From contig JAHIYE010000026.1 in the NCBI GenBank assembly GCA_018815325.1, positions 124,001 through 188,000 of the forward strand: DNA of 64,000 nucleotides, written 5' to 3'. Source of the DNA: Gammaproteobacteria bacterium (GTDB taxonomy: Bacteria > Pseudomonadota > Gammaproteobacteria > Burkholderiales > Burkholderiaceae_C). The translations under genes and the position numbers were made by a program. Under the pieces are notes generated by a model. It did no database searches. It had not been told where the DNA came from and saw nothing but the letters and a program-made list of their open reading frames with translations. Of this stretch, positions 1 through 64,000 are shown in pieces; position 1 is the first letter of the stretch, and each line of letters starts with the position of its first letter.

Positions 1-757
1 CGGCCAGGGAGCCCATACCCCCCACCACCACAACAACAAAGATGACAGAGCCCACGGTCGCAGCCATACCCGGCTCGGTCACAAAGGCATTGCCGCCAAT
101 CACGCCGGCAAGGCCTGCCAGCGCGGCACCGCCTCCAAACACGAGCATGAAGACCCGCGGCACGTTGTGCCCGAGCGCCTGTGCCATTTCCGGGTGGCTC
201 AAGGCGGCCTGGATGATGAGGCCGATGCGTGTGCGTGTGAGCAGCAGCCAGATTGAAATCAGCATCAGCACCGCCACCAGCATCATGAAGCCGCGGTACA
301 TCGGGAACTGGGTGCCAAACAGGGTGAACAGCGGGCCATCCAACACATCAGGCACCCGGTAGTCGACCGAACTGCGGCCCCAGACCAGTTGCACCAGCTC
401 CAGCAGGATGTAGCTAAGCCCGAAGGTAATCAGCAACTCGGGGACATGGCCGAACTTGTGGACACGGCGCAGACAGAATCTTTCAAAGCCGGCCCCCAGC
501 ACGCCCACCATCAGGGGGGCAAACAGCAAGGCCCACCAGAAGCCGAGCGCCTGCGTCACGGCAAAAGCAAAGTAGGCACCCAGCATGTAGAAGCTGGCGT
601 GTGCGAAATTCAGCACGCCCATCATGCTGAAGATCAGCGTGAGTCCCGAGCTCAGCATGAACAACAGCAGGCCGTAGCTCATGCCATTGAGCAGCGAGAT
701 GGTGAAGAACTCCAGAAAGGCAGGACTGAAACCGAGAGAAGTCAGAAACTCGAGCAT
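1..757 (-). CDS. livH: Branched-chain amino acid-type ABC transporter permease LivH (partial)
   Basis: Inner-membrane permease of a branched-chain amino acid-type (HAAT) ABC importer. The reading frame is open from ATG at 757 to the window edge, so the C-terminus is missing. The N-terminal half is hydrophobic and contains the family segment GVLNFAHASFYMLGAY near residue 50. The last visible part reads GLAGVIGGNAFVTEPGMAAT, typical of LivH. It lies downstream of the substrate-binding protein gene on the same strand, separated by a hairpin. The transported substrate cannot be read from the sequence; given the acyl-CoA ligase upstream it may be an organic acid rather than leucine (inference). 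Confidence 0.9.
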   Translation of the reverse strand, partial: MLEFLTSLGFSPAFLEFFTISLLNGMSYGLLLFMLSSGLTLIFSMMGVLNFAHASFYMLGAYFAFAVTQALGFWWALLFAPLMVGVLGAGFERFCLRRVHKFGHVPELLITFGLSYILLELVQLVWGRSSVDYRVPDVLDGPLFTLFGTQFPMYRGFMMLVAVLMLISIWLLLTRTRIGLIIQAALSHPEMAQALGHNVPRVFMLVFGGGAALAGLAGVIGGNAFVTEPGMAATVGSVIFVVVVVGGMGSLA

Positions 758-785
758 GAATCAAAGCAGTGCAAAGGGGTCAAAA

Positions 786-822
786 GAAACGCCAGCGTGG
801 CGATACCGTCAGCTGGCGTTTC
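786..822 (-). terminator. Hairpin between substrate-binding protein and permease genes
   Basis: Perfect 11-bp inverted repeat, GAAACGCCAGC at 786-796 and GCTGGCGTTTC at 812-822. On the minus strand it is followed by TTTTGACCCC. It sits just past the stop of the binding-protein gene and before livH. It would act as a partial terminator or a 3'-end stabiliser, giving more binding protein than permease, a common arrangement in ABC importers. The T run is short, so leakage is expected. Confidence 0.65.
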
Positions 823-838
823 CCGGACAACGTACGAC

Positions 839-2101
839 TCAGGGACGCTTCATCTGGCAGCTGGTAGGCGTGCTGGCCACATAGGCGGGGATTTCCTTGA
901 CAGGTATGAAGGTGAAGCCAGTCTTCTCGACGCTGTAGGGGTACTTCTTGTCAACCTTCTGCCACTTGGAGATAAACAGCGGCTGCTGCATCTGGTGATC
1001 AGACTTGCGCATCTCGGCTTCGCCATTGAAACCTTTGAATTTCAGGCCTTCCATGGCCGCAGCCACCTTGACCGGATCGATCGACTTGGCCTTGGCCATC
1101 GCATCACCCAGCATGGCAATGCCGTTATAGATGGAGAAGGTATAGAAATCATCGCCAAATTTCTTCTGATACTCATTGGTCAGCTTGCCCAGCATGCCAG
1201 TCCAGTTGGAGTGGCCATAAGAGATCTGGTACACCTCACCCTCACCACCTGAAGCCAGCACCGTCGGCGTGCCCGACACGGCAGCGTAATAGGTGTACAT
1301 CGGAATCTTCAGGCCCGAGTCATTGAGCGCCTTGACCAGCAGCGTCAGATCCTGGCCCCAGTTGCCCGAGACGATGGTATCGGCTCCGGCCTGCTTCATC
1401 TTGGCCACATAGGGAGCAAAGTCCTTGACCTGACCGAGTGGAACCAGATCATCGCCCACGATCTGGACATCAGGGCGCTTGCGTGCCATGCCTTCCTTGA
1501 AGTACTTGGAGACCTGCTGGCCGTGCGAGTAATTCTGGTTCAGCAGATAGACCTTCTTGACCCTGGGCTGGTCCTTCATGAAGCTGGTCAACGCCTCCAT
1601 CTTCTGGGAGGTGTCGGCATCCAGCCTGAAGTGCCAGTAATTGCATTTCTCGTTGGTCAGTGCAGGATCCACCGCGGCGTAGTTCAGGTAGACCACTTCC
1701 TTGCCGGGATTGCGGTCATTGAACTTGCCCACGCCGTCCGACAGCGCCAGGGCAGCACCAGAGCCGTTACCCTGCACGATGTAGCGAAAGCCCTGGTCGG
1801 TGGCCGACTTGAACGTGTTGAGCGCTTCCTGTGGCGAACCCTTGCTGTCCATGCCCACAATCTCAAAATTCACGCCAGCCGCATTGTTGGCACCATTGAG
1901 ATGGTCGACGACAAACTGCCAGGTTTTGAGCTGGTTTTGCCCCACATTGCCAAACGGACCCGACAGGCCCTCGATCATGGCGATCTTGACAGTTTTGCCT
2001 TTGGTCTCGGCCGGGGCCTTGGACATGGCAGACTGCGCCATCGCAGCCCCCGACAGGGCCAGGATGGCCCCCAGAACGAACACATTACGCTTCATCTTCA
2101 T
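839..2101 (-). CDS. ABC transporter periplasmic substrate-binding protein, branched-chain amino acid type
   Basis: Periplasmic binding protein of the Leu/Ile/Val family (Peripla_BP_6), 420 aa. The start at 2101 has GGAG seven bases upstream; an in-frame codon 45 bases earlier has no such site. The N-terminus is a signal peptide (MKMKRNVFVLGAILALSGAA, then MAQS). The mature protein opens with KIAMIEGLSGPFGNVG, the usual first strand of type I binding proteins. It is followed by livH and preceded by an acyl-CoA ligase on the same strand. The ligand is unknown: the family also covers amides, aromatic acids and other carboxylates, and the neighbouring ligase favours an acid that is activated with CoA after uptake (inference). 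Confidence 0.9.
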   Translation of the reverse strand: MKMKRNVFVLGAILALSGAAMAQSAMSKAPAETKGKTVKIAMIEGLSGPFGNVGQNQLKTWQFVVDHLNGANNAAGVNFEIVGMDSKGSPQEALNTFKSATDQGFRYIVQGNGSGAALALSDGVGKFNDRNPGKEVVYLNYAAVDPALTNEKCNYWHFRLDADTSQKMEALTSFMKDQPRVKKVYLLNQNYSHGQQVSKYFKEGMARKRPDVQIVGDDLVPLGQVKDFAPYVAKMKQAGADTIVSGNWGQDLTLLVKALNDSGLKIPMYTYYAAVSGTPTVLASGGEGEVYQISYGHSNWTGMLGKLTNEYQKKFGDDFYTFSIYNGIAMLGDAMAKAKSIDPVKVAAAMEGLKFKGFNGEAEMRKSDHQMQQPLFISKWQKVDKKYPYSVEKTGFTFIPVKEIPAYVASTPTSCQMKRP

Positions 2102-2141
2102 GGTCTCACTCCAGTTAGGAACAGAATGCGTCCAGCGTAAC

Positions 2142-2173
2142 GGCATTCCCCGATTGGCCCGCTAGGGAATGCC
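2142..2173. other. Inverted repeat upstream of the binding-protein gene
   Basis: GGCATTCCC (2142-2150) and GGGAATGCC (2165-2173) form a 9-bp dyad with a 14-base spacer. It lies in the gap between the acyl-CoA ligase stop and the binding-protein start. There is no T run on either side. It could be a 3'-end hairpin of the ligase transcript or an operator; the sequence does not decide. Confidence 0.45.
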
Positions 2174-2220
2174 CGTAGGACATATCACCCATGTGACAGC
2201 CATAGAGGCTCCGCAAGCCT

Positions 2221-3849
2221 TCAAATCCCTGGCAGTTTGTAGTCCTTCAGCACGTCACGCAGCCTGGTCTTGAGCATCTTGCCGGTGGCCCCCAGGGGAA
2301 TCGCATCGACAAACACGACGTCATCCGGTACCTGCCACTTGGCGGTCTTGCCCTCGTAGAAAGCAAGCAATTCCTCGCGTGTGACTTCGGCCCCGGGCTT
2401 CTTGACCACCGCGATGATCGGTCGCTCATCCCACTTGGGGTGCTTCACGCCAATGCAGGCCGCCATGGCCACCGCTGGGTGCGCCACCGCAATGTTTTCG
2501 ATGTCGATCGAGCTGATCCATTCGCCACCCGACTTGATGACGTCCTTGCTGCGGTCAGTAATCTGCATATAGCCATCGGCGTCGATCGTGGCCACATCAC
2601 CGGTGGGAAACCAGCCGTCGACGAGTGGATTGCCGCCCTCGCCCTTGAAGTACTCCCGCAGAATCCAGGGCCCCTTGACCAGCAGATCGCCATAGGCCTT
2701 GCCGTCCCAGGGCAGCTCTTTCCCCTCGTCGTTCACGATTTTCATGTCAACACCGTAGATGGCCCGGCCCTGCTTGAGGCGAATCTTCATCTGCTCGGCT
2801 TCCGGCAGCTGCAGATGCTTGTTCTTGAGCGTGCACAGCGTACCCAGTGGCGACATCTCCGTCATGCCCCAGGCATGCAGCACCTCGACGCCGTACTCCT
2901 CACGGAATGCCGCGATCATGGCCGGTGGACAGGCCGAGCCGCCAATGACCGTGCGCTTGAGGGAGCCAAATTTCAACCCGCCAGGTTTCATGTGGCCCAG
3001 CAGCATTTGCCAGATGGTGGGTACACCGGCGGCATAGGTGACCCGCTCAGCCTCGATCAGCTCGTAAATCGACTTGCCATCCAGCGCTGGCCCCGGAAAC
3101 ACCAGCTTGCAACCGGTCAGGGCGGCGGAGTAAGGAATCCCCCAGGCATTGACGTGGAACATTGGCACCACGGGCAGCACCGAGTCACGTGCACTCAGGC
3201 ACATCACATCGGGCAGCGCGGCGGCATAGGCATGCAGGATGGTAGAGCGGTGGCTGTAGAGCGCCGCCTTGGGGTTGCCCGTGGTGCCGCTCGTGTAGCA
3301 CATGCTCGAAGCCGAGTTCTCATCGAACTCGGGCCAGTTGTAGCTGGAGGACTGTTGGCCCATCCAGCTTTCATAGCTTTGCAGGCCGGGGATGCCAGTA
3401 TCCGTTGGCAGCTTGTCCGCGTCGCACAGGGCGATCCAGTGCTTCACGGTGCTGCATTTGCTGTGCACCGCCTGAATGATGGGGAGAAAGGTCATGTCAA
3501 AGCACATGACCTGGTCCTCCGCGTGGTTGGCGATCCAGGCGATCTGCTCGGGATGCAGGCGCGGGTTGATGGTGTGCAGCACACGCCCCGAGCCGCTCAC
3601 GCCAAAATACAGTTCCAGATGGCGGTAACCGTTCCAGGCCAGGGTGGCCACGCGGTCGCTGAACTGCAGCTTGATGCTGTCCAGCGCATTGGCCACCTGC
3701 CGCGAGCGATGCGCCACGTCGGTATAGGTATAACGGTGGATATCGCCCTCCACTCGCCGGGACACGATCTCGGTGTCGCCATGGTGGCGCTCGGCAAACT
3801 CAATCAGCGAAGAAATCAGCAAAGGCTGGTTTTGCATTAGACCCAACAT
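2221..3849 (-). CDS. Medium/long-chain fatty acyl-CoA ligase (AMP-binding, AlkK-like)
   Basis: ANL-superfamily acyl-CoA synthetase, 542 aa, forming acyl-AMP and then acyl-CoA from a carboxylic acid in the cytoplasm. The start at 3849 is set by GAGGAG seven bases upstream; an upstream in-frame extension lacks a site. Motifs in order: phosphate-binding [10 protein letters not shown] at 185-194, [34 protein letters not shown], and the C-terminal lysine of GATGKMLK near 524. Overall likeness is to the AlkK and DmdB-like medium-chain ligases. Position upstream of a Liv-type ABC importer suggests it activates the imported acid, but chain length and substrate cannot be told from sequence. Confidence 0.85.
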
Positions 3850-3980
3850 CGAAAAACTCCTCTTTTTGGTACTGGCCACTGTGGCCCTCAGCGGCAAGTA
3901 TCGCCGAGCGCCGGAAAATATCCACGCGGGAATGCCCTGTATTCGCATGGAGAAAGTCATTTGCGGGACAATCCCCCTCT

Positions 3981-5462
3981 ATGAATACGATGGCGAGTGA
4001 CGCACTGGATCTGGATCTCGGCCTGGGCTGGCGCAACAGTTTTGCCGCCCTGGGTGAAGATTTCTACACACGGCTTTCGCCCCAGAGCCTGCCCTCCCCC
4101 TATTGGGTCGGCCGCAGCAACAGCCTGGCCGACACACTGGACCTCGATGCCGCCTGGCTGGATTCTCCGGCCTTGCTGGAGGCACTCTCTGGCAACCTCA
4201 AACTCGCAGGCAGTGCGCCACTGGCCAGTGTCTACAGTGGTCATCAGTTCGGCTCGTGGGCAGGTCAGCTGGGCGACGGCCGGGCCATCCTGTTAGGCGA
4301 GACCCGCAAAGGCTTAGAGCTGCAACTCAAGGGTGCAGGCCTGACCCCTTATTCCCGCATGGGCGACGGCCGTGCCGTGCTGCGGTCCAGCATTCGCGAG
4401 TTTCTCTGCAGCGAGGCCATGCATGCCCTGGGTATTCCCACCACCCGCGCCCTGTGCGTCACCGGCTCTGATGCCCCCATACGGCGCGAGCAGATGGAAA
4501 CGGCTGCCGTGGTAACCCGGGTGGCCCCTAGCTTCATCCGCTTTGGCCATTTCGAGCACTTCAGCTACAACGGCCAGCATGCGCAGTTGCGCCAGCTGGC
4601 TGATTACGTCATTGACAGCTTCTATCCCGAGTGCCGAGACACGGACAGGTTTGCAGGCAACCCCTATGCGGCACTGCTCGAAGCCGTCAGCGAACGCACC
4701 GCCGAAATGGTGGCCCAGTGGCAGGCCGTGGGGTTTTGTCACGGTGTCATGAACACCGACAACATGAGCATCCTGGGGCTCACCATCGATTACGGGCCCT
4801 TCCAGTTCCTCGATGCGTTTGACCCAGGCCATATCTGCAACCATTCCGATACGCAAGGCCGCTATGCCTACAACCGCCAGCCCAATATCGCCTACTGGAA
4901 CCTGTTCTGCCTGGGCCAGGCGCTATTGCCATTGATCGAAGACCAGGAGCTCGCGCTGGCTGCCCTGGCGTCTTATAAAACCGTCTTCCCCACGGCGCTG
5001 CAAACACGCATGAGCGCCAAGCTCGGGCTCGTCGGGACCCGGGAGGCAGACAAGGTGCTGATCGAAAACCTGCTCAAGCTGCTGGCCGCCGACCGGGTGG
5101 ACTACAGCATCTTCTGGCGCCGTCTGAGCCATATGGCGCAAGGCGCCCATGCCGACACGGTCCGAGACCTGTTTCTCGACCGGCCCGCCTTTGACGCCTG
5201 GATGCTACAGTATTCAGAGCGAACTCATCATGATGTGAAAGGGCCAGAGTCCGATTTGATGCTCAAGGTCAACCCCAAATTCGTATTGCGAAACCACCTC
5301 GGTGAACAGGCGATCCGGCAGGCGAAACTAAAAGACTTTTCCGGAGTCCACCATCTGCTGGCTTTGCTTGAAACTCCTTACGACGAACACCCGGGCTTCG
5401 AAGCCTATGCCGACTTCCCGCCCGACTGGGCCTCATCCATTGAAATCAGTTGCTCATCATGA
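3981..5462 (+). CDS. selO: Protein adenylyltransferase SelO (YdiU/UPF0061)
   Basis: Pseudokinase-fold enzyme that transfers AMP to Ser/Thr/Tyr of proteins; in E. coli reported targets are linked to redox control. Length 493 aa, normal for bacteria. Visible motifs: [20 protein letters not shown] (83-102), [18 protein letters not shown], the active-site segment CHGVMNTDN (253-261) with IDYGPF following, and the C-terminal CSS that corresponds to the selenocysteine site of animal SelO (here Cys). A GACAAT hexamer lies 8 bases before the ATG and no ribosome-binding site is seen; ATG at 3990 is an alternative start. The stop overlaps the msrB start (ATGA), so the two are translationally coupled. 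Confidence 0.95.
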
Positions 5463-5869
5463 CCTATCCCATCCAGAAAACCGATGAACAGTGGCAGGCC
5501 GAACTGGCCAGCAAAGGCGCCGAACCCAATGCCTTCATGGTGACCCGGTATGCGGCCACCGAACGGCCCTACACGGGCAAGTACCACAAGCTCACCAAGG
5601 ACGGAAGCTACGCCTGCATATGCTGCGGAGCCAAGCTGTTCGACGCCAACACCAAGTTCGATGCCGGCTGCGGCTGGCCCAGTTTTTACCAGGCCGCCGA
5701 GCCCGGTGCCATCAAGGAAATCGTGGACAAGAGCCATGGCATGGTGCGGACCGAGACCGTCTGCGCCCAGTGCGGCGCGCACCTCGGCCATGTGTTTGAA
5801 GACGGCCCGGCCCCCACTGGTCTGCGCTACTGCATGAACTCGGCCTCGCTAAACTTCACACCCAAATGA
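5459..5869 (+). CDS. msrB: Peptide-methionine (R)-S-oxide reductase MsrB
   Basis: Repairs methionine-R-sulfoxide in proteins, 136 aa. Zinc ligands form two CxxC pairs (C53/C56 and C102/C105). The catalytic cysteine is C125 in [13 protein letters not shown], and CGWPSF is at 71-76. The ATG at 5459 overlaps the selO stop; an in-frame TTG at 5450 would lie inside selO. The 3' end overlaps the next gene by ATGA. No signal peptide, so cytoplasmic. Confidence 0.97.
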
Positions 5870-6405
5870 AAATACTGATCGATTTTTTCCCCATCCTGCT
5901 GTTTTTCGGCGCCTACAAGCTGCATGACATCTATGTCGCCACCGCAGTCCTGATGGTGGCGACTGTGTTGCAGATGGGCTGGATCTATGCCATGGAGCGC
6001 AAGCTGCAGACCATGCACAAGATCTCGCTGGCGCTCATACTGTCGTTTGGCTCCCTGACCCTGCTCTTGCACGATGAAAGCTTCATCAAATGGAAACCCA
6101 CCGTGCTGTATGGCGCCTTGGCTATTGCACTGGCCGTCGCCGCCTACGTGATGAAAAAGAACTCTCTCAAGCTGCTGCTGGGCAGCCAGCTTGAGTTGCC
6201 CGATACCGTGTGGGCCCGGCTCAATGTGGCCTGGATCGTCTATTGCGTGTTCATGGCCACCCTGAACGGCTATGTCGCGGCCTACTTCAGCACCGAGTTC
6301 TGGGTCAACTTCAAGCTCTGGGGCTATGCCTTTCCGCTGGCCTTCATCGTGGGACAGGGCATTTACATCGCTCGCCACCTCAAGTCAGAGGAACCAGGCA
6401 CCTGA
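5866..6405 (+). CDS. yciB: Inner membrane protein YciB / IspZ (septation protein A)
   Basis: Integral inner-membrane protein of 179 aa with about five hydrophobic segments, beginning [20 protein letters not shown], the family signature. The family is tied to intracellular septation in Shigella and to envelope synthesis through contacts with cell-division and elongation proteins in E. coli; its biochemical function is unsettled. It overlaps msrB by ATGA and bolA by TGATG, so it belongs to the selO-msrB-yciB-bolA unit. Confidence 0.93.
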
Positions 6406-6677
6406 TGCCCAACACCATGTCACATACGGCTGCGCAACTCACACAACGCCTGCACGAAACCCTGCAACCCTCGGCACTGGAAGTGCTCGATGAAAGTGCC
6501 GCCCATGCCGGTCACGCCGGTGCCAACGGCACCGGTTTTGGTACCCATTTCAGGGTGCGCATATCTTCACCTTTTTTTACAGGCAAGAACCGCGTGGCAT
6601 GCCACCGTCTTGTGTATGATGCGCTGCAAGATTTCATTGATCAGGGCGTGCACGCCATAGCCATCGAAACAAAATGA
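6405..6677 (+). CDS. BolA family protein
   Basis: Small BolA/IbaG-fold protein, 90 aa, which in known cases binds monothiol glutaredoxins through a shared [2Fe-2S] cluster. Visible: THFRVRISSPFFTGKNRVACHRLVY, with the FxGxxxxxxHRxVY core and conserved His in ACHR (residue 67). The start at 6405 overlaps the yciB stop (TGATG); ATG at 6417 is an alternative. The gene lies between yciB and a parvulin gene on the same strand. Confidence 0.92.
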   Translation: MPNTMSHTAAQLTQRLHETLQPSALEVLDESAAHAGHAGANGTGFGTHFRVRISSPFFTGKNRVACHRLVYDALQDFIDQGVHAIAIETK

Positions 6678-6744
6678 TGCTGCTACCGGCGCCATCCATC
6701 TTTTCAAGCCCATCGATAACCTTCTCTAGGACTTTCCAGGAATC

Positions 6745-7533
6745 ATGATGAAAAAACAGCTTTTGTCCGCACTGGCCGTTGCGGCCCTGTTGGGCGTACT
6801 CGCAGCACCTGCTGCGGCACAAAACATTGCCATCGTCAACGGCAAGGCCGTGCCCAAGACCCGTGTAGACGCCCTGGCTCAGCAGCTTGAACGTGCGGGC
6901 CGACCGGTTACGCCCGAAATGCAGGGCCAGCTGCGTGATGAAGTCATTGCACGCGAAATTTTTGTCCAGGAAGCCCAGAAGCAGGGACTCGAAGCCCGTG
7001 ACGACTTCAAGAGCCAGATGGAACTGGCTCGCCAGGCCATCCTGATCCGCGAACTGTTCAGCGAATTCCAGAAGAACAACCCGGTCAGCGATGCAGAAGT
7101 CCAGGCTGAATACGACAAATTCACGGCAGCTAACGGCGGCAAGGAATACCGCGCCCGCCACATCCTCGTGGAAAAGGAAGACCAGGCCAAGGCCATCATT
7201 GCCTCGCTCAAAAAAGGCGCCAAGTTTGAGGACATCGCCAAAAAGCAATCCAAAGATCCTGGCTCAGGTGCCAACGGAGGTGACCTGGACTGGGCTGCCG
7301 CCGGCAATTATGTGAAGGAATTTGCTGAAGCCCTGGTGAAGCTCACCAAGGGAAAAATCACGGAAACCCCCGTGAAATCCCAGTTTGGCTATCACATCAT
7401 TCGCCTGGACGACATTCGGGACGCCCAGTTGCCCAAGCTGGAAGAGGTCAAACCCCAGATCGCCCAGCAACTGCAACAGCAGAAATTGGCCAAGTTCCAG
7501 GACGACTTGCGCACCAAGGCCAAGATCGAATAA
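6745..7533 (+). CDS. Periplasmic peptidyl-prolyl cis-trans isomerase, parvulin (PpiC/SurA-like)
   Basis: Secreted foldase of 262 aa. Signal peptide at about residues 1-25, ending in PAAAQ. Helical SurA_N-like region at 30-125, then one parvulin domain from KEYRARHILVEKE to GYHIIRLDD (about 132-235). It probably assists folding of outer-membrane or periplasmic proteins. A clear terminator follows. ATGATG at 6745/6748 gives two adjacent starts; AGGA lies upstream. A single parvulin domain separates it from SurA, which usually has two. Confidence 0.93.
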   Translation: MMKKQLLSALAVAALLGVLAAPAAAQNIAIVNGKAVPKTRVDALAQQLERAGRPVTPEMQGQLRDEVIAREIFVQEAQKQGLEARDDFKSQMELARQAILIRELFSEFQKNNPVSDAEVQAEYDKFTAANGGKEYRARHILVEKEDQAKAIIASLKKGAKFEDIAKKQSKDPGSGANGGDLDWAAAGNYVKEFAEALVKLTKGKITETPVKSQFGYHIIRLDDIRDAQLPKLEEVKPQIAQQLQQQKLAKFQDDLRTKAKIE

Positions 7534-7555
7534 ACGCACCTGTATGGGGCACATC

Positions 7556-7582
7556 AAAAACGCGGCTACGGCCGCGTTTTTT
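7556..7582. terminator. Rho-independent terminator after the parvulin gene
   Basis: CGCGGC (7561-7566), loop TACG, GCCGCG (7571-7576), flanked by A5 on the left and T6 on the right. It is strong for plus-strand transcripts and ends the selO-to-ppiC unit. Confidence 0.93.
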
Positions 7583-7695
7583 CATGCCTGAGAACCTTGA
7601 ACGGTGGCCGCCGCATTCGTAAAAATACTATCTTGACGCCCGGTCTGCCCCCGGATTCAATGGCAGAGGCTATTTTGCTAATAACGGAGACTACC

Positions 7696-8538
7696 GTGTT
7701 GAAATCCTTCTCTACTCTCAGATCCTGCATGCGACTGGCACTTGCAGCGACTGCACTCTCATTGGCATTACCCGCACTCGCGCAGAACGGCAAAACCGAG
7801 GTGCTCTGGCTGGGTCAGGCCGCTGCACGGATCACAACCCCTGGCGGCAAGGTCATCATGATCGACCCCTGGCTGCGTTCCAACCCAAAGACCCCTGCCG
7901 CATTCAAGAACCTCGAAGCACTCGGCAAGGTCGATCTGATCCTGGTCACGCATGCGCACGGCGACCACTTTGCCGACGCCCCCGATCTGGCCAAGATGCA
8001 CAAGGTTCCCGTGTATGGACCTGCCGGCATGAACCAGACCCTCACCACGCTGGGCATTCTGCCGGCAGAGCTGTCCCCCCGTTTTGGCAAGGGCGGCACC
8101 ATCATGCCGTTTGGTCCCAACAGCGTGAAGATCACGGCCACCCATGCCGAGCACTCCTCCGAGCTGGCCTACAAGAATCCAGTGACCGGCAAGGATGAAG
8201 TGCACGTGGGCGGTGAGCCGGTGGGCTTCATCATCGAGATGGAAAACGGCTTCAAGGTCTACCACATGGGCGACACCGGCCTGTTCGGCGACATGAAGTT
8301 CATTGGCGAGTACTACAAGCCGGATCTGCTGCTGATCCCCATCGGTGGCCATTTCGTGATGAGCCCGGAGGACGCGGCCTTTGCTGTCAAGAACTACCTC
8401 AAGCCCAAGTACGCGTTGCCCATCCACTATGGCACCATTCCCCAACTCAAGGGCACCACGGCCGAGTTCGCCAAGGCGCTGGGCACTGACGCGGGCAAGA
8501 TGCTGCTGGTCAACCCCGGCGAGAAAGTCGAGTTCTGA
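7696..8538 (+). CDS. Exported metallo-beta-lactamase-fold metal-dependent hydrolase
   Basis: 280 aa protein of the UPF0173/UlaG-like branch of the metallo-beta-lactamase fold. Zinc site HAHGDH at residues 86-91, with further histidines in THAEHSSE, the aspartate in MGDTG, and PIHYGT near the end. The start chosen is GTG at 7696, with GGAG six bases upstream; it gives a good signal peptide (hydrophobic run 14-28, ALPALAQ). Most UPF0173 members are cytoplasmic, so export is a distinguishing point. Monocistronic: terminator before, hairpin after. Substrate unknown. Confidence 0.88.
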   Translation: MLKSFSTLRSCMRLALAATALSLALPALAQNGKTEVLWLGQAAARITTPGGKVIMIDPWLRSNPKTPAAFKNLEALGKVDLILVTHAHGDHFADAPDLAKMHKVPVYGPAGMNQTLTTLGILPAELSPRFGKGGTIMPFGPNSVKITATHAEHSSELAYKNPVTGKDEVHVGGEPVGFIIEMENGFKVYHMGDTGLFGDMKFIGEYYKPDLLLIPIGGHFVMSPEDAAFAVKNYLKPKYALPIHYGTIPQLKGTTAEFAKALGTDAGKMLLVNPGEKVEF

Positions 8539-8568
8539 GCGACTCGCTGACGAAGTGTCGATATAAGC

Positions 8569-8604
8569 CTGTTTCCACTCGGCCGTGAAGCCCTGTGGAA
8601 ACAG
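8569..8604. terminator. Large hairpin between convergent genes
   Basis: CTGTTTCCAC (8569-8578) pairs with GTGGAAACAG (8595-8604), and the loop can form a further GGC/GCC pair. There is no T run. It lies in the 172-base gap between the hydrolase and the convergent hydratase, so it may mark 3' ends in both directions. Nothing else is visible in that gap. Confidence 0.5.
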
Positions 8605-8710
8605 CGGTGCTCAGGTTCCGGGCCTCAGCAAGTACATCCCGGTGACCATATCCATGAGTTGCTATCCAGGCCTGTGCTGCCTGCACAAGGTCTGGAAAGA
8701 GCAGTCCGGT

Positions 8711-9508
8711 TCACTGGAAATGCAGCACCAACGTTGACAGCGGCGCATCGAACTGCGCCGACCAGACCTGCCCTGGCTCGACCGCCCAGGCATCGGTCCA
8801 GGTACCGGTGGTGATCACATCACCCGCCTGCAGATCAGGCGCACCCGGACAATGCCGCAACTCCTGCAGGAAATAATGCAGCGCATGCAAGGGGCCTTCG
8901 AGCACATTGGCGCCACTCCCCTGATCGACCAGTCGGCCATCCTGCCGAAGTGCCATTTGGGCAGCGCCCAGCCTGTGCTCCAGCTCTGCGGCAGATCCGG
9001 CCACCGTTCCAAGGGCCACTTGGGTACCCACCAGCAGTCGCGCATGCAAGCCTCCATCAGCGACGGTATCTGCAGCGGTAAATTTCCAGTCCGGCAAATG
9101 CGACTGCACGATCTCGAAACCCGGTGCCACCCATTCGATGCAATCAAACAGCTGGTCCAGCGAAGCACCGACTGGTGGAGTGGCGCGCATGCCGAACACA
9201 GTCTCGGGCTCCAGGCGGGGCTGGCAGGTGCCCGTCAACGAGACCGTCCCCTCTCCATCGCAGAACTGCAGGGTGCTGTCCCATACCGTGCCCCAGATCG
9301 GCGCAAAGACCTGATAGCGCGACCAGATGTTGCGGTTGGTAAAGCCGATCTTGTAGCCTCGGGGCACTTCACCCCGCGCAAGCCGCAACTGGCGCAACGC
9401 GAGCGCGCGTTGATAGGCCGCCGCCACGTCTGTGTCTGCTTCATCCTGGGCGCGTTGAGGCCAGAGCGCGCCCGAATCGTAATGCGCCAGCAAGGCTTGA
9501 GGACTCAT
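8711..9508 (-). CDS. 2-keto-4-pentenoate hydratase / 2-hydroxyhexa-2,4-dienoate hydratase family (MhpD-like)
   Basis: 265 aa member of the fumarylacetoacetate hydrolase-fold hydratases (MhpD/TesE type), which add water to 2-hydroxydienoates in meta-cleavage pathways. Visible: RGYKIGFTNRNIW, PRLEPETVFGMR with the metal-binding acidic pair, GFEIVQSHLPDWKF, and a C-terminal GDVITTGTWTDAW. ATG at 9508 lies 11 bases after the purL stop with only a weak AGTGGG upstream. No other meta-cleavage gene is adjacent, so the physiological substrate is uncertain. It is likely co-transcribed with purL. Confidence 0.85.
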   Translation of the reverse strand: MSPQALLAHYDSGALWPQRAQDEADTDVAAAYQRALALRQLRLARGEVPRGYKIGFTNRNIWSRYQVFAPIWGTVWDSTLQFCDGEGTVSLTGTCQPRLEPETVFGMRATPPVGASLDQLFDCIEWVAPGFEIVQSHLPDWKFTAADTVADGGLHARLLVGTQVALGTVAGSAAELEHRLGAAQMALRQDGRLVDQGSGANVLEGPLHALHYFLQELRHCPGAPDLQAGDVITTGTWTDAWAVEPGQVWSAQFDAPLSTLVLHFQ

Positions 9509-9519
9509 GCCCACTGCGC

Positions 9520-12500
9520 TTAGCCCACCCACTGGCGGGCGTTGTGCCAGAGCTGCATCCAGGGACTGGCGGTGCTCAGGTCCTGGTTGGTCCAGCTCAT
9601 CTGGATGTTGCGGAACACGCGCTCAGGGTGCGGCATCATGGCCGTGAAACGGCCGTCGGCCGTGGTGACCGCCGTCAGGCCGCCTGCACTGCCGTTCGGG
9701 TTGAACGGGTAGGCCTCGGTAGCCGCCCCGGTGTTGTCGACAAAGCGCATGGCTGCCATGGCCTGCGCCGCGTTGCCCCGGTAGGCAAAGTTGGCATAGC
9801 CCTCGCCATGCGCCACCGCAATGGGTAGGCGGCTGCCCGCCATGCCCTTGAAAAACAGGCTGGGCGACTCCAGCACCTCCACCATCGACAGGCGTGCCTC
9901 GAAGCGTTCGCTGCGATTGGTGGTGAAGCGCGGCCAGTCCTGTGCCCCGGGAATGATGTCAGCCAGTTCGGCAAACATCTGGCAGCCATTGCACACCCCC
10001 AGACCAAAAGTGTCCTGGCGAGCGAAGAAGGCCTTGAACTGCTCCGCCAGCACCGGGTTAAAGGTGATGGAGCGGGCCCAGCCGATACCGGCCCCCAGGG
10101 TGTCACCGTAGCTGAAGCCTCCACAGGCCACGACGCCCTTGAAGTCCGCCAGCCTGGCGCGACCGCTGTGCAGGTCAGTCATGTGCACGTCATGGGCCTC
10201 AAAGCCCGCCTGGTGGAAGGCATAGGCCATTTCCACATGCGAGTTCACACCCTGCTCGCGCAGTACGGCCACTCTGGGGCGCGTCAGCATGAGCGCCGGA
10301 GCCGTTTGATGTGCTGCAGGATCAAAACTCAGATGCATATGCATGCCCGGGTCATGGTGTGCGCCGGCCGCCGCATGTTCGGCATCTGCACAGACCGGGT
10401 TGTCACGCTGCTGGCAGATCTTCCAGCTGGTGCTGTCCCAGACCTGATGCAGGTCGGCCAGCTTGGCACTGAAGATGGCCTTGGCATCGCGCCAGACCTG
10501 CAGCTCGCCCACTCCAGCCGTGATCTCACTCCCCGCAGGACGGGTCTTGCCAATGAAATGGCTGTGTTTGCTCAGGCCATGCTCGCGCAAGGTCTGCATG
10601 ACTTCACTGCGCTGGGCGGTGCGCACCTGCAGCACCACGCCGAGTTCTTCACTGAACAGGGCCTTGAGGGTGAGTTCCTCACGCCGGGCGCTGACCTGGG
10701 ATGTCCAGTTCTTGCTGTCGCCCATGTCCATGCGGCTGTCGGCAATGCCGTCGCCCTCGGTCACCAGCAGATCCACATTGAGGGCCACGCCCACATGGCC
10801 TGCGAATGCCATTTCGGCCACGGTGGCCAGGAGGCCGCCGTCGCTGCGGTCGTGGTAGGCCAGGATCTTGCCCTGCGCACGCAAGGCGTTCACGGCCTTG
10901 ACCAGATTCACCAGATCCTGCGGATCGTCGAGGTCCGGCACGGTGTCACCCGACTGCCCCAGGGTTTGCGCCAGCATGCTGCCACCCATGCGCTTGCGGC
11001 CCCGGCCCAGGTCGATGAGCACCAGTGTGCTGTCGGGCTCGCTCGCGTCCAGCTGCGGCGTGAGCGTGCCGCGCACATCCGCCAGCGTGGCAAAGGCACT
11101 CACGATCAGGCTCACGGGTGAACTGACCTTGACCTTGTCATCCCCATGCTGCCACTGTGTGCGCATGGACAGGCTGTCCTTGCCCACCGGGATCGAGATA
11201 CCCCAGCGCCGGGCACAGCTCCATGCCGACGGCTTTGACAGTGGCATAGAGCGCGGCGTCTTCGCCAGGATCACCACAGGCAGCCATCCAGTTGGCCGAG
11301 AGCTTGACGCGCGAGAGCTCGATCGGTGCGGCCAGCAGGTTGGTGATGCTCTCTGCCACAGCCATGCGACCCGAAGCCGGTGCATCAAGCGCGGCCAGCG
11401 GCGTACGCTCGCCCATGCTCATGGCCTCGCCGGCAAAACCGGCATAGTCGGCCAGCGTGACGGCACAGTCGGCCACGGGCACCTGCCAGGGGCCCACCAT
11501 CTGGTCACGGTGCGTGAGCCCGCCTACGGTGCGGTCGCCGATGGTGATGAGAAAGCGTTTGGAAGCCACCGTGGGATTGCTCAGGACATCAATCACGGCG
11601 TTCTGCAGTTCCACGCCCGTCAGATCCAGCGGCGGGAACTGGCGCGCAATGGTCTTGACGTCGCGGTGCATCTTGGGTGGCTTGCCCAGCAGCACATCCA
11701 TGGGCATGTCGACCGGACTCTCGTTACCTTCGTCGGCCAGCACCAGTTGCCGCTCTTCGGTGGCCACACCGACCACCGCGAATGGACAGCGCTCGCGCTC
11801 ACAGAAGGCCTTGAACTGTTCGAGCGATTCGGGGCCGATCGCCATCACATAGCGTTCCTGACTTTCGTTGCTCCAGATTTCCTTGGGAGCCAGGCCGCTT
11901 TCCTCAAGCGGCACGGCGCGCAGGTCAAAGCGGGCGCCGCGACCCGCGTCATTGGTCAGCTCGGGAAAGGCGTTGGAAAGTCCGCCCGCGCCAACGTCAT
12001 GGATGGCCAGAATCGGATTCTTCTCACCGAGGGCCCAGCAATGGTTGATGACCTCCTGTGCACGACGCTCGATCTCGGGGTTGCCGCGCTGCACCGAGTC
12101 GAAGTCGAGTTCGGCCGCATTGGCGCCCGTGGCCATGGAGCTGGCGGCGCTCCCGCCCATGCCGATGCGCATGCCCGGGCCGCCGAGCTGGATCAGCAGC
12201 GTGCCGGCCGGAAACGCGATCTTCTGGGTCAGCCCCGCATCGATGACGCCAACACCGCCGGCGATCATGATGGGCTTGTGGTAGCCGCGTCGCAGGCTGT
12301 CGACGTCACTGGCCACGGTCTGTTCGTACTCGCGGAAATAGCCGTTCAGGTTGGGGCGCCCGAATTCGTTGTTGAAGGCCGCGCCGCCGAGCGGGCCTTC
12401 GATCATGATCTGCAGCGGGCTGGCGATGTGCCCGGGCTTGCCGCCGACTTCGTCGGACCAGCCGCCCCAAAGCTTGGACACGGTGAAACCCGTCAGGCCG

Positions 12501-13534
12501 GCTTTGGGCTTGGAGCCACGGCCGGTGGCCCCTTCGTCGCGGATTTCGCCCCCGGCACCGGTGGAGGCACCGGGGAAGGGAGAAATGGCGGTGGGATGGT
12601 TGTGGGTTTCCACCTTCATCAGCACATGATGGGTAGCGCTCTGCTTTTGATAGCTGCTTGCGCTTATCCCTTGAGGGCTGGAGGCCATTTTTGCCACAAA
12701 ACGCTCAACCGGGTTGCCTTCCATGATGGAAGCATTGTCCGAGTAGGCCACGACCGTATGCTGCGGGCTGGTCTGGTGGGTGTGGCGGATCATGCCGAAC
12801 ATGCTCTTGTCCTGCGCCACGCCATCAATGGTGAACTGGGCGTTGAAAATCTTGTGGCGGCAGTGTTCGCTATTGGCCTGCGCGAACATCATGAGCTCGA
12901 CGTCAGTCGGGTTGCGGCCCAGCTCACTGAAGGCCTTGACCAGGTAATCAATTTCGTCATCGGCCAGCGCCAGGCCGAACTGCGTATTGGCCTGCTCCAG
13001 CGCTGTGCGACCGCCTGCCAGGATGTCCACATGCGCCATCGGGGCCGGGTGCAGCTCGGTGAACAGCGCATGGGCCTGCTCCCGCGAGGTCATCGCGCTC
13101 TCCGTCATGCGGTCATGCAGCAGGGCGGCAGTCTGGTCCCATTGTTCGGGCGTGAGGCTGGTCTTGCCCAGCAGGCCTGACTTGAGTGTGAGGCGGTACT
13201 CCACGATGCGCTCCACGCGGTGCACCGCCAGACCGCAGTTGTGGGCGATATCTGTCGCCTTGGAAGCCCAGGGCGAAACCGTGCCCAAGCGCGGCGAAAC
13301 CACAATCAAAGGCCCCTCGGCAGGGCCCGTGTAAGGCTCCCCATAGGTCAACAAGGCCGCCAGCTGGCTTTGCAGGCTGGCGGACGGGGCGCTATCCGAA
13401 ACCACGAGATGAACATATCGGGCATGGATGCCGCTGATCTTGTCGTGGATGGCCTGCAGTCCGGGCAGGAGTTGCTGGACGCGGAAAGCGCTTAAGGCGC
13501 TGCCGCCTTCGAAAGAGGAGATGTGCAGGGTCAC
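9520..13534 (-). pseudogene. purL: Phosphoribosylformylglycinamidine synthase PurL, single-base frameshift
   Basis: Large single-chain FGAM synthase of purine synthesis, 1337 aa if corrected. The N-terminal frame runs from GTG 13534 ([11 protein letters not shown]) through [20 protein letters not shown] and [18 protein letters not shown] to CPALG. The frame is then lost at a run of four C (11201-11204, four G on the coding strand), where three would restore [17 protein letters not shown]. The second frame carries the rest: YHDRSDGGLL, then the glutaminase domain with GVCNGCQM and MMPHPERVF. The total length of 4015 bases is one over a multiple of three. No other lesion is seen and both halves look under normal constraint, so a sequencing error or very recent mutation fits best. 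Confidence 0.93.
12636..12694 (+). repeat. Dispersed repeat copy A (inside purL)
   Basis: Begins GCTCTGCTTTTGATAGCT (12637-12655). Further on are GCGCTT, AGGGCT and GAGGCC, followed by ATTTTTG. It shares register with copy B in prmB: TAGCT, then CGCTT, AGGGCT and AGGC at identical spacing. It is read in frame as part of purL, around residues 280-299. Confidence 0.5.
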
Positions 13535-13583
13535 GTTGGTGGCCTAGTGTGGGGATTGGCGGGTTGCCCCGTGGAAACCCTAG

Positions 13584-13589
13584 ATTTTA
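13584..13589 (-). promoter_or_regulatory. Candidate -10 box for purL
   Basis: TAAAAT on the minus strand, about 50 bases before the GTG of purL. The -35 region (TTTAGC at 17 bases) is poor. It would give a leader of roughly 40 bases. Confidence 0.3.
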
Positions 13590-13668
13590 GCCGGGTCAAC
13601 TGGCAAGCTAAAGCCCATGTAGCAAGGCGATCCATTACGCGCGCGCTGCGCACAGGCCCCGCCAATGG

Positions 13669-13674
13669 GATAAT
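13669..13674 (+). promoter_or_regulatory. GATAAT immediately before map
   Basis: GATAAT ends six bases before the map ATG and there is no proper ribosome-binding site. If used as a -10 box, transcription would begin at or next to the start codon and give a leaderless mRNA. Confidence 0.3.
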
Positions 13675-13680
13675 TCAGGC

Positions 13681-14484
13681 ATGACTACCACCTACAAAGA
13701 CGCCGAAGGCATCCATGGAATGCGCGTTGCGGGCAAGCTGGCTTCGGAAGTGCTGGACTACCTGACGCCCCATGTGAAGCCTGGCGTGACGACCAACGAA
13801 CTCGACAAACTCGCCCATGACTACATCACGCTGGTCCAGGGGGCCATTCCCGCGCCACTGAACTACGCACCAGCGGGCTACAACCCTTACCCCAAGTCGA
13901 TCTGCACCTCGATCAACAACCAGGTTTGCCATGGCATCCCCAATGAGAAGGTGCTCAAGAAAGGCGACATCGTCAACATTGACGTTACTGTCATCAAGGA
14001 CGGCTGGCACGGCGACACCAGCCGCATGTTCCAGGTCGGCGACACGTCCATCGCTGCCAAGCGCCTGTGCGCCATGACCTACGACGCCATGTGGCACGGC
14101 ATCGTGCAGGTCAAGCCCGGCATACACCTGGGCGACATTGGCTGGGCCATTCAGAAATTTGCCGAATCCAACGGTTTCTCGGTGGTGCGTGAATTCTGCG
14201 GCCATGGCATCGGACGCGGCTTTCACGAAGAACCCCAGGTGCTGCACTACGGCAAACCCGGCACCCTGGATGAACTCAAGCCCGGTATGACCTTCACGAT
14301 CGAGCCCATGATCAACGCCGGCCGGCGCGAGATCAAGGAGATGGGGGACGGCTGGACCATCGTGACCAAGGACCGTTCACTCTCTGCCCAGTGGGAACAC
14401 ACCGTGCTGGTGACTGAAACCGGCTACGAAGTGCTGACGCTGTCCGCAGGCAGCCCGCCTCCCCCGGCTTTCGTCACCGGCTGA
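13681..14484 (+). CDS. map: Type I methionine aminopeptidase
   Basis: Removes the initiator methionine from nascent proteins, 267 aa. All five metal ligands are visible: D101 (VNIDVTV), D112 (HGDTSR), H175 (GHGIGRGFH), E208 (FTIEPM) and E239 (WEHT). The C-terminus has a short proline-rich end. It is followed after 29 bases by glnD, an order common in beta-proteobacteria. A -10-like hexamer lies directly upstream. Confidence 0.97.
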   Translation: MTTTYKDAEGIHGMRVAGKLASEVLDYLTPHVKPGVTTNELDKLAHDYITLVQGAIPAPLNYAPAGYNPYPKSICTSINNQVCHGIPNEKVLKKGDIVNIDVTVIKDGWHGDTSRMFQVGDTSIAAKRLCAMTYDAMWHGIVQVKPGIHLGDIGWAIQKFAESNGFSVVREFCGHGIGRGFHEEPQVLHYGKPGTLDELKPGMTFTIEPMINAGRREIKEMGDGWTIVTKDRSLSAQWEHTVLVTETGYEVLTLSAGSPPPPAFVTG

Positions 14485-14513
14485 ATGCGCCATTCCGGAA
14501 CCGCACCCACCCC

Positions 14514-17105
14514 ATGACTCAGCACCAGGCCCTTCGGGAACAATACCGGAAACAAAAAACAGACTTGCTGCAGGTGATTGCCAACAGTGGCGCCTCCACA
14601 CGTGGCATTCGCAGCACCCTGACCAAACTGTCCAGGCTGGTGGATGACACCTTGCGCCAGCTCTGGCGCCAAGCCGGCTTCACGAGCCAGTTTGCCCTGG
14701 TGGCCGTGGGTGGATTTGGTCGTGGCGAGATGTTCCCCCACTCGGATGTTGATGTCCTGCTGCTGCTGCCCGACAACGAATCCCCCGAAACCGACGAACA
14801 GCTCAAGAGCCGCATTGAAACCTTTATCGGCAGTTGCTGGGATACGGGTCTGGAGATTGGCTCCAGCGTGCGCAATGTGTCCGAATGCCTGACCGAGGCC
14901 GAAAAGGATGTCACAGTCCAGACCTCGCTGCTTGAGTCCCGGCTCATCACAGGCGATGCCGCCCTGTTCGCCCGCTTCAGCACGGCATTCCTGGCAGCCA
15001 TCAATCCCAAGGCCTTTTTGCTTGCCAAGAAGCTGGAGCTGCGCCAGCGGCACAACAAGTTCGACAACACGCCCTATTCGCTGGAGCCCAACTGCAAGGA
15101 GTCTCCCGGTGGCCTGCGCGACCTGCAGGTCATCCTGTGGGTGGCGCGTGCTGCCGGTTTTGCCAAAAACTGGGACGACCTGGCCCGCAACGGACTGGCA
15201 ACGCCGTTCGAGATTCGCCAGATCAAGCAGAACGAAGCGCTGCTCAAGCTGATCCGTGCGCGGCTGCACCTGATCGCCAACCGGCGGGAAGACCGCCTGG
15301 TGTTTGATTTGCAGACGGCGGTGGCCGAGTCCTTCGGCTTCCGCTCTGAAACGCTCGACGGTACCAAACTGCCTGTGCGGGCCAGCGAAGCCCTGATGCG
15401 ACGCTACTACTGGGCTGCAAAGGCTGTGAGCCAGTTGCACCAGATCCTCATGCTCAACATCGAGGAGCGCCTCAACCCCTCCACCCATGAGCCGCGCCCC
15501 ATCAATGCGCGCTTCAGCGACAAGGCAGGGATGATCGAGGTCAACAGCGACGACCTGTACCAGCGCGAGCCGCATGCCATTCTTGAGACCTTCCTGGTTT
15601 TCGAGTCCACACCGGGCGTCGAGGGCCTCTCGGCCCGCACGCTGCGCGCTCTCTACAACGCGCGCGGCATCATGAACGGCAAATTCCGCAACGACCCGGT
15701 CAACCACGAAACATTCAAGCGCATTCTGTCGGAACCCGAGGGCATCACCCACGCCTTTCGGCTGCTGAACGAGACATCCGTGCTGGGCCGCTACCTCTGG
15801 GTATTCCGCAAGATCGTGGGCCAGATGCAACACGACTTGTTCCACGTCTACACCGTGGACCAGCACATCCTGATGGTGCTGCGCAACGTGCGGCGCTTCT
15901 TCCTGCCCGAGCATGCCCACGAATACCCGTTCTGCTCCCAGTTGGCGGCGGGTTGGGACAAGCCCTGGATTCTTTATCTGGCTGCCTTGTTCCACGACAT
16001 TGCCAAAGGGCGCGGCGGCGACCACTCCGACCTCGGCGCTGTCGAGGTCCGGCGCTTTTGCCGGCAGCACAAGATTGAACCGGAGGACTGCCGCATCATC
16101 GAGTTCCTGGTTCAGGAGCATCTGACCATGAGCCGCATCGCCCAGAAGTCAGACCTGAGCGATCCGGATGTCATTGCCGCCTTTGCCAAGCGTGTCGGTA
16201 ACGAACGCCGGTTGACCGCACTGTATTTGCTGACGGTCGCCGACATCCGTGGCACTTCGCCCAATGTCTGGAATGCCTGGAAAGGCAAGCTGCTGGAAGA
16301 CCTCTTCTACGCCACCCTGCGCACGCTGGGGGGCCGCGCCCCCGACCCGGCGGCTGAAGTGGAAACCCGCAAACGCCTGGCCATGGTTGAACTCGCACTC
16401 CACGCAGAGCCACCGGAGTTCTACAGGCAACTGTGGGAGCAGTTCGACGTCGGCTATTTCATGCGCCACACGGCCAACGATATTGCCTGGCATACCAAGC
16501 AACTCGCACGCCATGTAAACACCGACAAGGCCATTGTCCGGGCACGCCGTTCCATCGTGGGTGAAGGCTTGCAGGTGCTGGTCTATGCCAAAGACCAACC
16601 GGATATCTTTGCGCGCATTTGCGCCTACTTCGACCAGAGCGACTTCAGCATTCTGGATGCCCGGATCTACACCACCCGCCATGGCTACGCGCTGGACACC
16701 TTCCAGGTTGTGACTTCGATGCTGCCCGAGCATTACCAGGAACTTACCAGCATGGTCGAAGTTGAGCTTCACCGGGCCATTAGCGAGACGGGCCCACTGC
16801 CACCGCCTAGCCGGGGTCGCGTATCGCGCCGGGTCAAGAGCTTTCCGGTATCACCACGCATCACACTGCGTCCCGACGAAAAAGCCCAGCGCTGGCTGCT
16901 CAACATCATGGCCAGCGATCGTGTCGGCCTGCTCTACAGCATTGCACGCATTCTGGCCCAACACAAAGTGAATGTGCAACTCGCCAAGATAGCCACGCTG
17001 GGGGAGCGCGTGGACGATACATTCCTGATTGCCGGGCCGGAATTGCAGCACAATCGGGCACAAATCGACATCGAAACCGAGCTGCTCAAGGCACTGGAAG
17101 ACTAG
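14514..17105 (+). CDS. glnD: [Protein-PII] uridylyltransferase / uridylyl-removing enzyme
   Basis: Nitrogen sensor that uridylylates PII proteins when glutamine is low and de-uridylylates them when it is high, 863 aa. Domains in order: nucleotidyltransferase with GGFGRGEMFPHSDVDVLLL (about 64-83), a linker helical domain with SPGGLRDLQ, an HD hydrolase domain with LFHDIAKGRGGDHSDLG (about 493-509), and two C-terminal ACT domains that bind glutamine (about 680-760 and 790-863). No clear ribosome-binding site precedes the ATG, suggesting coupling to map. Confidence 0.97.
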   Translation: MTQHQALREQYRKQKTDLLQVIANSGASTRGIRSTLTKLSRLVDDTLRQLWRQAGFTSQFALVAVGGFGRGEMFPHSDVDVLLLLPDNESPETDEQLKSRIETFIGSCWDTGLEIGSSVRNVSECLTEAEKDVTVQTSLLESRLITGDAALFARFSTAFLAAINPKAFLLAKKLELRQRHNKFDNTPYSLEPNCKESPGGLRDLQVILWVARAAGFAKNWDDLARNGLATPFEIRQIKQNEALLKLIRARLHLIANRREDRLVFDLQTAVAESFGFRSETLDGTKLPVRASEALMRRYYWAAKAVSQLHQILMLNIEERLNPSTHEPRPINARFSDKAGMIEVNSDDLYQREPHAILETFLVFESTPGVEGLSARTLRALYNARGIMNGKFRNDPVNHETFKRILSEPEGITHAFRLLNETSVLGRYLWVFRKIVGQMQHDLFHVYTVDQHILMVLRNVRRFFLPEHAHEYPFCSQLAAGWDKPWILYLAALFHDIAKGRGGDHSDLGAVEVRRFCRQHKIEPEDCRIIEFLVQEHLTMSRIAQKSDLSDPDVIAAFAKRVGNERRLTALYLLTVADIRGTSPNVWNAWKGKLLEDLFYATLRTLGGRAPDPAAEVETRKRLAMVELALHAEPPEFYRQLWEQFDVGYFMRHTANDIAWHTKQLARHVNTDKAIVRARRSIVGEGLQVLVYAKDQPDIFARICAYFDQSDFSILDARIYTTRHGYALDTFQVVTSMLPEHYQELTSMVEVELHRAISETGPLPPPSRGRVSRRVKSFPVSPRITLRPDEKAQRWLLNIMASDRVGLLYSIARILAQHKVNVQLAKIATLGERVDDTFLIAGPELQHNRAQIDIETELLKALED

Positions 17106-17131
17106 GGCAAGCCCGCTCAGTCCTAACCCGC

Positions 17132-17163
17132 TTGACAGCTTTGCCAAGCACAGTGAGGATAAG
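17132..17163 (+). promoter_or_regulatory. Candidate promoter for the universal stress protein gene
   Basis: A perfect TTGACA at 17132-17137, followed after 17-20 bases by weak -10 candidates (GAGGAT at 17155 or GATAAG at 17158). The weak -10 suggests a need for an activator or another sigma factor. Confidence 0.3.
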
Positions 17164-17204
17164 CTCAACGTGCCTTTTGGGCGGCATCAAGGAAAGGACG
17201 CATC

Positions 17205-17648
17205 ATGTACAAGAAAATACTCATTGGGACCGACGGCTCGGAGCTGGCCGACAAAGCCATTGATGCAGGTATGGAACTGGGGAAAATGTCAGGCGCTCAG
17301 GTCGTCATGCTGCACGTCGGCATGCCGATGGTGCAGCCAGCGGTCTTCATTGGCGAGGCATATGTTGGCCCAACAGAAGAAGACTATGCCGCTGAACTCA
17401 AGGCATCCAATGAGCTCGCCGAGAAAAAAGCGTCTGCTGCGGCGGCCCGTAGCGGCATCAGCATCGAGATGATCAACACGGTGGCTGCAGAACCCTGGCG
17501 TGCCATCATTGAAAAAGCCACCGAGCTGCAGTGCGACGCGATCGTCATGGCCTCACATGGCCGCGGACCGCTCACTGCGCTGCTGCTGGGCAGCGACACG
17601 ATCAACGTGCTGTCCCACTGCAAGCTGCCCGTATTGGTGGTGCGTTGA
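17205..17648 (+). CDS. Universal stress protein, UspA family
   Basis: Single-domain Usp of 147 aa. It starts MYKKILIGTDGSELADKA, and the C-terminal ATP-binding loop is ASHGRGPLTALLLGSDT (GxxG-9x-GS type), so it probably binds ATP. AAGGA lies upstream of the ATG. It is separated from glnD by 99 bases with its own -35-like box, so expression is likely independent. The role is general stress survival; the partner is unknown. Confidence 0.93.
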   Translation: MYKKILIGTDGSELADKAIDAGMELGKMSGAQVVMLHVGMPMVQPAVFIGEAYVGPTEEDYAAELKASNELAEKKASAAAARSGISIEMINTVAAEPWRAIIEKATELQCDAIVMASHGRGPLTALLLGSDTINVLSHCKLPVLVVR

Positions 17649-17731
17649 GGCGGCGCTAACCTTATTCCGGGTTTCACCGGCTGGCTTGCCAGGCCAATGC
17701 GGGAAATGTAGAGAAATGGCCCGCCAAAAGG

Positions 17732-18289
17732 CTAGTCGTCCACGATTTCCTCACCGGGAAACAACACCTCTGTGAAGCCGAACTGTGTGAAGTCGCGTAT
17801 GCGCATCGGGTAGAGAATGCCCATGAGGTGATCACACTCATGCTGCACCACCCGGGCATGAAAGCCATCCACCTCGCGCTCTATCGGGTCGCCATATTGG
17901 TCGAAGCCGCTGTAGCGGATGCGCGCATAGCGCGGCACCACACCGCGCATGCCAGGCACCGACAGGCAGCCCTCCCAGCCATCCTCCAGCGCAGGCATGA
18001 TACCGCCCTCCACCGGATTCAGCGGCGTGATCGCCGGGTTGATCAGCACGGTTCTGGGCACCAGCGGTGCACTGGGGTAGCGAGGATTGGGCGCATCGGT
18101 ACCAAAGATCACCACCTGCAAATCCACCCCGATCTGGGGCGCCGCCAAGCCGGCACCATTGGCTGCGGCCATGGTGTCGAGCATGTCGGATATCAGCAGG
18201 TGCAACTCGTCCGTGTCAAACTGGACAACAGGCTGGGCAACACGGAGCAGGCGAGGGTCGCCCATTTTCAGAATGGCATGCTGGGTCAT
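17732..18289 (-). CDS. def: Peptide deformylase
   Basis: Removes the formyl group from nascent N-termini, 185 aa. The three metal-site motifs are intact: [10 protein letters not shown] (46-54), EGCLS with C108, and QHECDHL with H150, E151 and H154. It lacks the usual fmt neighbour, and sequence differences from the classic 168-aa enzyme suggest a second (accessory) deformylase may exist elsewhere in the genome (inference). Convergent with usp. Confidence 0.95.
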
Positions 18290-18336
18290 AAGGGGTCGAA
18301 GATCAGAAAGGCTCGGGTGAAACGTTGAAGAATATC

Positions 18337-19920
18337 CTAGTCGAGCCGGAATGTTGCCACGATACTGGCAAGCTTTTGTGCCTGATCCTTCAGGCTTTCT
18401 GCAGCAGCGGTGGATTCCTCCACCAGCGCGGCGTTTTGCTGCGTCATCTGGTCAAGGTGTGTCACCGCACTGTTGACCTGACCAATCCCCTGACTCTGCT
18501 CATTGGCCGAGGTACTGATGGAGGCGATGGTTTCGGTGACGCGCCGCACACTGGCGACGATTTCATCCATGGTGCTGCCGGCATCCTTCACCAGTCGGGC
18601 ACCCGCGCCAACATTGTCGACACTGGTGTCTATCAGGGCCTTGATTTCATGAGCCGCTTCGGCCGAGCGCTGGGCCAGACTGCGGACTTCCGAGGCCACG
18701 ACGGCAAAACCTCTGCCCTGCTCGCCTGCCCGGGCCGCTTCGACCGCCGCATTCAGGGCCAGGATGTTGGTCTGGAAGGCGATGCCATCAATCACCGTAA
18801 TGATGTTCGCAATCTTGCTGGAGCTGTCGTTGATCTCGTTCATGGTGGACACCACCTCGGCGACCACCTGGCCGCCTTTCTGGGCCACCTGAGCCGCCGA
18901 TGCTGCCATTTGGCTGGCAGAGCGGGCCGACTCGGTAGACTGGCGCACCGACCCCGTGAGCTGCTCCATGGACGAGGCTGTTTCCTGCAGATTGCTGGCC
19001 GCCTGCTCCGTCCTCTGCGAGAGATCGGCATTGCCGGTGGCGACCTCGGCACTGGCCGACTGGATCAGACTCGTTGAATGGCTGATGTCGGAAAACGCCG
19101 CGTGCAGTTTTTGCTGCATCAGCGAAAGGCGCCGCAGCATGGAGCCGATTTCATCCGGCCGGTCGGTTTCAAAGTTGTGTGTCAAATCGCCATGGGCAAT
19201 GTTCTCAGCAATCGATACCGCATCGCGCATGGGCGAGGTGATGGCCCGTGTCGTCAGCCAGGCAATGACAGCCCCCACAGCCAGGGCCAGGAGACATATG
19301 GCCACCAGCAACACACGGGCGCCTTGCACCGTTTCTGCCACCCCCTGATCTGCGCTGGCACTTCTGGCCTTGAGACTGGCCACCAGTTCATCCAATGATT
19401 TCAGCAGGGAATCGGCCAATGGCACGAGTTCAGCATCGATACGCTTGCCCCCCTCCCCCATCTGGATGTCATCACGAACCTGGGCACGTATTGACACGAA
19501 ACGCTCACGTGATGTGTTGACCTTGCTGATCTGAGTGGCAATGGCGGACTCGTCGGTCATCGCCAACACGCGCTTTTGCAGATCGACCGTGGCGTTGGCC
19601 GTGGCAGCCATGGATTCATTGAGCTTGCTGATCACAGGGCTCAAGCGCGCACGTACAGCCTCGTCCTCGCCGAGGGCGGCGTCCAGCCGCGTGGCCGTCA
19701 AGGCCCGATCGAGGTTGGTTCTGACGAGCGCGGACCACTCCTGCACCTGAACCAGACGCTCCGTATGCCGGGAGCTTTGTGTACTCAGCTCCTGAATCCG
19801 CCAGAGCTGCACCACCGCCACCAGCAGCATCAGCAGCATCAGGGCCAGCACAATGCCAAAGCCGGCTCCAAGCCGCGCACCAATGCGCTTGAATTGCCAT
19901 CCAACGACTTGCTTCAGCAT
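18337..19920 (-). CDS. Methyl-accepting chemotaxis protein
   Basis: Transmembrane chemoreceptor of 527 aa. The start at 19920 has GGAGAGG upstream. TM1 about 18-38, a periplasmic four-helix-bundle sensor domain (about 39-200), TM2 about 202-222, HAMP, then a signalling domain with the hairpin tip [19 protein letters not shown]. The C-terminus ends in ATFRLD without a CheR-binding pentapeptide. The frame stays open upstream to an ATG at 20025 that is followed directly by nine C; that start has no ribosome-binding site and would put 35 residues before TM1. Ligand unknown. Confidence 0.92.
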
Positions 19921-20013
19921 GACGCCTCTCCTGTTTCTGATTGTTAAATATCTTTCCTGGCCGGAAAGCGCAATGGCAAGCATGCCGGCTGGCCCCATTT
20001 TCCCTGCATTACA

Positions 20014-20022
20014 GGGGGGGGG
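20014..20022. repeat. G9/C9 homopolymer upstream of the chemoreceptor gene
   Basis: Nine consecutive G on the plus strand. On the coding strand they read as C9 right after an in-frame ATG, 105 bases before the likely chemoreceptor start. Tracts of this length are prone to slippage. Confidence 0.9.
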
Positions 20023-20051
20023 CATGCCAAGAAAAAACTGCCAATATCCGC

Positions 20052-22142
<2,091 letters not shown>

Positions 22143-23177
22143 TCAACTGAACAGGCGCCGCGCCAGCACCGAGCCGGCTGAGAGATCGCGCGCGTCCAGC
22201 GTGTCATAAAGCTTTTCAAGTTCAGTGCCGATTGCAGCCATGGCCTCCGGCTGCAGCGGGCGGTGGTTATCGTCGGTGATCACGCCGTCCATGGTCTGCG
22301 CCAAGCTGGTGGCGATTTCGCACATGCGGGCAAAAGCACGTTCGCTGCGCTCAACCTGCGCCACGTCCAGGCTCAGGCTCAGTTCGTGCACGGCGCTCTG
22401 AGACATGTCCTCTGCCAAGGCAGCCTGGGCATCAAAGGCCAAACCCAGCACCATGGGCATGCCAGGCTTGCTGGCATGCAAGACCATGCGCCCCGGCAAG
22501 GCCCCGTTCACAAAACCCAGGTGGGCGGCATTCTGCTGGATGTAGCCCGGACTCCAGGCCGTCTGACGAGCCAGCAGCATGAAACCCAACTGGGCATCAT
22601 GCGCACTGGCAAACTGGTCGAGCTCGCGCGCACGCGCCACCTCTTCGAGCATCTCGGGAAAGTCAGGCGCACCGTTGATCGCATCAGCAAAGGCCTGGGC
22701 CTTCATGACAAATTCCGAGTACTCAATCTCGTTGAGTGCACCCGAGCGGTTGGCCAGTTGCACGCCGGCCTGGAACGCGGTGTAACGCTGCCCGGCATGG
22801 GGGAGCTCCCATTGATGGGTTTTCTCGTTGAGCCCTTCAATCGCAAATGGTTTGCTGCCAGCGCGCCGGGTGGGGGGCAAGGTCGCCAGCGCGGCCTCTC
22901 CGGACACCGGGTTGTCCAGCGCAATGGGGGCAATGACATCAATCAGGACATCCAGCAGCGGCTTTCTTTCCGGTGCCGGTATGCCCAGTCCATTGGCCGC
23001 AAAGTCAGCCTCATCAAATACGGGCTCCTTGTCACCATCATCCGCCTCGGCTTCACGTGCCGGCTCGGGGTCAGGCTGGCGGGGTATGTTGCGGCGCGAG
23101 GTCCAGGCACCATGGGCCACCACCGCAGCCAGTACGATGCCCCCCGCCACCGCCAGACCGATTTGCAGATTGCTCAT
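22143..23177 (-). CDS. zipA: Cell division protein ZipA-like, FtsZ-binding
   Basis: 344 aa. An N-terminal membrane anchor (residues 5-25) with outside-in topology, a charged linker rich in Asp/Glu/Pro (35-70), then a C-terminal domain of ZipA type (about 195-340) that binds the FtsZ tail. Sequence conservation is low in this family, so the call rests on architecture plus position between smc and ligA, the usual order in Comamonadaceae. Seven bases separate it from smc. Confidence 0.8.
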   Translation of the reverse strand: MSNLQIGLAVAGGIVLAAVVAHGAWTSRRNIPRQPDPEPAREAEADDGDKEPVFDEADFAANGLGIPAPERKPLLDVLIDVIAPIALDNPVSGEAALATLPPTRRAGSKPFAIEGLNEKTHQWELPHAGQRYTAFQAGVQLANRSGALNEIEYSEFVMKAQAFADAINGAPDFPEMLEEVARARELDQFASAHDAQLGFMLLARQTAWSPGYIQQNAAHLGFVNGALPGRMVLHASKPGMPMVLGLAFDAQAALAEDMSQSAVHELSLSLDVAQVERSERAFARMCEIATSLAQTMDGVITDDNHRPLQPEAMAAIGTELEKLYDTLDARDLSAGSVLARRLFS

Positions 23178-23184
23178 AGGGATT

Positions 23185-26100
23185 TCAGGCTGCCTCGACC
23201 ATGCTGACGGCCGACTCCATGTCGACGGCCACGATACGCGAGACGCCCTGCTCCTGCATCGTCACACCGATGAGTTGCTCGGCCATCTCCATTGCAATCT
23301 TGTTGTGGCTGATGAATAAAAACTGGGTTTCCTTGCTCATGCTTGAAACCAGCTTGGCGTAACGCTCGGTATTGGCATCATCCAGCGGCGCATCCACCTC
23401 ATCCAGCAGACAGAAAGGCGCAGGGTTGAGCTGAAAAATGGCAAATACCAGTGCAATCGCGGTCAGCGCCTTCTCGCCGCCCGACAACAGGTGAATGGTC
23501 TGGTTTTTCTTGCCTGGCGGCTGGGCCAGCACCTGCACGCCGGAGTCCAGAATTTCCTCGCCGGTGATCACCAGCTTGGCATTGCCGCCGCCGAACAATT
23601 CCGGGAACATCTTGCCGAAATGCTCGTTCACCGTGTTGAAGGTGCCAGACAGCAGCTCACGCGTTTCGCTGTCGATTTTCTTGATGGCCCCTTCCAGCGT
23701 GGTCATGGCCTCGTTGAGGTCAGCCGACTGGGCATCGAGGAACTGCTTGCGTTCGCGGGCTGTCGACAGTTCGTCCAATGCCGCCAGATTGACCGCCCCC
23801 AGTGCCATGATCTCGCGGTGCAGGCGATCAATCTCACCCTGCAGACCGGTCAGGCGCACGTTCCCGGCTTCGATAGAGCGGGCCACGGCCTCCAGATCGG
23901 CTTGTGCCTCGGCAAGCATCTGGCTGTACTGCTCCAGGCCCAGGCGTGCCGCCTGCTCCTTGAGCTGGAAATCGGTGATGCGTTGGCGCAGCGGGTCGAG
24001 CTCGCGCTCGAGCTGCAGGCGCCGCTCGTCACTGGCGCGCAGTTTGGCCGTCAGGTCGTCATACTCGCTGCGCTTGGCGCCCAGCGCCTCTTCGCGCTCA
24101 TGTTTCAGGGCCAGCGCATTCTGCAGTCCTGCCTGGGCGGCAGCATCCGTCAGGCGTGTCAATTCATCCTGCGCTCTTTGCTCCTCTGCCTTGATGGAGT
24201 CTGCCTGCTGTGCTGCAGTTTCGATAGCACGTGAGAGTTCAGCCTTGCGCGCATCGAGACTGCGCAAGGAAAATGTGGCTTCCTGCGCCTGACGCTCCAG
24301 ACTGCGTTGCTGCTCACGGCATTCGTTGAGTTTGCGTTCGGCGTCGATCACGCGTTCGTCGAGCTGGGCATGGCGCTCCTGGCTGTCGGCCAGTTGCATG
24401 TCGAGCTCCTCGAACCGTGCTTCAGCCGTCACGCGACGCTCCTGCAACTCGCCCAGCTGGGCATCCACTTCAGCGAGATCACCTGCAATCTGCTCGCTGC
24501 GGGCGCGGGTCTGCTCGGCCAGTTGGGTCAGGCGCAGTGTTTCGACCTGCAACTCGTGGGCCCGGCTCTGGCTCTCGGATGCTTCGCGTCGCGCCGTCAA
24601 CAGGCGCTGGGAGGCATCGGCATAGGCCGCCTCGGCACGCACCAGGGCACTGCGCGACTCCTCGGCAATCAGCGCCTGGGCACGCAGCTGCTTCTCAAGG
24701 TTCTCGATCTCCTGGGCTCGGGCCAGCAGACCGGCCTGCTCCGAATCCTGGGCATAAAAGCTCACGCTGTGCGCAGTGACCGCATGGCCTGTCCTGACGT
24801 AGATCACGTCGCCTGGTTGCAGCTTGTCGCGGGTGGCCAGCGCATCCTCGAACGAGGCAGCCGTATAAGCACCCTGTAGCCACTCGCCCAGCACGGCCTT
24901 TTGGCCGGCATCATTCAAGCGCAGCAGATCCGCCAGCGGCTTGAGACTGCCGGCCAGGATGGCGGGTTTCTCCGGTATCGACGCCTGCGGCGGGCTGTAG
25001 AAAGCCAGTTTGGCGGGCGGCGCATCCGCACCAAAGGCGCGCACCATGTCCAGACGCGACACCTCCAGCGCGCCAAGCCGCTCGCGCAAGGCGGCTTCTA
25101 GGGCGTTTTCCCAACCCGGCTCGATATGAATGCGGCTCCACAGGCCCTGCAATGAATCCAGCCCGTGCTTGGCGAGCCATGGCTGCAATTTGCCGTCAGT
25201 CTTGACCTTTTCCTGCAGGGCCTTGAGCGCCTCCATCCGGGCCGACAGGTCGGCCTGTCGGGCTGATTCGCTATTGACAGTCTGCTGCTGGGTACGGCGG
25301 GCCTCATCGAGTTGCGGCACGCTTTCCTGCAATTCATGCAGACGGGCTTCGGCCACGCTGGCCGTCTCCGTTGCAGCCGCCAACTGTTCCTGCAAATTGA
25401 CCAGTCGTGCCTCATCTGGCGCCGTCAGCGCATTGCGGTCAGCCGCGAGGCGCTCACGCCGCAGGGTGAGTTGGCGCGACTGTTCTTCGATGCTGCGCTG
25501 CTCGGCTGCCAGCACCTGAATTTGCTGCTGCACCTGAACCACGCCGGTACGCTGCTCGTTGGCGCTGGTCTGGGCCTTGCGCAAGGCCTCTTCCAGATCG
25601 GGCAGCGCCAGAGCCTGCTCTTCAACCTGCGCGTGCAGCATCTGGGTTTTTTCCTCACCGGTCAAAGCCAGTTCTGCCAGCGACTCGATTTCAACCTGGG
25701 CATCTTCCTTGCGCGTCGCCCACTGAGCGGTTTGTTCTTTCAGTGTGGCGAGGCGTTGTTCGACACGCTGACGACCTTCAACCACAAAACGGATTTCGGC
25801 TTCCAGCCGTCCGACCTCGGTGCTGGCCTCATACAACAGGCCCTGGGCCTGGTTGACCTGATCGCCCGCAGCGTAGTGCGCCTGGCGAATGGTTTCCAGA
25901 TCGGCCTCGATGTGGCGCAGATCAGCCATGCGGGACTCAAGGTCGTTCACCGCCTTGTCGGCATCTGCCTTGACCTTGGCCTGGTCGGCCTCGGACTCGC
26001 TACGCTTGAGGTACCAGAGCTGGTGCTGCTTGAGCGTCACGTCGGCTTGCAGCCCGTTGTAGCGCTGTGCAACCTCGGCCTGCTTCTCAAGCTTCTCGAG

Positions 26101-26712
26101 GTTGGCGTTGAGTTCACGCAGAATGTCCTCGACCCGGGTCAGGTTCTCGCGGGTATCGGACAGGCGGTTCTCGGTCTCGCGGCGGCGCTCCTTGTATTTG
26201 GATACGCCGGCCGCCTCTTCGAGGAAGAGCCGCAACTCTTCAGGTTTGGATTCAATGATGCGGCTGATCGTGCCCTGGCCGATGATGGCGTAGGCACGGG
26301 GCCCCAGACCGGTGCCGAGGAACACGTCCTGAACGTCGCGCCGGCGCACCGGCTGGTTGTTGATGTAGTAGCTGGAAGTGCCGTCGCGTGTCAGCACGCG
26401 CTTGACAGCCACCTCGGCAAACTGGCCCCACTGGCCGCCGGCACGGTGGTCGGCATTGTCGAACACCAGCTCCACGCTGGAGCGGCTGGCCGGTTTGCGG
26501 CTGGTGGTGCCGTTGAAGATAACGTCCTGCATGGACTCGCCGCGCAGCTCGCTGGCGCGGCTCTCGCCCAGCACCCAGCGCACGGCGTCCATGATGTTGG
26601 ACTTGCCACAGCCATTGGGCCCGACCACGCCGACGAGCTGGCCTGGCAGGTGAAAGGTGGTGGGTTCGGCAAACGATTTGAACCCGGACAACTTGATCGA
26701 AGAAAGACGCAC
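23185..26712 (-). CDS. smc: Chromosome segregation ATPase SMC
   Basis: Condensin subunit, 1175 aa. N-terminal Walker A GPNGCGKSN (about 32-40), then a long coiled coil (about 170-500), a hinge (about 515-645), a second coiled coil (to about 1020), and a C-terminal head with signature LLSGGEKALTA and Walker B CLLDEVDAPLDD. It works with ScpA and ScpB, not in this window. First gene of the smc-zipA-ligA unit, divergent from dapC across 182 bases. Confidence 0.98.
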   Translation of the reverse strand: MRLSSIKLSGFKSFAEPTTFHLPGQLVGVVGPNGCGKSNIMDAVRWVLGESRASELRGESMQDVIFNGTTSRKPASRSSVELVFDNADHRAGGQWGQFAEVAVKRVLTRDGTSSYYINNQPVRRRDVQDVFLGTGLGPRAYAIIGQGTISRIIESKPEELRLFLEEAAGVSKYKERRRETENRLSDTRENLTRVEDILRELNANLEKLEKQAEVAQRYNGLQADVTLKQHQLWYLKRSESEADQAKVKADADKAVNDLESRMADLRHIEADLETIRQAHYAAGDQVNQAQGLLYEASTEVGRLEAEIRFVVEGRQRVEQRLATLKEQTAQWATRKEDAQVEIESLAELALTGEEKTQMLHAQVEEQALALPDLEEALRKAQTSANEQRTGVVQVQQQIQVLAAEQRSIEEQSRQLTLRRERLAADRNALTAPDEARLVNLQEQLAAATETASVAEARLHELQESVPQLDEARRTQQQTVNSESARQADLSARMEALKALQEKVKTDGKLQPWLAKHGLDSLQGLWSRIHIEPGWENALEAALRERLGALEVSRLDMVRAFGADAPPAKLAFYSPPQASIPEKPAILAGSLKPLADLLRLNDAGQKAVLGEWLQGAYTAASFEDALATRDKLQPGDVIYVRTGHAVTAHSVSFYAQDSEQAGLLARAQEIENLEKQLRAQALIAEESRSALVRAEAAYADASQRLLTARREASESQSRAHELQVETLRLTQLAEQTRARSEQIAGDLAEVDAQLGELQERRVTAEARFEELDMQLADSQERHAQLDERVIDAERKLNECREQQRSLERQAQEATFSLRSLDARKAELSRAIETAAQQADSIKAEEQRAQDELTRLTDAAAQAGLQNALALKHEREEALGAKRSEYDDLTAKLRASDERRLQLERELDPLRQRITDFQLKEQAARLGLEQYSQMLAEAQADLEAVARSIEAGNVRLTGLQGEIDRLHREIMALGAVNLAALDELSTARERKQFLDAQSADLNEAMTTLEGAIKKIDSETRELLSGTFNTVNEHFGKMFPELFGGGNAKLVITGEEILDSGVQVLAQPPGKKNQTIHLLSGGEKALTAIALVFAIFQLNPAPFCLLDEVDAPLDDANTERYAKLVSSMSKETQFLFISHNKIAMEMAEQLIGVTMQEQGVSRIVAVDMESAVSMVEAA

Positions 26713-26806
26713 GGCAGACCCTGTTTTCTTGAGCCTTATAAGCTAACTCGTTGATTCATATAGCGCTTTCAGGGCAGTGCAGCAGATTAGCCGCCCTCCG
26801 AATGTC

Positions 26807-26834
26807 CTGACAGGGACAATGCGCGAGTGATAAT
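26807..26834 (+). promoter_or_regulatory. Sigma-70 promoter candidate for dapC operon
   Basis: CTGACA (26807-26812), 16-base spacer, GATAAT (26829-26834): five of six matches in each box. It gives a leader of about 55 bases before the dapC ATG. A second GATAAT lies at 26881-26886, eight bases before the ATG, without a -35. Confidence 0.5.
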
Positions 26835-26894
26835 GTTACCCGAGCCCGAAACCCGGTTCCGGGCCGCCCATCCCGGGCAGGATAATCCCCCACC

Positions 26895-28097
26895 ATGAAC
26901 CCCCTGTTAAGCCGCTTACAGCCCTATCCGTTTGAACGCCTGCGCCAGTTATTTGCCGGCGTGACACCCAATCCGGCCTACCGTCCCATCAGTCTGGGCA
27001 TTGGTGAGCCACGCCATCCGACCCCGGCTTTCATTCAGCAGGCCATGGTCGATGCCATCACCAAAACGCCCAGCGGCCTGGCGGCCTACCCCGCCACCGC
27101 AGGCGAAGCCGAGTTGCGCGAGGCCTTTGCCCGCTGGCTCAAGCGCCGATACCGACTGGACGTCAATCCTGCGACCCAGATGCTGCCTGTCAACGGCTCG
27201 CGTGAGGCCCTGTTTGCCCTCACGCAGACCATCATCAACCCCGGCAAGGGTGATGCACTGGTGGTCAGCCCCAACCCTTTCTATCAAATCTACGAGGGTG
27301 CCGCCCTGCTCGCCGGCGCCCAACCCTACTTCGTCCCCAGTGATCCAGCGCGCAATTTTGCGCAGGATTGGGACAGCGTGCCGGCCAGTGTCTGGGCCCG
27401 GACCCAACTGCTGTTTGTCTGTTCACCCGCTAACCCGACGGGCGCCGTGATGCCGTTGACGGAGTGGCAAAAGCTCTTCAAGCTGAGCGACCGCTATGGC
27501 TTTGTGATCGCCTCTGATGAGTGCTACAGCGAGATTTACTTCCGCGACGAACCACCGCTCGGCGGCATGGAAGCGGCGGTGCAGCTTGGGCGCATGGACT
27601 TCAAGAACCTGATCTCCTTCACCAGCCTGTCCAAGCGCAGCAATGTGCCCGGCATGCGCAGCGGCTTCGTCGCGGGCGATGCGGCATTGATGAAGCAGTT
27701 TCTGCTCTACCGCACCTACCATGGCAGCGCCATGAGCCCCGTGGTGCAGGCCGCCAGCGTGGCGGCCTGGAACGATGAGCAGCACGTGATCGACAACCGT
27801 GACAAATACCGCAAGAAATTTGCCGAAGTCACGCCCCTGCTGGCCGACGTGCTCGATGTATCGCTACCCGATGCGGGCTTTTACCTGTGGGCAGGTGTCA
27901 AAGGCAGTGACATCGATTTCGCAAGGGATCTGCTCGCTCTTTACAATGTGACTGTTTTACCCGGGAGTTATCTGGCCCGTGAGGTCCATGACGTGAACCC
28001 CGGTGCGCAGCGTATTCGCATGGCTCTTGTGGCCGAAACGGCCGAATGCGTGGAAGCAGCACAAAGAATCGTCCAATTTGTCAAATCCAGAAACTGA
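26895..28097 (+). CDS. dapC: Succinyldiaminopimelate transaminase
   Basis: PLP-dependent class I aminotransferase of the succinylase branch of lysine/diaminopimelate synthesis, 400 aa. The PLP lysine is K247 in [18 protein letters not shown]208 and Y211 lie in [17 protein letters not shown] is at 178-183. Followed at 17 bases by dapD and further by dapE, which settles the substrate among related aminotransferases. No ribosome-binding site directly upstream. Confidence 0.95.
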
Positions 28098-28114
28098 AAC
28101 CAGAAGCAACATTT

Positions 28115-28939
28115 ATGACACAACAACTTCAGCAAATCATCGACACCGCATGGGAAAACCGGGCCAGCCTGTCCCCCAAAGCAGCGCCCAAGGAAGTCGC
28201 TGACGCCGTCGAGCACGTGATCTCCGAGCTCAACAAGGGGCGCCTGCGTGTTGCTACCCGTGAAGCCGTGGGCCAATGGACCGTGCACCAGTGGATCAAG
28301 AAGGCCGTGCTGCTGTCCTTCCGCCTGAAGGACAACGAAGTCATCAAGGCCGGCGACCTGGGCTTTTATGACAAGGTACAAACCAAGTTCGCCCATCTCA
28401 GCGAAGAAGAGATGAAGGCCACCGGCGTGCGCGTGGTGCCGCCGGCCGTGGCGCGCCGCGGCAGCTATATCGCCAAAGGCGCGATCCTGATGCCCTCCTA
28501 CGTGAACATCGGCGCCTATGTAGACGAAGGCACCATGGTCGATACCTGGGCCACGGTTGGCTCCTGCGCCCAGATCGGCAAGAACGTGCACCTGTCGGGA
28601 GGCGTCGGCATCGGCGGCGTGCTCGAACCCGTGCAGGCGGGCCCGACCATCATCGAAGACAACTGCTTCATCGGTGCACGCTCCGAAGTCGTCGAAGGCG
28701 TGGTCGTCGAGGAGAACTCGGTGATCTCCATGGGTGTCTACATCGGCCAGAGCACGCCAATCTATGACCGGACCACGGATACCGTGAGCTATGGCCGCAT
28801 CCCCGCGGGTTCGGTGGTGATCAGCGGCAACCTGCCCAAGGAAGGCGGCAAGTACAGCCTGTACGCAGCCATCATCGTCAAGCGGGTGGACGCGCAGACT
28901 CGCGCTAAAACCAGCCTGAACGACCTGCTACGGGACTGA
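28115..28939 (+). CDS. dapD: 2,3,4,5-tetrahydropyridine-2,6-dicarboxylate N-succinyltransferase
   Basis: Transfers succinyl from succinyl-CoA to tetrahydrodipicolinate, the step before DapC, 274 aa. Left-handed beta-helix hexapeptide repeats are visible from [20 protein letters not shown] to [12 protein letters not shown]. The start [16 protein letters not shown] is the family N-terminus; upstream in-frame codons would overlap dapC. The active form is a trimer. Confidence 0.97.
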
Positions 28940-29033
28940 TTGCGCAGACTACCCTGGGTGCCGGGATGGCTCGTTTTGTAAACGCCACGCCTTGCATCCA
29001 GATTGAAGTGGCAATATTTTTGGAGATGGTCCG

Positions 29034-30179
29034 ATGAGCACGATGGAAAGAATCCTTCGTTTGATGAGTGAGAAAAAAGCCTCGGATGTCTATCTGTCGG
29101 CTCACTCGCCCGTGCTCATCCGCATCAACGGCGAATGCGTGCCGATCAACAACCAGACGCTTTCGGCTGAGGCCGTGCGTGGCCTGATTGCCGAGATCAT
29201 GCCGCTCACCAGCATGGAAGAACTGGAGGAAACTGGCGAGCTCAACATCGGCATGCCACTGGCCGGTGTCGGTCGCTTCCGTGTCAGCGCCATGCGGCAA
29301 CGCGGCACTTATGCGGCGGTGATCCGCTTCATTTCGCTCGATATTCCACCGCTCGCCTCGCTCTCCCTGCCGCCCATCCTGAGCGATCTCATCATGGATA
29401 AACGTGGCCTGCTGCTCATGGTCGGCGCCACCGGAGCCGGTAAAAGCACGACGCTGGCCTCCATGATCGATTACCGCAACGAGAACGCCTCGGGTCACAT
29501 TCTGACCATTGAGGACCCGGTGGAGTACCTGTTCAGGAACAAGCGCTCTGTGGTCAACCAGCGTGAAGTCGGGGCCGATACCAAAACGCTCCAGGTGGCC
29601 CTCAAGAACGCGCTGCGGCAAGCCCCGGATGTGATCCTGATCGGTGAAATCCGGGACCGCGAGACCATGTCTTCGGCCATCGCCTATGCCCAGTCCGGCC
29701 ATCTGTGTCTGGCCACGATGCACGCCAACAACAGCTATCAGGCGCTGAACCGGATCCTTAGCTTCTACCCGGTGGAAATACGCCAGACCATGCTGGGCGA
29801 TCTCGCGGCAGCACTCAAGGCGATTGTTTCTCAGCGCCTGCTGCGCACCACTCTCGATGGCCGTACGCCGGCGATGGAGGTGTTGCTCAACACCAAGCTG
29901 ATCGCCGAACTGATCGAAAAAGGCGACTTCTCCGGCGTCAAGGAGGCGATGGAAAAGTCCATGGCCGAAGGATCGCAGACCTTCGAGCAGGACATTGCAC
30001 GGCTGATCGTGAACGGCAGCGTGGAGCGCAAGGAGGGACTGGCCCATGCGGACTCCCCCACCAATCTGATGTGGCGCCTGCAAAACGATTTTTCCAAATC
30101 CATGCTGCCTCCGGCGCAGCAAGACGATGACGACGATCAACCCTCCTTCACCGAAATTTCACTGGATGTGAAGCACTGA
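29034..30179 (+). CDS. pilU: Type IV pilus retraction ATPase PilU/PilT family
   Basis: Hexameric secretion-type ATPase, 381 aa. Walker [10 protein letters not shown] (131-139), Asp box [12 protein letters not shown], Walker [14 protein letters not shown], and His box [11 protein letters not shown]. Residues [20 protein letters not shown] and the acidic C-terminal tail point to PilU rather than PilT. PilU helps PilT drive pilus retraction under load. The gene lies between dapD and dapE, and its stop overlaps the dapE start (TGATG). No pilT is in this window. Confidence 0.88.
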
Positions 30180-31333
30180 TGACTCGTACGCTTTACCTTG
30201 CCGAACAACTGATGGCCTGCGCCTCAGTCACGCCTGAGGATGCGGGCTGCCAGGACATCATTGCGGCGCGGCTGTCGCCTTTGGGCTTTGTCTGCGAAAC
30301 CATCGAAAGCGGGCCCGAAGACTTTCGCGTGCGCAACCTCTGGGCTATACGCAAGGCTCCGTCCGGAGCCACCCCGCCCAAGCTGCTTGTCTTTGCTGGT
30401 CATACCGATGTGGTACCCACGGGGCCGCTGGCGCAATGGAGCAGCGACCCTTTTACCCCCACGCACCGCGACGGCAAGCTGTATGGCCGTGGCGCCAGCG
30501 ACATGAAGACCTCGCTGGCTGCCTTTGTTGTTGCCACCGAGGAGTTCATTGCCGCGCAGCCAGATGCCAGGCTGTCGATCGGTTTCCTCTTGACCAGTGA
30601 CGAGGAAGGCCCCGCCAATGACGGTACTGTGGTGGTCTGCAACACCTTGCGTGAGCGGGGTGAACAGATGGACTTCTGTATCGTGGGCGAGCCCACGTCG
30701 GTACAGCATACCGGCGACATGATCAAAAACGGGCGGCGCGGCACCATGAGCGGCAAGCTGACCGTCAAGGGCATTCAGGGGCATATTGCCTACCCCCACA
30801 TGGCCCGGAACCCGATACACCAGGTGTCGCCGGCCCTGGCGGAGCTCATTACGATCGAGTGGGACAAGGGCAATGCATTCTTCCCCCCCACCAGTTGGCA
30901 AATCAGCAACATCCATGGTGGTACCGGTGCCAGCAACGTGATTCCGGGCACGGTCGTGATCGATTTCAACTTCCGCTTCTCCACTGAGTCCGCGCCAGAG
31001 AGTCTGCAGCAGCGCCTGCAAGCCGTTCTGGACCGGCATGGCCTGGAATATGACCTCAGTTGGACCATCGGCGGCCTGCCCTTTCTCACCACACCGGGCA
31101 CGCTGGTGAATGCGGTACGCGAAGCCATCCAGGACGAGACCGGCCTGCAAACAGAGCTGTCCACCAGCGGCGGTACCAGCGACGGACGCTTCATTGCACA
31201 GGTATGTCCGCAAGTCATCGAGCTGGGTCCACCGAATGCAACGATCCACAAGATTGACGAGCACGTGGAAGTGTCCGAGATCGAGCCCCTGAAGAACATC
31301 TACCGGCGCGTGCTGGAAAAGCTGAGCGCATGA
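30179..31333 (+). CDS. dapE: Succinyl-diaminopimelate desuccinylase
   Basis: M20 metallopeptidase-family enzyme that releases succinate to give LL-diaminopimelate, 384 aa. Zinc-site motifs: [11 protein letters not shown] with the first His/Asp, [21 protein letters not shown] with catalytic Glu pair, and GEPTS. The ATG overlaps the pilU stop, and the gene's own stop overlaps prmB (ATGA). Completes the dapC-dapD-dapE set. Confidence 0.97.
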
Positions 31334-32196
31334 CCATCATTGAACTGATCGAAGCGGGCGCCAGTCAGCTCGCTGGTGCGGGTGTGGCCTTTGGGCACGG
31401 CACGAGCAATGCCTATGACGAAGCTGCCTGGCTTGTGCTGTGGCAATTGGGATTGCCGCTGGATGATCTCGATTCAGTAAAAAACAAGCCTGTAGCCCTT
31501 GAAGATCAAGCGAAGATAGCTACGCTTTTCATAGCGCGCATAGAAACCCGAAAGCCCGCAGCCTACCTGACCCATGAAGCCTGGCTGATGGGCGTGCCCT
31601 TTTACGTGGATGAACGCAGCATCGTTCCCCGCTCCTTCATTGCTGAACTGCTGGCCGATGGCAGCATCGATCCCTGGCTCAGCGAGTCGACCCAGTATGT
31701 ACTCGACCTGTGCACTGGCAACGGCAGTCTTGCGGTGCTGGCAGCCATGACTTATCCGGATGTCAGGGTTGACGCCGCCGACATTTCGGACGATGCGCTG
31801 GCCGTGGCACGCATCAATGTGGCCAAGCATGGCCTGGAAAGTCGCATCACGCTGCTTCAATCCGACGGTCTCGCTTCTGTCAATGGACCCTATGACCTGA
31901 TTTTGTGTAACCCCCCTTATGTCAATGCCCAAAGCATGGCCGACCTGCCAGCAGAATTCCGGGCAGAGCCCGAACTGGCGCTGGCAGGTGGCAGCGACGG
32001 CATGGACTTCATTCGTCAGTTACTTCACGCGGCCCCGGCTCACCTGAGCACAGAGGGCGTGCTGGTGCTGGAAATTGGCAACGAACGAGCCCACTTTGAA
32101 GCCGCCTTCGAGGCGCTGGAAGTGGTCTGGCTTACAACAAGTGCAGGTGAAGACCAGGTATTGCTGGTCACCCGCGAAGCACTCACACATACATGA
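31330..32196 (+). CDS. prmB: 50S ribosomal protein L3 N5-glutamine methyltransferase PrmB
   Basis: SAM-dependent methyltransferase, 288 aa. SAM-binding [12 protein letters not shown] (125-136) and catalytic NPPY (194-197). The segment [23 protein letters not shown] after NPPY is typical of PrmB and separates it from PrmC, which modifies release factors. It overlaps dapE and the next gene by four bases each. Repeat copy B falls at residues 50-69 without changing the expected length. Confidence 0.93.
31479..31536 (-). repeat. Dispersed repeat copy B (inside prmB)
   Basis: Minus-strand reading starts GCTATGAAAAGCGTAGCT. Further on CGCTT, AGGGCT and AGGC occur at the same spacings as in copy A, and a T run follows. 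Locally AT-richer than the rest of prmB. Confidence 0.5.
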
Positions 32197-34124
32197 TTAC
32201 CCTGAAAAATGTCACCCTGCGCCGCAGCGCCAAGGTGTTACTCGACGGTGCCGCGGTCACCATCAATCCCGGCGAAAAAGTCGGTCTGGTCGGTCGCAAC
32301 GGCGCTGGCAAGTCGACCTTGTTTGCCTTGCTGAACGGCACCTTGCATGAGGATGCCGGTGACGTATTTGTGCCGCCACAATGGCGCATGGCACAAGTGG
32401 CACAGGACATGCCGGAAACCTCCATGGGTGCAACCGACTTCGTGATCGAAGGCGACACCACACTGGTGGCCGCGCAGGCCGAGGTCACCGCGTCAGAAGC
32501 CACGGAGGATGGCGAGCGCATGGCCAACGCCTACATGGCACTGCATGATGCTGGTGCACATGATGCCCCGGCGCGGGCTCAAGCCCTGATTCTCGGACTG
32601 GGGTTTAAAACCACTGAACTCAACAACCCGGTCAACAGCTTCTCGGGCGGCTGGCGCATGCGCCTGCAACTGGCCCGCGCCCTGATGTGCCCATCAGAGT
32701 TGCTGCTGCTGGACGAGCCCACCAACCACCTGGACCTGGATGCGCTGGTCTGGCTGGAAGCCTGGCTCAAGCGCTACCAGGGCACCATGCTCGTCATCAG
32801 CCATGACCGCGAGTTTCTCGATGCCGTGACCAACGTCACGGTACACATTGAAAACGCCAAGCTCAATCGTTATGGTGGCAACTACAGCAAGTTCGAAGAC
32901 ATGCGCGCCGAACAGATGGAACTGCAGCAAGCCTCCTTTGCCAAGCAACAGGAAAAGATCGCCCACCTGCAGAAATTCATCGATCGCTTCAAGGCCAAGG
33001 CCAGCAAAGCCAAACAGGCACAAAGCCGGGTCAAGGCGCTCGACCGCATGGAGAAGATTGCGCCCTTGTTGGCCGAGGCTGACTTCAGCTTTGAGTTCAG
33101 GGAGCCAGCGAATCTGCCCAACCCCATGCTGTCGATGCAGAACGTGTACTTCGGCTATCCGCCCCCCGAAGATGCGCCGGCGGGCACACCACCTACCGTG
33201 ATCGTCCAGAACGTCAGCAAATCGGTACTGGCTGGTCAGCGTATCGGCATACTGGGTGCCAATGGCCAAGGCAAATCCACCGTGGTGAAAACCGTGGCCC
33301 GCGCGCTCGCGCCCGTCGAAGGCGAGATCACCGAAGGCAAAGGCCTCAACATCGGCTACTTTGCACAGCAGGAACTCGACGTTTTGCGTCCGGCCGACAC
33401 ACCGCTGGAACACATGCTCCGCTTGGTCAAAGAGGTCACCGCAGCAGGAAAAATCAGCGGCCAGAATACGCGTGAACAGGATTTGCGCAGTTTCCTGGGC
33501 ACCTTCAATTTCAGTGGGGACATGGTCAAGCAGTCCGTGGGCAGCATGAGCGGTGGCGAAAAAGCCCGGTTGGTGCTGTGCATGATTGTCTGGCAACGGC
33601 CCAATCTGCTGTTGCTGGACGAACCCACCAACCACCTGGACCTGGCCACGCGCGAAGCGCTCAGCATGGCTCTGAACGAGTTTGAAGGCACGGTGATGCT
33701 GGTCAGCCATGACCGCGCCTTGCTGCGGGCCGTGTGCGACGAATTCTGGCTTGTGTCGCACGGCGGTGTGGAGCCATTCGATGGTGACCTGGATGATTAC
33801 CAGCGGTATCTGCTCGATGAAGCCAAGCGGCAACGCGAAAGCCTCAAGGAAACCAACAGTACAGCCAACAAAAATCAGGGGAAAAAGCAGCAAAACTCGA
33901 CACAGAAGCCGCGTTCATTCAAGCGGGAAATCGAGCAGCTTGAAGCCCGCATGTCCACCTTGAACAATGAAGGCGCAGCGCTGGAAGCACGGCTCGCAGC
34001 CATGCCGCCTGCGGCAGAAATTGCGGAATTGGGAAAACGGCTTAAAGTCGTGAACAGCGAGCTCCAACAAATGGAAGAGCAGTGGCTTGAGCTGTCCAGC
34101 CAAGCAGAGTCTGCCAGCGTCTGA
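32193..34124 (+). CDS. ABC-F family ATPase, YheS-like
   Basis: Soluble twin-ATPase translation factor type, 643 aa, no membrane segments. First domain: Walker A GRNGAGKST (about 34-42), signature SFSGGWRMR, Walker B LLLLDEPTNHLD. Linker with charged helices rich in KAKASKAKQAQS. Second domain: GANGQGKST, SMSGGEKARL, LLLLDEPTNHLD. C-terminal coiled coil (about 560-640) after a Lys/Gln-rich linker. Closest by layout to YheS/Uup; acts on the ribosome by family knowledge. Ends the dapC-to-yheS unit, before a bidirectional terminator. Confidence 0.92.
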   Translation: MITLKNVTLRRSAKVLLDGAAVTINPGEKVGLVGRNGAGKSTLFALLNGTLHEDAGDVFVPPQWRMAQVAQDMPETSMGATDFVIEGDTTLVAAQAEVTASEATEDGERMANAYMALHDAGAHDAPARAQALILGLGFKTTELNNPVNSFSGGWRMRLQLARALMCPSELLLLDEPTNHLDLDALVWLEAWLKRYQGTMLVISHDREFLDAVTNVTVHIENAKLNRYGGNYSKFEDMRAEQMELQQASFAKQQEKIAHLQKFIDRFKAKASKAKQAQSRVKALDRMEKIAPLLAEADFSFEFREPANLPNPMLSMQNVYFGYPPPEDAPAGTPPTVIVQNVSKSVLAGQRIGILGANGQGKSTVVKTVARALAPVEGEITEGKGLNIGYFAQQELDVLRPADTPLEHMLRLVKEVTAAGKISGQNTREQDLRSFLGTFNFSGDMVKQSVGSMSGGEKARLVLCMIVWQRPNLLLLDEPTNHLDLATREALSMALNEFEGTVMLVSHDRALLRAVCDEFWLVSHGGVEPFDGDLDDYQRYLLDEAKRQRESLKETNSTANKNQGKKQQNSTQKPRSFKREIEQLEARMSTLNNEGAALEARLAAMPPAAEIAELGKRLKVVNSELQQMEEQWLELSSQAESASV

Positions 34125-34162
34125 GACTACAGGGCATGCCTGTTTAAATCTCAAGTGAAAAG

Positions 34163-34195
34163 AAAAAGGTCATGGTGAAATTCACCATGACCTTT
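34163..34195. terminator. Bidirectional terminator between the ABC-F gene and tRNA-Lys
   Basis: AAAGGTCATGGTGAA (34165-34179) pairs with TTCACCATGACCTTT (34181-34195): about 13 bp with a 5-base loop. On the minus strand it is followed by TTTTTCTTTT, so it is strong for the tRNA transcript. On the plus strand the tail is TTTATT, weaker but likely to end the ABC-F transcript. Confidence 0.88.
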
Positions 34196-34213
34196 ATTCA
34201 TCATCAGAGCAAG

Positions 34214-34289
34214 TGGTGGGTCCTGACAGATTCGAACTGTCGACCTACGGATTAAGAGTCCGCTGCTCTACCAACTGAGCTAAGAACCC
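34214..34289 (-). tRNA. tRNA-Lys (anticodon CUU)
   Basis: 76 bases with encoded CCA. Acceptor GGGTTCT/AGGACCC with one G-T pair, D arm GCTCAGTTGGTAGAGC, anticodon loop CTCTTAA (C34 U35 U36, A37), and T arm GACAG-TTCGAAT-CTGTC. Reads AAG. It lies 12 bases past the T run of the terminator that follows tRNA-Lys(UUU); no good promoter of its own is visible. Confidence 0.97.
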
Positions 34290-34301
34290 ACTTTATTCTT
34301 T

Positions 34302-34334
34302 AAAAAAAAAGCCACGTGTATTTAAACACATGGC
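34302..34334 (-). terminator. Strong terminator between the two tRNA-Lys genes
   Basis: Minus-strand GCCATGTGT, loop TTAAAT, ACACGTGGC: nine consecutive pairs counting one U-G, followed by T9. Textbook intrinsic terminator, placed after tRNA-Lys(UUU) and before tRNA-Lys(CUU). Confidence 0.9.
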
Positions 34335-34346
34335 ACTCTTAAAAAT

Positions 34347-34422
34347 TGGTGGGACCTGCGGGGGTCGAACCCACGACAAACGGATTAAAAGTCCGCTGCT
34401 CTACCAACTGAGCTAAGGTCCC
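34347..34422 (-). tRNA. tRNA-Lys (anticodon UUU)
   Basis: 76 bases with encoded CCA. Acceptor GGGACCT/AGGTCCC (seven perfect pairs), D arm identical to the neighbouring tRNA-Lys, anticodon loop CTTTTAA (U34 U35 U36, A37), and T arm GTGGG-TTCGACC-CCCGC. Reads AAA and AAG. Its 5' end is 46 bases after the tcdA stop codon. Confidence 0.97.
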
Positions 34423-34467
34423 TTGGGGATTTCTCAAAACGATTTTCATCGTCCTGTGAAGCCTCAA

Positions 34468-34473
34468 ATTATA
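34468..34473 (-). promoter_or_regulatory. TATAAT box for the tRNA-Lys genes
   Basis: A perfect TATAAT on the minus strand that overlaps the TAA stop of tcdA, about 45 bases before the tRNA-Lys(UUU) 5' end. The -35 region (TCAAGG or GTCAAG at 17-18 bases) is weak. So the tRNAs may have their own start in addition to readthrough from tcdA. Confidence 0.5.
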
Positions 34474-35245
34474 GCGTATTTTTTTGACTCCCTTGACGCT
34501 TCGCCTGAGAAATTTGCTCAACCACCCAACCCGCGGCACACAAGCCGAAAGTGGCCGTGACACTCACGACAGATCCGTAGCCATGGCAATTCAGTGAGCC
34601 ATCGCCCTCCACCCTACAAGAGGCATCAGGTGGACTCACAGCTTCACGGCTGTACACACAGTGCACGCCCATTCGCTTGCCCTCTCGCGGTGCACCATGC
34701 TCCTTGCGCAAACGGTATCGCAACTGGGCTAGCAAAGGATCATGCGTGACGCAAACCAGGTCATCGATATCGACCTTGTGCGCATGGCGCTTGCCACCTG
34801 CTGCCCCCACCGAGATGAACAGGGAGCGGGTATTGCGTGCCCAGGCCGCCATGGCCGTCTTGGCTTTGACCTGGTCGCAGGCGTCTACAACGGCATCCAC
34901 CCCCATAGGCAACACCTGGGGCCAGTTCTCGGGGGTGACAAACTCTTCCACGCATTGAACAGCACAGTTTGGATTGATCTGAGCAATGCGCTCGCGCATC
35001 GCCTGTACCTTGGCCTGCCCCAAGGTGGTTTCCAACGCGTGAACCTGACGGTTGATATTGGATTCCGCTACGTGATCAAGGTCGATCAAGGTCAGCTTCC
35101 CCACACCGCTGCGCGCAAGGGCTTCTGCCGCCCAGGAACCAACGCCACCAAGCCCGACAATGGCAACATGGGCCGTCTTGATAAGTTGCGCACCGGATAC
35201 GCCATAGAGGCGATCCAGTCCGCCAAACCGTCGGTCAGCATCCAT
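34469..35245 (-). CDS. tcdA: tRNA threonylcarbamoyladenosine dehydratase TcdA (CsdL)
   Basis: E1-like ATP-dependent enzyme that cyclises t6A37 to ct6A in tRNAs reading ANN codons, 258 aa. Visible: Rossmann loop VAIVGLGGVGSWAAEALARSG (about 30-50), LIDLDHVAESNINRQ with adenylating Asp/Asn/Arg, and VDACDQVKAKTAM. The start MDADRRFGGLDRLYG at 35245 matches the family; the frame is open further up into the transporter gene but with no support. It lies 26 bases after the YeeE gene and directly ahead of tRNA-Lys genes, whose A37 is a predicted substrate. Confidence 0.95.
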   Translation of the reverse strand: MDADRRFGGLDRLYGVSGAQLIKTAHVAIVGLGGVGSWAAEALARSGVGKLTLIDLDHVAESNINRQVHALETTLGQAKVQAMRERIAQINPNCAVQCVEEFVTPENWPQVLPMGVDAVVDACDQVKAKTAMAAWARNTRSLFISVGAAGGKRHAHKVDIDDLVCVTHDPLLAQLRYRLRKEHGAPREGKRMGVHCVYSREAVSPPDASCRVEGDGSLNCHGYGSVVSVTATFGLCAAGWVVEQISQAKRQGSQKNTL

Positions 35246-35271
35246 TCGAAAGTCGATTCGTCGAGGGCAAG

Positions 35272-36387
35272 CTAGCCCATGCGGTCGAGCCGCCACATCT
35301 GGTATTTGAATGCGGCAACTGCACCAGCCAGAATGGCGGCAACCGCAACAAAGCTCGTTGCACTGAGGGTCGATATGCCACTGAGCCCCTGACCAATGGT
35401 GCATCCCATGGCGGTAACGCCACCGACCCCCATCAGCACAGCGCCAACCAGATGGTTGGCCACATCCTCGGTGCCACCGAAACCCTCCCAGCGGAAAGTG
35501 CGCATGGCCAAAGCATGCAGTGCAGAGCCGACGATCACCCCCACCACGGACACGATGCCCACTGTCAACACCTTGCTTTTATCGCTGAAGAACATGAGCC
35601 AGTCGAGGGTATAGGCAATCGGGGCGACAAAACTCATGGCTTCAGAGCGCCCGGAATTAGTTGCCACAAAAGTCTCTTGCAAGGTATCAGGATGCTCAGC
35701 CACAAAGCCCAGGTGCCCTGTGACCCACCACATGGCGGCAATCACGGCACCAACACCCAAGCCAGCCAGCAGATTGTCTGCCCTTCGGAATTCAGCCCCC
35801 ATCAAGGCCCAGACGATCAGCCCGGCTCCCAAACCCAGACCAAGCAGCAGGCCTGCCAGGGCAGGTTGTATACCCAATGCCATGCTGACCCATTGGGAAA
35901 GCGATGCGGTCGTGGCGAAATCAATCGTGACGCGGTCCACCGTCTCGACACGCAGCACCGCCGTGATGCCTTTGAGGGTGGCAAAGGCAGATACCCCCAT
36001 GACCACCATGACCACCAGAGATTTCAGACTTCCACCACCTATCCGGACCAGGGTCTTGCTGCCACATCCCGATGCCAGCACCATGCCAAAACCGAACATC
36101 GCGCCACCCACCAAGGCGGATAACCATATCCAGCGGTTGCTGGCATGGATGGTTTTGGTGGGGTCGATCAGGCCGGTATAGGCCAGAACACCAAAACCGA
36201 TCATGGCCACACCAATGGCCATGCCCCATTGCCGCATACGCGTCCAGTCACTCATGTTGACAATGTCGCTGACGGCGCCCATGGTGCAAAAATGGGTCCG
36301 CTGCACGATGGCACCGAACACCAGAGCCAGGCAAAAAGACACCCATAAAACCTGGGTACTCAGCAGTGAGATATCAGAAACTTGCAT
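35272..36387 (-). CDS. YeeE/YedE family sulfur-compound transporter
   Basis: Polytopic inner-membrane protein, 371 aa, about nine or ten hydrophobic segments. It has two YeeE/YedE-type repeats, each with the conserved cysteine loop: GMVLASGCGSKTLVRIGGGS in the first and GVTAMGCTIGQGLSGIST in the second, plus RTHFCTMGA near the N-terminus. Family members move thiosulfate or related sulfur species. The start at 36387 is taken as the first ATG; a GTG at 36411 is possible. Neighbours are cpoB upstream and tcdA downstream. Confidence 0.88.
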   Translation of the reverse strand: MQVSDISLLSTQVLWVSFCLALVFGAIVQRTHFCTMGAVSDIVNMSDWTRMRQWGMAIGVAMIGFGVLAYTGLIDPTKTIHASNRWIWLSALVGGAMFGFGMVLASGCGSKTLVRIGGGSLKSLVVMVVMGVSAFATLKGITAVLRVETVDRVTIDFATTASLSQWVSMALGIQPALAGLLLGLGLGAGLIVWALMGAEFRRADNLLAGLGVGAVIAAMWWVTGHLGFVAEHPDTLQETFVATNSGRSEAMSFVAPIAYTLDWLMFFSDKSKVLTVGIVSVVGVIVGSALHALAMRTFRWEGFGGTEDVANHLVGAVLMGVGGVTAMGCTIGQGLSGISTLSATSFVAVAAILAGAVAAFKYQMWRLDRMG

Positions 36388-36433
36388 GGCCCCGATTCTA
36401 AGGGAGTTCACCGGGGCGCCTGCTGCCCTGCCC

Positions 36434-37210
36434 TTATTTCATGCGGGCCAGACGGTCTTTCGCAGGGCCTGCTGCTTCTGACTGAGGGTAGGCTTTGATC
36501 AGTTCTTCCAGGGTCTTGCGTGCACCTTTGAGATCCTTGAGTTCGATCTGGCAGTTGGCAATCGACAGGACAGCTTCCGGCGCACGGAAATGATCGGGAG
36601 CCTGCAGCAGCAAGGCCCGGAAATTGGTGATGGCGTCCTTGTAATTGCCAGTCGCATACTGGGCGTTGCCAAGCCAGAACAATGCAGATGGCAGATAGCC
36701 GCTTTTCGGGTAACGCTTGACGAACTCAGCAAAGACATTTTGTGCTGCAGCAAACTCACTGCGCCGGAATACCGCCAATGCGGCTTCAAAGTCGCGAATC
36801 TCAGCCGGTTCGGCTGTGAACTCCTTGCCTTCGAGCGTGACCTTGGTTGGTTCGAACTTGCGCAAACGATCTTCAAGGCTCTGGGCCGTATCTTTCTGTA
36901 TGCGCTGCACCTCGGCTACGTCGCGCGCAAGCTGCTCATTCTGGCCACGGATTTTTGCCATCTCCGTACGCAAACCCTCTATCAGGTTTTGCAGATCAAG
37001 CAGGCTGCGGCGCAGCGATGCATTTTCCTCCTCTGACTGGCGCGCCACATTGACCAAGCGCTGCTCAGTCTCAAGGCGGCCAGCCTCAACCCGCTGGCGC
37101 AGGTCCAGAATGGCTTTGCGTGCCTCATCGTCCTCGAAGAGTGCCGCATGCGAGGCCACAGCCCAGACGCATGCACCGACAGTTAGAACGATCTGCTTGT
37201 AAATTTTCAC
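36434..37210 (-). CDS. cpoB: Cell division coordinator CpoB (YbgF), Tol-Pal associated
   Basis: Periplasmic protein of 258 aa. Signal peptide about 1-22 (ASHA). N-terminal coiled coil (about 28-115) that trimerises, then TPR repeats (about 135-255) with ALFWLGNAQYATGNYKDAI. Links peptidoglycan synthesis with Tol-driven outer-membrane constriction by family knowledge. The start is GTG (MKIYKQIV) with GAGG nine bases upstream. It follows pal, as usual. Confidence 0.95.
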   Translation of the reverse strand: MKIYKQIVLTVGACVWAVASHAALFEDDEARKAILDLRQRVEAGRLETEQRLVNVARQSEEENASLRRSLLDLQNLIEGLRTEMAKIRGQNEQLARDVAEVQRIQKDTAQSLEDRLRKFEPTKVTLEGKEFTAEPAEIRDFEAALAVFRRSEFAAAQNVFAEFVKRYPKSGYLPSALFWLGNAQYATGNYKDAITNFRALLLQAPDHFRAPEAVLSIANCQIELKDLKGARKTLEELIKAYPQSEAAGPAKDRLARMK

Positions 37211-37230
37211 GTCAACTAGCCTCGATTGTG

Positions 37231-37779
37231 TCAGCGATAAGTAATCTCAGCCCGGCGATTCTTGGCCATGGAGGCCTCGTCATCCCCTTGGGCAACCGGT
37301 TTTTCCTTGCCATAGCTCACGGCCTCGACCTGGGCCACGCTGACGCCCAGCAAGCCAAGCGCACGCTGTACGGCTTCGGCGCGCTTCTGTCCCAGCGCCA
37401 GGTTGTATTCACGGCCACCGCGTTCGTCCGTATGCCCTTCAACGGCCACTTTGCGGCTCTTGTCAGCCTTGATGTAGCTGGCCTGGTTCTCAATGATCGT
37501 CCGGTATTCGGGCTTGATGACAAAGCTGTCGTAGTCAAAATAAATGGTCCGTGCTGTTGCCGACATCAAGGCGTCGTGTTCCGCTTTGCCCAGGTCATTC
37601 GAAGCCAGTCCGCTTTTACCAACCATGCTGCTGTCAACCTTGGAAACACCACTTTCCCCCATGCCAGCATTGACTGCTGAGCCCGTACGGTCCTCCACCG
37701 GGACGTTGTCCAGCTTTACCGACGACGCACAACCGGCCATCAGCGCAGCAAACGCCATACTCAAAAGAACACGCTTCAT
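37231..37779 (-). CDS. pal: Peptidoglycan-associated lipoprotein Pal
   Basis: Outer-membrane lipoprotein of 182 aa. Lipobox LMAGC with C17; the OmpA-like peptidoglycan-binding domain (about 75-182) has DYDSFVIKPEYRTIIE and VEGHTDERGGREYNLALGQK. AGGAG lies upstream of the ATG at 37779. Lies between tolB and cpoB. Confidence 0.97.
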   Translation of the reverse strand: MKRVLLSMAFAALMAGCASSVKLDNVPVEDRTGSAVNAGMGESGVSKVDSSMVGKSGLASNDLGKAEHDALMSATARTIYFDYDSFVIKPEYRTIIENQASYIKADKSRKVAVEGHTDERGGREYNLALGQKRAEAVQRALGLLGVSVAQVEAVSYGKEKPVAQGDDEASMAKNRRAEITYR

Positions 37780-37796
37780 GATCTGGAAAACTCCTG

Positions 37797-39089
37797 TTAA
37801 TTGATCTGTTTCTGGAACGGGCCCCAATCAGGTTCCCGAATATCTCCGCTCTGACCTGCCAGGCGGGCTTTCAATTTGCCATCGAGCGTGGTGGTCATCA
37901 GGGCTTCTCGGCCGTTTTGCTGGGTCGCATAGACGATCAACCGGCTGTTGGGGGCAAAGCTGGGACGCTCATCCGCAGTGGTCTCGGTTATCGCCGTGAT
38001 GCTACCACTGGCAAGCTCCATCACATGCAGTTTGAAGGCGCCATTGACTCTCGAGATATACGCCATCCAGCGACCATCGGGACTGATGGTCGGAGAGATG
38101 TTGTAGGAGCCGGTGAAAGTGATCCTTTCAATGTTCCCGCCAGTGGCGCCCATACGGTAGATTTGGGGTGCACCACCGCGGTCACTGACAAAGTAAATGC
38201 TCTTGCCATCGGGGGAATATGCAGGCTCGGTGTCGATGCTGGCAGACTGGGCTAGTCTGCGCGGCTCCCCACCGTTGGCATCAATTGTATAAAGCTGGGA
38301 GCCACCGTCACGGCTCAGCGTCACTGCCAGGGTAGCCCCATCCGGCGACCAGGCTGGCGCACTGTTTGACCCCCGGTAGTTTGCAATCAACCGCCTCTTG
38401 CCAGTGGCCACATCATGGGCATACACCACAGGCTTGCGGGATTCGAATGACACATACGCCAACTGGGTGCCATTGGGGGACCACGCAGGAGAAATAATGG
38501 GCTCCGGACTGGTCAGCGCGGTTTGTGCGTTCTCGCCATCGGCATCCGCAACCCACAGGTTGTACCGAGTGCCGGCTTTGGTGACATAGGCGATACGCGT
38601 CGAAAATACGCCCTTGTCTCCGGTCAGGCGCTCATAGATGAAATCCGCAATGCGGTGAGCTGCAAGACGCAAATCTCCCTGAATCACGGCATAACTCTGA
38701 CCTCCGAGATCCTGCCCACGCACCACGTCCCAAAGGCGAAAACGCACGTCATAGCGCCCATCAACCAGACGGGTCACGCTACCGGTCACCAGGGAGTCCG
38801 CCCCCTTTAGCCGCCAAATTGACAAATCCGGCCGCGTCACCTCGTCAAAAATGCTGCCCGTTGTATCCACGCCGCGAAATTGACCACTGCGCTCAAGGTC
38901 AGCCTGCACGATCGCGCTGACTTTTTGTGAGGCCAGGTCTTCACCCCGAAAACCCGTGATGGCGATCGGCAACTGGGTCAAACCCACGCCTGAAACCTCA
39001 ACACGAAACTGGGCCGCAGCCGGCAGGACCAAGCCGCAGAGCAAAAGATAGAAGAAGAATTTTGTGATGGTATTTCTCATCATGAACAT
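37797..39089 (-). CDS. tolB: Tol-Pal system beta-propeller protein TolB
   Basis: Periplasmic partner of Pal and TolA, 430 aa. Signal peptide to about residue 26 (LPAAAQ). N-terminal TolB domain (27-160), then a six-bladed propeller with repeats such as SPAWSPNGTQLAYVS, APAWSPDGATLAVT and EPAYSPDGKSIYFVSD. The first ATG (39089) is used; ATGs at 39083 and 39080 are alternatives and no clear ribosome-binding site is seen. The gene begins 16 bases after a glycosyltransferase gene rather than after tolA. Confidence 0.96.
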   Translation of the reverse strand: MFMMRNTITKFFFYLLLCGLVLPAAAQFRVEVSGVGLTQLPIAITGFRGEDLASQKVSAIVQADLERSGQFRGVDTTGSIFDEVTRPDLSIWRLKGADSLVTGSVTRLVDGRYDVRFRLWDVVRGQDLGGQSYAVIQGDLRLAAHRIADFIYERLTGDKGVFSTRIAYVTKAGTRYNLWVADADGENAQTALTSPEPIISPAWSPNGTQLAYVSFESRKPVVYAHDVATGKRRLIANYRGSNSAPAWSPDGATLAVTLSRDGGSQLYTIDANGGEPRRLAQSASIDTEPAYSPDGKSIYFVSDRGGAPQIYRMGATGGNIERITFTGSYNISPTISPDGRWMAYISRVNGAFKLHVMELASGSITAITETTADERPSFAPNSRLIVYATQQNGREALMTTTLDGKLKARLAGQSGDIREPDWGPFQKQIN

Positions 39090-39105
39090 GGCATTTTGAA
39101 TTATT

Positions 39106-39948
39106 TCAGTTAAGTCGCGTCACTGTCACGTCACGGGCCAAACGCGCATCATCAATGCCCACCGTCGCACGGACAAGTCCAGTATGCATACGCTCGAAAA
39201 CCCGTTGACGATTCGCAGATTCACTGCTGCGACTATTTTCCTTATGCCATAAATGATAAACCTCTGTTGCGCAAAATCCGTTTTTACGCAGCACGCCAGA
39301 GTTGTGTAGACGCAGCACCAGATCGGCATCTTCATGGCCCCAGCCCTGAAAAGACTCATCGAAACCGTTCACTCGCAAAAAGTCCTCTCGCCAAACACCA
39401 AAGTTGCAACTTCTGATTTTCTTCCAGCGGAACTTCTTTTCCTTGCGAAACAGCGCTTTCGGCCACGGCAACAAATGAATCAGTTTGTTCACATCCCCCG
39501 CCAATCGCCAGCGAATCCAGTCAAAAAAGCTTGCACTTTGGAGGTTCACAGCATTCGAGATGATTTTTTGCGTCAATGCATCACTCAACAGGACGCGGCT
39601 GCCATTGACAAAGAAGCCAGGCTCCAGAAGCCGTGCATGAGCTTTGACAAATCCGGGATTGGGAATGCAGTCCCCATCCATAAATACAAGATATTCCGCC
39701 GTACTGGCGGCGGCAGCCAGATTGCGAGCACGCGAGGCAGTAAAACCGGTGTCCGGGTGCCAAACATGCCTAAGCTGGCAAGCAAACTCAGGCAGCACAT
39801 CGACCAGCGCCTTGACGATATCCTGTGATGAACCGTCATCCGCGATGATCACCTCGTGCGAGCTGTCACACTGTACAGCCAGCCCTTTCAGAACCTGGAG
39901 CAAGGCATCAGGTCGGTTGTAAGTCAAAACGATAAAAGCCGTTTTCAC
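39106..39948 (-). CDS. Glycosyltransferase family 2, with GT7-like C-terminal segment
   Basis: 280 aa GT-A glycosyltransferase. AFIVLTYNRPDALLQVL at the start, DDGSS nucleotide-binding loop, DXD-type MDGDC (about 92-96), and WGHEDADLVLRLHNSG typical of the C-terminal galactosyltransferase segment. GTG start overlapping the stop of the WaaE-like gene. Probably adds a sugar to LPS core or another surface glycan; donor and acceptor unknown. Confidence 0.88.
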   Translation of the reverse strand: MKTAFIVLTYNRPDALLQVLKGLAVQCDSSHEVIIADDGSSQDIVKALVDVLPEFACQLRHVWHPDTGFTASRARNLAAAASTAEYLVFMDGDCIPNPGFVKAHARLLEPGFFVNGSRVLLSDALTQKIISNAVNLQSASFFDWIRWRLAGDVNKLIHLLPWPKALFRKEKKFRWKKIRSCNFGVWREDFLRVNGFDESFQGWGHEDADLVLRLHNSGVLRKNGFCATEVYHLWHKENSRSSESANRQRVFERMHTGLVRATVGIDDARLARDVTVTRLN

Positions 39949-40721
39949 TTTTTTGAGGGCCCGTCTGGCGAGTCTGGAGTCCGTGTCATCAGCCAGCGCT
40001 TGGCATAGCGGTAATAGGTTCCTTCTGCATTGGAAATGGCCAAGGCAAGCCCGAGCTGCCCATCCAGAAATCCACGCCTAAGCACGTAAGTACGAAAGAA
40101 CGCCCAGGCACCGTGACCAATGGCACGCCATAGACTGGAGGTTTTGCCATTCCTGCTCATGGCCAATGCCCCAGCCGACGAATACCGGTTGAGCTTGTCA
40201 AGAACCGACTCGAAATCCGGAAAGCTTAAGTGTATGAGGGGGGCACGAAGCCTGGAGACTGGACCAGTGAACAAGATCCGTTCATGCACCAAGTCATTAG
40301 AAAATTCAGCACACCCCCGGCGGAACAATCGAATGACATAGTCAGGCGACCACCCTGAGTGATGCATGAATTGTCCGCAGTAGCTGGACAACCGGGGAAT
40401 CGAGTACACGTTGCTAGCAACTCCTGCCATCGTGACCGCTTCAATTTCCGCACGGAGTTCAGGTGTTACCCGCTCATCGGCATCGATCGATAAAATCCAC
40501 TCCCCTTGGGCCAATGCCAGCGCCTTGTTTTTCTGAATGCCAAAGCCGGGCCAGTCCGCCGATTGGGTAACCTTCGCCCCCAATTTCCTGGCAATTTCCG
40601 CCGTGCCATCGCTACTGTCGCTGTCCAGCACAACGATCTCATCAGCAAAGCCAAGACTCAATAGGCAATCTGAGATGTTGGCACTCTCATTACGGGTGAT
40701 GACAATCGCGGAAAGCTGCAT
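39945..40721 (-). CDS. Glycosyltransferase family 2, WaaE/KdtX-like (LPS core)
   Basis: 258 aa. Opens LSAIVITRNESANISDCLLSL, with VVLDSDSSDGTAEIA and SIDADERVTPEL, the hallmark of WaaE/KdtX LPS inner-core beta-1,4-glucosyltransferases. The C-terminal region (HLSFPDFESVLDKLNRYS, then FFRTYVLRRGFLDGQLG) also fits that group. First gene of the minus-strand unit leading into tolB-pal; divergent from msbA across 115 bases. Confidence 0.88.
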   Translation of the reverse strand: MQLSAIVITRNESANISDCLLSLGFADEIVVLDSDSSDGTAEIARKLGAKVTQSADWPGFGIQKNKALALAQGEWILSIDADERVTPELRAEIEAVTMAGVASNVYSIPRLSSYCGQFMHHSGWSPDYVIRLFRRGCAEFSNDLVHERILFTGPVSRLRAPLIHLSFPDFESVLDKLNRYSSAGALAMSRNGKTSSLWRAIGHGAWAFFRTYVLRRGFLDGQLGLALAISNAEGTYYRYAKRWLMTRTPDSPDGPSKK

Positions 40722-40836
40722 GGGATGCGCACTAGTGTATCAAGTTGACGCGATAATACTGAACATGCCCAATGGATCATTGCGGGTTAGCTGATCACCA
40801 TAGACGACTCTTCGCAAGCTTAGGACCCCTTCCTCA

Positions 40837-42582
40837 ATGACGAAAACCACGCCAGACAGCAACCGTATCCTGTACGCAAGGCTGCTTTCGTATATCAAGC
40901 CATACTGGAAGGCCTTGGCAATCGCGGTCATCGGGATGGTGGCTACCGCGGCAACAGAGCCAGTCTTTCCCGCCATCATGAAGTATCTGCTGGACAATGG
41001 CTTCCAGACGCAGGACAAGCACATGATTTGGTTGATCCCTGTCGGTATCATCGCTTTGTTTCTGGGTAGAGGAGTTTTCGTGTTTTTCACGGGCTATCTG
41101 ATGATGTGGATTTCCAGCCGACTGGTGACTGATCTACGTCGCGCACTCTTTGCGAAGCTGATCGTCTTACCCACCCAAGAATACAATGAACAGTCTGCCG
41201 GAAAATTGATTTCAAGACTGGTCTACGATGTCAACAATGTTACTGACGCGGCAGCCAGTGCGCTTGTCTCTTTAGTACGCGAGTCCCTGACAGCACTCGC
41301 ATTAGTCAGCTACCTCCTCTATCTTGATTGGAAACTGACACTCATTACGTTGTCTATTGGCCCGGTCATCGCTGTGATTGTGAAAGCATTTGGCAGCCGC
41401 ATGCGCGCCGCCAGCCGTATGAGTTTGGATTCAATTCGGCGCATTTCCCACGCTATTGAAGAGACCATCATTGCGCATAAAGTAATCAAGATTTTCGGTG
41501 GACAGGCTCAGCAAAGCGAGCGTTTCCGACGTGAAACCGAGAGCTTTCGTCGGGCTCAGATGCGAGAGGCAATTCCGGCCTCCGCCGTCACACCGATCAC
41601 CCACATCGCGGCTTCAGTCGCCGTGGCCATCATTACTTTTCTGGCATTGAGTCAGACTACAGGTCAAGCTGGAGCCTCTGCAGGTGGATTTATCTCCTTC
41701 ATTACCGCCATGTTGATGCTAATCGCTCCGATCAAACAGCTCACCACGATCAACACCACCTTGCAGCGCGGGCTGGCCGCTTGTGAAAGTGTTTTTGGTT
41801 TACTCGACACACCTAGTGAGGATGACCCTGGAGAAATGAATTTGGCTCGGACTGAGGGGAACATCGAGTTTGATCACATCAGCTTCAGATACCCGGGGGT
41901 CGAGAGACTAGCGCTTGATAACTTCAGCCTCTCCATCAGAGCAGGCCAAACCGTAGCGCTCGTAGGAGCCTCAGGGAGTGGGAAAACTACAGTCAGCGCA
42001 CTAATTCCACGCTTCTATCGCAGTACTTCAGGAAGTATTCGCATAGATGGAACTGATATCAATGAGCTAAGCCTGCATAGCCTGCGCCACAACATTGCGC
42101 TTGTGAGTCAGGATATTGTTCTATTTAACGATACCGTCGAAGCCAATATTGCTTTTGGCTCGCGCGATACACACAGCAGAGATGACGTCATTCAGGCGGC
42201 CCAAGCGGCTCATGCTTGGGAATTCATCTCGCAATTGCCAGATGGCCTAGATACCTATATTGGAGAGAATGGGGCGAAACTATCTGGAGGACAACGGCAA
42301 CGTATTGCCATCGCGCGTGCGCTCTTGAAAGATGCACCGATACTGATTCTTGACGAAGCCACTTCAGCACTTGACACAGAATCAGAGCGTCTTGTACAAG
42401 ACGCTCTGGCCGTGCTTATGAAGGACCGCACCACCCTCGTCATCGCTCACAGACTTAGTACCATCGAGCGTGCAGACTCCATCGTGGTCATGGACAGAGG
42501 GCGTATCGTCGAAACAGGAACCCATGCTGAATTGCTGTCCACTGGCGGCTACTACGCCCAATTGAGACAAATGCAGGTATGA
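40837..42582 (+). CDS. msbA: Lipid A export ABC transporter MsbA
   Basis: Homodimeric ABC exporter flipping lipid A-core across the inner membrane, 581 aa. Six membrane segments in the first 310 residues; nucleotide-binding domain with Walker A VGASGSGKTT, signature KLSGGQRQR and Walker B ILILDEATSALDTE, then the His switch VIAHRLS. Its position in an LPS region supports MsbA over generic exporters. The 3' end overlaps the deacetylase gene by ATGA. Base composition begins to fall here relative to flanking genes. Confidence 0.93.
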   Translation: MTKTTPDSNRILYARLLSYIKPYWKALAIAVIGMVATAATEPVFPAIMKYLLDNGFQTQDKHMIWLIPVGIIALFLGRGVFVFFTGYLMMWISSRLVTDLRRALFAKLIVLPTQEYNEQSAGKLISRLVYDVNNVTDAAASALVSLVRESLTALALVSYLLYLDWKLTLITLSIGPVIAVIVKAFGSRMRAASRMSLDSIRRISHAIEETIIAHKVIKIFGGQAQQSERFRRETESFRRAQMREAIPASAVTPITHIAASVAVAIITFLALSQTTGQAGASAGGFISFITAMLMLIAPIKQLTTINTTLQRGLAACESVFGLLDTPSEDDPGEMNLARTEGNIEFDHISFRYPGVERLALDNFSLSIRAGQTVALVGASGSGKTTVSALIPRFYRSTSGSIRIDGTDINELSLHSLRHNIALVSQDIVLFNDTVEANIAFGSRDTHSRDDVIQAAQAAHAWEFISQLPDGLDTYIGENGAKLSGGQRQRIAIARALLKDAPILILDEATSALDTESERLVQDALAVLMKDRTTLVIAHRLSTIERADSIVVMDRGRIVETGTHAELLSTGGYYAQLRQMQV

Positions 42583-43298
42583 ATATTCCAATCCTGATGT
42601 ATCACCAAATAGATATTCCGCCTGCACGAGGCACGCCATTACGTGGTTTAGTTGTATCACCAAGCTCATTTTCACGCCAGATGTGGTTGCTCCAAGTCCT
42701 TGGGTATAAGGGGCTTTCCATGCGAGACCTTGAGCCATATTTGAAAGGCGAAAGACAAGGCAAAGTGGCAGGGATTACCTTTGACGATGGTTACAAAAAT
42801 AATTTGACCAATGCCCTGCCAGTGCTTCAAAAACACCGCTTCACGGCCACTTGCTATGCAGTCAGCGACATGATCGGTGGTAGCAACAGTTGGGATACCG
42901 AAATAGGTGTATCGCTTAAACCATTAATGACGACCAATGAGTGGCGGCTTTGGCTATCCAGTGGCATGGATGTAGGATCCCACACTCGCACCCATGCCGA
43001 CCTTAATCAATTGACTGCGGAACAAGCTCGCGAGCAGATTGCCGGCTCGAAGCAGGACCTTGAAAGTACGCTGGGCTGTGACGTGCGGCATTTCTGCTAC
43101 CCCTATGGGCGCTTCGGAGTAGAACACAGCCGCATGGTAAAAGATGCGGGTTATGTCACAGCTACGACAACGCAACGCGGCCGGGCTAAGTCTGGCGATA
43201 ACCTACTAACCCTACGGCGAGTGCTTGTTGCACAAGCCACTAACTTGATGCACTTCACTCTAAAAACTTGTACAACATATGAGGATGATCGTGGCTGA
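42579..43298 (+). CDS. Polysaccharide deacetylase (NodB-like, CE4)
   Basis: 239 aa with the CE4 motifs ITFDDGYKNN (motif 1, catalytic Asp and metal Asp), SHTRTHADL (motif 2, His ligands) and CYPYGRFG (motif 3). No signal peptide, so it probably acts at the cytoplasmic face on a lipid-linked or nucleotide-linked sugar. Coupled to msbA by ATGA and overlapping the next gene by 20 bases. Substrate unknown; removal of an N-acetyl or formyl group from an LPS sugar would fit the context (inference). Confidence 0.9.
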   Translation: MNIPILMYHQIDIPPARGTPLRGLVVSPSSFSRQMWLLQVLGYKGLSMRDLEPYLKGERQGKVAGITFDDGYKNNLTNALPVLQKHRFTATCYAVSDMIGGSNSWDTEIGVSLKPLMTTNEWRLWLSSGMDVGSHTRTHADLNQLTAEQAREQIAGSKQDLESTLGCDVRHFCYPYGRFGVEHSRMVKDAGYVTATTTQRGRAKSGDNLLTLRRVLVAQATNLMHFTLKTCTTYEDDRG

Positions 43299-43965
43299 GA
43301 CATGCACATCTGCAGACCTCTACGCTGAAAAAACCGTGGAATATTTCGCGCGTGCGCGAACAGAAATTGAGCCGCTTCTTCCCCCGAAAAAAATATCGCT
43401 AGGGTGCCGGGCGCTGGAAATCGGATGTTCCGAGGGCCATACACTTGAGTGGTTAAAAGAGTCCGGCTATTGCAACTGGGTTGCTGGCGTTGAGCCTTAT
43501 ACCGAACTCCAGACACGTCCAGGTGTAGTTGACCAATTCTTTAAACTCGACATTGAGAAAGAGCTTCCGAGTCTTCCATCTGATTCGATAGATTTAATCT
43601 TGTGTTTAGATGTTCTGGAGCATTTGGTCAACCCGTGGGAAACAATTCGCAGACTCGACAGCCTGCTAAAACCTGGCGGCCTTTGGATTATCAGCGTTCC
43701 TAATATTCGAAATTACCACATACTGATCGACCTGGCTTTCAAGGGGCGATTTAACTACTCCGAGTCAGGCATTCTGGATCGAACTCATCTTCGTTTTTTT
43801 ACACGGACTACGGCAATCGAATTAGCCGAATCCGGAGGTTCTACGGTAATTCAAATCGTAGAAACCGAAACGAACAGGTGGCAAAAAAGACTGCTTTCCC
43901 GTTTAGGGTTTGGTGATTTATTGGCTAAGCAGTTCATTTTGGCGGCTAAAAAGCCATGCATTTAA
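43279..43965 (+). CDS. Class I SAM-dependent methyltransferase
   Basis: 228 aa methyltransferase. SAM motif LEIGCSEGHTLEWL (about 46-59), LCLDVLEHL for motif II/III, LLKPGGLWIISVPN. The segment after (GILDRTHLRFFTRTTAIELAE) resembles methyltransferases found in O-antigen and surface-glycan clusters. The start is uncertain: ATG 43279, ATG 43285 or GTG 43291, the last preceded by GAGG. Probably methylates a sugar of the surface glycan (inference from neighbours). Confidence 0.85.
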   Translation: MRMIVAETCTSADLYAEKTVEYFARARTEIEPLLPPKKISLGCRALEIGCSEGHTLEWLKESGYCNWVAGVEPYTELQTRPGVVDQFFKLDIEKELPSLPSDSIDLILCLDVLEHLVNPWETIRRLDSLLKPGGLWIISVPNIRNYHILIDLAFKGRFNYSESGILDRTHLRFFTRTTAIELAESGGSTVIQIVETETNRWQKRLLSRLGFGDLLAKQFILAAKKPCI

Positions 43966-43977
43966 GTTGCTTAACTT

Positions 43978-44865
43978 ATGAAACCTTTTGTTTTTTACTG
44001 CAAAAGCTACAGTGTTGACGTCAAGCGTGCTAGCCGACTTGCCAAGACCATTAAGCAATTCAATTTTGAAAAAATACCGTTCTATGTATCGGTCCCTAGG
44101 ATAGATATCCCATTGTTTTCTGAATACTTAGATGGGCTAGGTGTTGAATTAATAGCAGACGAAACCATCATCAACGCAAACCCCTGCATCGATAAGGAAA
44201 AACTAACGGCACTACCCGGAAATATCTCTCAACAAGTAATCAAATCTGAGTTCTGGCGCCTTGGCATTTCAAAAACATGCTTATGCTTGGACTCTGACTG
44301 CGTGTTTATTCGACCGTTCAGCATGGCCGAATTCATAACGCCAGAAGGAACACCTTACACGATCATTGATGAAGGTCGAGACCTCTTGTTCCCAGCATTG
44401 TCTAAGGATAAAGAAGAGATTTTCAAAAACTTCCGAAGAGAGTCCTCTGAAGTCAGAAAGGAGTTCGAGCGACAAGGTAAAGATTACAATTTCGGGCCGA
44501 ATTGTCCCGTATGGGACCGGAGAGTATGGCAAAGTCTCGATGAAGAATTTTTGCGCCCTCGTAATCAAACATTCCTTGATCTTATTTTGAGATCCCCAAA
44601 CGAAATGCGTTGGTATGGTGAAGCTCTCTTACGTTATAAGGCTATCAATTTGCTTCCTTCTCAACCATTTTTCAAGATGTATCACTATGCATGGCAGCTC
44701 AAGAAGGACCAGCAGAACGGTATTGGCATCAGCCAGTTAGCCAATTTATATTGCGGCGTTGTCTATCAATCCGCATGGGAACGTGAAATGGACTGGCCTA
44801 ACGAGGGCGGCGACTGGCTATCGCGTATGGCACGTCGGTTAAGACGCCAGTTGGGTCGCGCATGA
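43978..44865 (+). CDS. DUF6492-like putative glycosyltransferase
   Basis: 295 aa protein of unproven function. It has a GT-A-like look: FVFYCKSYSVDVKRASRL at the start and a DXD-type motif CLDSDCVFIRPF near 100-111. The middle reads ETWR-like FWRLGISKT. Base composition is clearly AT-richer than the rest of the window. It lies 12 bases after the methyltransferase. Its 3' end overlaps the convergent O-antigen ligase-like gene by 68 bases. Could transfer a sugar or phosphosugar; not demonstrated. Confidence 0.7.
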   Translation: MKPFVFYCKSYSVDVKRASRLAKTIKQFNFEKIPFYVSVPRIDIPLFSEYLDGLGVELIADETIINANPCIDKEKLTALPGNISQQVIKSEFWRLGISKTCLCLDSDCVFIRPFSMAEFITPEGTPYTIIDEGRDLLFPALSKDKEEIFKNFRRESSEVRKEFERQGKDYNFGPNCPVWDRRVWQSLDEEFLRPRNQTFLDLILRSPNEMRWYGEALLRYKAINLLPSQPFFKMYHYAWQLKKDQQNGIGISQLANLYCGVVYQSAWEREMDWPNEGGDWLSRMARRLRRQLGRA

Positions 44866-46210
44866 GAGATTTTCTTTTTTGACGTTGCATTATTGTTAAG
44901 GCAAAAGAAAGTACAAAGCCCTGCATCTCCAACATGTGATCGCGCAACACCGAATCTGTCAAGCCCCGAACCATCCAGAATGTAGACAGCGCTACAAGGA
45001 CCAGTGCCCACTCGCTCAAACCGTTTTCACTTCGCAAACACAAATATCCTTGGCGAAAAAAGTTAAGCAACACAAACAGATATAAGCTTGCTCCACCCCA
45101 GCCCAAAGCTAGTATGGTGTCGAGCCAGCCATCATGCGTATGTGCCATCGTTATGCTAGGGTTAGCACACTCCTGCCTCAGCATCTTCTGGAACGCTTGC
45201 CTTGATCCATCACTACCCCAAGGGTGCTTGAGCGCCAGCGCGAGGCCGGCACGAAATACAACCACCCGTGAGCCGTCTCCATATTGCACGCTATTGATAA
45301 TACGTTGTGCTTGATCGCCATGGTTAGCAATGATCAGAGGCTCAATTGAGGCGGTTCCTTCGCACTGTAGTTGAATGGCATCTCCATGGAATCCGGCAAC
45401 CAGCTCGGGGGTCATGGTTTTCCAGCGAGCATCTTCTTGAATTGCCACCGCAAGCACAGCAGTACCGACCACAATTACTCCCAGCGCGCCGACAAGAAAG
45501 TTTATCCGTCTATGTGTCGTGCGTGTCAAATATGCTGCTGCAAATACAGATACTCCCCCGAGTACACAAAATGCAAAACCGGCCCGTGAATTAGCCAACG
45601 CTGTGCTCAAGAGACAAGCCACAATCAGTGCAGCAGACCATGGACGCAAGACTTTGGGGCCAGCCGCAATGGCTGCGGCCAAAAGAATGACGGCCTGACC
45701 GGCTGCATAGCCAAGATCGGCGTGATGTGTTTCACGGCCCCAATAGCCCCAGGGAATCGAAGAGGTTGTCCAAGCCTTCACGATGAAGAGAATAAGATGC
45801 ACCAGTATGGGAAGCGAACTTATCAGACCAAGGTAAAAAGCTAGCCCCCTATTTTTGTTGCTCAAGATTGAAGCAACGCCAACCCCTGCTAGCATGGCTA
45901 GTAAACCCCTGCCCCATTGGCCGCCCAAGCTTTGCCAAGCAGTAGAGTGGTCATCCGAAAACAGGGGGAAGGCGATTAAGTATAGGGCCCACAACATTAC
46001 CGGCATCCCCAGCCTGAAGTTGGACCTGATTCTCGAAAAATGCCAACCCAAGCCAATTAGCAGCCCTAGCAAAGCCACATTGCGTAGCGCAATGGTGCTG
46101 GCCATGGGCAAGACAGCCAAGTAACAGGCGGCAAACAGCCCGGTCCAGAAGGTTGCATTGGACAGTGATTGAATCAAAGGGTTCGAGCGACTGTTTTCTT
46201 CCATAACCAT
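44798..46210 (-). CDS. O-antigen ligase/polymerase-like membrane protein (Wzy_C family)
   Basis: 470 aa with about ten to twelve membrane segments and one large periplasmic loop (about residues 255-360). The loop carries GDGSRVVVFRAGLALALKHPWG and the conserved histidine region MAHTHDGWLDTILALGW, as in WaaL-type ligases. It probably joins a lipid-linked glycan to lipid A-core, though O-antigen polymerases share this fold. The start overlaps the end of the upstream glycosyltransferase gene by 37 bases; ATG at 46204 is an alternative. Confidence 0.82.
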   Translation of the reverse strand: MVMEENSRSNPLIQSLSNATFWTGLFAACYLAVLPMASTIALRNVALLGLLIGLGWHFSRIRSNFRLGMPVMLWALYLIAFPLFSDDHSTAWQSLGGQWGRGLLAMLAGVGVASILSNKNRGLAFYLGLISSLPILVHLILFIVKAWTTSSIPWGYWGRETHHADLGYAAGQAVILLAAAIAAGPKVLRPWSAALIVACLLSTALANSRAGFAFCVLGGVSVFAAAYLTRTTHRRINFLVGALGVIVVGTAVLAVAIQEDARWKTMTPELVAGFHGDAIQLQCEGTASIEPLIIANHGDQAQRIINSVQYGDGSRVVVFRAGLALALKHPWGSDGSRQAFQKMLRQECANPSITMAHTHDGWLDTILALGWGGASLYLFVLLNFFRQGYLCLRSENGLSEWALVLVALSTFWMVRGLTDSVLRDHMLEMQGFVLSFALTIMQRQKRKSLMRDPTGVLTDVPYAIASRRPR

Positions 46211-47103
46211 CTTTTAAATAGGCTTCGTGGCGCATCTCCATCCAGTGCACCGCTACGTAGCTGTTTTCTTGCCTCAAGTTCAGGGGGCCAATGGCCTGTC
46301 GTTTTCAACGCCTTATAGACCCGTAAGACTGCAAGGTTACCCAAGCGGGTGTGCTCGAAGCGGGCTGACGGATGCTTGGCGCTCAGAAGTTTCTTGTTGC
46401 GCTTGATCAAGTTTTTGGCTTCTGTACTGGCCTTGAAGGTTGCACTGCCAGCATGAAGCACGAAGACATCTTCAGTAATTGCCTGTTTATAGCCAGCATT
46501 TGACAGACGAAGACTGAAATCAAAATCTTCGTAATAACCCAATCCGAAACCCGTATCGAGCCCCCCCAGTTGACTCCAGGCATCATGTCGAATCGCGATG
46601 CAAAAAAAATCACAGCGATAAACTGGAATGAGTTGTCGTGAAGGGTGTTCGTTAAGCCAGCGACCGATTTCAAGCCAATCTTCATGTGTCGCTTCTGGTT
46701 TCCACAAGCGCTGACCGTTCCCGGCCGCATTAGTCACTGGTCCTAGCATAGCCATATCCGGCGGTGCTTCACGAACAACCAGCTTCAAGGCATCAATTGT
46801 TTTGGCGGGGAAAATAGTGTCATTGTTAACAAGTAACAACCACTGCCCTCGTGCGTGCTCTGCGCCCCAGTTCATGCCGCCTGCGAAGCCACGATTGTTT
46901 TCGCTCAACAGGAGCTTAATCAATGGATACTGAGCACACCAGTCAGCCGTTTTTCTCGCTGAATCATCGGGCGACCCGTTGTCAACCACCAGCACTTCAA
47001 TTTCCGGATCGTTTAACCATGGTCGTAGTGACTCCAAACATGTGCGAGTCGTGACGTCGAAGTTTTTAAACCCCAAGACGATCAAAGAGATCAATGGCAC
47101 CAT
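46174..47103 (-). CDS. Glycosyltransferase family 2 (rhamnosyltransferase-like)
   Basis: 309 aa. SLIVLGFKNFDVTTRTCLES, VVDNGSPDDS nucleotide loop, NNRGFAGGMNWG, LLVNNDTIFP as DXD region, and YYEDFDFSLRLSNAGYK. This is the layout of dTDP-rhamnose-type GT2 enzymes of O-antigen and core synthesis. Its start overlaps the stop of the preceding GT4 gene (TAATG), so the two are coupled. Confidence 0.87.
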   Translation of the reverse strand: MVPLISLIVLGFKNFDVTTRTCLESLRPWLNDPEIEVLVVDNGSPDDSARKTADWCAQYPLIKLLLSENNRGFAGGMNWGAEHARGQWLLLVNNDTIFPAKTIDALKLVVREAPPDMAMLGPVTNAAGNGQRLWKPEATHEDWLEIGRWLNEHPSRQLIPVYRCDFFCIAIRHDAWSQLGGLDTGFGLGYYEDFDFSLRLSNAGYKQAITEDVFVLHAGSATFKASTEAKNLIKRNKKLLSAKHPSARFEHTRLGNLAVLRVYKALKTTGHWPPELEARKQLRSGALDGDAPRSLFKRWLWKKTVARTL

Positions 47104-48440
47104 TAAACTGATTTCCCTTTGAGCTGGGTCACCCAGTCGCGTATGCGCGCTACGGCCTGTGCTGTCGTGTAGGGGCTTGTTTTCCCACTATCTGGCAAAC
47201 TCGATCTCTGCCAGTGATCCAACAATTTCTCTATGGCAGCAACGAGCTCGTTGGTTACCGTTGACTCCTCTAAATCATGATCGCCTGAAAGTACCGTCAT
47301 ATGTCCTTCAGTACGGAGAATACTGACCATCTGCGGATTTTGATGCACGATTGCCATAATCGGCCGCTGCATCCAGAGATACTCATACAGTTTGGATGGT
47401 ATGTACTCTGCACAGATCGGCTCTTCACCGTGTAGAAGTAGCAGGACATCTACGCTGCGCATGCGTTGCAAAATCTGCTCACGTCCGCTCAGCCCAGTTT
47501 CTGGATCAATCTCAATCCGACCAAAATGATGGACAACATCATGTGCAGATGAACTGGCCAATTTCTCGCTGGAGACCGAGTCGAGTGGTCCTCCATACAC
47601 ATGCAATTCGATCAGATTTGCCAGCTCTGGCCTTCGCATAAACAAAGTTTCAAGCGCGCGTAATATAGGCCCCAGATGCCGCGTCGGGGACAGCGAACCA
47701 AAATGTCCGATAACAAATTTAGGGCCTGGCTGATACGGCGGAAGAGTCTGGAAAGGCCGATCAATGCCTGGCAGCAGCATCTTGCCGCGTTCACCCAGTT
47801 GCGGGTGGCGCAGGCGCGCACTGGCCAAGGCCTGCTCGGTAAACCAGATCGCCACATCCGCATCCGTGCAAATGAGTCGCTCGACCTCGGCCTGCATTTT
47901 CTGTTGCGCTGTCGCGGGCGTGCTGCCCGGTATCACCATCGGGTCATGAACTTCGGCCAGCCAGGGTGTTCCGGTTGCCCGTTTTAGCGCCCGGCCTGCC
48001 AAGTGAGCGGCAAAGGCTCCCCCCGTGGAATAGATCAAATCAAATGGTTCTCGACGTATCAACGTGCGGCCTTTGAGGTAGGCACTGATCCACCATGACC
48101 AGGAGCTTTCCACCGGGCGCAGCAACTTTTCCATCAGCATCCCGGGCATCAAAAGTATTGATGCAAGCGCCATACAGACACGATAACGCACCCCGCCACC
48201 CCAGCGACGACGCAGCACATGGCGCAATTCGAAACGTAATCCTGCTGGCCCTGCTGGCCAGAGTTGATGATGTTCAACCACAGTGTCATGCGTACCAGAC
48301 ACGCCGCTCAACACCACAACCTCTATACCGGCGCGCAGTAAATGAGGGATTTTGTCGGTAATGGTCTGGCTGGCCGCTCGACCATCCATATTGAATGCAT
48401 GTGCCAGTATGAGCCACCGCTGCCGGGGATGATCGGTCAT
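47103..48440 (-). CDS. Glycosyltransferase family 4
   Basis: 445 aa GT-B enzyme. N-terminal half with DLIYSTGGAFAAHLAG and WLAEVHDPMV; C-terminal half with FVIGHFGSLSPTRHLGPIL and CAEYIPSKLYEYLWMQRPI, which carries the nucleotide-sugar-binding Glu. No signal peptide; cytoplasmic face. Belongs to the minus-strand glycan run rng to O-antigen ligase-like. Sugar unknown. Confidence 0.85.
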   Translation of the reverse strand: MTDHPRQRWLILAHAFNMDGRAASQTITDKIPHLLRAGIEVVVLSGVSGTHDTVVEHHQLWPAGPAGLRFELRHVLRRRWGGGVRYRVCMALASILLMPGMLMEKLLRPVESSWSWWISAYLKGRTLIRREPFDLIYSTGGAFAAHLAGRALKRATGTPWLAEVHDPMVIPGSTPATAQQKMQAEVERLICTDADVAIWFTEQALASARLRHPQLGERGKMLLPGIDRPFQTLPPYQPGPKFVIGHFGSLSPTRHLGPILRALETLFMRRPELANLIELHVYGGPLDSVSSEKLASSSAHDVVHHFGRIEIDPETGLSGREQILQRMRSVDVLLLLHGEEPICAEYIPSKLYEYLWMQRPIMAIVHQNPQMVSILRTEGHMTVLSGDHDLEESTVTNELVAAIEKLLDHWQRSSLPDSGKTSPYTTAQAVARIRDWVTQLKGKSV

Positions 48441-48496
48441 GAATAGTCTGTAGGCAACGTCAAACGGGAAATATTGAGGCGGAGGTATTTTGCGCT

Positions 48497-49627
48497 CTAG
48501 CGGATAGATACAGCCTGCTCGTACAAAGCTTCATATTGTAGGGCGGCATTTTCCCAGGAATGCGAATGCGCAAATGCAAGTCCGTGCCTGCGAAGCTGTT
48601 CTGCCAAGACTGGTTTCTCGAGCACTGCTTCAATAAGTTGCGCCAGCTGTTTTGCATCCGCCGGATCTGTCAAAAGCAACGCGTCTTCTTCGTTCGTCAA
48701 CTCACGAGAAATGCCGCAATGCGCCGGCCCGCTCACTACCACCGGCAAGCCATGCGCCATGGCCTCCAGCACCACCATGGCAAAGCTGTCCTCCCGGGTG
48801 GGATGGGCCAGGCAGTCAGCCGCGAAGTAGGCCGTGGAAAGATTCTCTAATGAGCCCAGAAAATGCACTCGCGATGCAAGTCCCATTCGCTCGGCCTGCA
48901 GGATGTAGCGGGCAGCCTGTCGGGTATTGCCCGCTATGGCCAGGCTCACATCAACAGGTAAACAGGTCATGGCCTCCAGCAGCGTATCCAATCCTTTGCG
49001 TGCATAGTCATTGGCGACAAATAGCAGCAACCTTCCATCCTTCTGCAAATTCAACTGCGCTCGGTATACTTCACGCGGCTTGGTGGCAATGGGCATATAG
49101 GTTCCCGGTGGAATGACTGACAGCACCGAACTGCTGCGTGGATAAGCCTGAGCACAGTCATCACGAAGGCCCTGCGAAGTAGCCACAACCTGCCTTCCGA
49201 GCATGGGTTTGAAGCGGCCAGCCTCCAGCCAGACATATGTCAGCAGTCTTGGACTGAGAAACACCTTGATCCATTGCCCCAATAACCTCAGCCCCCGGCG
49301 TCCCACCAGCAAGTTAAAGCGCAAGGGCCTGACATGGATGGTCTGAATCTGTCCATGCCAGGTGTTCTCATGGGAGTGCACCACATCAAACCCTGTGCGG
49401 GTCTTTCGCCACGTAGAAAAAGCAAATAAAAGTTGATTCAGCCAGCGTGGACGTTGACCCAGACAGAAAACCGAATGATAGGTCACCCCGACAACCGGTT
49501 GATTCGACTCCTGCGAAAAAACATGTATCTCGTGTCTTGCAGCAAGCTCTTGCACCAGAGCTACCGAATAACTCTCGGCACCCCCACCCGCTTTTGAAAA
49601 GATTCGACTGATAACTGCTATACGCAT
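48497..49627 (-). CDS. Glycosyltransferase family 4 (WaaG-like)
   Basis: 376 aa GT-B enzyme resembling LPS core glucosyltransferase WaaG. Opens MRIAVISRIFSKAGGGAESYS, with FDVVHSHENTWHGQIQ in the first half. The donor-binding half has LLFVANDYARKGLDTLLEA and HPTREDSFAMVVLEAMAHGLPVV with the paired Glu residues. The start is four bases after the rng stop, so it is likely co-transcribed with rng. Confidence 0.87.
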   Translation of the reverse strand: MRIAVISRIFSKAGGGAESYSVALVQELAARHEIHVFSQESNQPVVGVTYHSVFCLGQRPRWLNQLLFAFSTWRKTRTGFDVVHSHENTWHGQIQTIHVRPLRFNLLVGRRGLRLLGQWIKVFLSPRLLTYVWLEAGRFKPMLGRQVVATSQGLRDDCAQAYPRSSSVLSVIPPGTYMPIATKPREVYRAQLNLQKDGRLLLFVANDYARKGLDTLLEAMTCLPVDVSLAIAGNTRQAARYILQAERMGLASRVHFLGSLENLSTAYFAADCLAHPTREDSFAMVVLEAMAHGLPVVVSGPAHCGISRELTNEEDALLLTDPADAKQLAQLIEAVLEKPVLAEQLRRHGLAFAHSHSWENAALQYEALYEQAVSIR

Positions 49628-49631
49628 GGCA

Positions 49632-51107
49632 CTACAGCAGCACGATGTCGTACTGCTCTTGCGCCATGGCAGCCTCGCTTTGCAAAGACACCGGTTTGCC
49701 GATGAATTCGCTCAGACCGGCCAGGTGCTGGCTCTCTTCGTCCAGAAACAACTCTATGACTTTGGGGGAAGCCACCACGCGAAATTCTCGCGGATGAAAC
49801 TGGCGTGCTTCACGCAAAATTTCACGGAATATGTCGTACACCACGCTGCGCGCAGTCTTGACGATACCCTTGCCAGTGCAGATCGGGCATGGTTCGCACA
49901 GCATGTGAGCCAAAGATTCTCTCGTGCGTTTACGGGTCATCTCGACCAAACCTAATTGGGAAAATCCACCGGCCATGGTTTTCACGCGATCCTTTGCCAA
50001 CTGCTTGCGGAACTCCGCCAGCACAGCCTCCTGATGGTCTTCGCGCACCATGTCGATGAAGTCGACAATGATGATGCCTCCCAGGTTTCGCAGGCGCAGC
50101 TGACGTGCAATGGCCTGGGCCGCCTCCAAATTGGTCTTGAAAATCGTGTCATCAAAGTTGCGGGCCCCTACAAAACCCCCAGTATTCACATCCACCGTGG
50201 TCAAGGCTTCCGTCTGATCCACCATGAGGTAGCCCCCCGACTTGAGATCCACACGACGCCCCAGCGCCCTGGCTATTTCCTCATCAATGCCATAAAGATC
50301 AAAAATCGGTCGCTCGCCCTTGTAGTGCTGCAGCTTTTCAGTCGTTGCCGGCATGAACGCCTGACCAAACGCCTTGAGCACTTCAAACTGTTCGCGTGAG
50401 TCGACCTTGATGGTTTGTGTCGCCTCACCCACCAGATCACGCAGTACACGTTGCAAGAGGTTCAGATCCTTGTGCAGCAGCGACAGGGGGGGCAGACGCA
50501 GAGATGCGTCCTTGATCCGTGACCAGGCTTTTCTCAGATAGGCAATGTCTTCTGACAACTCCATGTCACTCGCATCCTCGCCATTGGTTCTAAGAATGAA
50601 CCCGCCGCCTTGTGGTGCTGTAATCTGGAGCAGTCGCTTGCGAAGCTCATCGCGCTGATCGGGAGGGATCTTCTGGGATACCCCCACATGGTCGTCTTGC
50701 GGCAAAAACACCAGCATGCGCCCGGCGATGCTGATCTGGGTCGACAAACGAGCCCCCTTGGTCCCAATAGGATCCTTGATCACCTGCACCATTAATGACT
50801 GCCCCTCGAACACCTGCTTTTCGATCGGTATCTGGGGCTGGGTATTGCGCGCCATGGAGGGAGGTTCACCCTCTGGCTGGCGATGCCAGACATCAGCCAC
50901 ATGCAGAAAGGCAGCCCTCTCCAGTCCAATGTCGATAAAAGCGGACTGCATGCCAGGCAGCACACGTGCCACCTTTCCAAGGTAGACATTTCCCACCAGG
51001 CCATGCTCGAAAGCGCGCTCAACATGGAGTTCCTGCACCGCGCCATTTTCTACAATGGCTACGCGCGTCTCCTGCGGCGACCAATTGATCAGGATGTCTT
51101 CTTGCAT
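49632..51107 (-). CDS. rng: Ribonuclease G
   Basis: Endoribonuclease of the RNase E/G family, 491 aa, acting in 16S rRNA 5' maturation and mRNA decay. S1 domain (about 35-125) with GNVYLGKVARVLPGMQSAFIDIG, DNase I-like catalytic region with VDVNTGGFVG and IIIVDFIDM (the two metal Asp residues), and Zn-link CEPCPICTGKG. Lacks the long C-terminal scaffold of RNase E. Follows maf. Confidence 0.96.
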   Translation of the reverse strand: MQEDILINWSPQETRVAIVENGAVQELHVERAFEHGLVGNVYLGKVARVLPGMQSAFIDIGLERAAFLHVADVWHRQPEGEPPSMARNTQPQIPIEKQVFEGQSLMVQVIKDPIGTKGARLSTQISIAGRMLVFLPQDDHVGVSQKIPPDQRDELRKRLLQITAPQGGGFILRTNGEDASDMELSEDIAYLRKAWSRIKDASLRLPPLSLLHKDLNLLQRVLRDLVGEATQTIKVDSREQFEVLKAFGQAFMPATTEKLQHYKGERPIFDLYGIDEEIARALGRRVDLKSGGYLMVDQTEALTTVDVNTGGFVGARNFDDTIFKTNLEAAQAIARQLRLRNLGGIIIVDFIDMVREDHQEAVLAEFRKQLAKDRVKTMAGGFSQLGLVEMTRKRTRESLAHMLCEPCPICTGKGIVKTARSVVYDIFREILREARQFHPREFRVVASPKVIELFLDEESQHLAGLSEFIGKPVSLQSEAAMAQEQYDIVLL

Positions 51108-51132
51108 AGGTCAGGAACAGGCATCAGGTAAC

Positions 51133-51735
51133 TTAAATTTTAAAACCAAACGACTGCAACAATTGCGCCGTCTCATACACGGGAAGTCCCATGATGCCAG
51201 AGTATGAGCCGCTGATATGTGCGATGAAGGCAGCTGCCCTGCCCTGTACTGCATACGCACCGGCCTTGCCCATGGGCTCATCTGACGCTACATAACGGGC
51301 GATCTGACGCTGGCTCAAGTCCGCAAAGGTCACATTTGACACGCTCAGGGCAGACAGCCGTTTGCGTGAGGTCCCGATAGCAACAGCTGTCAGTACCCGA
51401 TGGCTTTTACCCGCCAGCGCTGCCAGCATGCGCGCTGCGTCGTTCGCATCCTGCGGTTTGGCGAACATCTGGCGCCCCAGAGCTACGGTGGTATCGGAAC
51501 ACAAGATCGTGGCAGCAGGCAAACCCCTGCGCCGGCAGCGCTGCAAGGCTGCGTCCAGCTTGAGTTGTGTGACGCGCTGCACATAGGCGGTGGGCGCTTC
51601 TCGCAGCAAGGGCAGCTCAAGCGCTTCCACATCCTCATCCGCATCAGGCAAGAGCAATTCGTGCTTCACGCCAAGCTGCGCCAGTAACTGGCGCCGACGC
51701 GGGCTCTGAGAAGCCAGATAGATGAAGTCAGTCAT
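51133..51735 (-). CDS. maf: Maf family nucleoside triphosphate pyrophosphatase
   Basis: House-cleaning nucleotide pyrophosphatase, 200 aa. LASQSPRRRQLLAQLG at the N-terminus, SDTTVALG with the catalytic Asp, and KAGAYAVQGRAAAFI, QGRAA being the family signature. A QGRAA motif fits the dTTP/UTP pyrophosphatase (YhdE) type. Lies between rlmH and rng. Confidence 0.93.
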   Translation of the reverse strand: MTDFIYLASQSPRRRQLLAQLGVKHELLLPDADEDVEALELPLLREAPTAYVQRVTQLKLDAALQRCRRRGLPAATILCSDTTVALGRQMFAKPQDANDAARMLAALAGKSHRVLTAVAIGTSRKRLSALSVSNVTFADLSQRQIARYVASDEPMGKAGAYAVQGRAAAFIAHISGSYSGIMGLPVYETAQLLQSFGFKI

Positions 51736-51810
51736 AAGTTCACACTGTGCTTGTGTCCATTACGAAACACGACCACGATGCAGCCGGAACAAACAGCCGG
51801 CACACATCCA

Positions 51811-52278
51811 TTATTCACGGTGATAAGGGTGGTTGGCATTGATGGACCAGGCTCGGTACAGCTGCTCGATCAACAACACCCGGGCAAACGCATGCGGCAG
51901 GGTCAGGTCCGACAGACGGATGCGTTCATGGGCAGCCTGCCGGAAGGCTGGATCGAGTCCGTCGGGGCCACCGATCACCAGAGCGACATCGTCGCTTTCT
52001 AGCTGCCAATGTTTGAGCCTGTCTGCCAAGGCCTGCGTTCTGAGTGAAGTTCCCCGCTCGTCCAATGCCACCACGCGTGCACCTTTGGGGATGGCGGCCT
52101 CGATGCGGCTTCGCTCCGCAGCGTAAATGGTATCCAGCGTTTTGGAGCCACGGGGTTCGGTCTTGACAGCCTTCAACTCCACCTTGAGTTCCGGGGGGAA
52201 GCGCTTGGCGTAGTCAGCCCAAGCCGTCTGAGCCCAATCCGGGATACGCTGACCGACAGCGACTATCAGGAGCCTCAT
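51811..52278 (-). CDS. rlmH: 23S rRNA (pseudouridine-1915-N3)-methyltransferase RlmH
   Basis: SPOUT-family methyltransferase, 155 aa, modifying helix 69 of 23S r[22 protein letters not shown], the SAM knot [13 protein letters not shown], and the C-terminal [21 protein letters not shown] are all in place. Nine bases after rsfS, the usual pairing. Confidence 0.97.
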
Positions 52279-52287
52279 TCAGGCTGC

Positions 52288-52968
52288 TCAGGCTTTTCGT
52301 GTGCTTGCCTTCTTAGCCGGAGCTTTAGTGCTTTTCTTGGCCGGCGGCTTGGTCGCCATGACCTTGACTGTCTTCACGGGGCTTTTGGCTGGCGCCTTCC
52401 CGGAGGCCGTCTTTTTAGCCGGCACTTTTTTGCTGGCAGGTGTTTTCGTTGCCGCTGTTTTCTTTAACTGGGCTTTTGAGGGGAAAGCGTCGGCCACACC
52501 TTTTTTGGCAGCATTCGAACGCTTGAGGCTACCCGAAGACTTGGCCTCTTCTTTGGCGCTTGCGGCTGGCTTGGTTGCAGATTTCGCTGCCGGCTTGTCC
52601 GCACCGAGCTTCAGGCGCACAGGTTTTTCACCCCACAACTCTTCCAGATGGTAATACTGGCGAATACTGGGCTGCATGATGTGCACGACCGCCTGGCCGC
52701 AATCCACGATGATCCATTCACCGTTTTCCTCGCCTTCGATGCGGGGTTTCGCAAAGCCCGCATCGCGTACGGCATCGCGCACACTGGCTGCCAGCGCCTT
52801 GGTCTGACGGTTCGAAGTGCCCGACGCGACGACCACCCGCTCAAACAAGGCCGTCAGGTGCTCGGTGTTAAACACCTGGATATCCTGCGCCTTCACGTCC
52901 TCCAGACCATCGACAATGGCTCGCTGGAGTTTCTGGGTATCTTTAGTGGCTGTGGTGTCTGTATTCAT
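52288..52968 (-). CDS. rsfS: Ribosomal silencing factor RsfS with Lys/Ala/Pro-rich tail
   Basis: 226 aa, about twice the usual 105-120. Residues 12-120 form the RsfS domain (IVDGLEDVKAQDIQVFNT, GEENGEWIIVDCGQAVVHIM, YYHLEELWGEKP), which binds L14 and blocks subunit joining in starvation. The remaining ~100 residues are low complexity with repeated PAKK/APAK units like histone H1 tails, probably disordered and nucleic acid-binding. The ATG at 52968 overlaps the nadD stop (TGATG). Confidence 0.94.
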   Translation of the reverse strand: MNTDTTATKDTQKLQRAIVDGLEDVKAQDIQVFNTEHLTALFERVVVASGTSNRQTKALAASVRDAVRDAGFAKPRIEGEENGEWIIVDCGQAVVHIMQPSIRQYYHLEELWGEKPVRLKLGADKPAAKSATKPAASAKEEAKSSGSLKRSNAAKKGVADAFPSKAQLKKTAATKTPASKKVPAKKTASGKAPAKSPVKTVKVMATKPPAKKSTKAPAKKASTRKA

Positions 52969-53582
52969 CAAGCGGTCTGGTAAAGGTGATGGTGAGCAAT
53001 ATAACGCGCAACGGGCTCCGCAACCAGTGTGCCGACGTCCTGTCGGGCAGCCAGTCGGCTGCGGATATCTGTTGCGCTGATGGGCATGAAAGGCATTTGC
53101 AACAGCAGATAACGCGACTCGAGCCCGGCAGGGGGGCTAAATTGCGGCATTCCCCTTGTCAATTCTTGGCGTTCAGCTACACAAATTATAGCAAGTCGGG
53201 GGATTTCCCGCCATTCATGCCAATTGGGAAGTGCATTGGCCTGATCAGCACCAATCACCAAAAATAGTTCGGCATGGGGCTGTTCTGCCTTGATTTCACG
53301 CAATGTATCCAGCGTATAGCTGGGGCCGGCACGCAAAGTCTCACGAGGGTCCACGACCGCCCCCGGCACATCAGAGAACGCGAGCTCCGCCATGGCCAGT
53401 CGATACGGTGCGGGGGTGAGTTGCCGCGTCTTGTGCCAGGCCTGGCCGGTCGGGATGACCCTGACTTCATCAAGCTGCAATTGCTCGACGGCAGCCTCCA
53501 GCAAGGCCCGATGGGCAGCATGCGGCGGATCGAACGCGCCGCCAAAAATGCCCAGCCGTTTGGAGCCGGCGGTCAAACCCAC
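52968..53582 (-). CDS. nadD: Nicotinate-nucleotide adenylyltransferase
   Basis: Forms deamido-NAD from nicotinate mononucleotide and ATP, 204 aa. [18 protein letters not shown] with the HxxH nucleotidyltransferase motif, [19 protein letters not shown], and C-terminal [11 protein letters not shown]. The start is a GTG (53582) inside the last codons of hemF, or a TTG two codons later. A short repeat copy lies near residues 130-136. Confidence 0.95.
53175..53195 (-). repeat. Dispersed repeat copy D (inside nadD)
   Basis: Minus-strand GCTATAATTTGTGTAGCT, 18 bases, 13 of which match the left end of copy B at the same positions. It is read in frame and is AT-rich against its surroundings. Confidence 0.4.
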
Positions 53583-54505
53583 TCCCGGCGGATCAGGAAT
53601 TTGCTGTAGAGCTCGCTCTCGGGCGAACCCGCTTCAGGTACCTGCTGATAGGCCCAACTCGCCAAGGGCGGCATTGAAAGCAGAATCGACTCCGTGCGTC
53701 CGCCGGACTGCAGGCCGAAATGGGTACCCCGATCCCAGACCAGGTTGAACTCGACATAGCGGCCGCGTCGATACAACTGAAAGTTGCGCTCGCGCTCGCC
53801 ATATTCCATGGCCTTGCGGCGCTGAACGATGGGGACATAGGCATCCAGAAAGGCGTCGCCAACCGAGCGCATCATGGCAAAGCTACCATCGAATCCAAGC
53901 TCAGAGAAATCATCGAAAAAGATGCCCCCAATCCCGCGTTGCTCATTGCGGTGCTTGAGAAAGAAGTATTCGTCACACCAGGTCTTGAAACGCGGGTATT
54001 TGTCGCTACCCGAAGGCTCCAGTGCAGCCTTGCAGGTCGTGTGGAAGTACTCGGCATCCTGTTCGAAGCCGTAGTACGGCGTCAAATCCATGCCCCCACC
54101 GAACCAGCAAACTTCCCGGCCATCCGTCCCCTTGGCCGCGAGCATACGCACGTTCATGTGCACCGTCGGCACATAGGGGTTGCGAGGATGAAAAACCAGC
54201 GAGACACCCATGGCCTCGAAAGGCCCGCCAGCCAGTTCGGGACGATGCTGTGTTGCAGAGGGCGGCAGTTTCGGGCCACGAACATGGGAGTAGCCACAGC
54301 CTGCACGCTCAAATACGCTGCCACCTTCAAGAATCTGGGTGATTCCGTTGCCCTGCAATTGTTCGCCGGCTTCTTTCTGCCAGGCATCACGCAAGAAATC
54401 TTTGCCGTCGATGGCTGTTATAGCCGTTGTAATGCGTACCTGAAGTTCTTGCAGGTAATGGCTCACAGCCTCGGTATTCGAAAATTCCATAGTCGCTTGC
54501 TTCAT
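53573..54505 (-). CDS. hemF: Oxygen-dependent coproporphyrinogen III oxidase
   Basis: Heme synthesis enzyme converting coproporphyrinogen III to protoporphyrinogen IX with O2, 310 aa. Typical blocks: [39 protein letters not shown], and [20 protein letters not shown]. Overlaps the acyltransferase gene by ATGA upstream and nadD downstream. Implies aerobic growth ability. Confidence 0.97.
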
Positions 54506-55170
54506 TTCAAAATGGTTTCAGCCCTGGACACCGAGGAATCCAGTAACTTGATGGGGGCCGCATTTCCAGGACGGCAACCTTGCACACTCCGATAAACGGC
54601 GGTTATTCGGACAAAGTCAGCAGCCGGATCACCCGTCAGCAGGATGAAGTCCTGCACCACGACTTCTCGGCGGCTGTAATCCAGTCGCACCAGGCCTAGC
54701 GGCACCTGCGCCTTGAAGGCTGTTTGGTAAAAGCCGCTGCGCCAGCCTGGAGTCGCCTTGCGTGTGCCCTCAGGCGCCAGCGCCAGCCAGAAATACTCAC
54801 CTCGTTCGCTTGCATGGGCAAACTGCTCCACGGCCTGCCCCACCACCCCTTGAGGCGAGGCCCGTTCCACGGGCACCCCGCCCAGCCAGCGCAACCAAGA
54901 ACCCAGCAACGGAATTTGAAACAGCGTGTGTTTACCCCAGAATCGCACGGGAATGCCAATTGACCACTTGACAAGCACCAGCACCACGAAATCCCAGTTG
55001 CTGGTGTGTGGATACACCACCAATACACCTTGCAGCGTCGGCAAGCCATCGAATTGAACTCGCCAGCCGATACGCGCCAGCAACCAGCGCGCCAGCGCAC
55101 TGCCTGACAGCTGCACCGCAAATGGCTTATGAAAATCGCTCGTTGTCATCAACAGCGGCTGGGTAGTCAC
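54502..55170 (-). CDS. 1-acyl-sn-glycerol-3-phosphate acyltransferase-like (PlsC family)
   Basis: 222 aa membrane-associated acyltransferase. Catalytic HX4D motif HTSNWD near residue 55 and acceptor-binding APEGTRK near 132. Shorter than classic PlsC, and similar to the small acyltransferases next to purD in related genomes. The substrate could be lysophosphatidate or another lysolipid. The start is GTG at 55170 right after the purD stop, or ATG at 55149. Confidence 0.82.
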
Positions 55171-56463
55171 TTAGCTCTTGATAGCTCGGTAGCCGATATC
55201 GCTGCGCAACTGCATGCCATCGAAATGAATACCACGACCGAACTCATAAGCACGCTGCTGAGCCTGTTTCACGCCATCGGCCAACGCTGTCACACACAGC
55301 ACACGCCCGCCTGAGGTAAGCACCTGGCCATCCTTGAACACCGTGCCTGCATGGAACACCACGGCATCGTCGGCATCCTTGGGCAAACCGGAAATAACAT
55401 CGCCCCGGCGTGGATGGAGTGGATAACCATAGGCCGCAACCACATAGCCCAGGGCCGTACGCCGATCCCATTGCAACTCCACCTGATCCAGGCGTCCGTG
55501 TAGCCCTGGCTCGGTGGCGGCCCACAGGACATCCACCAGGTCCGATTTCAGACGCATCAGGATCGGTTGCGTTTCCGGATCTCCCATGCGGCAGTTGAAC
55601 TCGAGTGTCCTGGGTACGCCGTGCGCATCAATCATCAGGCCCGCATAAAGGAAGCCGGTGTAGGGTATGCCATCCTTCTCCATACCTTTGATGGTCGGCA
55701 TGATGATTTCCCGCATCGCACGCGCATGCACCTCAGGCGTGACCACTGGTGCCGGTGAATAGGCGCCCATGCCACCGGTGTTGGGGCCCTGGTCACCATC
55801 GAGCAGACGCTTGTGATCCTGGCTGGTGGCCAGCGCCACTACATTTTTGCCGTCACACAGGACAATGAAACTGGCCTCTTCACCCGTGAGGAACTCTTCA
55901 ATGACCACCCGGGCGCCACCTTCGTTGTGACTCACGCCCAAGGTGTTGTCCACCAGCATGAAATCGATCGCCTCATGCGCTTCGGCCAGTGTCATGGCCA
56001 CGACCACGCCCTTGCCTGCGGCCAGGCCATCGGCCTTGACCACAATGGGCGCGCCCATCTTGTCCACATAGGCGCGGGCTGCGGCCGGGTCAGAAAACGT
56101 GTCGTAAGCTGCGGTTGGAATGCCATGGCGCTTCATGAATGCCTTGGAAAATGCCTTTGAGCTCTCCAGCTGGGCCGCCGCCTTGGTCGGACCGAACACC
56201 CGCAGGCCATGGGCTCTGAACTCGTCCACTACGCCAGCCGCCAGAGGTGCCTCAGGGCCGACCACGGTGAGCCCGATCTTGTTCTCCAATGCCCAGGCAC
56301 GCAACTCCTTCACATCGGTGAGGGGTACGTTCTGCAGATGCTCGTCAAGCGCAGTTCCGCCATTACCGGGTGCCACATAAACCAACTGCACCCGGGGCGA
56401 CTGCGCCAGTTTCCAGGCCATCGCATGTTCGCGGCCACCGCCGCCAATGACAAGAATTTTCAT
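55171..56463 (-). CDS. purD: Phosphoribosylamine-glycine ligase
   Basis: Second step of purine synthesis, ATP-grasp enzyme, 430 aa. N-terminal [22 protein letters not shown]-grasp [17 protein letters not shown] and [10 protein letters not shown], and metal-binding [13 protein letters not shown]. Overlaps yebC by four bases. Far from purL in this window, so purine genes are dispersed. Confidence 0.97.
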
Positions 56464-57179
56464 AGTGCAGCGTTGTGATAGACCGCTTGCACATCGTCAA
56501 GGTCTTCCAGTACGTCCAGTATTTTTTGCATTTTCACCGCATCCTCGCCTTCCAGCTCAATCGTGTTTTCAGGCCGCATCGTGACCTCGGCTACTTCAGG
56601 CTTCAGGCTTGCGGCCTCCAGCGCGTTCTTGACCGCCTCGAAATCGCCCGGGGCGGTGATGACCTCGATAGCGCCATCGTCGCCGGTGATCACGTCTTCG
56701 GCGCCCGCCTCCAGCGCCACCTCCATGACCTTTTCCTCATCCGTGCCTGGCGCAAAAATCAGTTGGCCGCAATGCTTGAACTGGAAAGCCACCGAGCCTT
56801 CGGTTCCCATGTTGCCGCCCTGCTTGCTGAAGGCATGCCGCACCTCGGCCACGGTGCGCACGCGGTTGTCTGTCATCGTGTCGACAATGATGGCGGCACC
56901 GCCGATACCATAGCCTTCATAGCGGATTTCCTCGTAGCTCACGCCCTCCTGATTGCCAGTCGCCTTGTCGATGTTGTACTTGACACGGTCAGCCGGCATA
57001 TTGGCCGCCTTGGCCTTCTCCACCGCGAGCCGCAGTCGCGGGTTAGCGCTAAGGTCGCCGCCGCCCGCACGCGCCGCCACGGTAATCTCACGGACGATGC
57101 GGGTCCATATCTTGCCCCGTTTCTCATCCTGCCGGCCTTTTCGGTGTTGAATATTGGCCCATTTACTGTGTCCAGCCAC
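56460..57179 (-). CDS. yebC: YebC/PmpR family regulator (TACO1-like)
   Basis: 239 aa, DUF28 family, annotated as a transcription regulator and more recently linked to translation of proline-rich stretches. Opens [22 protein letters not shown], the strong family signature. GTG start with AAGGA eight bases upstream. First gene of the minus-strand housekeeping run yebC-purD-plsC-hemF-nadD-rsfS-rlmH-maf-rng. Confidence 0.95.
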
Positions 57180-57238
57180 GGGAAATCCTTAAAAATTCGT
57201 TACGCTACTGGGTGAATTGTACTTTTTGAGGTTTCCCC

Positions 57239-58762
57239 ATGACCAATACGATCCTGATCGCCGAGCGACATGACGCCGGCGGCAGCATCCAGAGCTTTCT
57301 GCTGGCAGACAAAGCCAACCGCCATGGACTGATCACAGGCGCAACCGGTACCGGCAAGACCATTACCTTGCAATCCATGGCCGAGGGTTTCTCCCGCTTG
57401 GGGGTTCCCGTTTTCATGGCCGACATCAAGGGTGACCTGACTGGCATCTCACAACCCGGCAAGCTGGGGGAGAAAATTTCCAGCATCCTCAAGGAGCGCG
57501 GCTTGGCGCTACCGGTGCCGGACACCTTCCCCACGACCCTGTGGGATGTTTTTGGTGAGCAGGGGCATCCGGTCCGCGCCACCATCAGCGACCTTGGCCC
57601 TTTGCTGCTGGGTCGCATGCTCAACCTCAACGACACCCAGGAAGGCGTGCTGCAACTGGTGTTCAAGATTGCGGATGATGAAGGCCTGCTCTTGCTGGAC
57701 ATGAAGGACCTGCGTGCCATGTGCCAGTTCGTCGGCGACAACGCGTCACAGTACACCACCAAGTACGGCAATATCAGCGCAGCCAGCATTGGAGCCATCC
57801 AGCGCGGGCTCATGCAAATAGAGGGCCAGGGCGGTGCCAAATTCTTTGGTGAGCCCATGCTCAACATTGCCGACTTCATGCAGACCGATAGCGCCGGCCG
57901 CGGCATGGTCAATGTGCTGGCCGCGGACAAGCTCATGAACTCGCCCCGCCTGTACGCCACCTTCCTGTTGTGGCTATTGAGCGAACTGTTCGAACACCTG
58001 CCCGAGGTTGGCGACCTGGACAAGCCCAAACTCGTGTTCTTCTTCGACGAAGCCCATCTGCTCTTCAATGACGCACCCAAGGCACTGCTGGAACGCATCG
58101 AGCTCGTGGTGCGACTGGTGCGCAGCAAGGGGGTGGGGGTGTATTTTGTGACGCAGAACCCGCTGGATATCCCCGACTCCGTGCTGGCGCAGTTGGGTAA
58201 CCGGGTCCAGCATGCCCTGCGGGCCTTTACACCACGCGACCAGAAGGCCGTGAAATCCGCCGCCCAGACCATGCGGCAAAATCCGAAGATCGACCTTGAA
58301 ACGACCATCACCGAACTCGCCGTAGGCGAGGCCCTGGTGAGCTTTCTCGACGACAAGGGACGACCCAGCGTGACTGAGCGTGTCTATGTGCTGCCTCCCG
58401 CCAGTCAGATCGGCCCCATCACGCCTGAGCAGCGCAAGACTTTGCTGGCCAGTTCGCTGCTGGCAGGCGTCTACGAAAAAACCGTGGACCGAGAATCGGC
58501 TTTCGAACTGCTGACCGGCCGGACCGAACAGCGCATGGCCGAAACGGCTTCGACCAAAAATGCGGCAGACGCCAAACAGGAAGAAGGCGACCGGGGACTG
58601 CTGGGCTCGCTGGGCGATCTGCTGGGCGGTGGTGCACGTCGCAGCCGCGCCAGCGCGGGTGAGCAACTCATCAAGAGTGCCGCCAGCTCGATCGGCCGTG
58701 AGGTCGGCCGACAGATCATCCGTGGCGTGCTTGGCGGTATCTTTGGCGGCAAGAAACGCTGA
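57239..58762 (+). CDS. HerA/VirB4-like ATPase YjgR (DUF853)
   Basis: 507 aa P-loop ATPase of the HerA-FtsK group. Walker [14 protein letters not shown] (about 33-45), then [14 protein letters not shown], Walker [14 protein letters not shown] (about 261-273), a TQNP sensor and arginine-finger region. C-terminal glycine-rich low-complexity tail (about 460-507). The in vivo role of YjgR is not known. Divergent from yebC across 59 bases. Confidence 0.9.
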
Positions 58763-58834
58763 CGCCGCATTTTGCCACCCTGCCACATTCACGCTACAAA
58801 CATCCACCCTACTTTTGATTCAGGAGTTTTCACC

Positions 58835-59488
58835 ATGAGCCAGCCGCCAGCCCCCAGCAACCTGCATGTCCATCTGGTAGACCATCCCCTGGTGCAGCAC
58901 AAGCTCACCCTGATGCGCAAGAAAGAGGCCAGCACCAACAGCTTCCGGCGCCTGCTCAACGAGATCAGCATGCTCATGGCCTATGAGGTCACGCGCGACA
59001 TGCCGATGCAGGATATTGAAGTCCAGACGCCGCTGGAAACCATGACAGCCCGCGTCATCGATGGCAAAAAACTGGTTTTCGTCTCCATCCTGCGGGCCGG
59101 TACCGGCATTCTCGATGGCATGTTGACCGTGGTACCCGGCGCGCGCGTGGGCCATGTTGGCCTGTACCGAGACCCCCAAACACTGCAGGCCGTGGAGTAC
59201 TACTTCAAGATGCCCAAGGACATGCACGAGCGTGATGTGGTGGTGGTAGACCCCATGCTGGCCACCGGCAACTCCGCGGCAGCCGCGGTCGACAGGATCA
59301 AGGCCCTGAAACCCAAATCCATCAAGTTTGTCTGCCTGCTGACCTGCCCCGAAGGGATTGCCACCATGCACAAGGCGCACCCAGATGTGCCCATCTACAC
59401 GGCCGCGGTGGACCGCCAGCTCAACGAACACGGCTACATACTGCCGGGCCTGGGGGACGCTGGTGACAGGATTTTCGGAACTCAGTAA
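58835..59488 (+). CDS. upp: Uracil phosphoribosyltransferase
   Basis: Pyrimidine salvage, converts uracil and PRPP to UMP, 217 aa. PRPP loop [18 protein letters not shown] and the uracil-binding C-terminus [22 protein letters not shown] lies nine bases before ATG 58835; upstream in-frame codons are unsupported. Convergent with relA. Confidence 0.97.
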
Positions 59489-59506
59489 CTTGGCGTGGTC
59501 TCCTGA

Positions 59507-59540
59507 CTGCGTCGCATTTTGATACCGAAACCCGACGCAG
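59507..59540. terminator. Hairpin between upp and relA
   Basis: CTGCGTCG (59507-59514) and CGACGCAG (59533-59540), 8 bp with an 18-base loop and no long T run. Lies between convergent genes, so a shared 3' end is plausible. Confidence 0.4.
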
Positions 59541-59574
59541 CCATGACCCGGCTGTGGCCTGGCGCCAGACAGGC

Positions 59575-61806
59575 TCAGCGCCTTCTGGCCGCCTTCACCC
59601 CACTCAGCTCCGCCACCAAACCCAAGACCTTGCCCAGTCGCGCCGAATCGGACACCTCGACCGTGAAGGTCATCCAGGCTGTGCCCTTGAACGACTGGCT
59701 CTGAACACCCGTCACGTTCATCTTCTCCTTGGCAAAAACCTCGGTGATATCGCGCAGCAAACCTTGCCGGTCCGAGGCTTCAACCGTCACATCCACCGGG
59801 TACATGGCATGCCCCTCTGATTTGGGCTGCCCCCACTCGACATCGATCACGCGGTCCCCGTTGCGAGCCACCAGTTCACGCAGGTTGGGACAGTCCGAGC
59901 GGTGCACGCTGACCCCCTTGCCGCGTGTCACAAAACCGCAGATAGGGTCAGGAGGTGCGGGCTTGCAGCACTTCGCCAGTTGCGTCAGCAAGGAGTCCAT
60001 GCCCACCACCAGCACACCCCCCTTGGAGCCATCACCTGTCCCGCTCGGCTTTTTGAGCTGGAAGACTTCCTCCTGAGGCACCGAGGGCTCGGGGGGGCGC
60101 AGCAAAGTCTCAATGTTGTGCAGGGAAAACTCATCCTTGCCAACCACTTCGAACAGCTTGTCCGCAGAGTTGAAGCCGAGCTGAGAAGCCAGATCCTCCA
60201 GCTTGACCGAAGTCTTGCCTTCCCGCTGCAGCAGCTTCTCCACAGCCTCGCGTCCTTTTGCAACTGTCTCATGGGTGGCCAGGGCATTGAACCAGGCACG
60301 CACCTTGGCCCGGGCCCGGTGGCTGACCAGATAGCCCAGTTCGGCATTGAGCCAGTCGCGTGAGGGCCCCCCCTCCTTGGCGACGGTCACTTCCACGGTC
60401 TGACCGTTCTTGAGCGGTGTGTTGAGGGGCACCATCGCGCCATCCACCCGCGCACCGCGGCAGCGGTGGCCCAGGTTGGTATGCACACTGTAGGCAAAAT
60501 CCACCGCCGTGGCCCCCTGCGGTAACTCCACAATCGCGGCATCGGGGGTGAGAACATAGATGAGGTCATCCATGACGGTTTGACCCTGGTCAACCCCGGA
60601 GAGGTCCCGCTCCCAGGCCAGCAGTTGCCGCAGCACCGCGATCTTGGCGTCGTATTCACTGCTGGCCGACACACCAGAATAGCCCTTGGCACCAGCCTCC
60701 TTGTAGGCCCAGTGCGCGGCCACACCCAGCTCGGCATGCTCATGCATCTCCTGTGTACGGATCTGGATCTCGATGGGCTTTCCGTCCTTGTCTCGCACGA
60801 TGGTGTGCAGCGACTGGTAGCCATTGGCCTTGGGCTTGGCGATGTAATCGTCAAAGTCTTCCGTCTGCGGCTGAAACTGGCTGTGTACCCAGCTCAGCGC
60901 GGCATAACAGTCGGGCACGGAGCGCACGATGATGCGCAGCGCACGGATGTCGTAGACCTGATCGAAGCCGAGCGACTTGCCACGCATCTTCTTGACGATG
61001 CTGTAGATGTGCTTGGGGCGGCCCTGTACTGTGGCCTCAATCCCCTGGGTCTTGAGCTCCTCTTCCAGCCTGACACGCAGCTCCTCGACATAGGCTTCAC
61101 GCTCAGCGCGCTTCTCATCCAGCAGCCGCGCCACTTCGCGGTAGGTTTCTGCTTCCAGGAAGCGGAACGACAGATCCTCCATTTCCCATTTGATGTCACG
61201 GATACCGAGGCGGTTGGCCAAGGGGGCAAATACCTGCAACGACTCCCGTGCCACACTCTCCGGCACGGTCTTGCGGGTCGCAGCGTAGTGACGCAGTGTC
61301 TGCAGCCGCGAGGCCAGCCGAAGCAGCACCACCCGAAGGTCGCGCGAGAACGCCAGCAGCATCTTGCGTACATTCTCGGTCTGTGCCGCCGCTGTTTGGG
61401 CCATCGGAATGGGGGTGCTGGAACGCGACTGCTCCGTCAAGGCCGCGCGTGCCTGACGCTGTACCCGTACCAGCTTGGTTGTTTCCACCGCTAAAGTGGC
61501 GAAGTTATCGCCAAACGCCTTGGCAATCACGTCCAGAGGACGGGTCAGGTGCTCGCAGGTATAAACCAGATAGGCTGCAGCCTGCATTGCTTCCGAGCCA
61601 CCAATGTCCTTCAGGATTTTGGCCACGGCATCAGCATGGGCCAGGGTGTTCTCACCCGTGTCAAGCGTCTCGCTGGCAATCAGGGGTTCGGCAAAGGCAC
61701 GCGCGCGCGCCAAGGCATTCACCTGCTCGGGCAGGCTATGCGCGGTTGCCGCAATCAACTCCGGAACTTGTGCCGACTCGCTGTGCTCGGCGGTAAGACT
61801 TTTCAT
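59575..61806 (-). CDS. relA: (p)ppGpp synthetase RelA (degenerate hydrolase domain)
   Basis: RelA/SpoT homolog of 743 aa. The N-terminal HD hydrolase domain has lost its catalytic signature: YLVYTCEH stands where LLHD...ED is expected (residues 79-86). The synthetase domain (about 240-370) has YDIRALRIIV and DFDDYIA near 320, the acidic version seen in monofunctional RelA rather than RxKD of bifunctional enzymes. TGS (about 400-470), zinc-finger-like CCKPAPPDPICGFV, and C-terminal ACT domains follow. So this is the ribosome-responsive synthetase; a SpoT should exist elsewhere. Confidence 0.94.
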   Translation of the reverse strand: MKSLTAEHSESAQVPELIAATAHSLPEQVNALARARAFAEPLIASETLDTGENTLAHADAVAKILKDIGGSEAMQAAAYLVYTCEHLTRPLDVIAKAFGDNFATLAVETTKLVRVQRQARAALTEQSRSSTPIPMAQTAAAQTENVRKMLLAFSRDLRVVLLRLASRLQTLRHYAATRKTVPESVARESLQVFAPLANRLGIRDIKWEMEDLSFRFLEAETYREVARLLDEKRAEREAYVEELRVRLEEELKTQGIEATVQGRPKHIYSIVKKMRGKSLGFDQVYDIRALRIIVRSVPDCYAALSWVHSQFQPQTEDFDDYIAKPKANGYQSLHTIVRDKDGKPIEIQIRTQEMHEHAELGVAAHWAYKEAGAKGYSGVSASSEYDAKIAVLRQLLAWERDLSGVDQGQTVMDDLIYVLTPDAAIVELPQGATAVDFAYSVHTNLGHRCRGARVDGAMVPLNTPLKNGQTVEVTVAKEGGPSRDWLNAELGYLVSHRARAKVRAWFNALATHETVAKGREAVEKLLQREGKTSVKLEDLASQLGFNSADKLFEVVGKDEFSLHNIETLLRPPEPSVPQEEVFQLKKPSGTGDGSKGGVLVVGMDSLLTQLAKCCKPAPPDPICGFVTRGKGVSVHRSDCPNLRELVARNGDRVIDVEWGQPKSEGHAMYPVDVTVEASDRQGLLRDITEVFAKEKMNVTGVQSQSFKGTAWMTFTVEVSDSARLGKVLGLVAELSGVKAARRR

Positions 61807-61821
61807 CAGGATTCCATGAAC

Positions 61822-62709
61822 TCAAGAGGTCAACAAAAAGGACTTGATCACATCCTGTTGATCCCTTGCAACAAAAGTAGGGGCATGACCAATGCCCTCG
61901 AGTTCCACCAGCCTGGCCTTCGGGCCACGCTGCGTCATGGCGTGTGCCGTCTCACGTGACAGCAGATCCGATTGCGCTCCTCGTATAAGCAAGGTCTGTG
62001 CCTTGATGCCGTCATACAAGTGCCACAACATGGCTTCTCCCTGCGCAGCCAATTCAGGTGTCACGGCACGGAATGGCACCCCAATGGAGGGGTCGTAATG
62101 CAGCGTGACTTGCCCGCTGCCATCCTCCAGCGGCTTGACCATGTGCTGCGACAACGCCAGCCACTGCTCTGGCGTATGAGGGCCAAAACCGCGTGAGATC
62201 GCCCACATCGCATCAGCCGCCTGTTGCACCGAGTCGAAACGACCGGTCTGCCCCAGATACGTACCAATGCGTTGCAGTGCCTGCCACTGAATGGTCGGCC
62301 CCACATCGTTGAGTACCAGTCGGCGCACCGGCACGGGCAAAGGCACATCGGCTTGACCACACAGTGCCATGCCGATCAGTCCGCCCATGCTGGTGCCCAC
62401 CCAGTCGAGCGTGGTGGGTTTCAGATGCGCCAGCAGCACCAGCATGTCAGCCGCATAGGTCGGAATCTGATAGCCAGCCGGATCCTTGAGCCAATCGCTG
62501 CGCCCCCGCCCCACGACATCGGGGCAAACCACACGCAGCTCTGAGCAAAGGGTTTTGGCCAGCGCATCAAAATCGCGGCCCTGGCGTGACAGGCCGTGCG
62601 CACACAGAACGACATGCGGATTGGCAGGGTCTCCCCATTCCCAGTAGGCCATGCGATGACCTCCTGAGGCATCAGGACAGGGTACGTAGTTCAGCGTAGG
62701 CTCGGACAT
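61822..62709 (-). CDS. Alpha/beta hydrolase
   Basis: 295 aa alpha/beta-hydrolase fold protein. LCAHGLSRQGRDFDALA gives the oxyanion region, the nucleophile elbow is GTSMGGLIG, the acid is in GAQSDLLS and the His in GIGHAPTF. The start at 62709 (MSEPTLNYV) is chosen over a GTG-type start 48 bases upstream. Divergent from bdhA. Family includes esterases and haloalkane or hydroxy-acid hydrolases; substrate unknown, a link to polyhydroxybutyrate turnover is only suggested by the neighbour. Confidence 0.85.
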   Translation of the reverse strand: MSEPTLNYVPCPDASGGHRMAYWEWGDPANPHVVLCAHGLSRQGRDFDALAKTLCSELRVVCPDVVGRGRSDWLKDPAGYQIPTYAADMLVLLAHLKPTTLDWVGTSMGGLIGMALCGQADVPLPVPVRRLVLNDVGPTIQWQALQRIGTYLGQTGRFDSVQQAADAMWAISRGFGPHTPEQWLALSQHMVKPLEDGSGQVTLHYDPSIGVPFRAVTPELAAQGEAMLWHLYDGIKAQTLLIRGAQSDLLSRETAHAMTQRGPKARLVELEGIGHAPTFVARDQQDVIKSFLLTS

Positions 62710-62816
62710 GGTGAAATTGATAGCTTGATAATGGTGGTCAGCGACCCGGTGTGCCACAGAATGAGCACCATCACTGCATCCTAATTCAATTACAAACCCC
62801 TGATCGGAGAAGCAAC

Positions 62817-63587
62817 ATGCTAAAAGGCAAAACCGCCCTCGTTACCGGATCCACCAGCGGCATTGGACTCGGTATTGCCAAGTCACTGGCACGCCAGGGC
62901 GCCAATATTGTGCTCAACGGCTTTGGGGACATCGATGCGCCCAAGGCCGCAATTGCCGGACTCGGCGTCAAAGTTGCGTACCACGGTGCCGACATGAGCA
63001 AGCCCTCCGAGATTGCAGACATGATGGCCTTTGCCGCCAGCGAGATGGGGCGCGTGGACATTCTGGTCAACAACGCTGGCATCCAGCACGTGGCGCGCAT
63101 CGAGTCGTTCCCCGTAGACAAATGGGATGCCATCATCGCCATCAACCTCTCCAGCGCCTTCCATGCCACCCGTCTGGCCCTGCCCGCCATGCAGGCGGCC
63201 AACTGGGGCCGCATCATCAACGTGGCCTCAGCCCATGGCCTGGTCGGTTCGCCTGAAAAATCGGCCTATGTCGCTGCCAAGCATGGCATCGTGGGCCTGA
63301 CCAAGGTGACGGCGCTGGAAAATGCCACCAGTGGAGTGACCTGCAATGCCATCTGCCCCGGCTGGGTGCTGACGCCACTGGTTCAAAAGCAGGTGGATGC
63401 CAGGGCAGTTGCCCAGGGCATCTCCAATGAAGAGGCCCAAAAGCAGTTGCTCGGCGAGAAAGAGCCTTCCATGCAATTCACCACGCCCGAGGAACTGGGC
63501 GAACTCGCGGTCTTCTTCTGTTCACCCGCTGGCAACAATGTTCGCGGTGTGGCCTGGAATATGGATGGTGGCTGGGTTGCTCAGTAA
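62817..63587 (+). CDS. bdhA: 3-hydroxybutyrate dehydrogenase (short-chain dehydrogenase)
   Basis: NAD-dependent oxidation of D-3-hydroxybutyrate to acetoacetate, 256 aa. Cofactor loop TGSTSGIGLGIA (about 9-20), NNAG, catalytic SAY...K in SAYVAAKHG, with Ser in NVASAHG. NIVLNGFGD after the first strand is characteristic of this dehydrogenase. GGAGAAG precedes ATG 62817. Points to polyhydroxybutyrate metabolism, common in the suggested family. Confidence 0.93.
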   Translation: MLKGKTALVTGSTSGIGLGIAKSLARQGANIVLNGFGDIDAPKAAIAGLGVKVAYHGADMSKPSEIADMMAFAASEMGRVDILVNNAGIQHVARIESFPVDKWDAIIAINLSSAFHATRLALPAMQAANWGRIINVASAHGLVGSPEKSAYVAAKHGIVGLTKVTALENATSGVTCNAICPGWVLTPLVQKQVDARAVAQGISNEEAQKQLLGEKEPSMQFTTPEELGELAVFFCSPAGNNVRGVAWNMDGGWVAQ

Positions 63588-63625
63588 GGATTTTGGCAGT
63601 CAGCCCTATGTGTATTGCGGCATGT

Positions 63626-63643
63626 GCTACGAAAACAATAGCA
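63626..63643 (+). repeat. Dispersed repeat copy E (intergenic)
   Basis: GCTACGAAAACAATAGCA, in the same 18-base register as the left ends of copies A-D, close to copy B. Further right, GGCTGGCTGGCC is vaguely like the GGGCTGGAGGCC of copy A. The rest of the 186-base gap shows only a weak GGCGCA/TGCGCC hairpin at 63716-63732. Confidence 0.4.
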
Positions 63644-63773
63644 ATTTCCGGGAATCAGGCTGGCTGGCCTGGCATCACTCAGCTGGAGCTAGCTGAAAGG
63701 CAATGACGCGGCTTCGGCGCACCCTATGCGCCGGGCCCGCCTTGGCTCAGGTGGTTTGCAGCAAGGCCATCCC

Positions 63774-64000
63774 CTACTTGAGCTGAATCGTTCCCGACAC
63801 GCTGACGTCCACGACAGCCTTGCCCGCCTCCACCGGCACGGGCGCATCCTCCGCAGAAGAACGCATGGTCTTGGCCTGCATGAAGGCGCGCGGCGGCTCT
63901 GCGGCATTACCGGCCTGGATAGACACCTCACGCAAGCTGTAGCGCTCGAAGCCAAAGCCACGGGCGATTTCATTCGCCCGCGATTTGAAATTTTCAATCG
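63774..64000 (-). CDS. SIMPL-domain (DUF541) protein, C-terminal part
   Basis: Partial: only the last 75 codons are in the window; the frame is open to the edge and stops with TAG at 63774. Visible residues include NFKSRANEIARGFGFERYSL, AFMQAKTM and a C-terminal beta segment VVDVSVSGTIQLK, typical of the end of SIMPL (BP26-like) periplasmic proteins. Function is poorly defined in the family (oxidative stress and envelope roles reported for relatives). Confidence 0.75.
   Translation of the reverse strand, partial: IENFKSRANEIARGFGFERYSLREVSIQAGNAAEPPRAFMQAKTMRSSAEDAPVPVEAGKAVVDVSVSGTIQLK

Follow-up and report, generated by a model that had tools for sequence, protein, structure and literature searches.

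Short segments that share one left end in identical register, lying in frame inside the essential genes purL, prmB, ligA and nadD and at one supposedly intergenic site (63626), were noticed in the initial annotation of the 64,000-nucleotide stretch analysed here (the window), and they raise the question of what kind of DNA can be written into such genes. A matrix scan of the window placed six sites in one register, these five and one in selO that the annotation had missed. With both matrices described below the five were indeed members of one family, which aligns without gaps over about 65 bp, and their in-frame presence inside essential genes was borne out. Four of them lie in genes as claimed; the site at 63626 extends over the final 11 bases of a predicted gene. 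Family models confirmed the identities of purL, ligA, nadD, prmB and selO. Copies and genes are as follows, with bit scores for the first and the second matrix.

12635..12703, + strand: purL copy (host gene on the - strand), from 12636 reading TTGATAGCTGCTTGCGCTTATCCCTTGAGGGCTGGAGGCCATTTTT; 69.8 and 51.7 bits
31470..31538, - strand: degenerate prmB copy (gene on the + strand); 34.5 and 41.9 bits
21262..21330, + strand: degenerate ligA copy (gene 20052-22124, - strand); 19.8 and 40.6 bits
53127..53195, - strand: decayed nadD copy (gene 52968-53582, - strand); 12.1 and 26.7 bits
63577..63645, - strand: decayed copy at the 3' end of a 3-hydroxybutyrate dehydrogenase-like gene (62751-63587, + strand); 9.4 and 24.2 bits
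5201..5269, + strand: selO copy, on the same strand as its gene (3981-5462, + strand); 30.4 and 43.6 bits
9520..13534, - strand: purL host gene, as two overlapping open frames (11138-13534 and 9520-11388)
31330..32196, + strand: prmB host gene, the copy corresponding to residues 48-69
30179..31333, + strand: dapE, without a copy in the window; many relatives carry one in a dapE loop

The split purL frame in the window is either an assembly error or a real frame break. A single open frame of at least 1,285 codons spans the match in 34 of 38 genomes, the exceptions being the window's own genome (G000), G014, G008 and G033.

Copies and family consensus

Copies were collected with a 19-base pattern derived from the copy in purL. 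With at most three mismatches it matched the purL copy alone in the window and 39 places in the own genome (16 + 23), as compared with 3 for the backward control. Thirty of the 39 matches were fetched as loci and 9 were left out; 5 of the 30 (L014, L021, L022, L025, L029) were dropped before the matrix was made because by eye they matched the short pattern only. The first matrix thus consists of 25 own-genome copies, including the purL copy and none of the other five window sites; the second was refined on about 35 copies of another contig. The 25 copies align without any gap over 69 columns, which range from invariant to random, with the consensus GCTA(T/C)nnATTTGATAGCTGCTnGCGCTT, seven weak columns, AAGGGCTnGAGGCCnATTT, seven weak columns and AA. 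A rough consensus of about 65 bp reads TTGCTAYnnATTTGATAGCTGCTnGCGCTTnTnnnnnAAGSGCTnGAGGCCnATTTn7AA.

Scanning 400 kb of a single contig with the first matrix turned up 29 sites of at least 15 bits; its reversed form and 20 column-shuffled versions gave no such site. In 464 kb, at every threshold from 4 to 15, the reversed first matrix gave no match and 30 column shuffles gave a mean of 0.00-0.10 and at most 1, and the second matrix gave no match at 15 or above with reversed and shuffled controls. A profile built from the copies and scanned against such controls therefore yielded almost no control matches at these scores, with the caveat that the matrices were refined on their own matches.

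A calibrated sequence-only model returned the window copies in purL (1.5e-16), prmB (5e-6), selO (2e-4) and ligA (0.016) and, at the 3'-end site, the left end alone (E 0.9); the nadD copy was absent from its matches in the window. It is thus the whole-length matrices that back the nadD and 3'-end sites as decayed copies. The claim that the segments are AT-richer than their hosts agreed with the GC content of the four copies measured (0.45-0.52, against 0.60-0.65 in the 1-kb flanks). In the PrmB model (mean pLDDT 87.7) residues 48-69 cover a loop and the start of helix 57-73. Elsewhere in the window, at 34211-34422, two similar 79-base sequences lie 133 bases apart and look tRNA-gene-like by eye.

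Spread among genomes and position relative to genes

Refined scans gave 35 copies per 400 kb in the own genome, 109 in G014 and 89 in G009; numbers per genome, extrapolated from these 400 kb, are about 340, about 1,180 and about 820, respectively. No strand preference was observed (+/-: 16/19, 57/52 and 42/47). In all three genomes the conserved columns span about 65 bp and the copies are interspersed, with a mean GC content of 0.42-0.49. Lineages have their own dialects of the element: AAGGGC prevails in the own genome, whereas G014 mostly has AAGCGC and G009 GCGC.

When 40 sampled genomes were searched with a sequence-only model of the 25 copies (E 0.001), the family was found in 12. All of them belong to the Comamonadaceae, the group named in the initial annotation, and make up half of the 24 genomes sampled from this bacterial family; none of the 16 genomes outside it matched. 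Counts per genome reached at least 127, and two bearing genomes had 6 only. A second set of 16 genomes, G014 and 15 more species of a single genus, included 12 that matched, with counts from 0 to at least 150.

The purL copy was present in 12 of 12 family-bearing genomes and in none of 18 others (purL loci were fetched for 30 of 38 genomes, the 8 left out all being from outside the bacterial family). A purL tree built without the loop, whose inner support is modest (9 of 27 inner branches are open), places five copy-free genomes between bearing ones. It requires no fewer than 4 changes, and a single clade of bearing genomes is rejected (AU p 0.00012). For the prmB copy, a quickly built prmB tree implies 11 changes. 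In the genus of G013, copies were found in G013 and G057, and five other species gave no match of at least 22 bits in about 238 kb of partly overlapping loci. Judged from these sequences, the whole family appears to be lost together in lineages, and the presence/absence pattern is most simply read as an ancient origin followed by repeated loss of a component required by all sites.

A survey of 233 copies in three 400-kb stretches, 83-89% of which is predicted coding sequence, placed 129 copies between genes, 48 over gene ends and 56 inside predicted genes; some of these 'inside' genes may be false, since the gene calls come from a codon-usage picker and not from annotation. Inside genes, 28 copies are sense and 28 antisense, antisense frame 2 being the commonest (22 of 56, reading roughly KNQAPALDEYAQAAINSIA) and sense frame 0 occurring in 14. 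An earlier survey of 45 copies, with genes called in the same way, had 15 inside genes, 13 of them antisense and 11 in one frame; it drew the best-scoring own-genome copies, and the larger survey is less one-sided. Family models gave names to some of the host genes, among them dapF, pgi, gluQ, tilS, gcvP and genes for a heptosyltransferase and a carboxyltransferase.

Outside genes, convergent gene pairs were over-represented at copies (own genome 11 of 22, G014 21 of 85, G009 23 of 69) relative to background gaps (36 of 245, 44 of 244 and 49 of 252, respectively), with the smallest excess in G014. The first 400 kb of one G009 contig (C1:1-400000) hold eight pairs of copies in opposite orientation, with a fixed offset of 41 bp and overlapping right parts. 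Gaps between copies were more even than random in the own genome (CV 0.65, p 0.003), not in G014 and G009, and no strand switch along the chromosome was seen for 73 G014 copies; even spacing and replication polarity were rejected on these grounds. At 978-1267 of locus L017, near an element copy, lies a strong Rfam match to the 5' ureB small RNA (102 bits).

Conservation, insertion and overwriting

On balance, and with little to spare in confidence, we take the element to be a recognition site in double-stranded DNA, about 65 bp long and spread genome-wide, that is read by a putative trans-acting factor. This reading draws on the way in which single letters are conserved. In copies inside genes, third-codon identity in high-information columns was 0.72 for prmB (24 taxa), 0.68 for dapE (26) and 0.70 for purL (12), and in low-information columns 0.35, 0.35 and 0.34, which is near random; flanking third positions gave 0.43-0.61, 0.46-0.49 and 0.52-0.69, respectively. 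The high-column values of prmB and dapE are inflated, since these orthologues were chosen by motif score; the purL orthologues were not, and they offer 7 high-information third positions only, next to one flank of 0.69. GC3 of the prmB copy was 0.35, as compared with 0.81 in the flanks and 0.83 in the same columns of copy-free orthologues. Given the same residue, prmB codon identity was 0.71 inside the copy and 0.59 outside it in bearing genes, and 0.51 and 0.61 in copy-free genes. The AT-rich codons of orthologous copies persist against a GC-rich codon bias.

Between G013 and G057, which belong to one genus, five site pairs were identical at 129 of 140 high columns, 71 of 100 low columns and 230 of 293 flank positions (high vs low, Fisher p 2e-5); a sixth pair gave no single alignment and was left out. 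Within one genome the identity to the consensus ranged from about 0.3 to 1.0 per column, with dispersion values (chi2/df) of 22, 15 and 6, where even decay predicts about 1 and motif-based copy collection adds some. Such uneven columns argue against an evenly decaying repeat. The word repeat, used initially, is right in that the family is real, but it tells only part of the story: conservation of particular columns speaks for a DNA site that is maintained.

A selfish non-autonomous mobile repeat, of the kind of Rickettsia palindromic elements or MITEs, is the first alternative to be weighed; it would insert in frame in loops and then decay, and the column differences would reflect transposase needs and biased copy collection. 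We regard it as rather unlikely. Residue gains at copies are in its favour. ParB of G014 has 18 extra residues exactly at the copy relative to solved ParB chains, DapF is 10-11 residues longer there, and PurL about 7 residues longer than solved PurL chains, which we take to be those of Salmonella. GluQRS exceeds its family profile by 21 residues, its copy region not aligning to solved relatives. In DapE, the loop reads NLWAKRPGRSGRT in a copy-free relative and NLWAKRPLALDTQAQKAIKT in an Acidovorax, and the Xenophilus-type protein has a different, longer insertion of about 22-24 residues (by eye) in the same loop, which in other genera holds a shorter version. Where 18 or more residues are gained, the change resembles mobile DNA and counts against a recognition site. 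The patchy distribution and the roughly one copy per unit in tandem DUF1010 arrays (see below) also favour the selfish repeat.

Other copies are length-neutral. No length change was found at the copy among 80 PrmB orthologues, whose only variation nearby is in the preceding loop, by as many as 8 residues, in copy-bearing and copy-free proteins alike; LigA aligns gap-free over the copy to a solved LigA (2owo, presumably the E. coli protein), and profile matches of pgi, tilS and gcvP showed no clear extra length. The element thus both inserts and overwrites, and the early claim of unchanged protein length, made for prmB and ligA, holds for both but does not extend to PurL, ParB, DapF and GluQRS.

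Apart from the uneven columns and the key letters that old orthologous copies keep against codon bias, the selfish repeat is opposed by the sharing of all three G013/G057 sites that could be compared on both sides (flank identity 82-94%), and by the Y1 transposase: among the family members searched, all 9 bearing ones and 5 of the 6 non-bearing ones had it, and the 3.3-kb locus of the single Y1 gene in the own genome is free of copies. No clear polymorphic site emerged when two 20-kb queries were compared with six species of that genus, and in one intergenic filled/empty comparison for a target site duplication the flanks were too diverged to define the ends. RAYT transposition in particular was unsupported, with Y1 in 19 of 24 genomes, bearing or not. 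G014 has twenty matches to PF01797 (IS200-like Y1 transposase), the other 14 family members searched having 0 or 1. Column-specific constraint together with concerted presence and absence therefore favours a DNA site over a decaying selfish repeat.

An element acting at the RNA level, as a terminator, small-RNA target or mRNA stability signal, is improbable. It would suit the inverted repeats in the consensus, the excess of convergent pairs and the eight inverted overlapping pairs in 400 kb of G009, but covariation showed no overall excess (pairing 73.4% vs 73.1% shuffled), copies between co-directional genes were in gene sense in 52 cases and antisense in 46, and inside genes both strands are used equally. 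In the three genomes only isolated pairs exceeded the shuffles, namely two base pairs, columns 25/45 (G014) and 22/48 (own genome), a point against the DNA-site reading. RNAalifold yielded 2 pairs only, Rfam gave no match at the copies in the 8 loci searched, and a two-hairpin drawing, being without covariation excess, was rejected. Ordinary conserved coding sequence or chance resemblance, which would fit the unchanged length of the prmB and ligA proteins, has next to no likelihood, being refuted by the near-zero null counts of the genome-wide scan, by the 177 of 233 copies not inside genes and by copy-free orthologues, which exist for both purL and prmB (of 81 prmB sequences including that of the window, 24 carry the copy at 11-42 bits, 51 score below -25 at its place and 6 lie between).

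Recognition of the site by a trans-acting DNA-binding factor is what we infer from the maintained letters. In a lineage with the factor, selection or molecular drive would hold the key letters; once the factor was lost, all sites would decay together. Coding copies would persist where the protein tolerates the encoded residues. The favoured job would be uptake-signal-like, in that preferred recombination of motif-bearing DNA would refresh sites and overwrite host codons; next in rank would be a chromosome-organising binding site. Insertion alone fails to explain the conservation, and recognition by the putative factor would explain it. A search for the reading factor found none; ComEC was present in 18 of 19 genomes tested, bearing or not, and competence machinery as judged by ComEC is thus not discriminating. 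At 65 bp the element is long for a binding site and longer than the uptake motifs known.

Plasmids, known systems and meaning

Plasmid records matching the 69-base consensus numbered 1,761, most of them named as Escherichia, Klebsiella or Salmonella; a second consensus matched 1,752, and among phage records there was one match, a Salmonella record. Of the best 30 of the 1,761 matches, 21 fall within a gene annotated as DUF1010, and Comamonadaceae plasmids account for 5. A Diaphorobacter plasmid had 2 copies in 150 of its 242 kb, as compared with 89 in 400 kb of a Diaphorobacter-like genome; plasmid and chromosome are from different strains, so recent acquisition could explain the low plasmid count. 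The element is also present in pCTX-M3 (53-62 bits with three matrices), within a cassette that has dfrA12 on one side and aadA2 on the other:

L294 552-842, - strand: DUF1010 cassette gene of pCTX-M3, between dfrA12 and aadA2

In its 96-residue protein the element corresponds to residues 30-52 and Pfam DUF1010 (PF06231) to residues 31-96. The first part of DUF1010 in this protein is the element translated in one frame, whereas Pfam treats DUF1010 as a protein family. That the cassette holds a chromosomal repeat hints at its origin in the Comamonadaceae. Tandem DUF1010 units near contig starts of G009 (C4:435-1393 and C12:521-1651, the latter in locus L297) look like possible integron cassette arrays; L297 has four element copies, suggesting about one per unit. 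DUF1010 is not strictly the same as the element, since two of the nine genomes with DUF1010 matches (G015 and G031) are free of the family, the other seven bearing it, and the DUF1010 locus of G015 has no copy.

Rickettsia palindromic elements are short hairpin-forming palindromes found in frame in protein genes of intracellular bacteria. The present element resembles them in its in-frame insertion (18 residues in ParB, about 7 in PurL) and differs in the lack of a hairpin, in column-specific constraint and in length-neutral copies. Uptake sequences of Neisseria and Pasteurellaceae are linked to DNA uptake, measure 10-30 bp, and number hundreds to thousands of copies, strand-symmetric and placed within genes as well as between them, with dialects and with inverted pairs near gene ends. 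High copy number, strands near 1:1, location in and between genes, dialects and inverted pairs are likewise features of the element, and by this analogy it may have a role in uptake; unlike uptake sequences, it is about 65 bp long, has no short core of about 10 bp and includes insertions.

REP/RAYT repeats, tagged GTAG or CGTC (PMC3733652), are similarly numerous and mostly extragenic near gene ends, with some in ORFs. The element is set apart by its greater length and by a Y1 gene that is neither flanked by copies nor tracks them; Acidovorax, Polaromonas, Delftia, Comamonas and Rhodoferax are not named in the text of that article. Copies of the beta-proteobacterial repeat element BRE, reported from Polaromonas, Acidovorax, Rhodoferax and Delftia, with some in genes, are by the available description 75-91 bp long with 69% GC in Bordetella, form tandem arrays and number 1-29 copies per listed genome (PMC3110155); length, GC content and interspersed position distinguish the element from BRE so described. 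In the passages of PMC2755013 on repeats, CRISPR alone is mentioned.

No described family could be named in the initial annotation, and none was found for the whole element in the literature searched, but its core had already been printed, unnamed and unexplained: in Acidovorax ebreus TPSY the motif pair GCTTAT(N)5AAGCG is listed as a potential novel motif (PMC5217627, Table 7), with 114 copies, 107 of them intergenic and 44 between convergent genes. Its letters and spacing equal element columns 28-43. The A. ebreus section of that article gives the core only, with no full element, family, in-frame insertion or function. A Polaromonas pair in the same article, ATAGCT(N)22CAAAAG, has ATAGCT in common with the element and a different spacing. 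Searches of literature listings on Comamonadaceae repeats, RAYT, Rickettsia palindromic elements, uptake sequences and DUF1010 turned up no account of the complete element, of copies lying in frame or of a connection with DUF1010.

The element is a real, large, old and constrained DNA motif, and its job is inferred. More tentatively, it may represent a new class of long (about 65 bp) genome-wide signal, with lineage dialects and a factor lost several times in the Comamonadaceae, written into essential proteins by insertion and length-neutral overwriting. Part of DUF1010 is the translation of a repeat, and a common integron cassette bears an apparent chromosomal mark of the Comamonadaceae. If read by a factor, the signal would take up as much as roughly 1.8% of a genome (1,180 copies of 65 bp by extrapolation, in 4.3 Mb) and would have changed the sequences of core proteins, among them ParB, PurL, DapE and PrmB. 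Lineages that appear to have lost the family would then serve as natural controls, and comparing the gene content of near relatives could reveal the factor.
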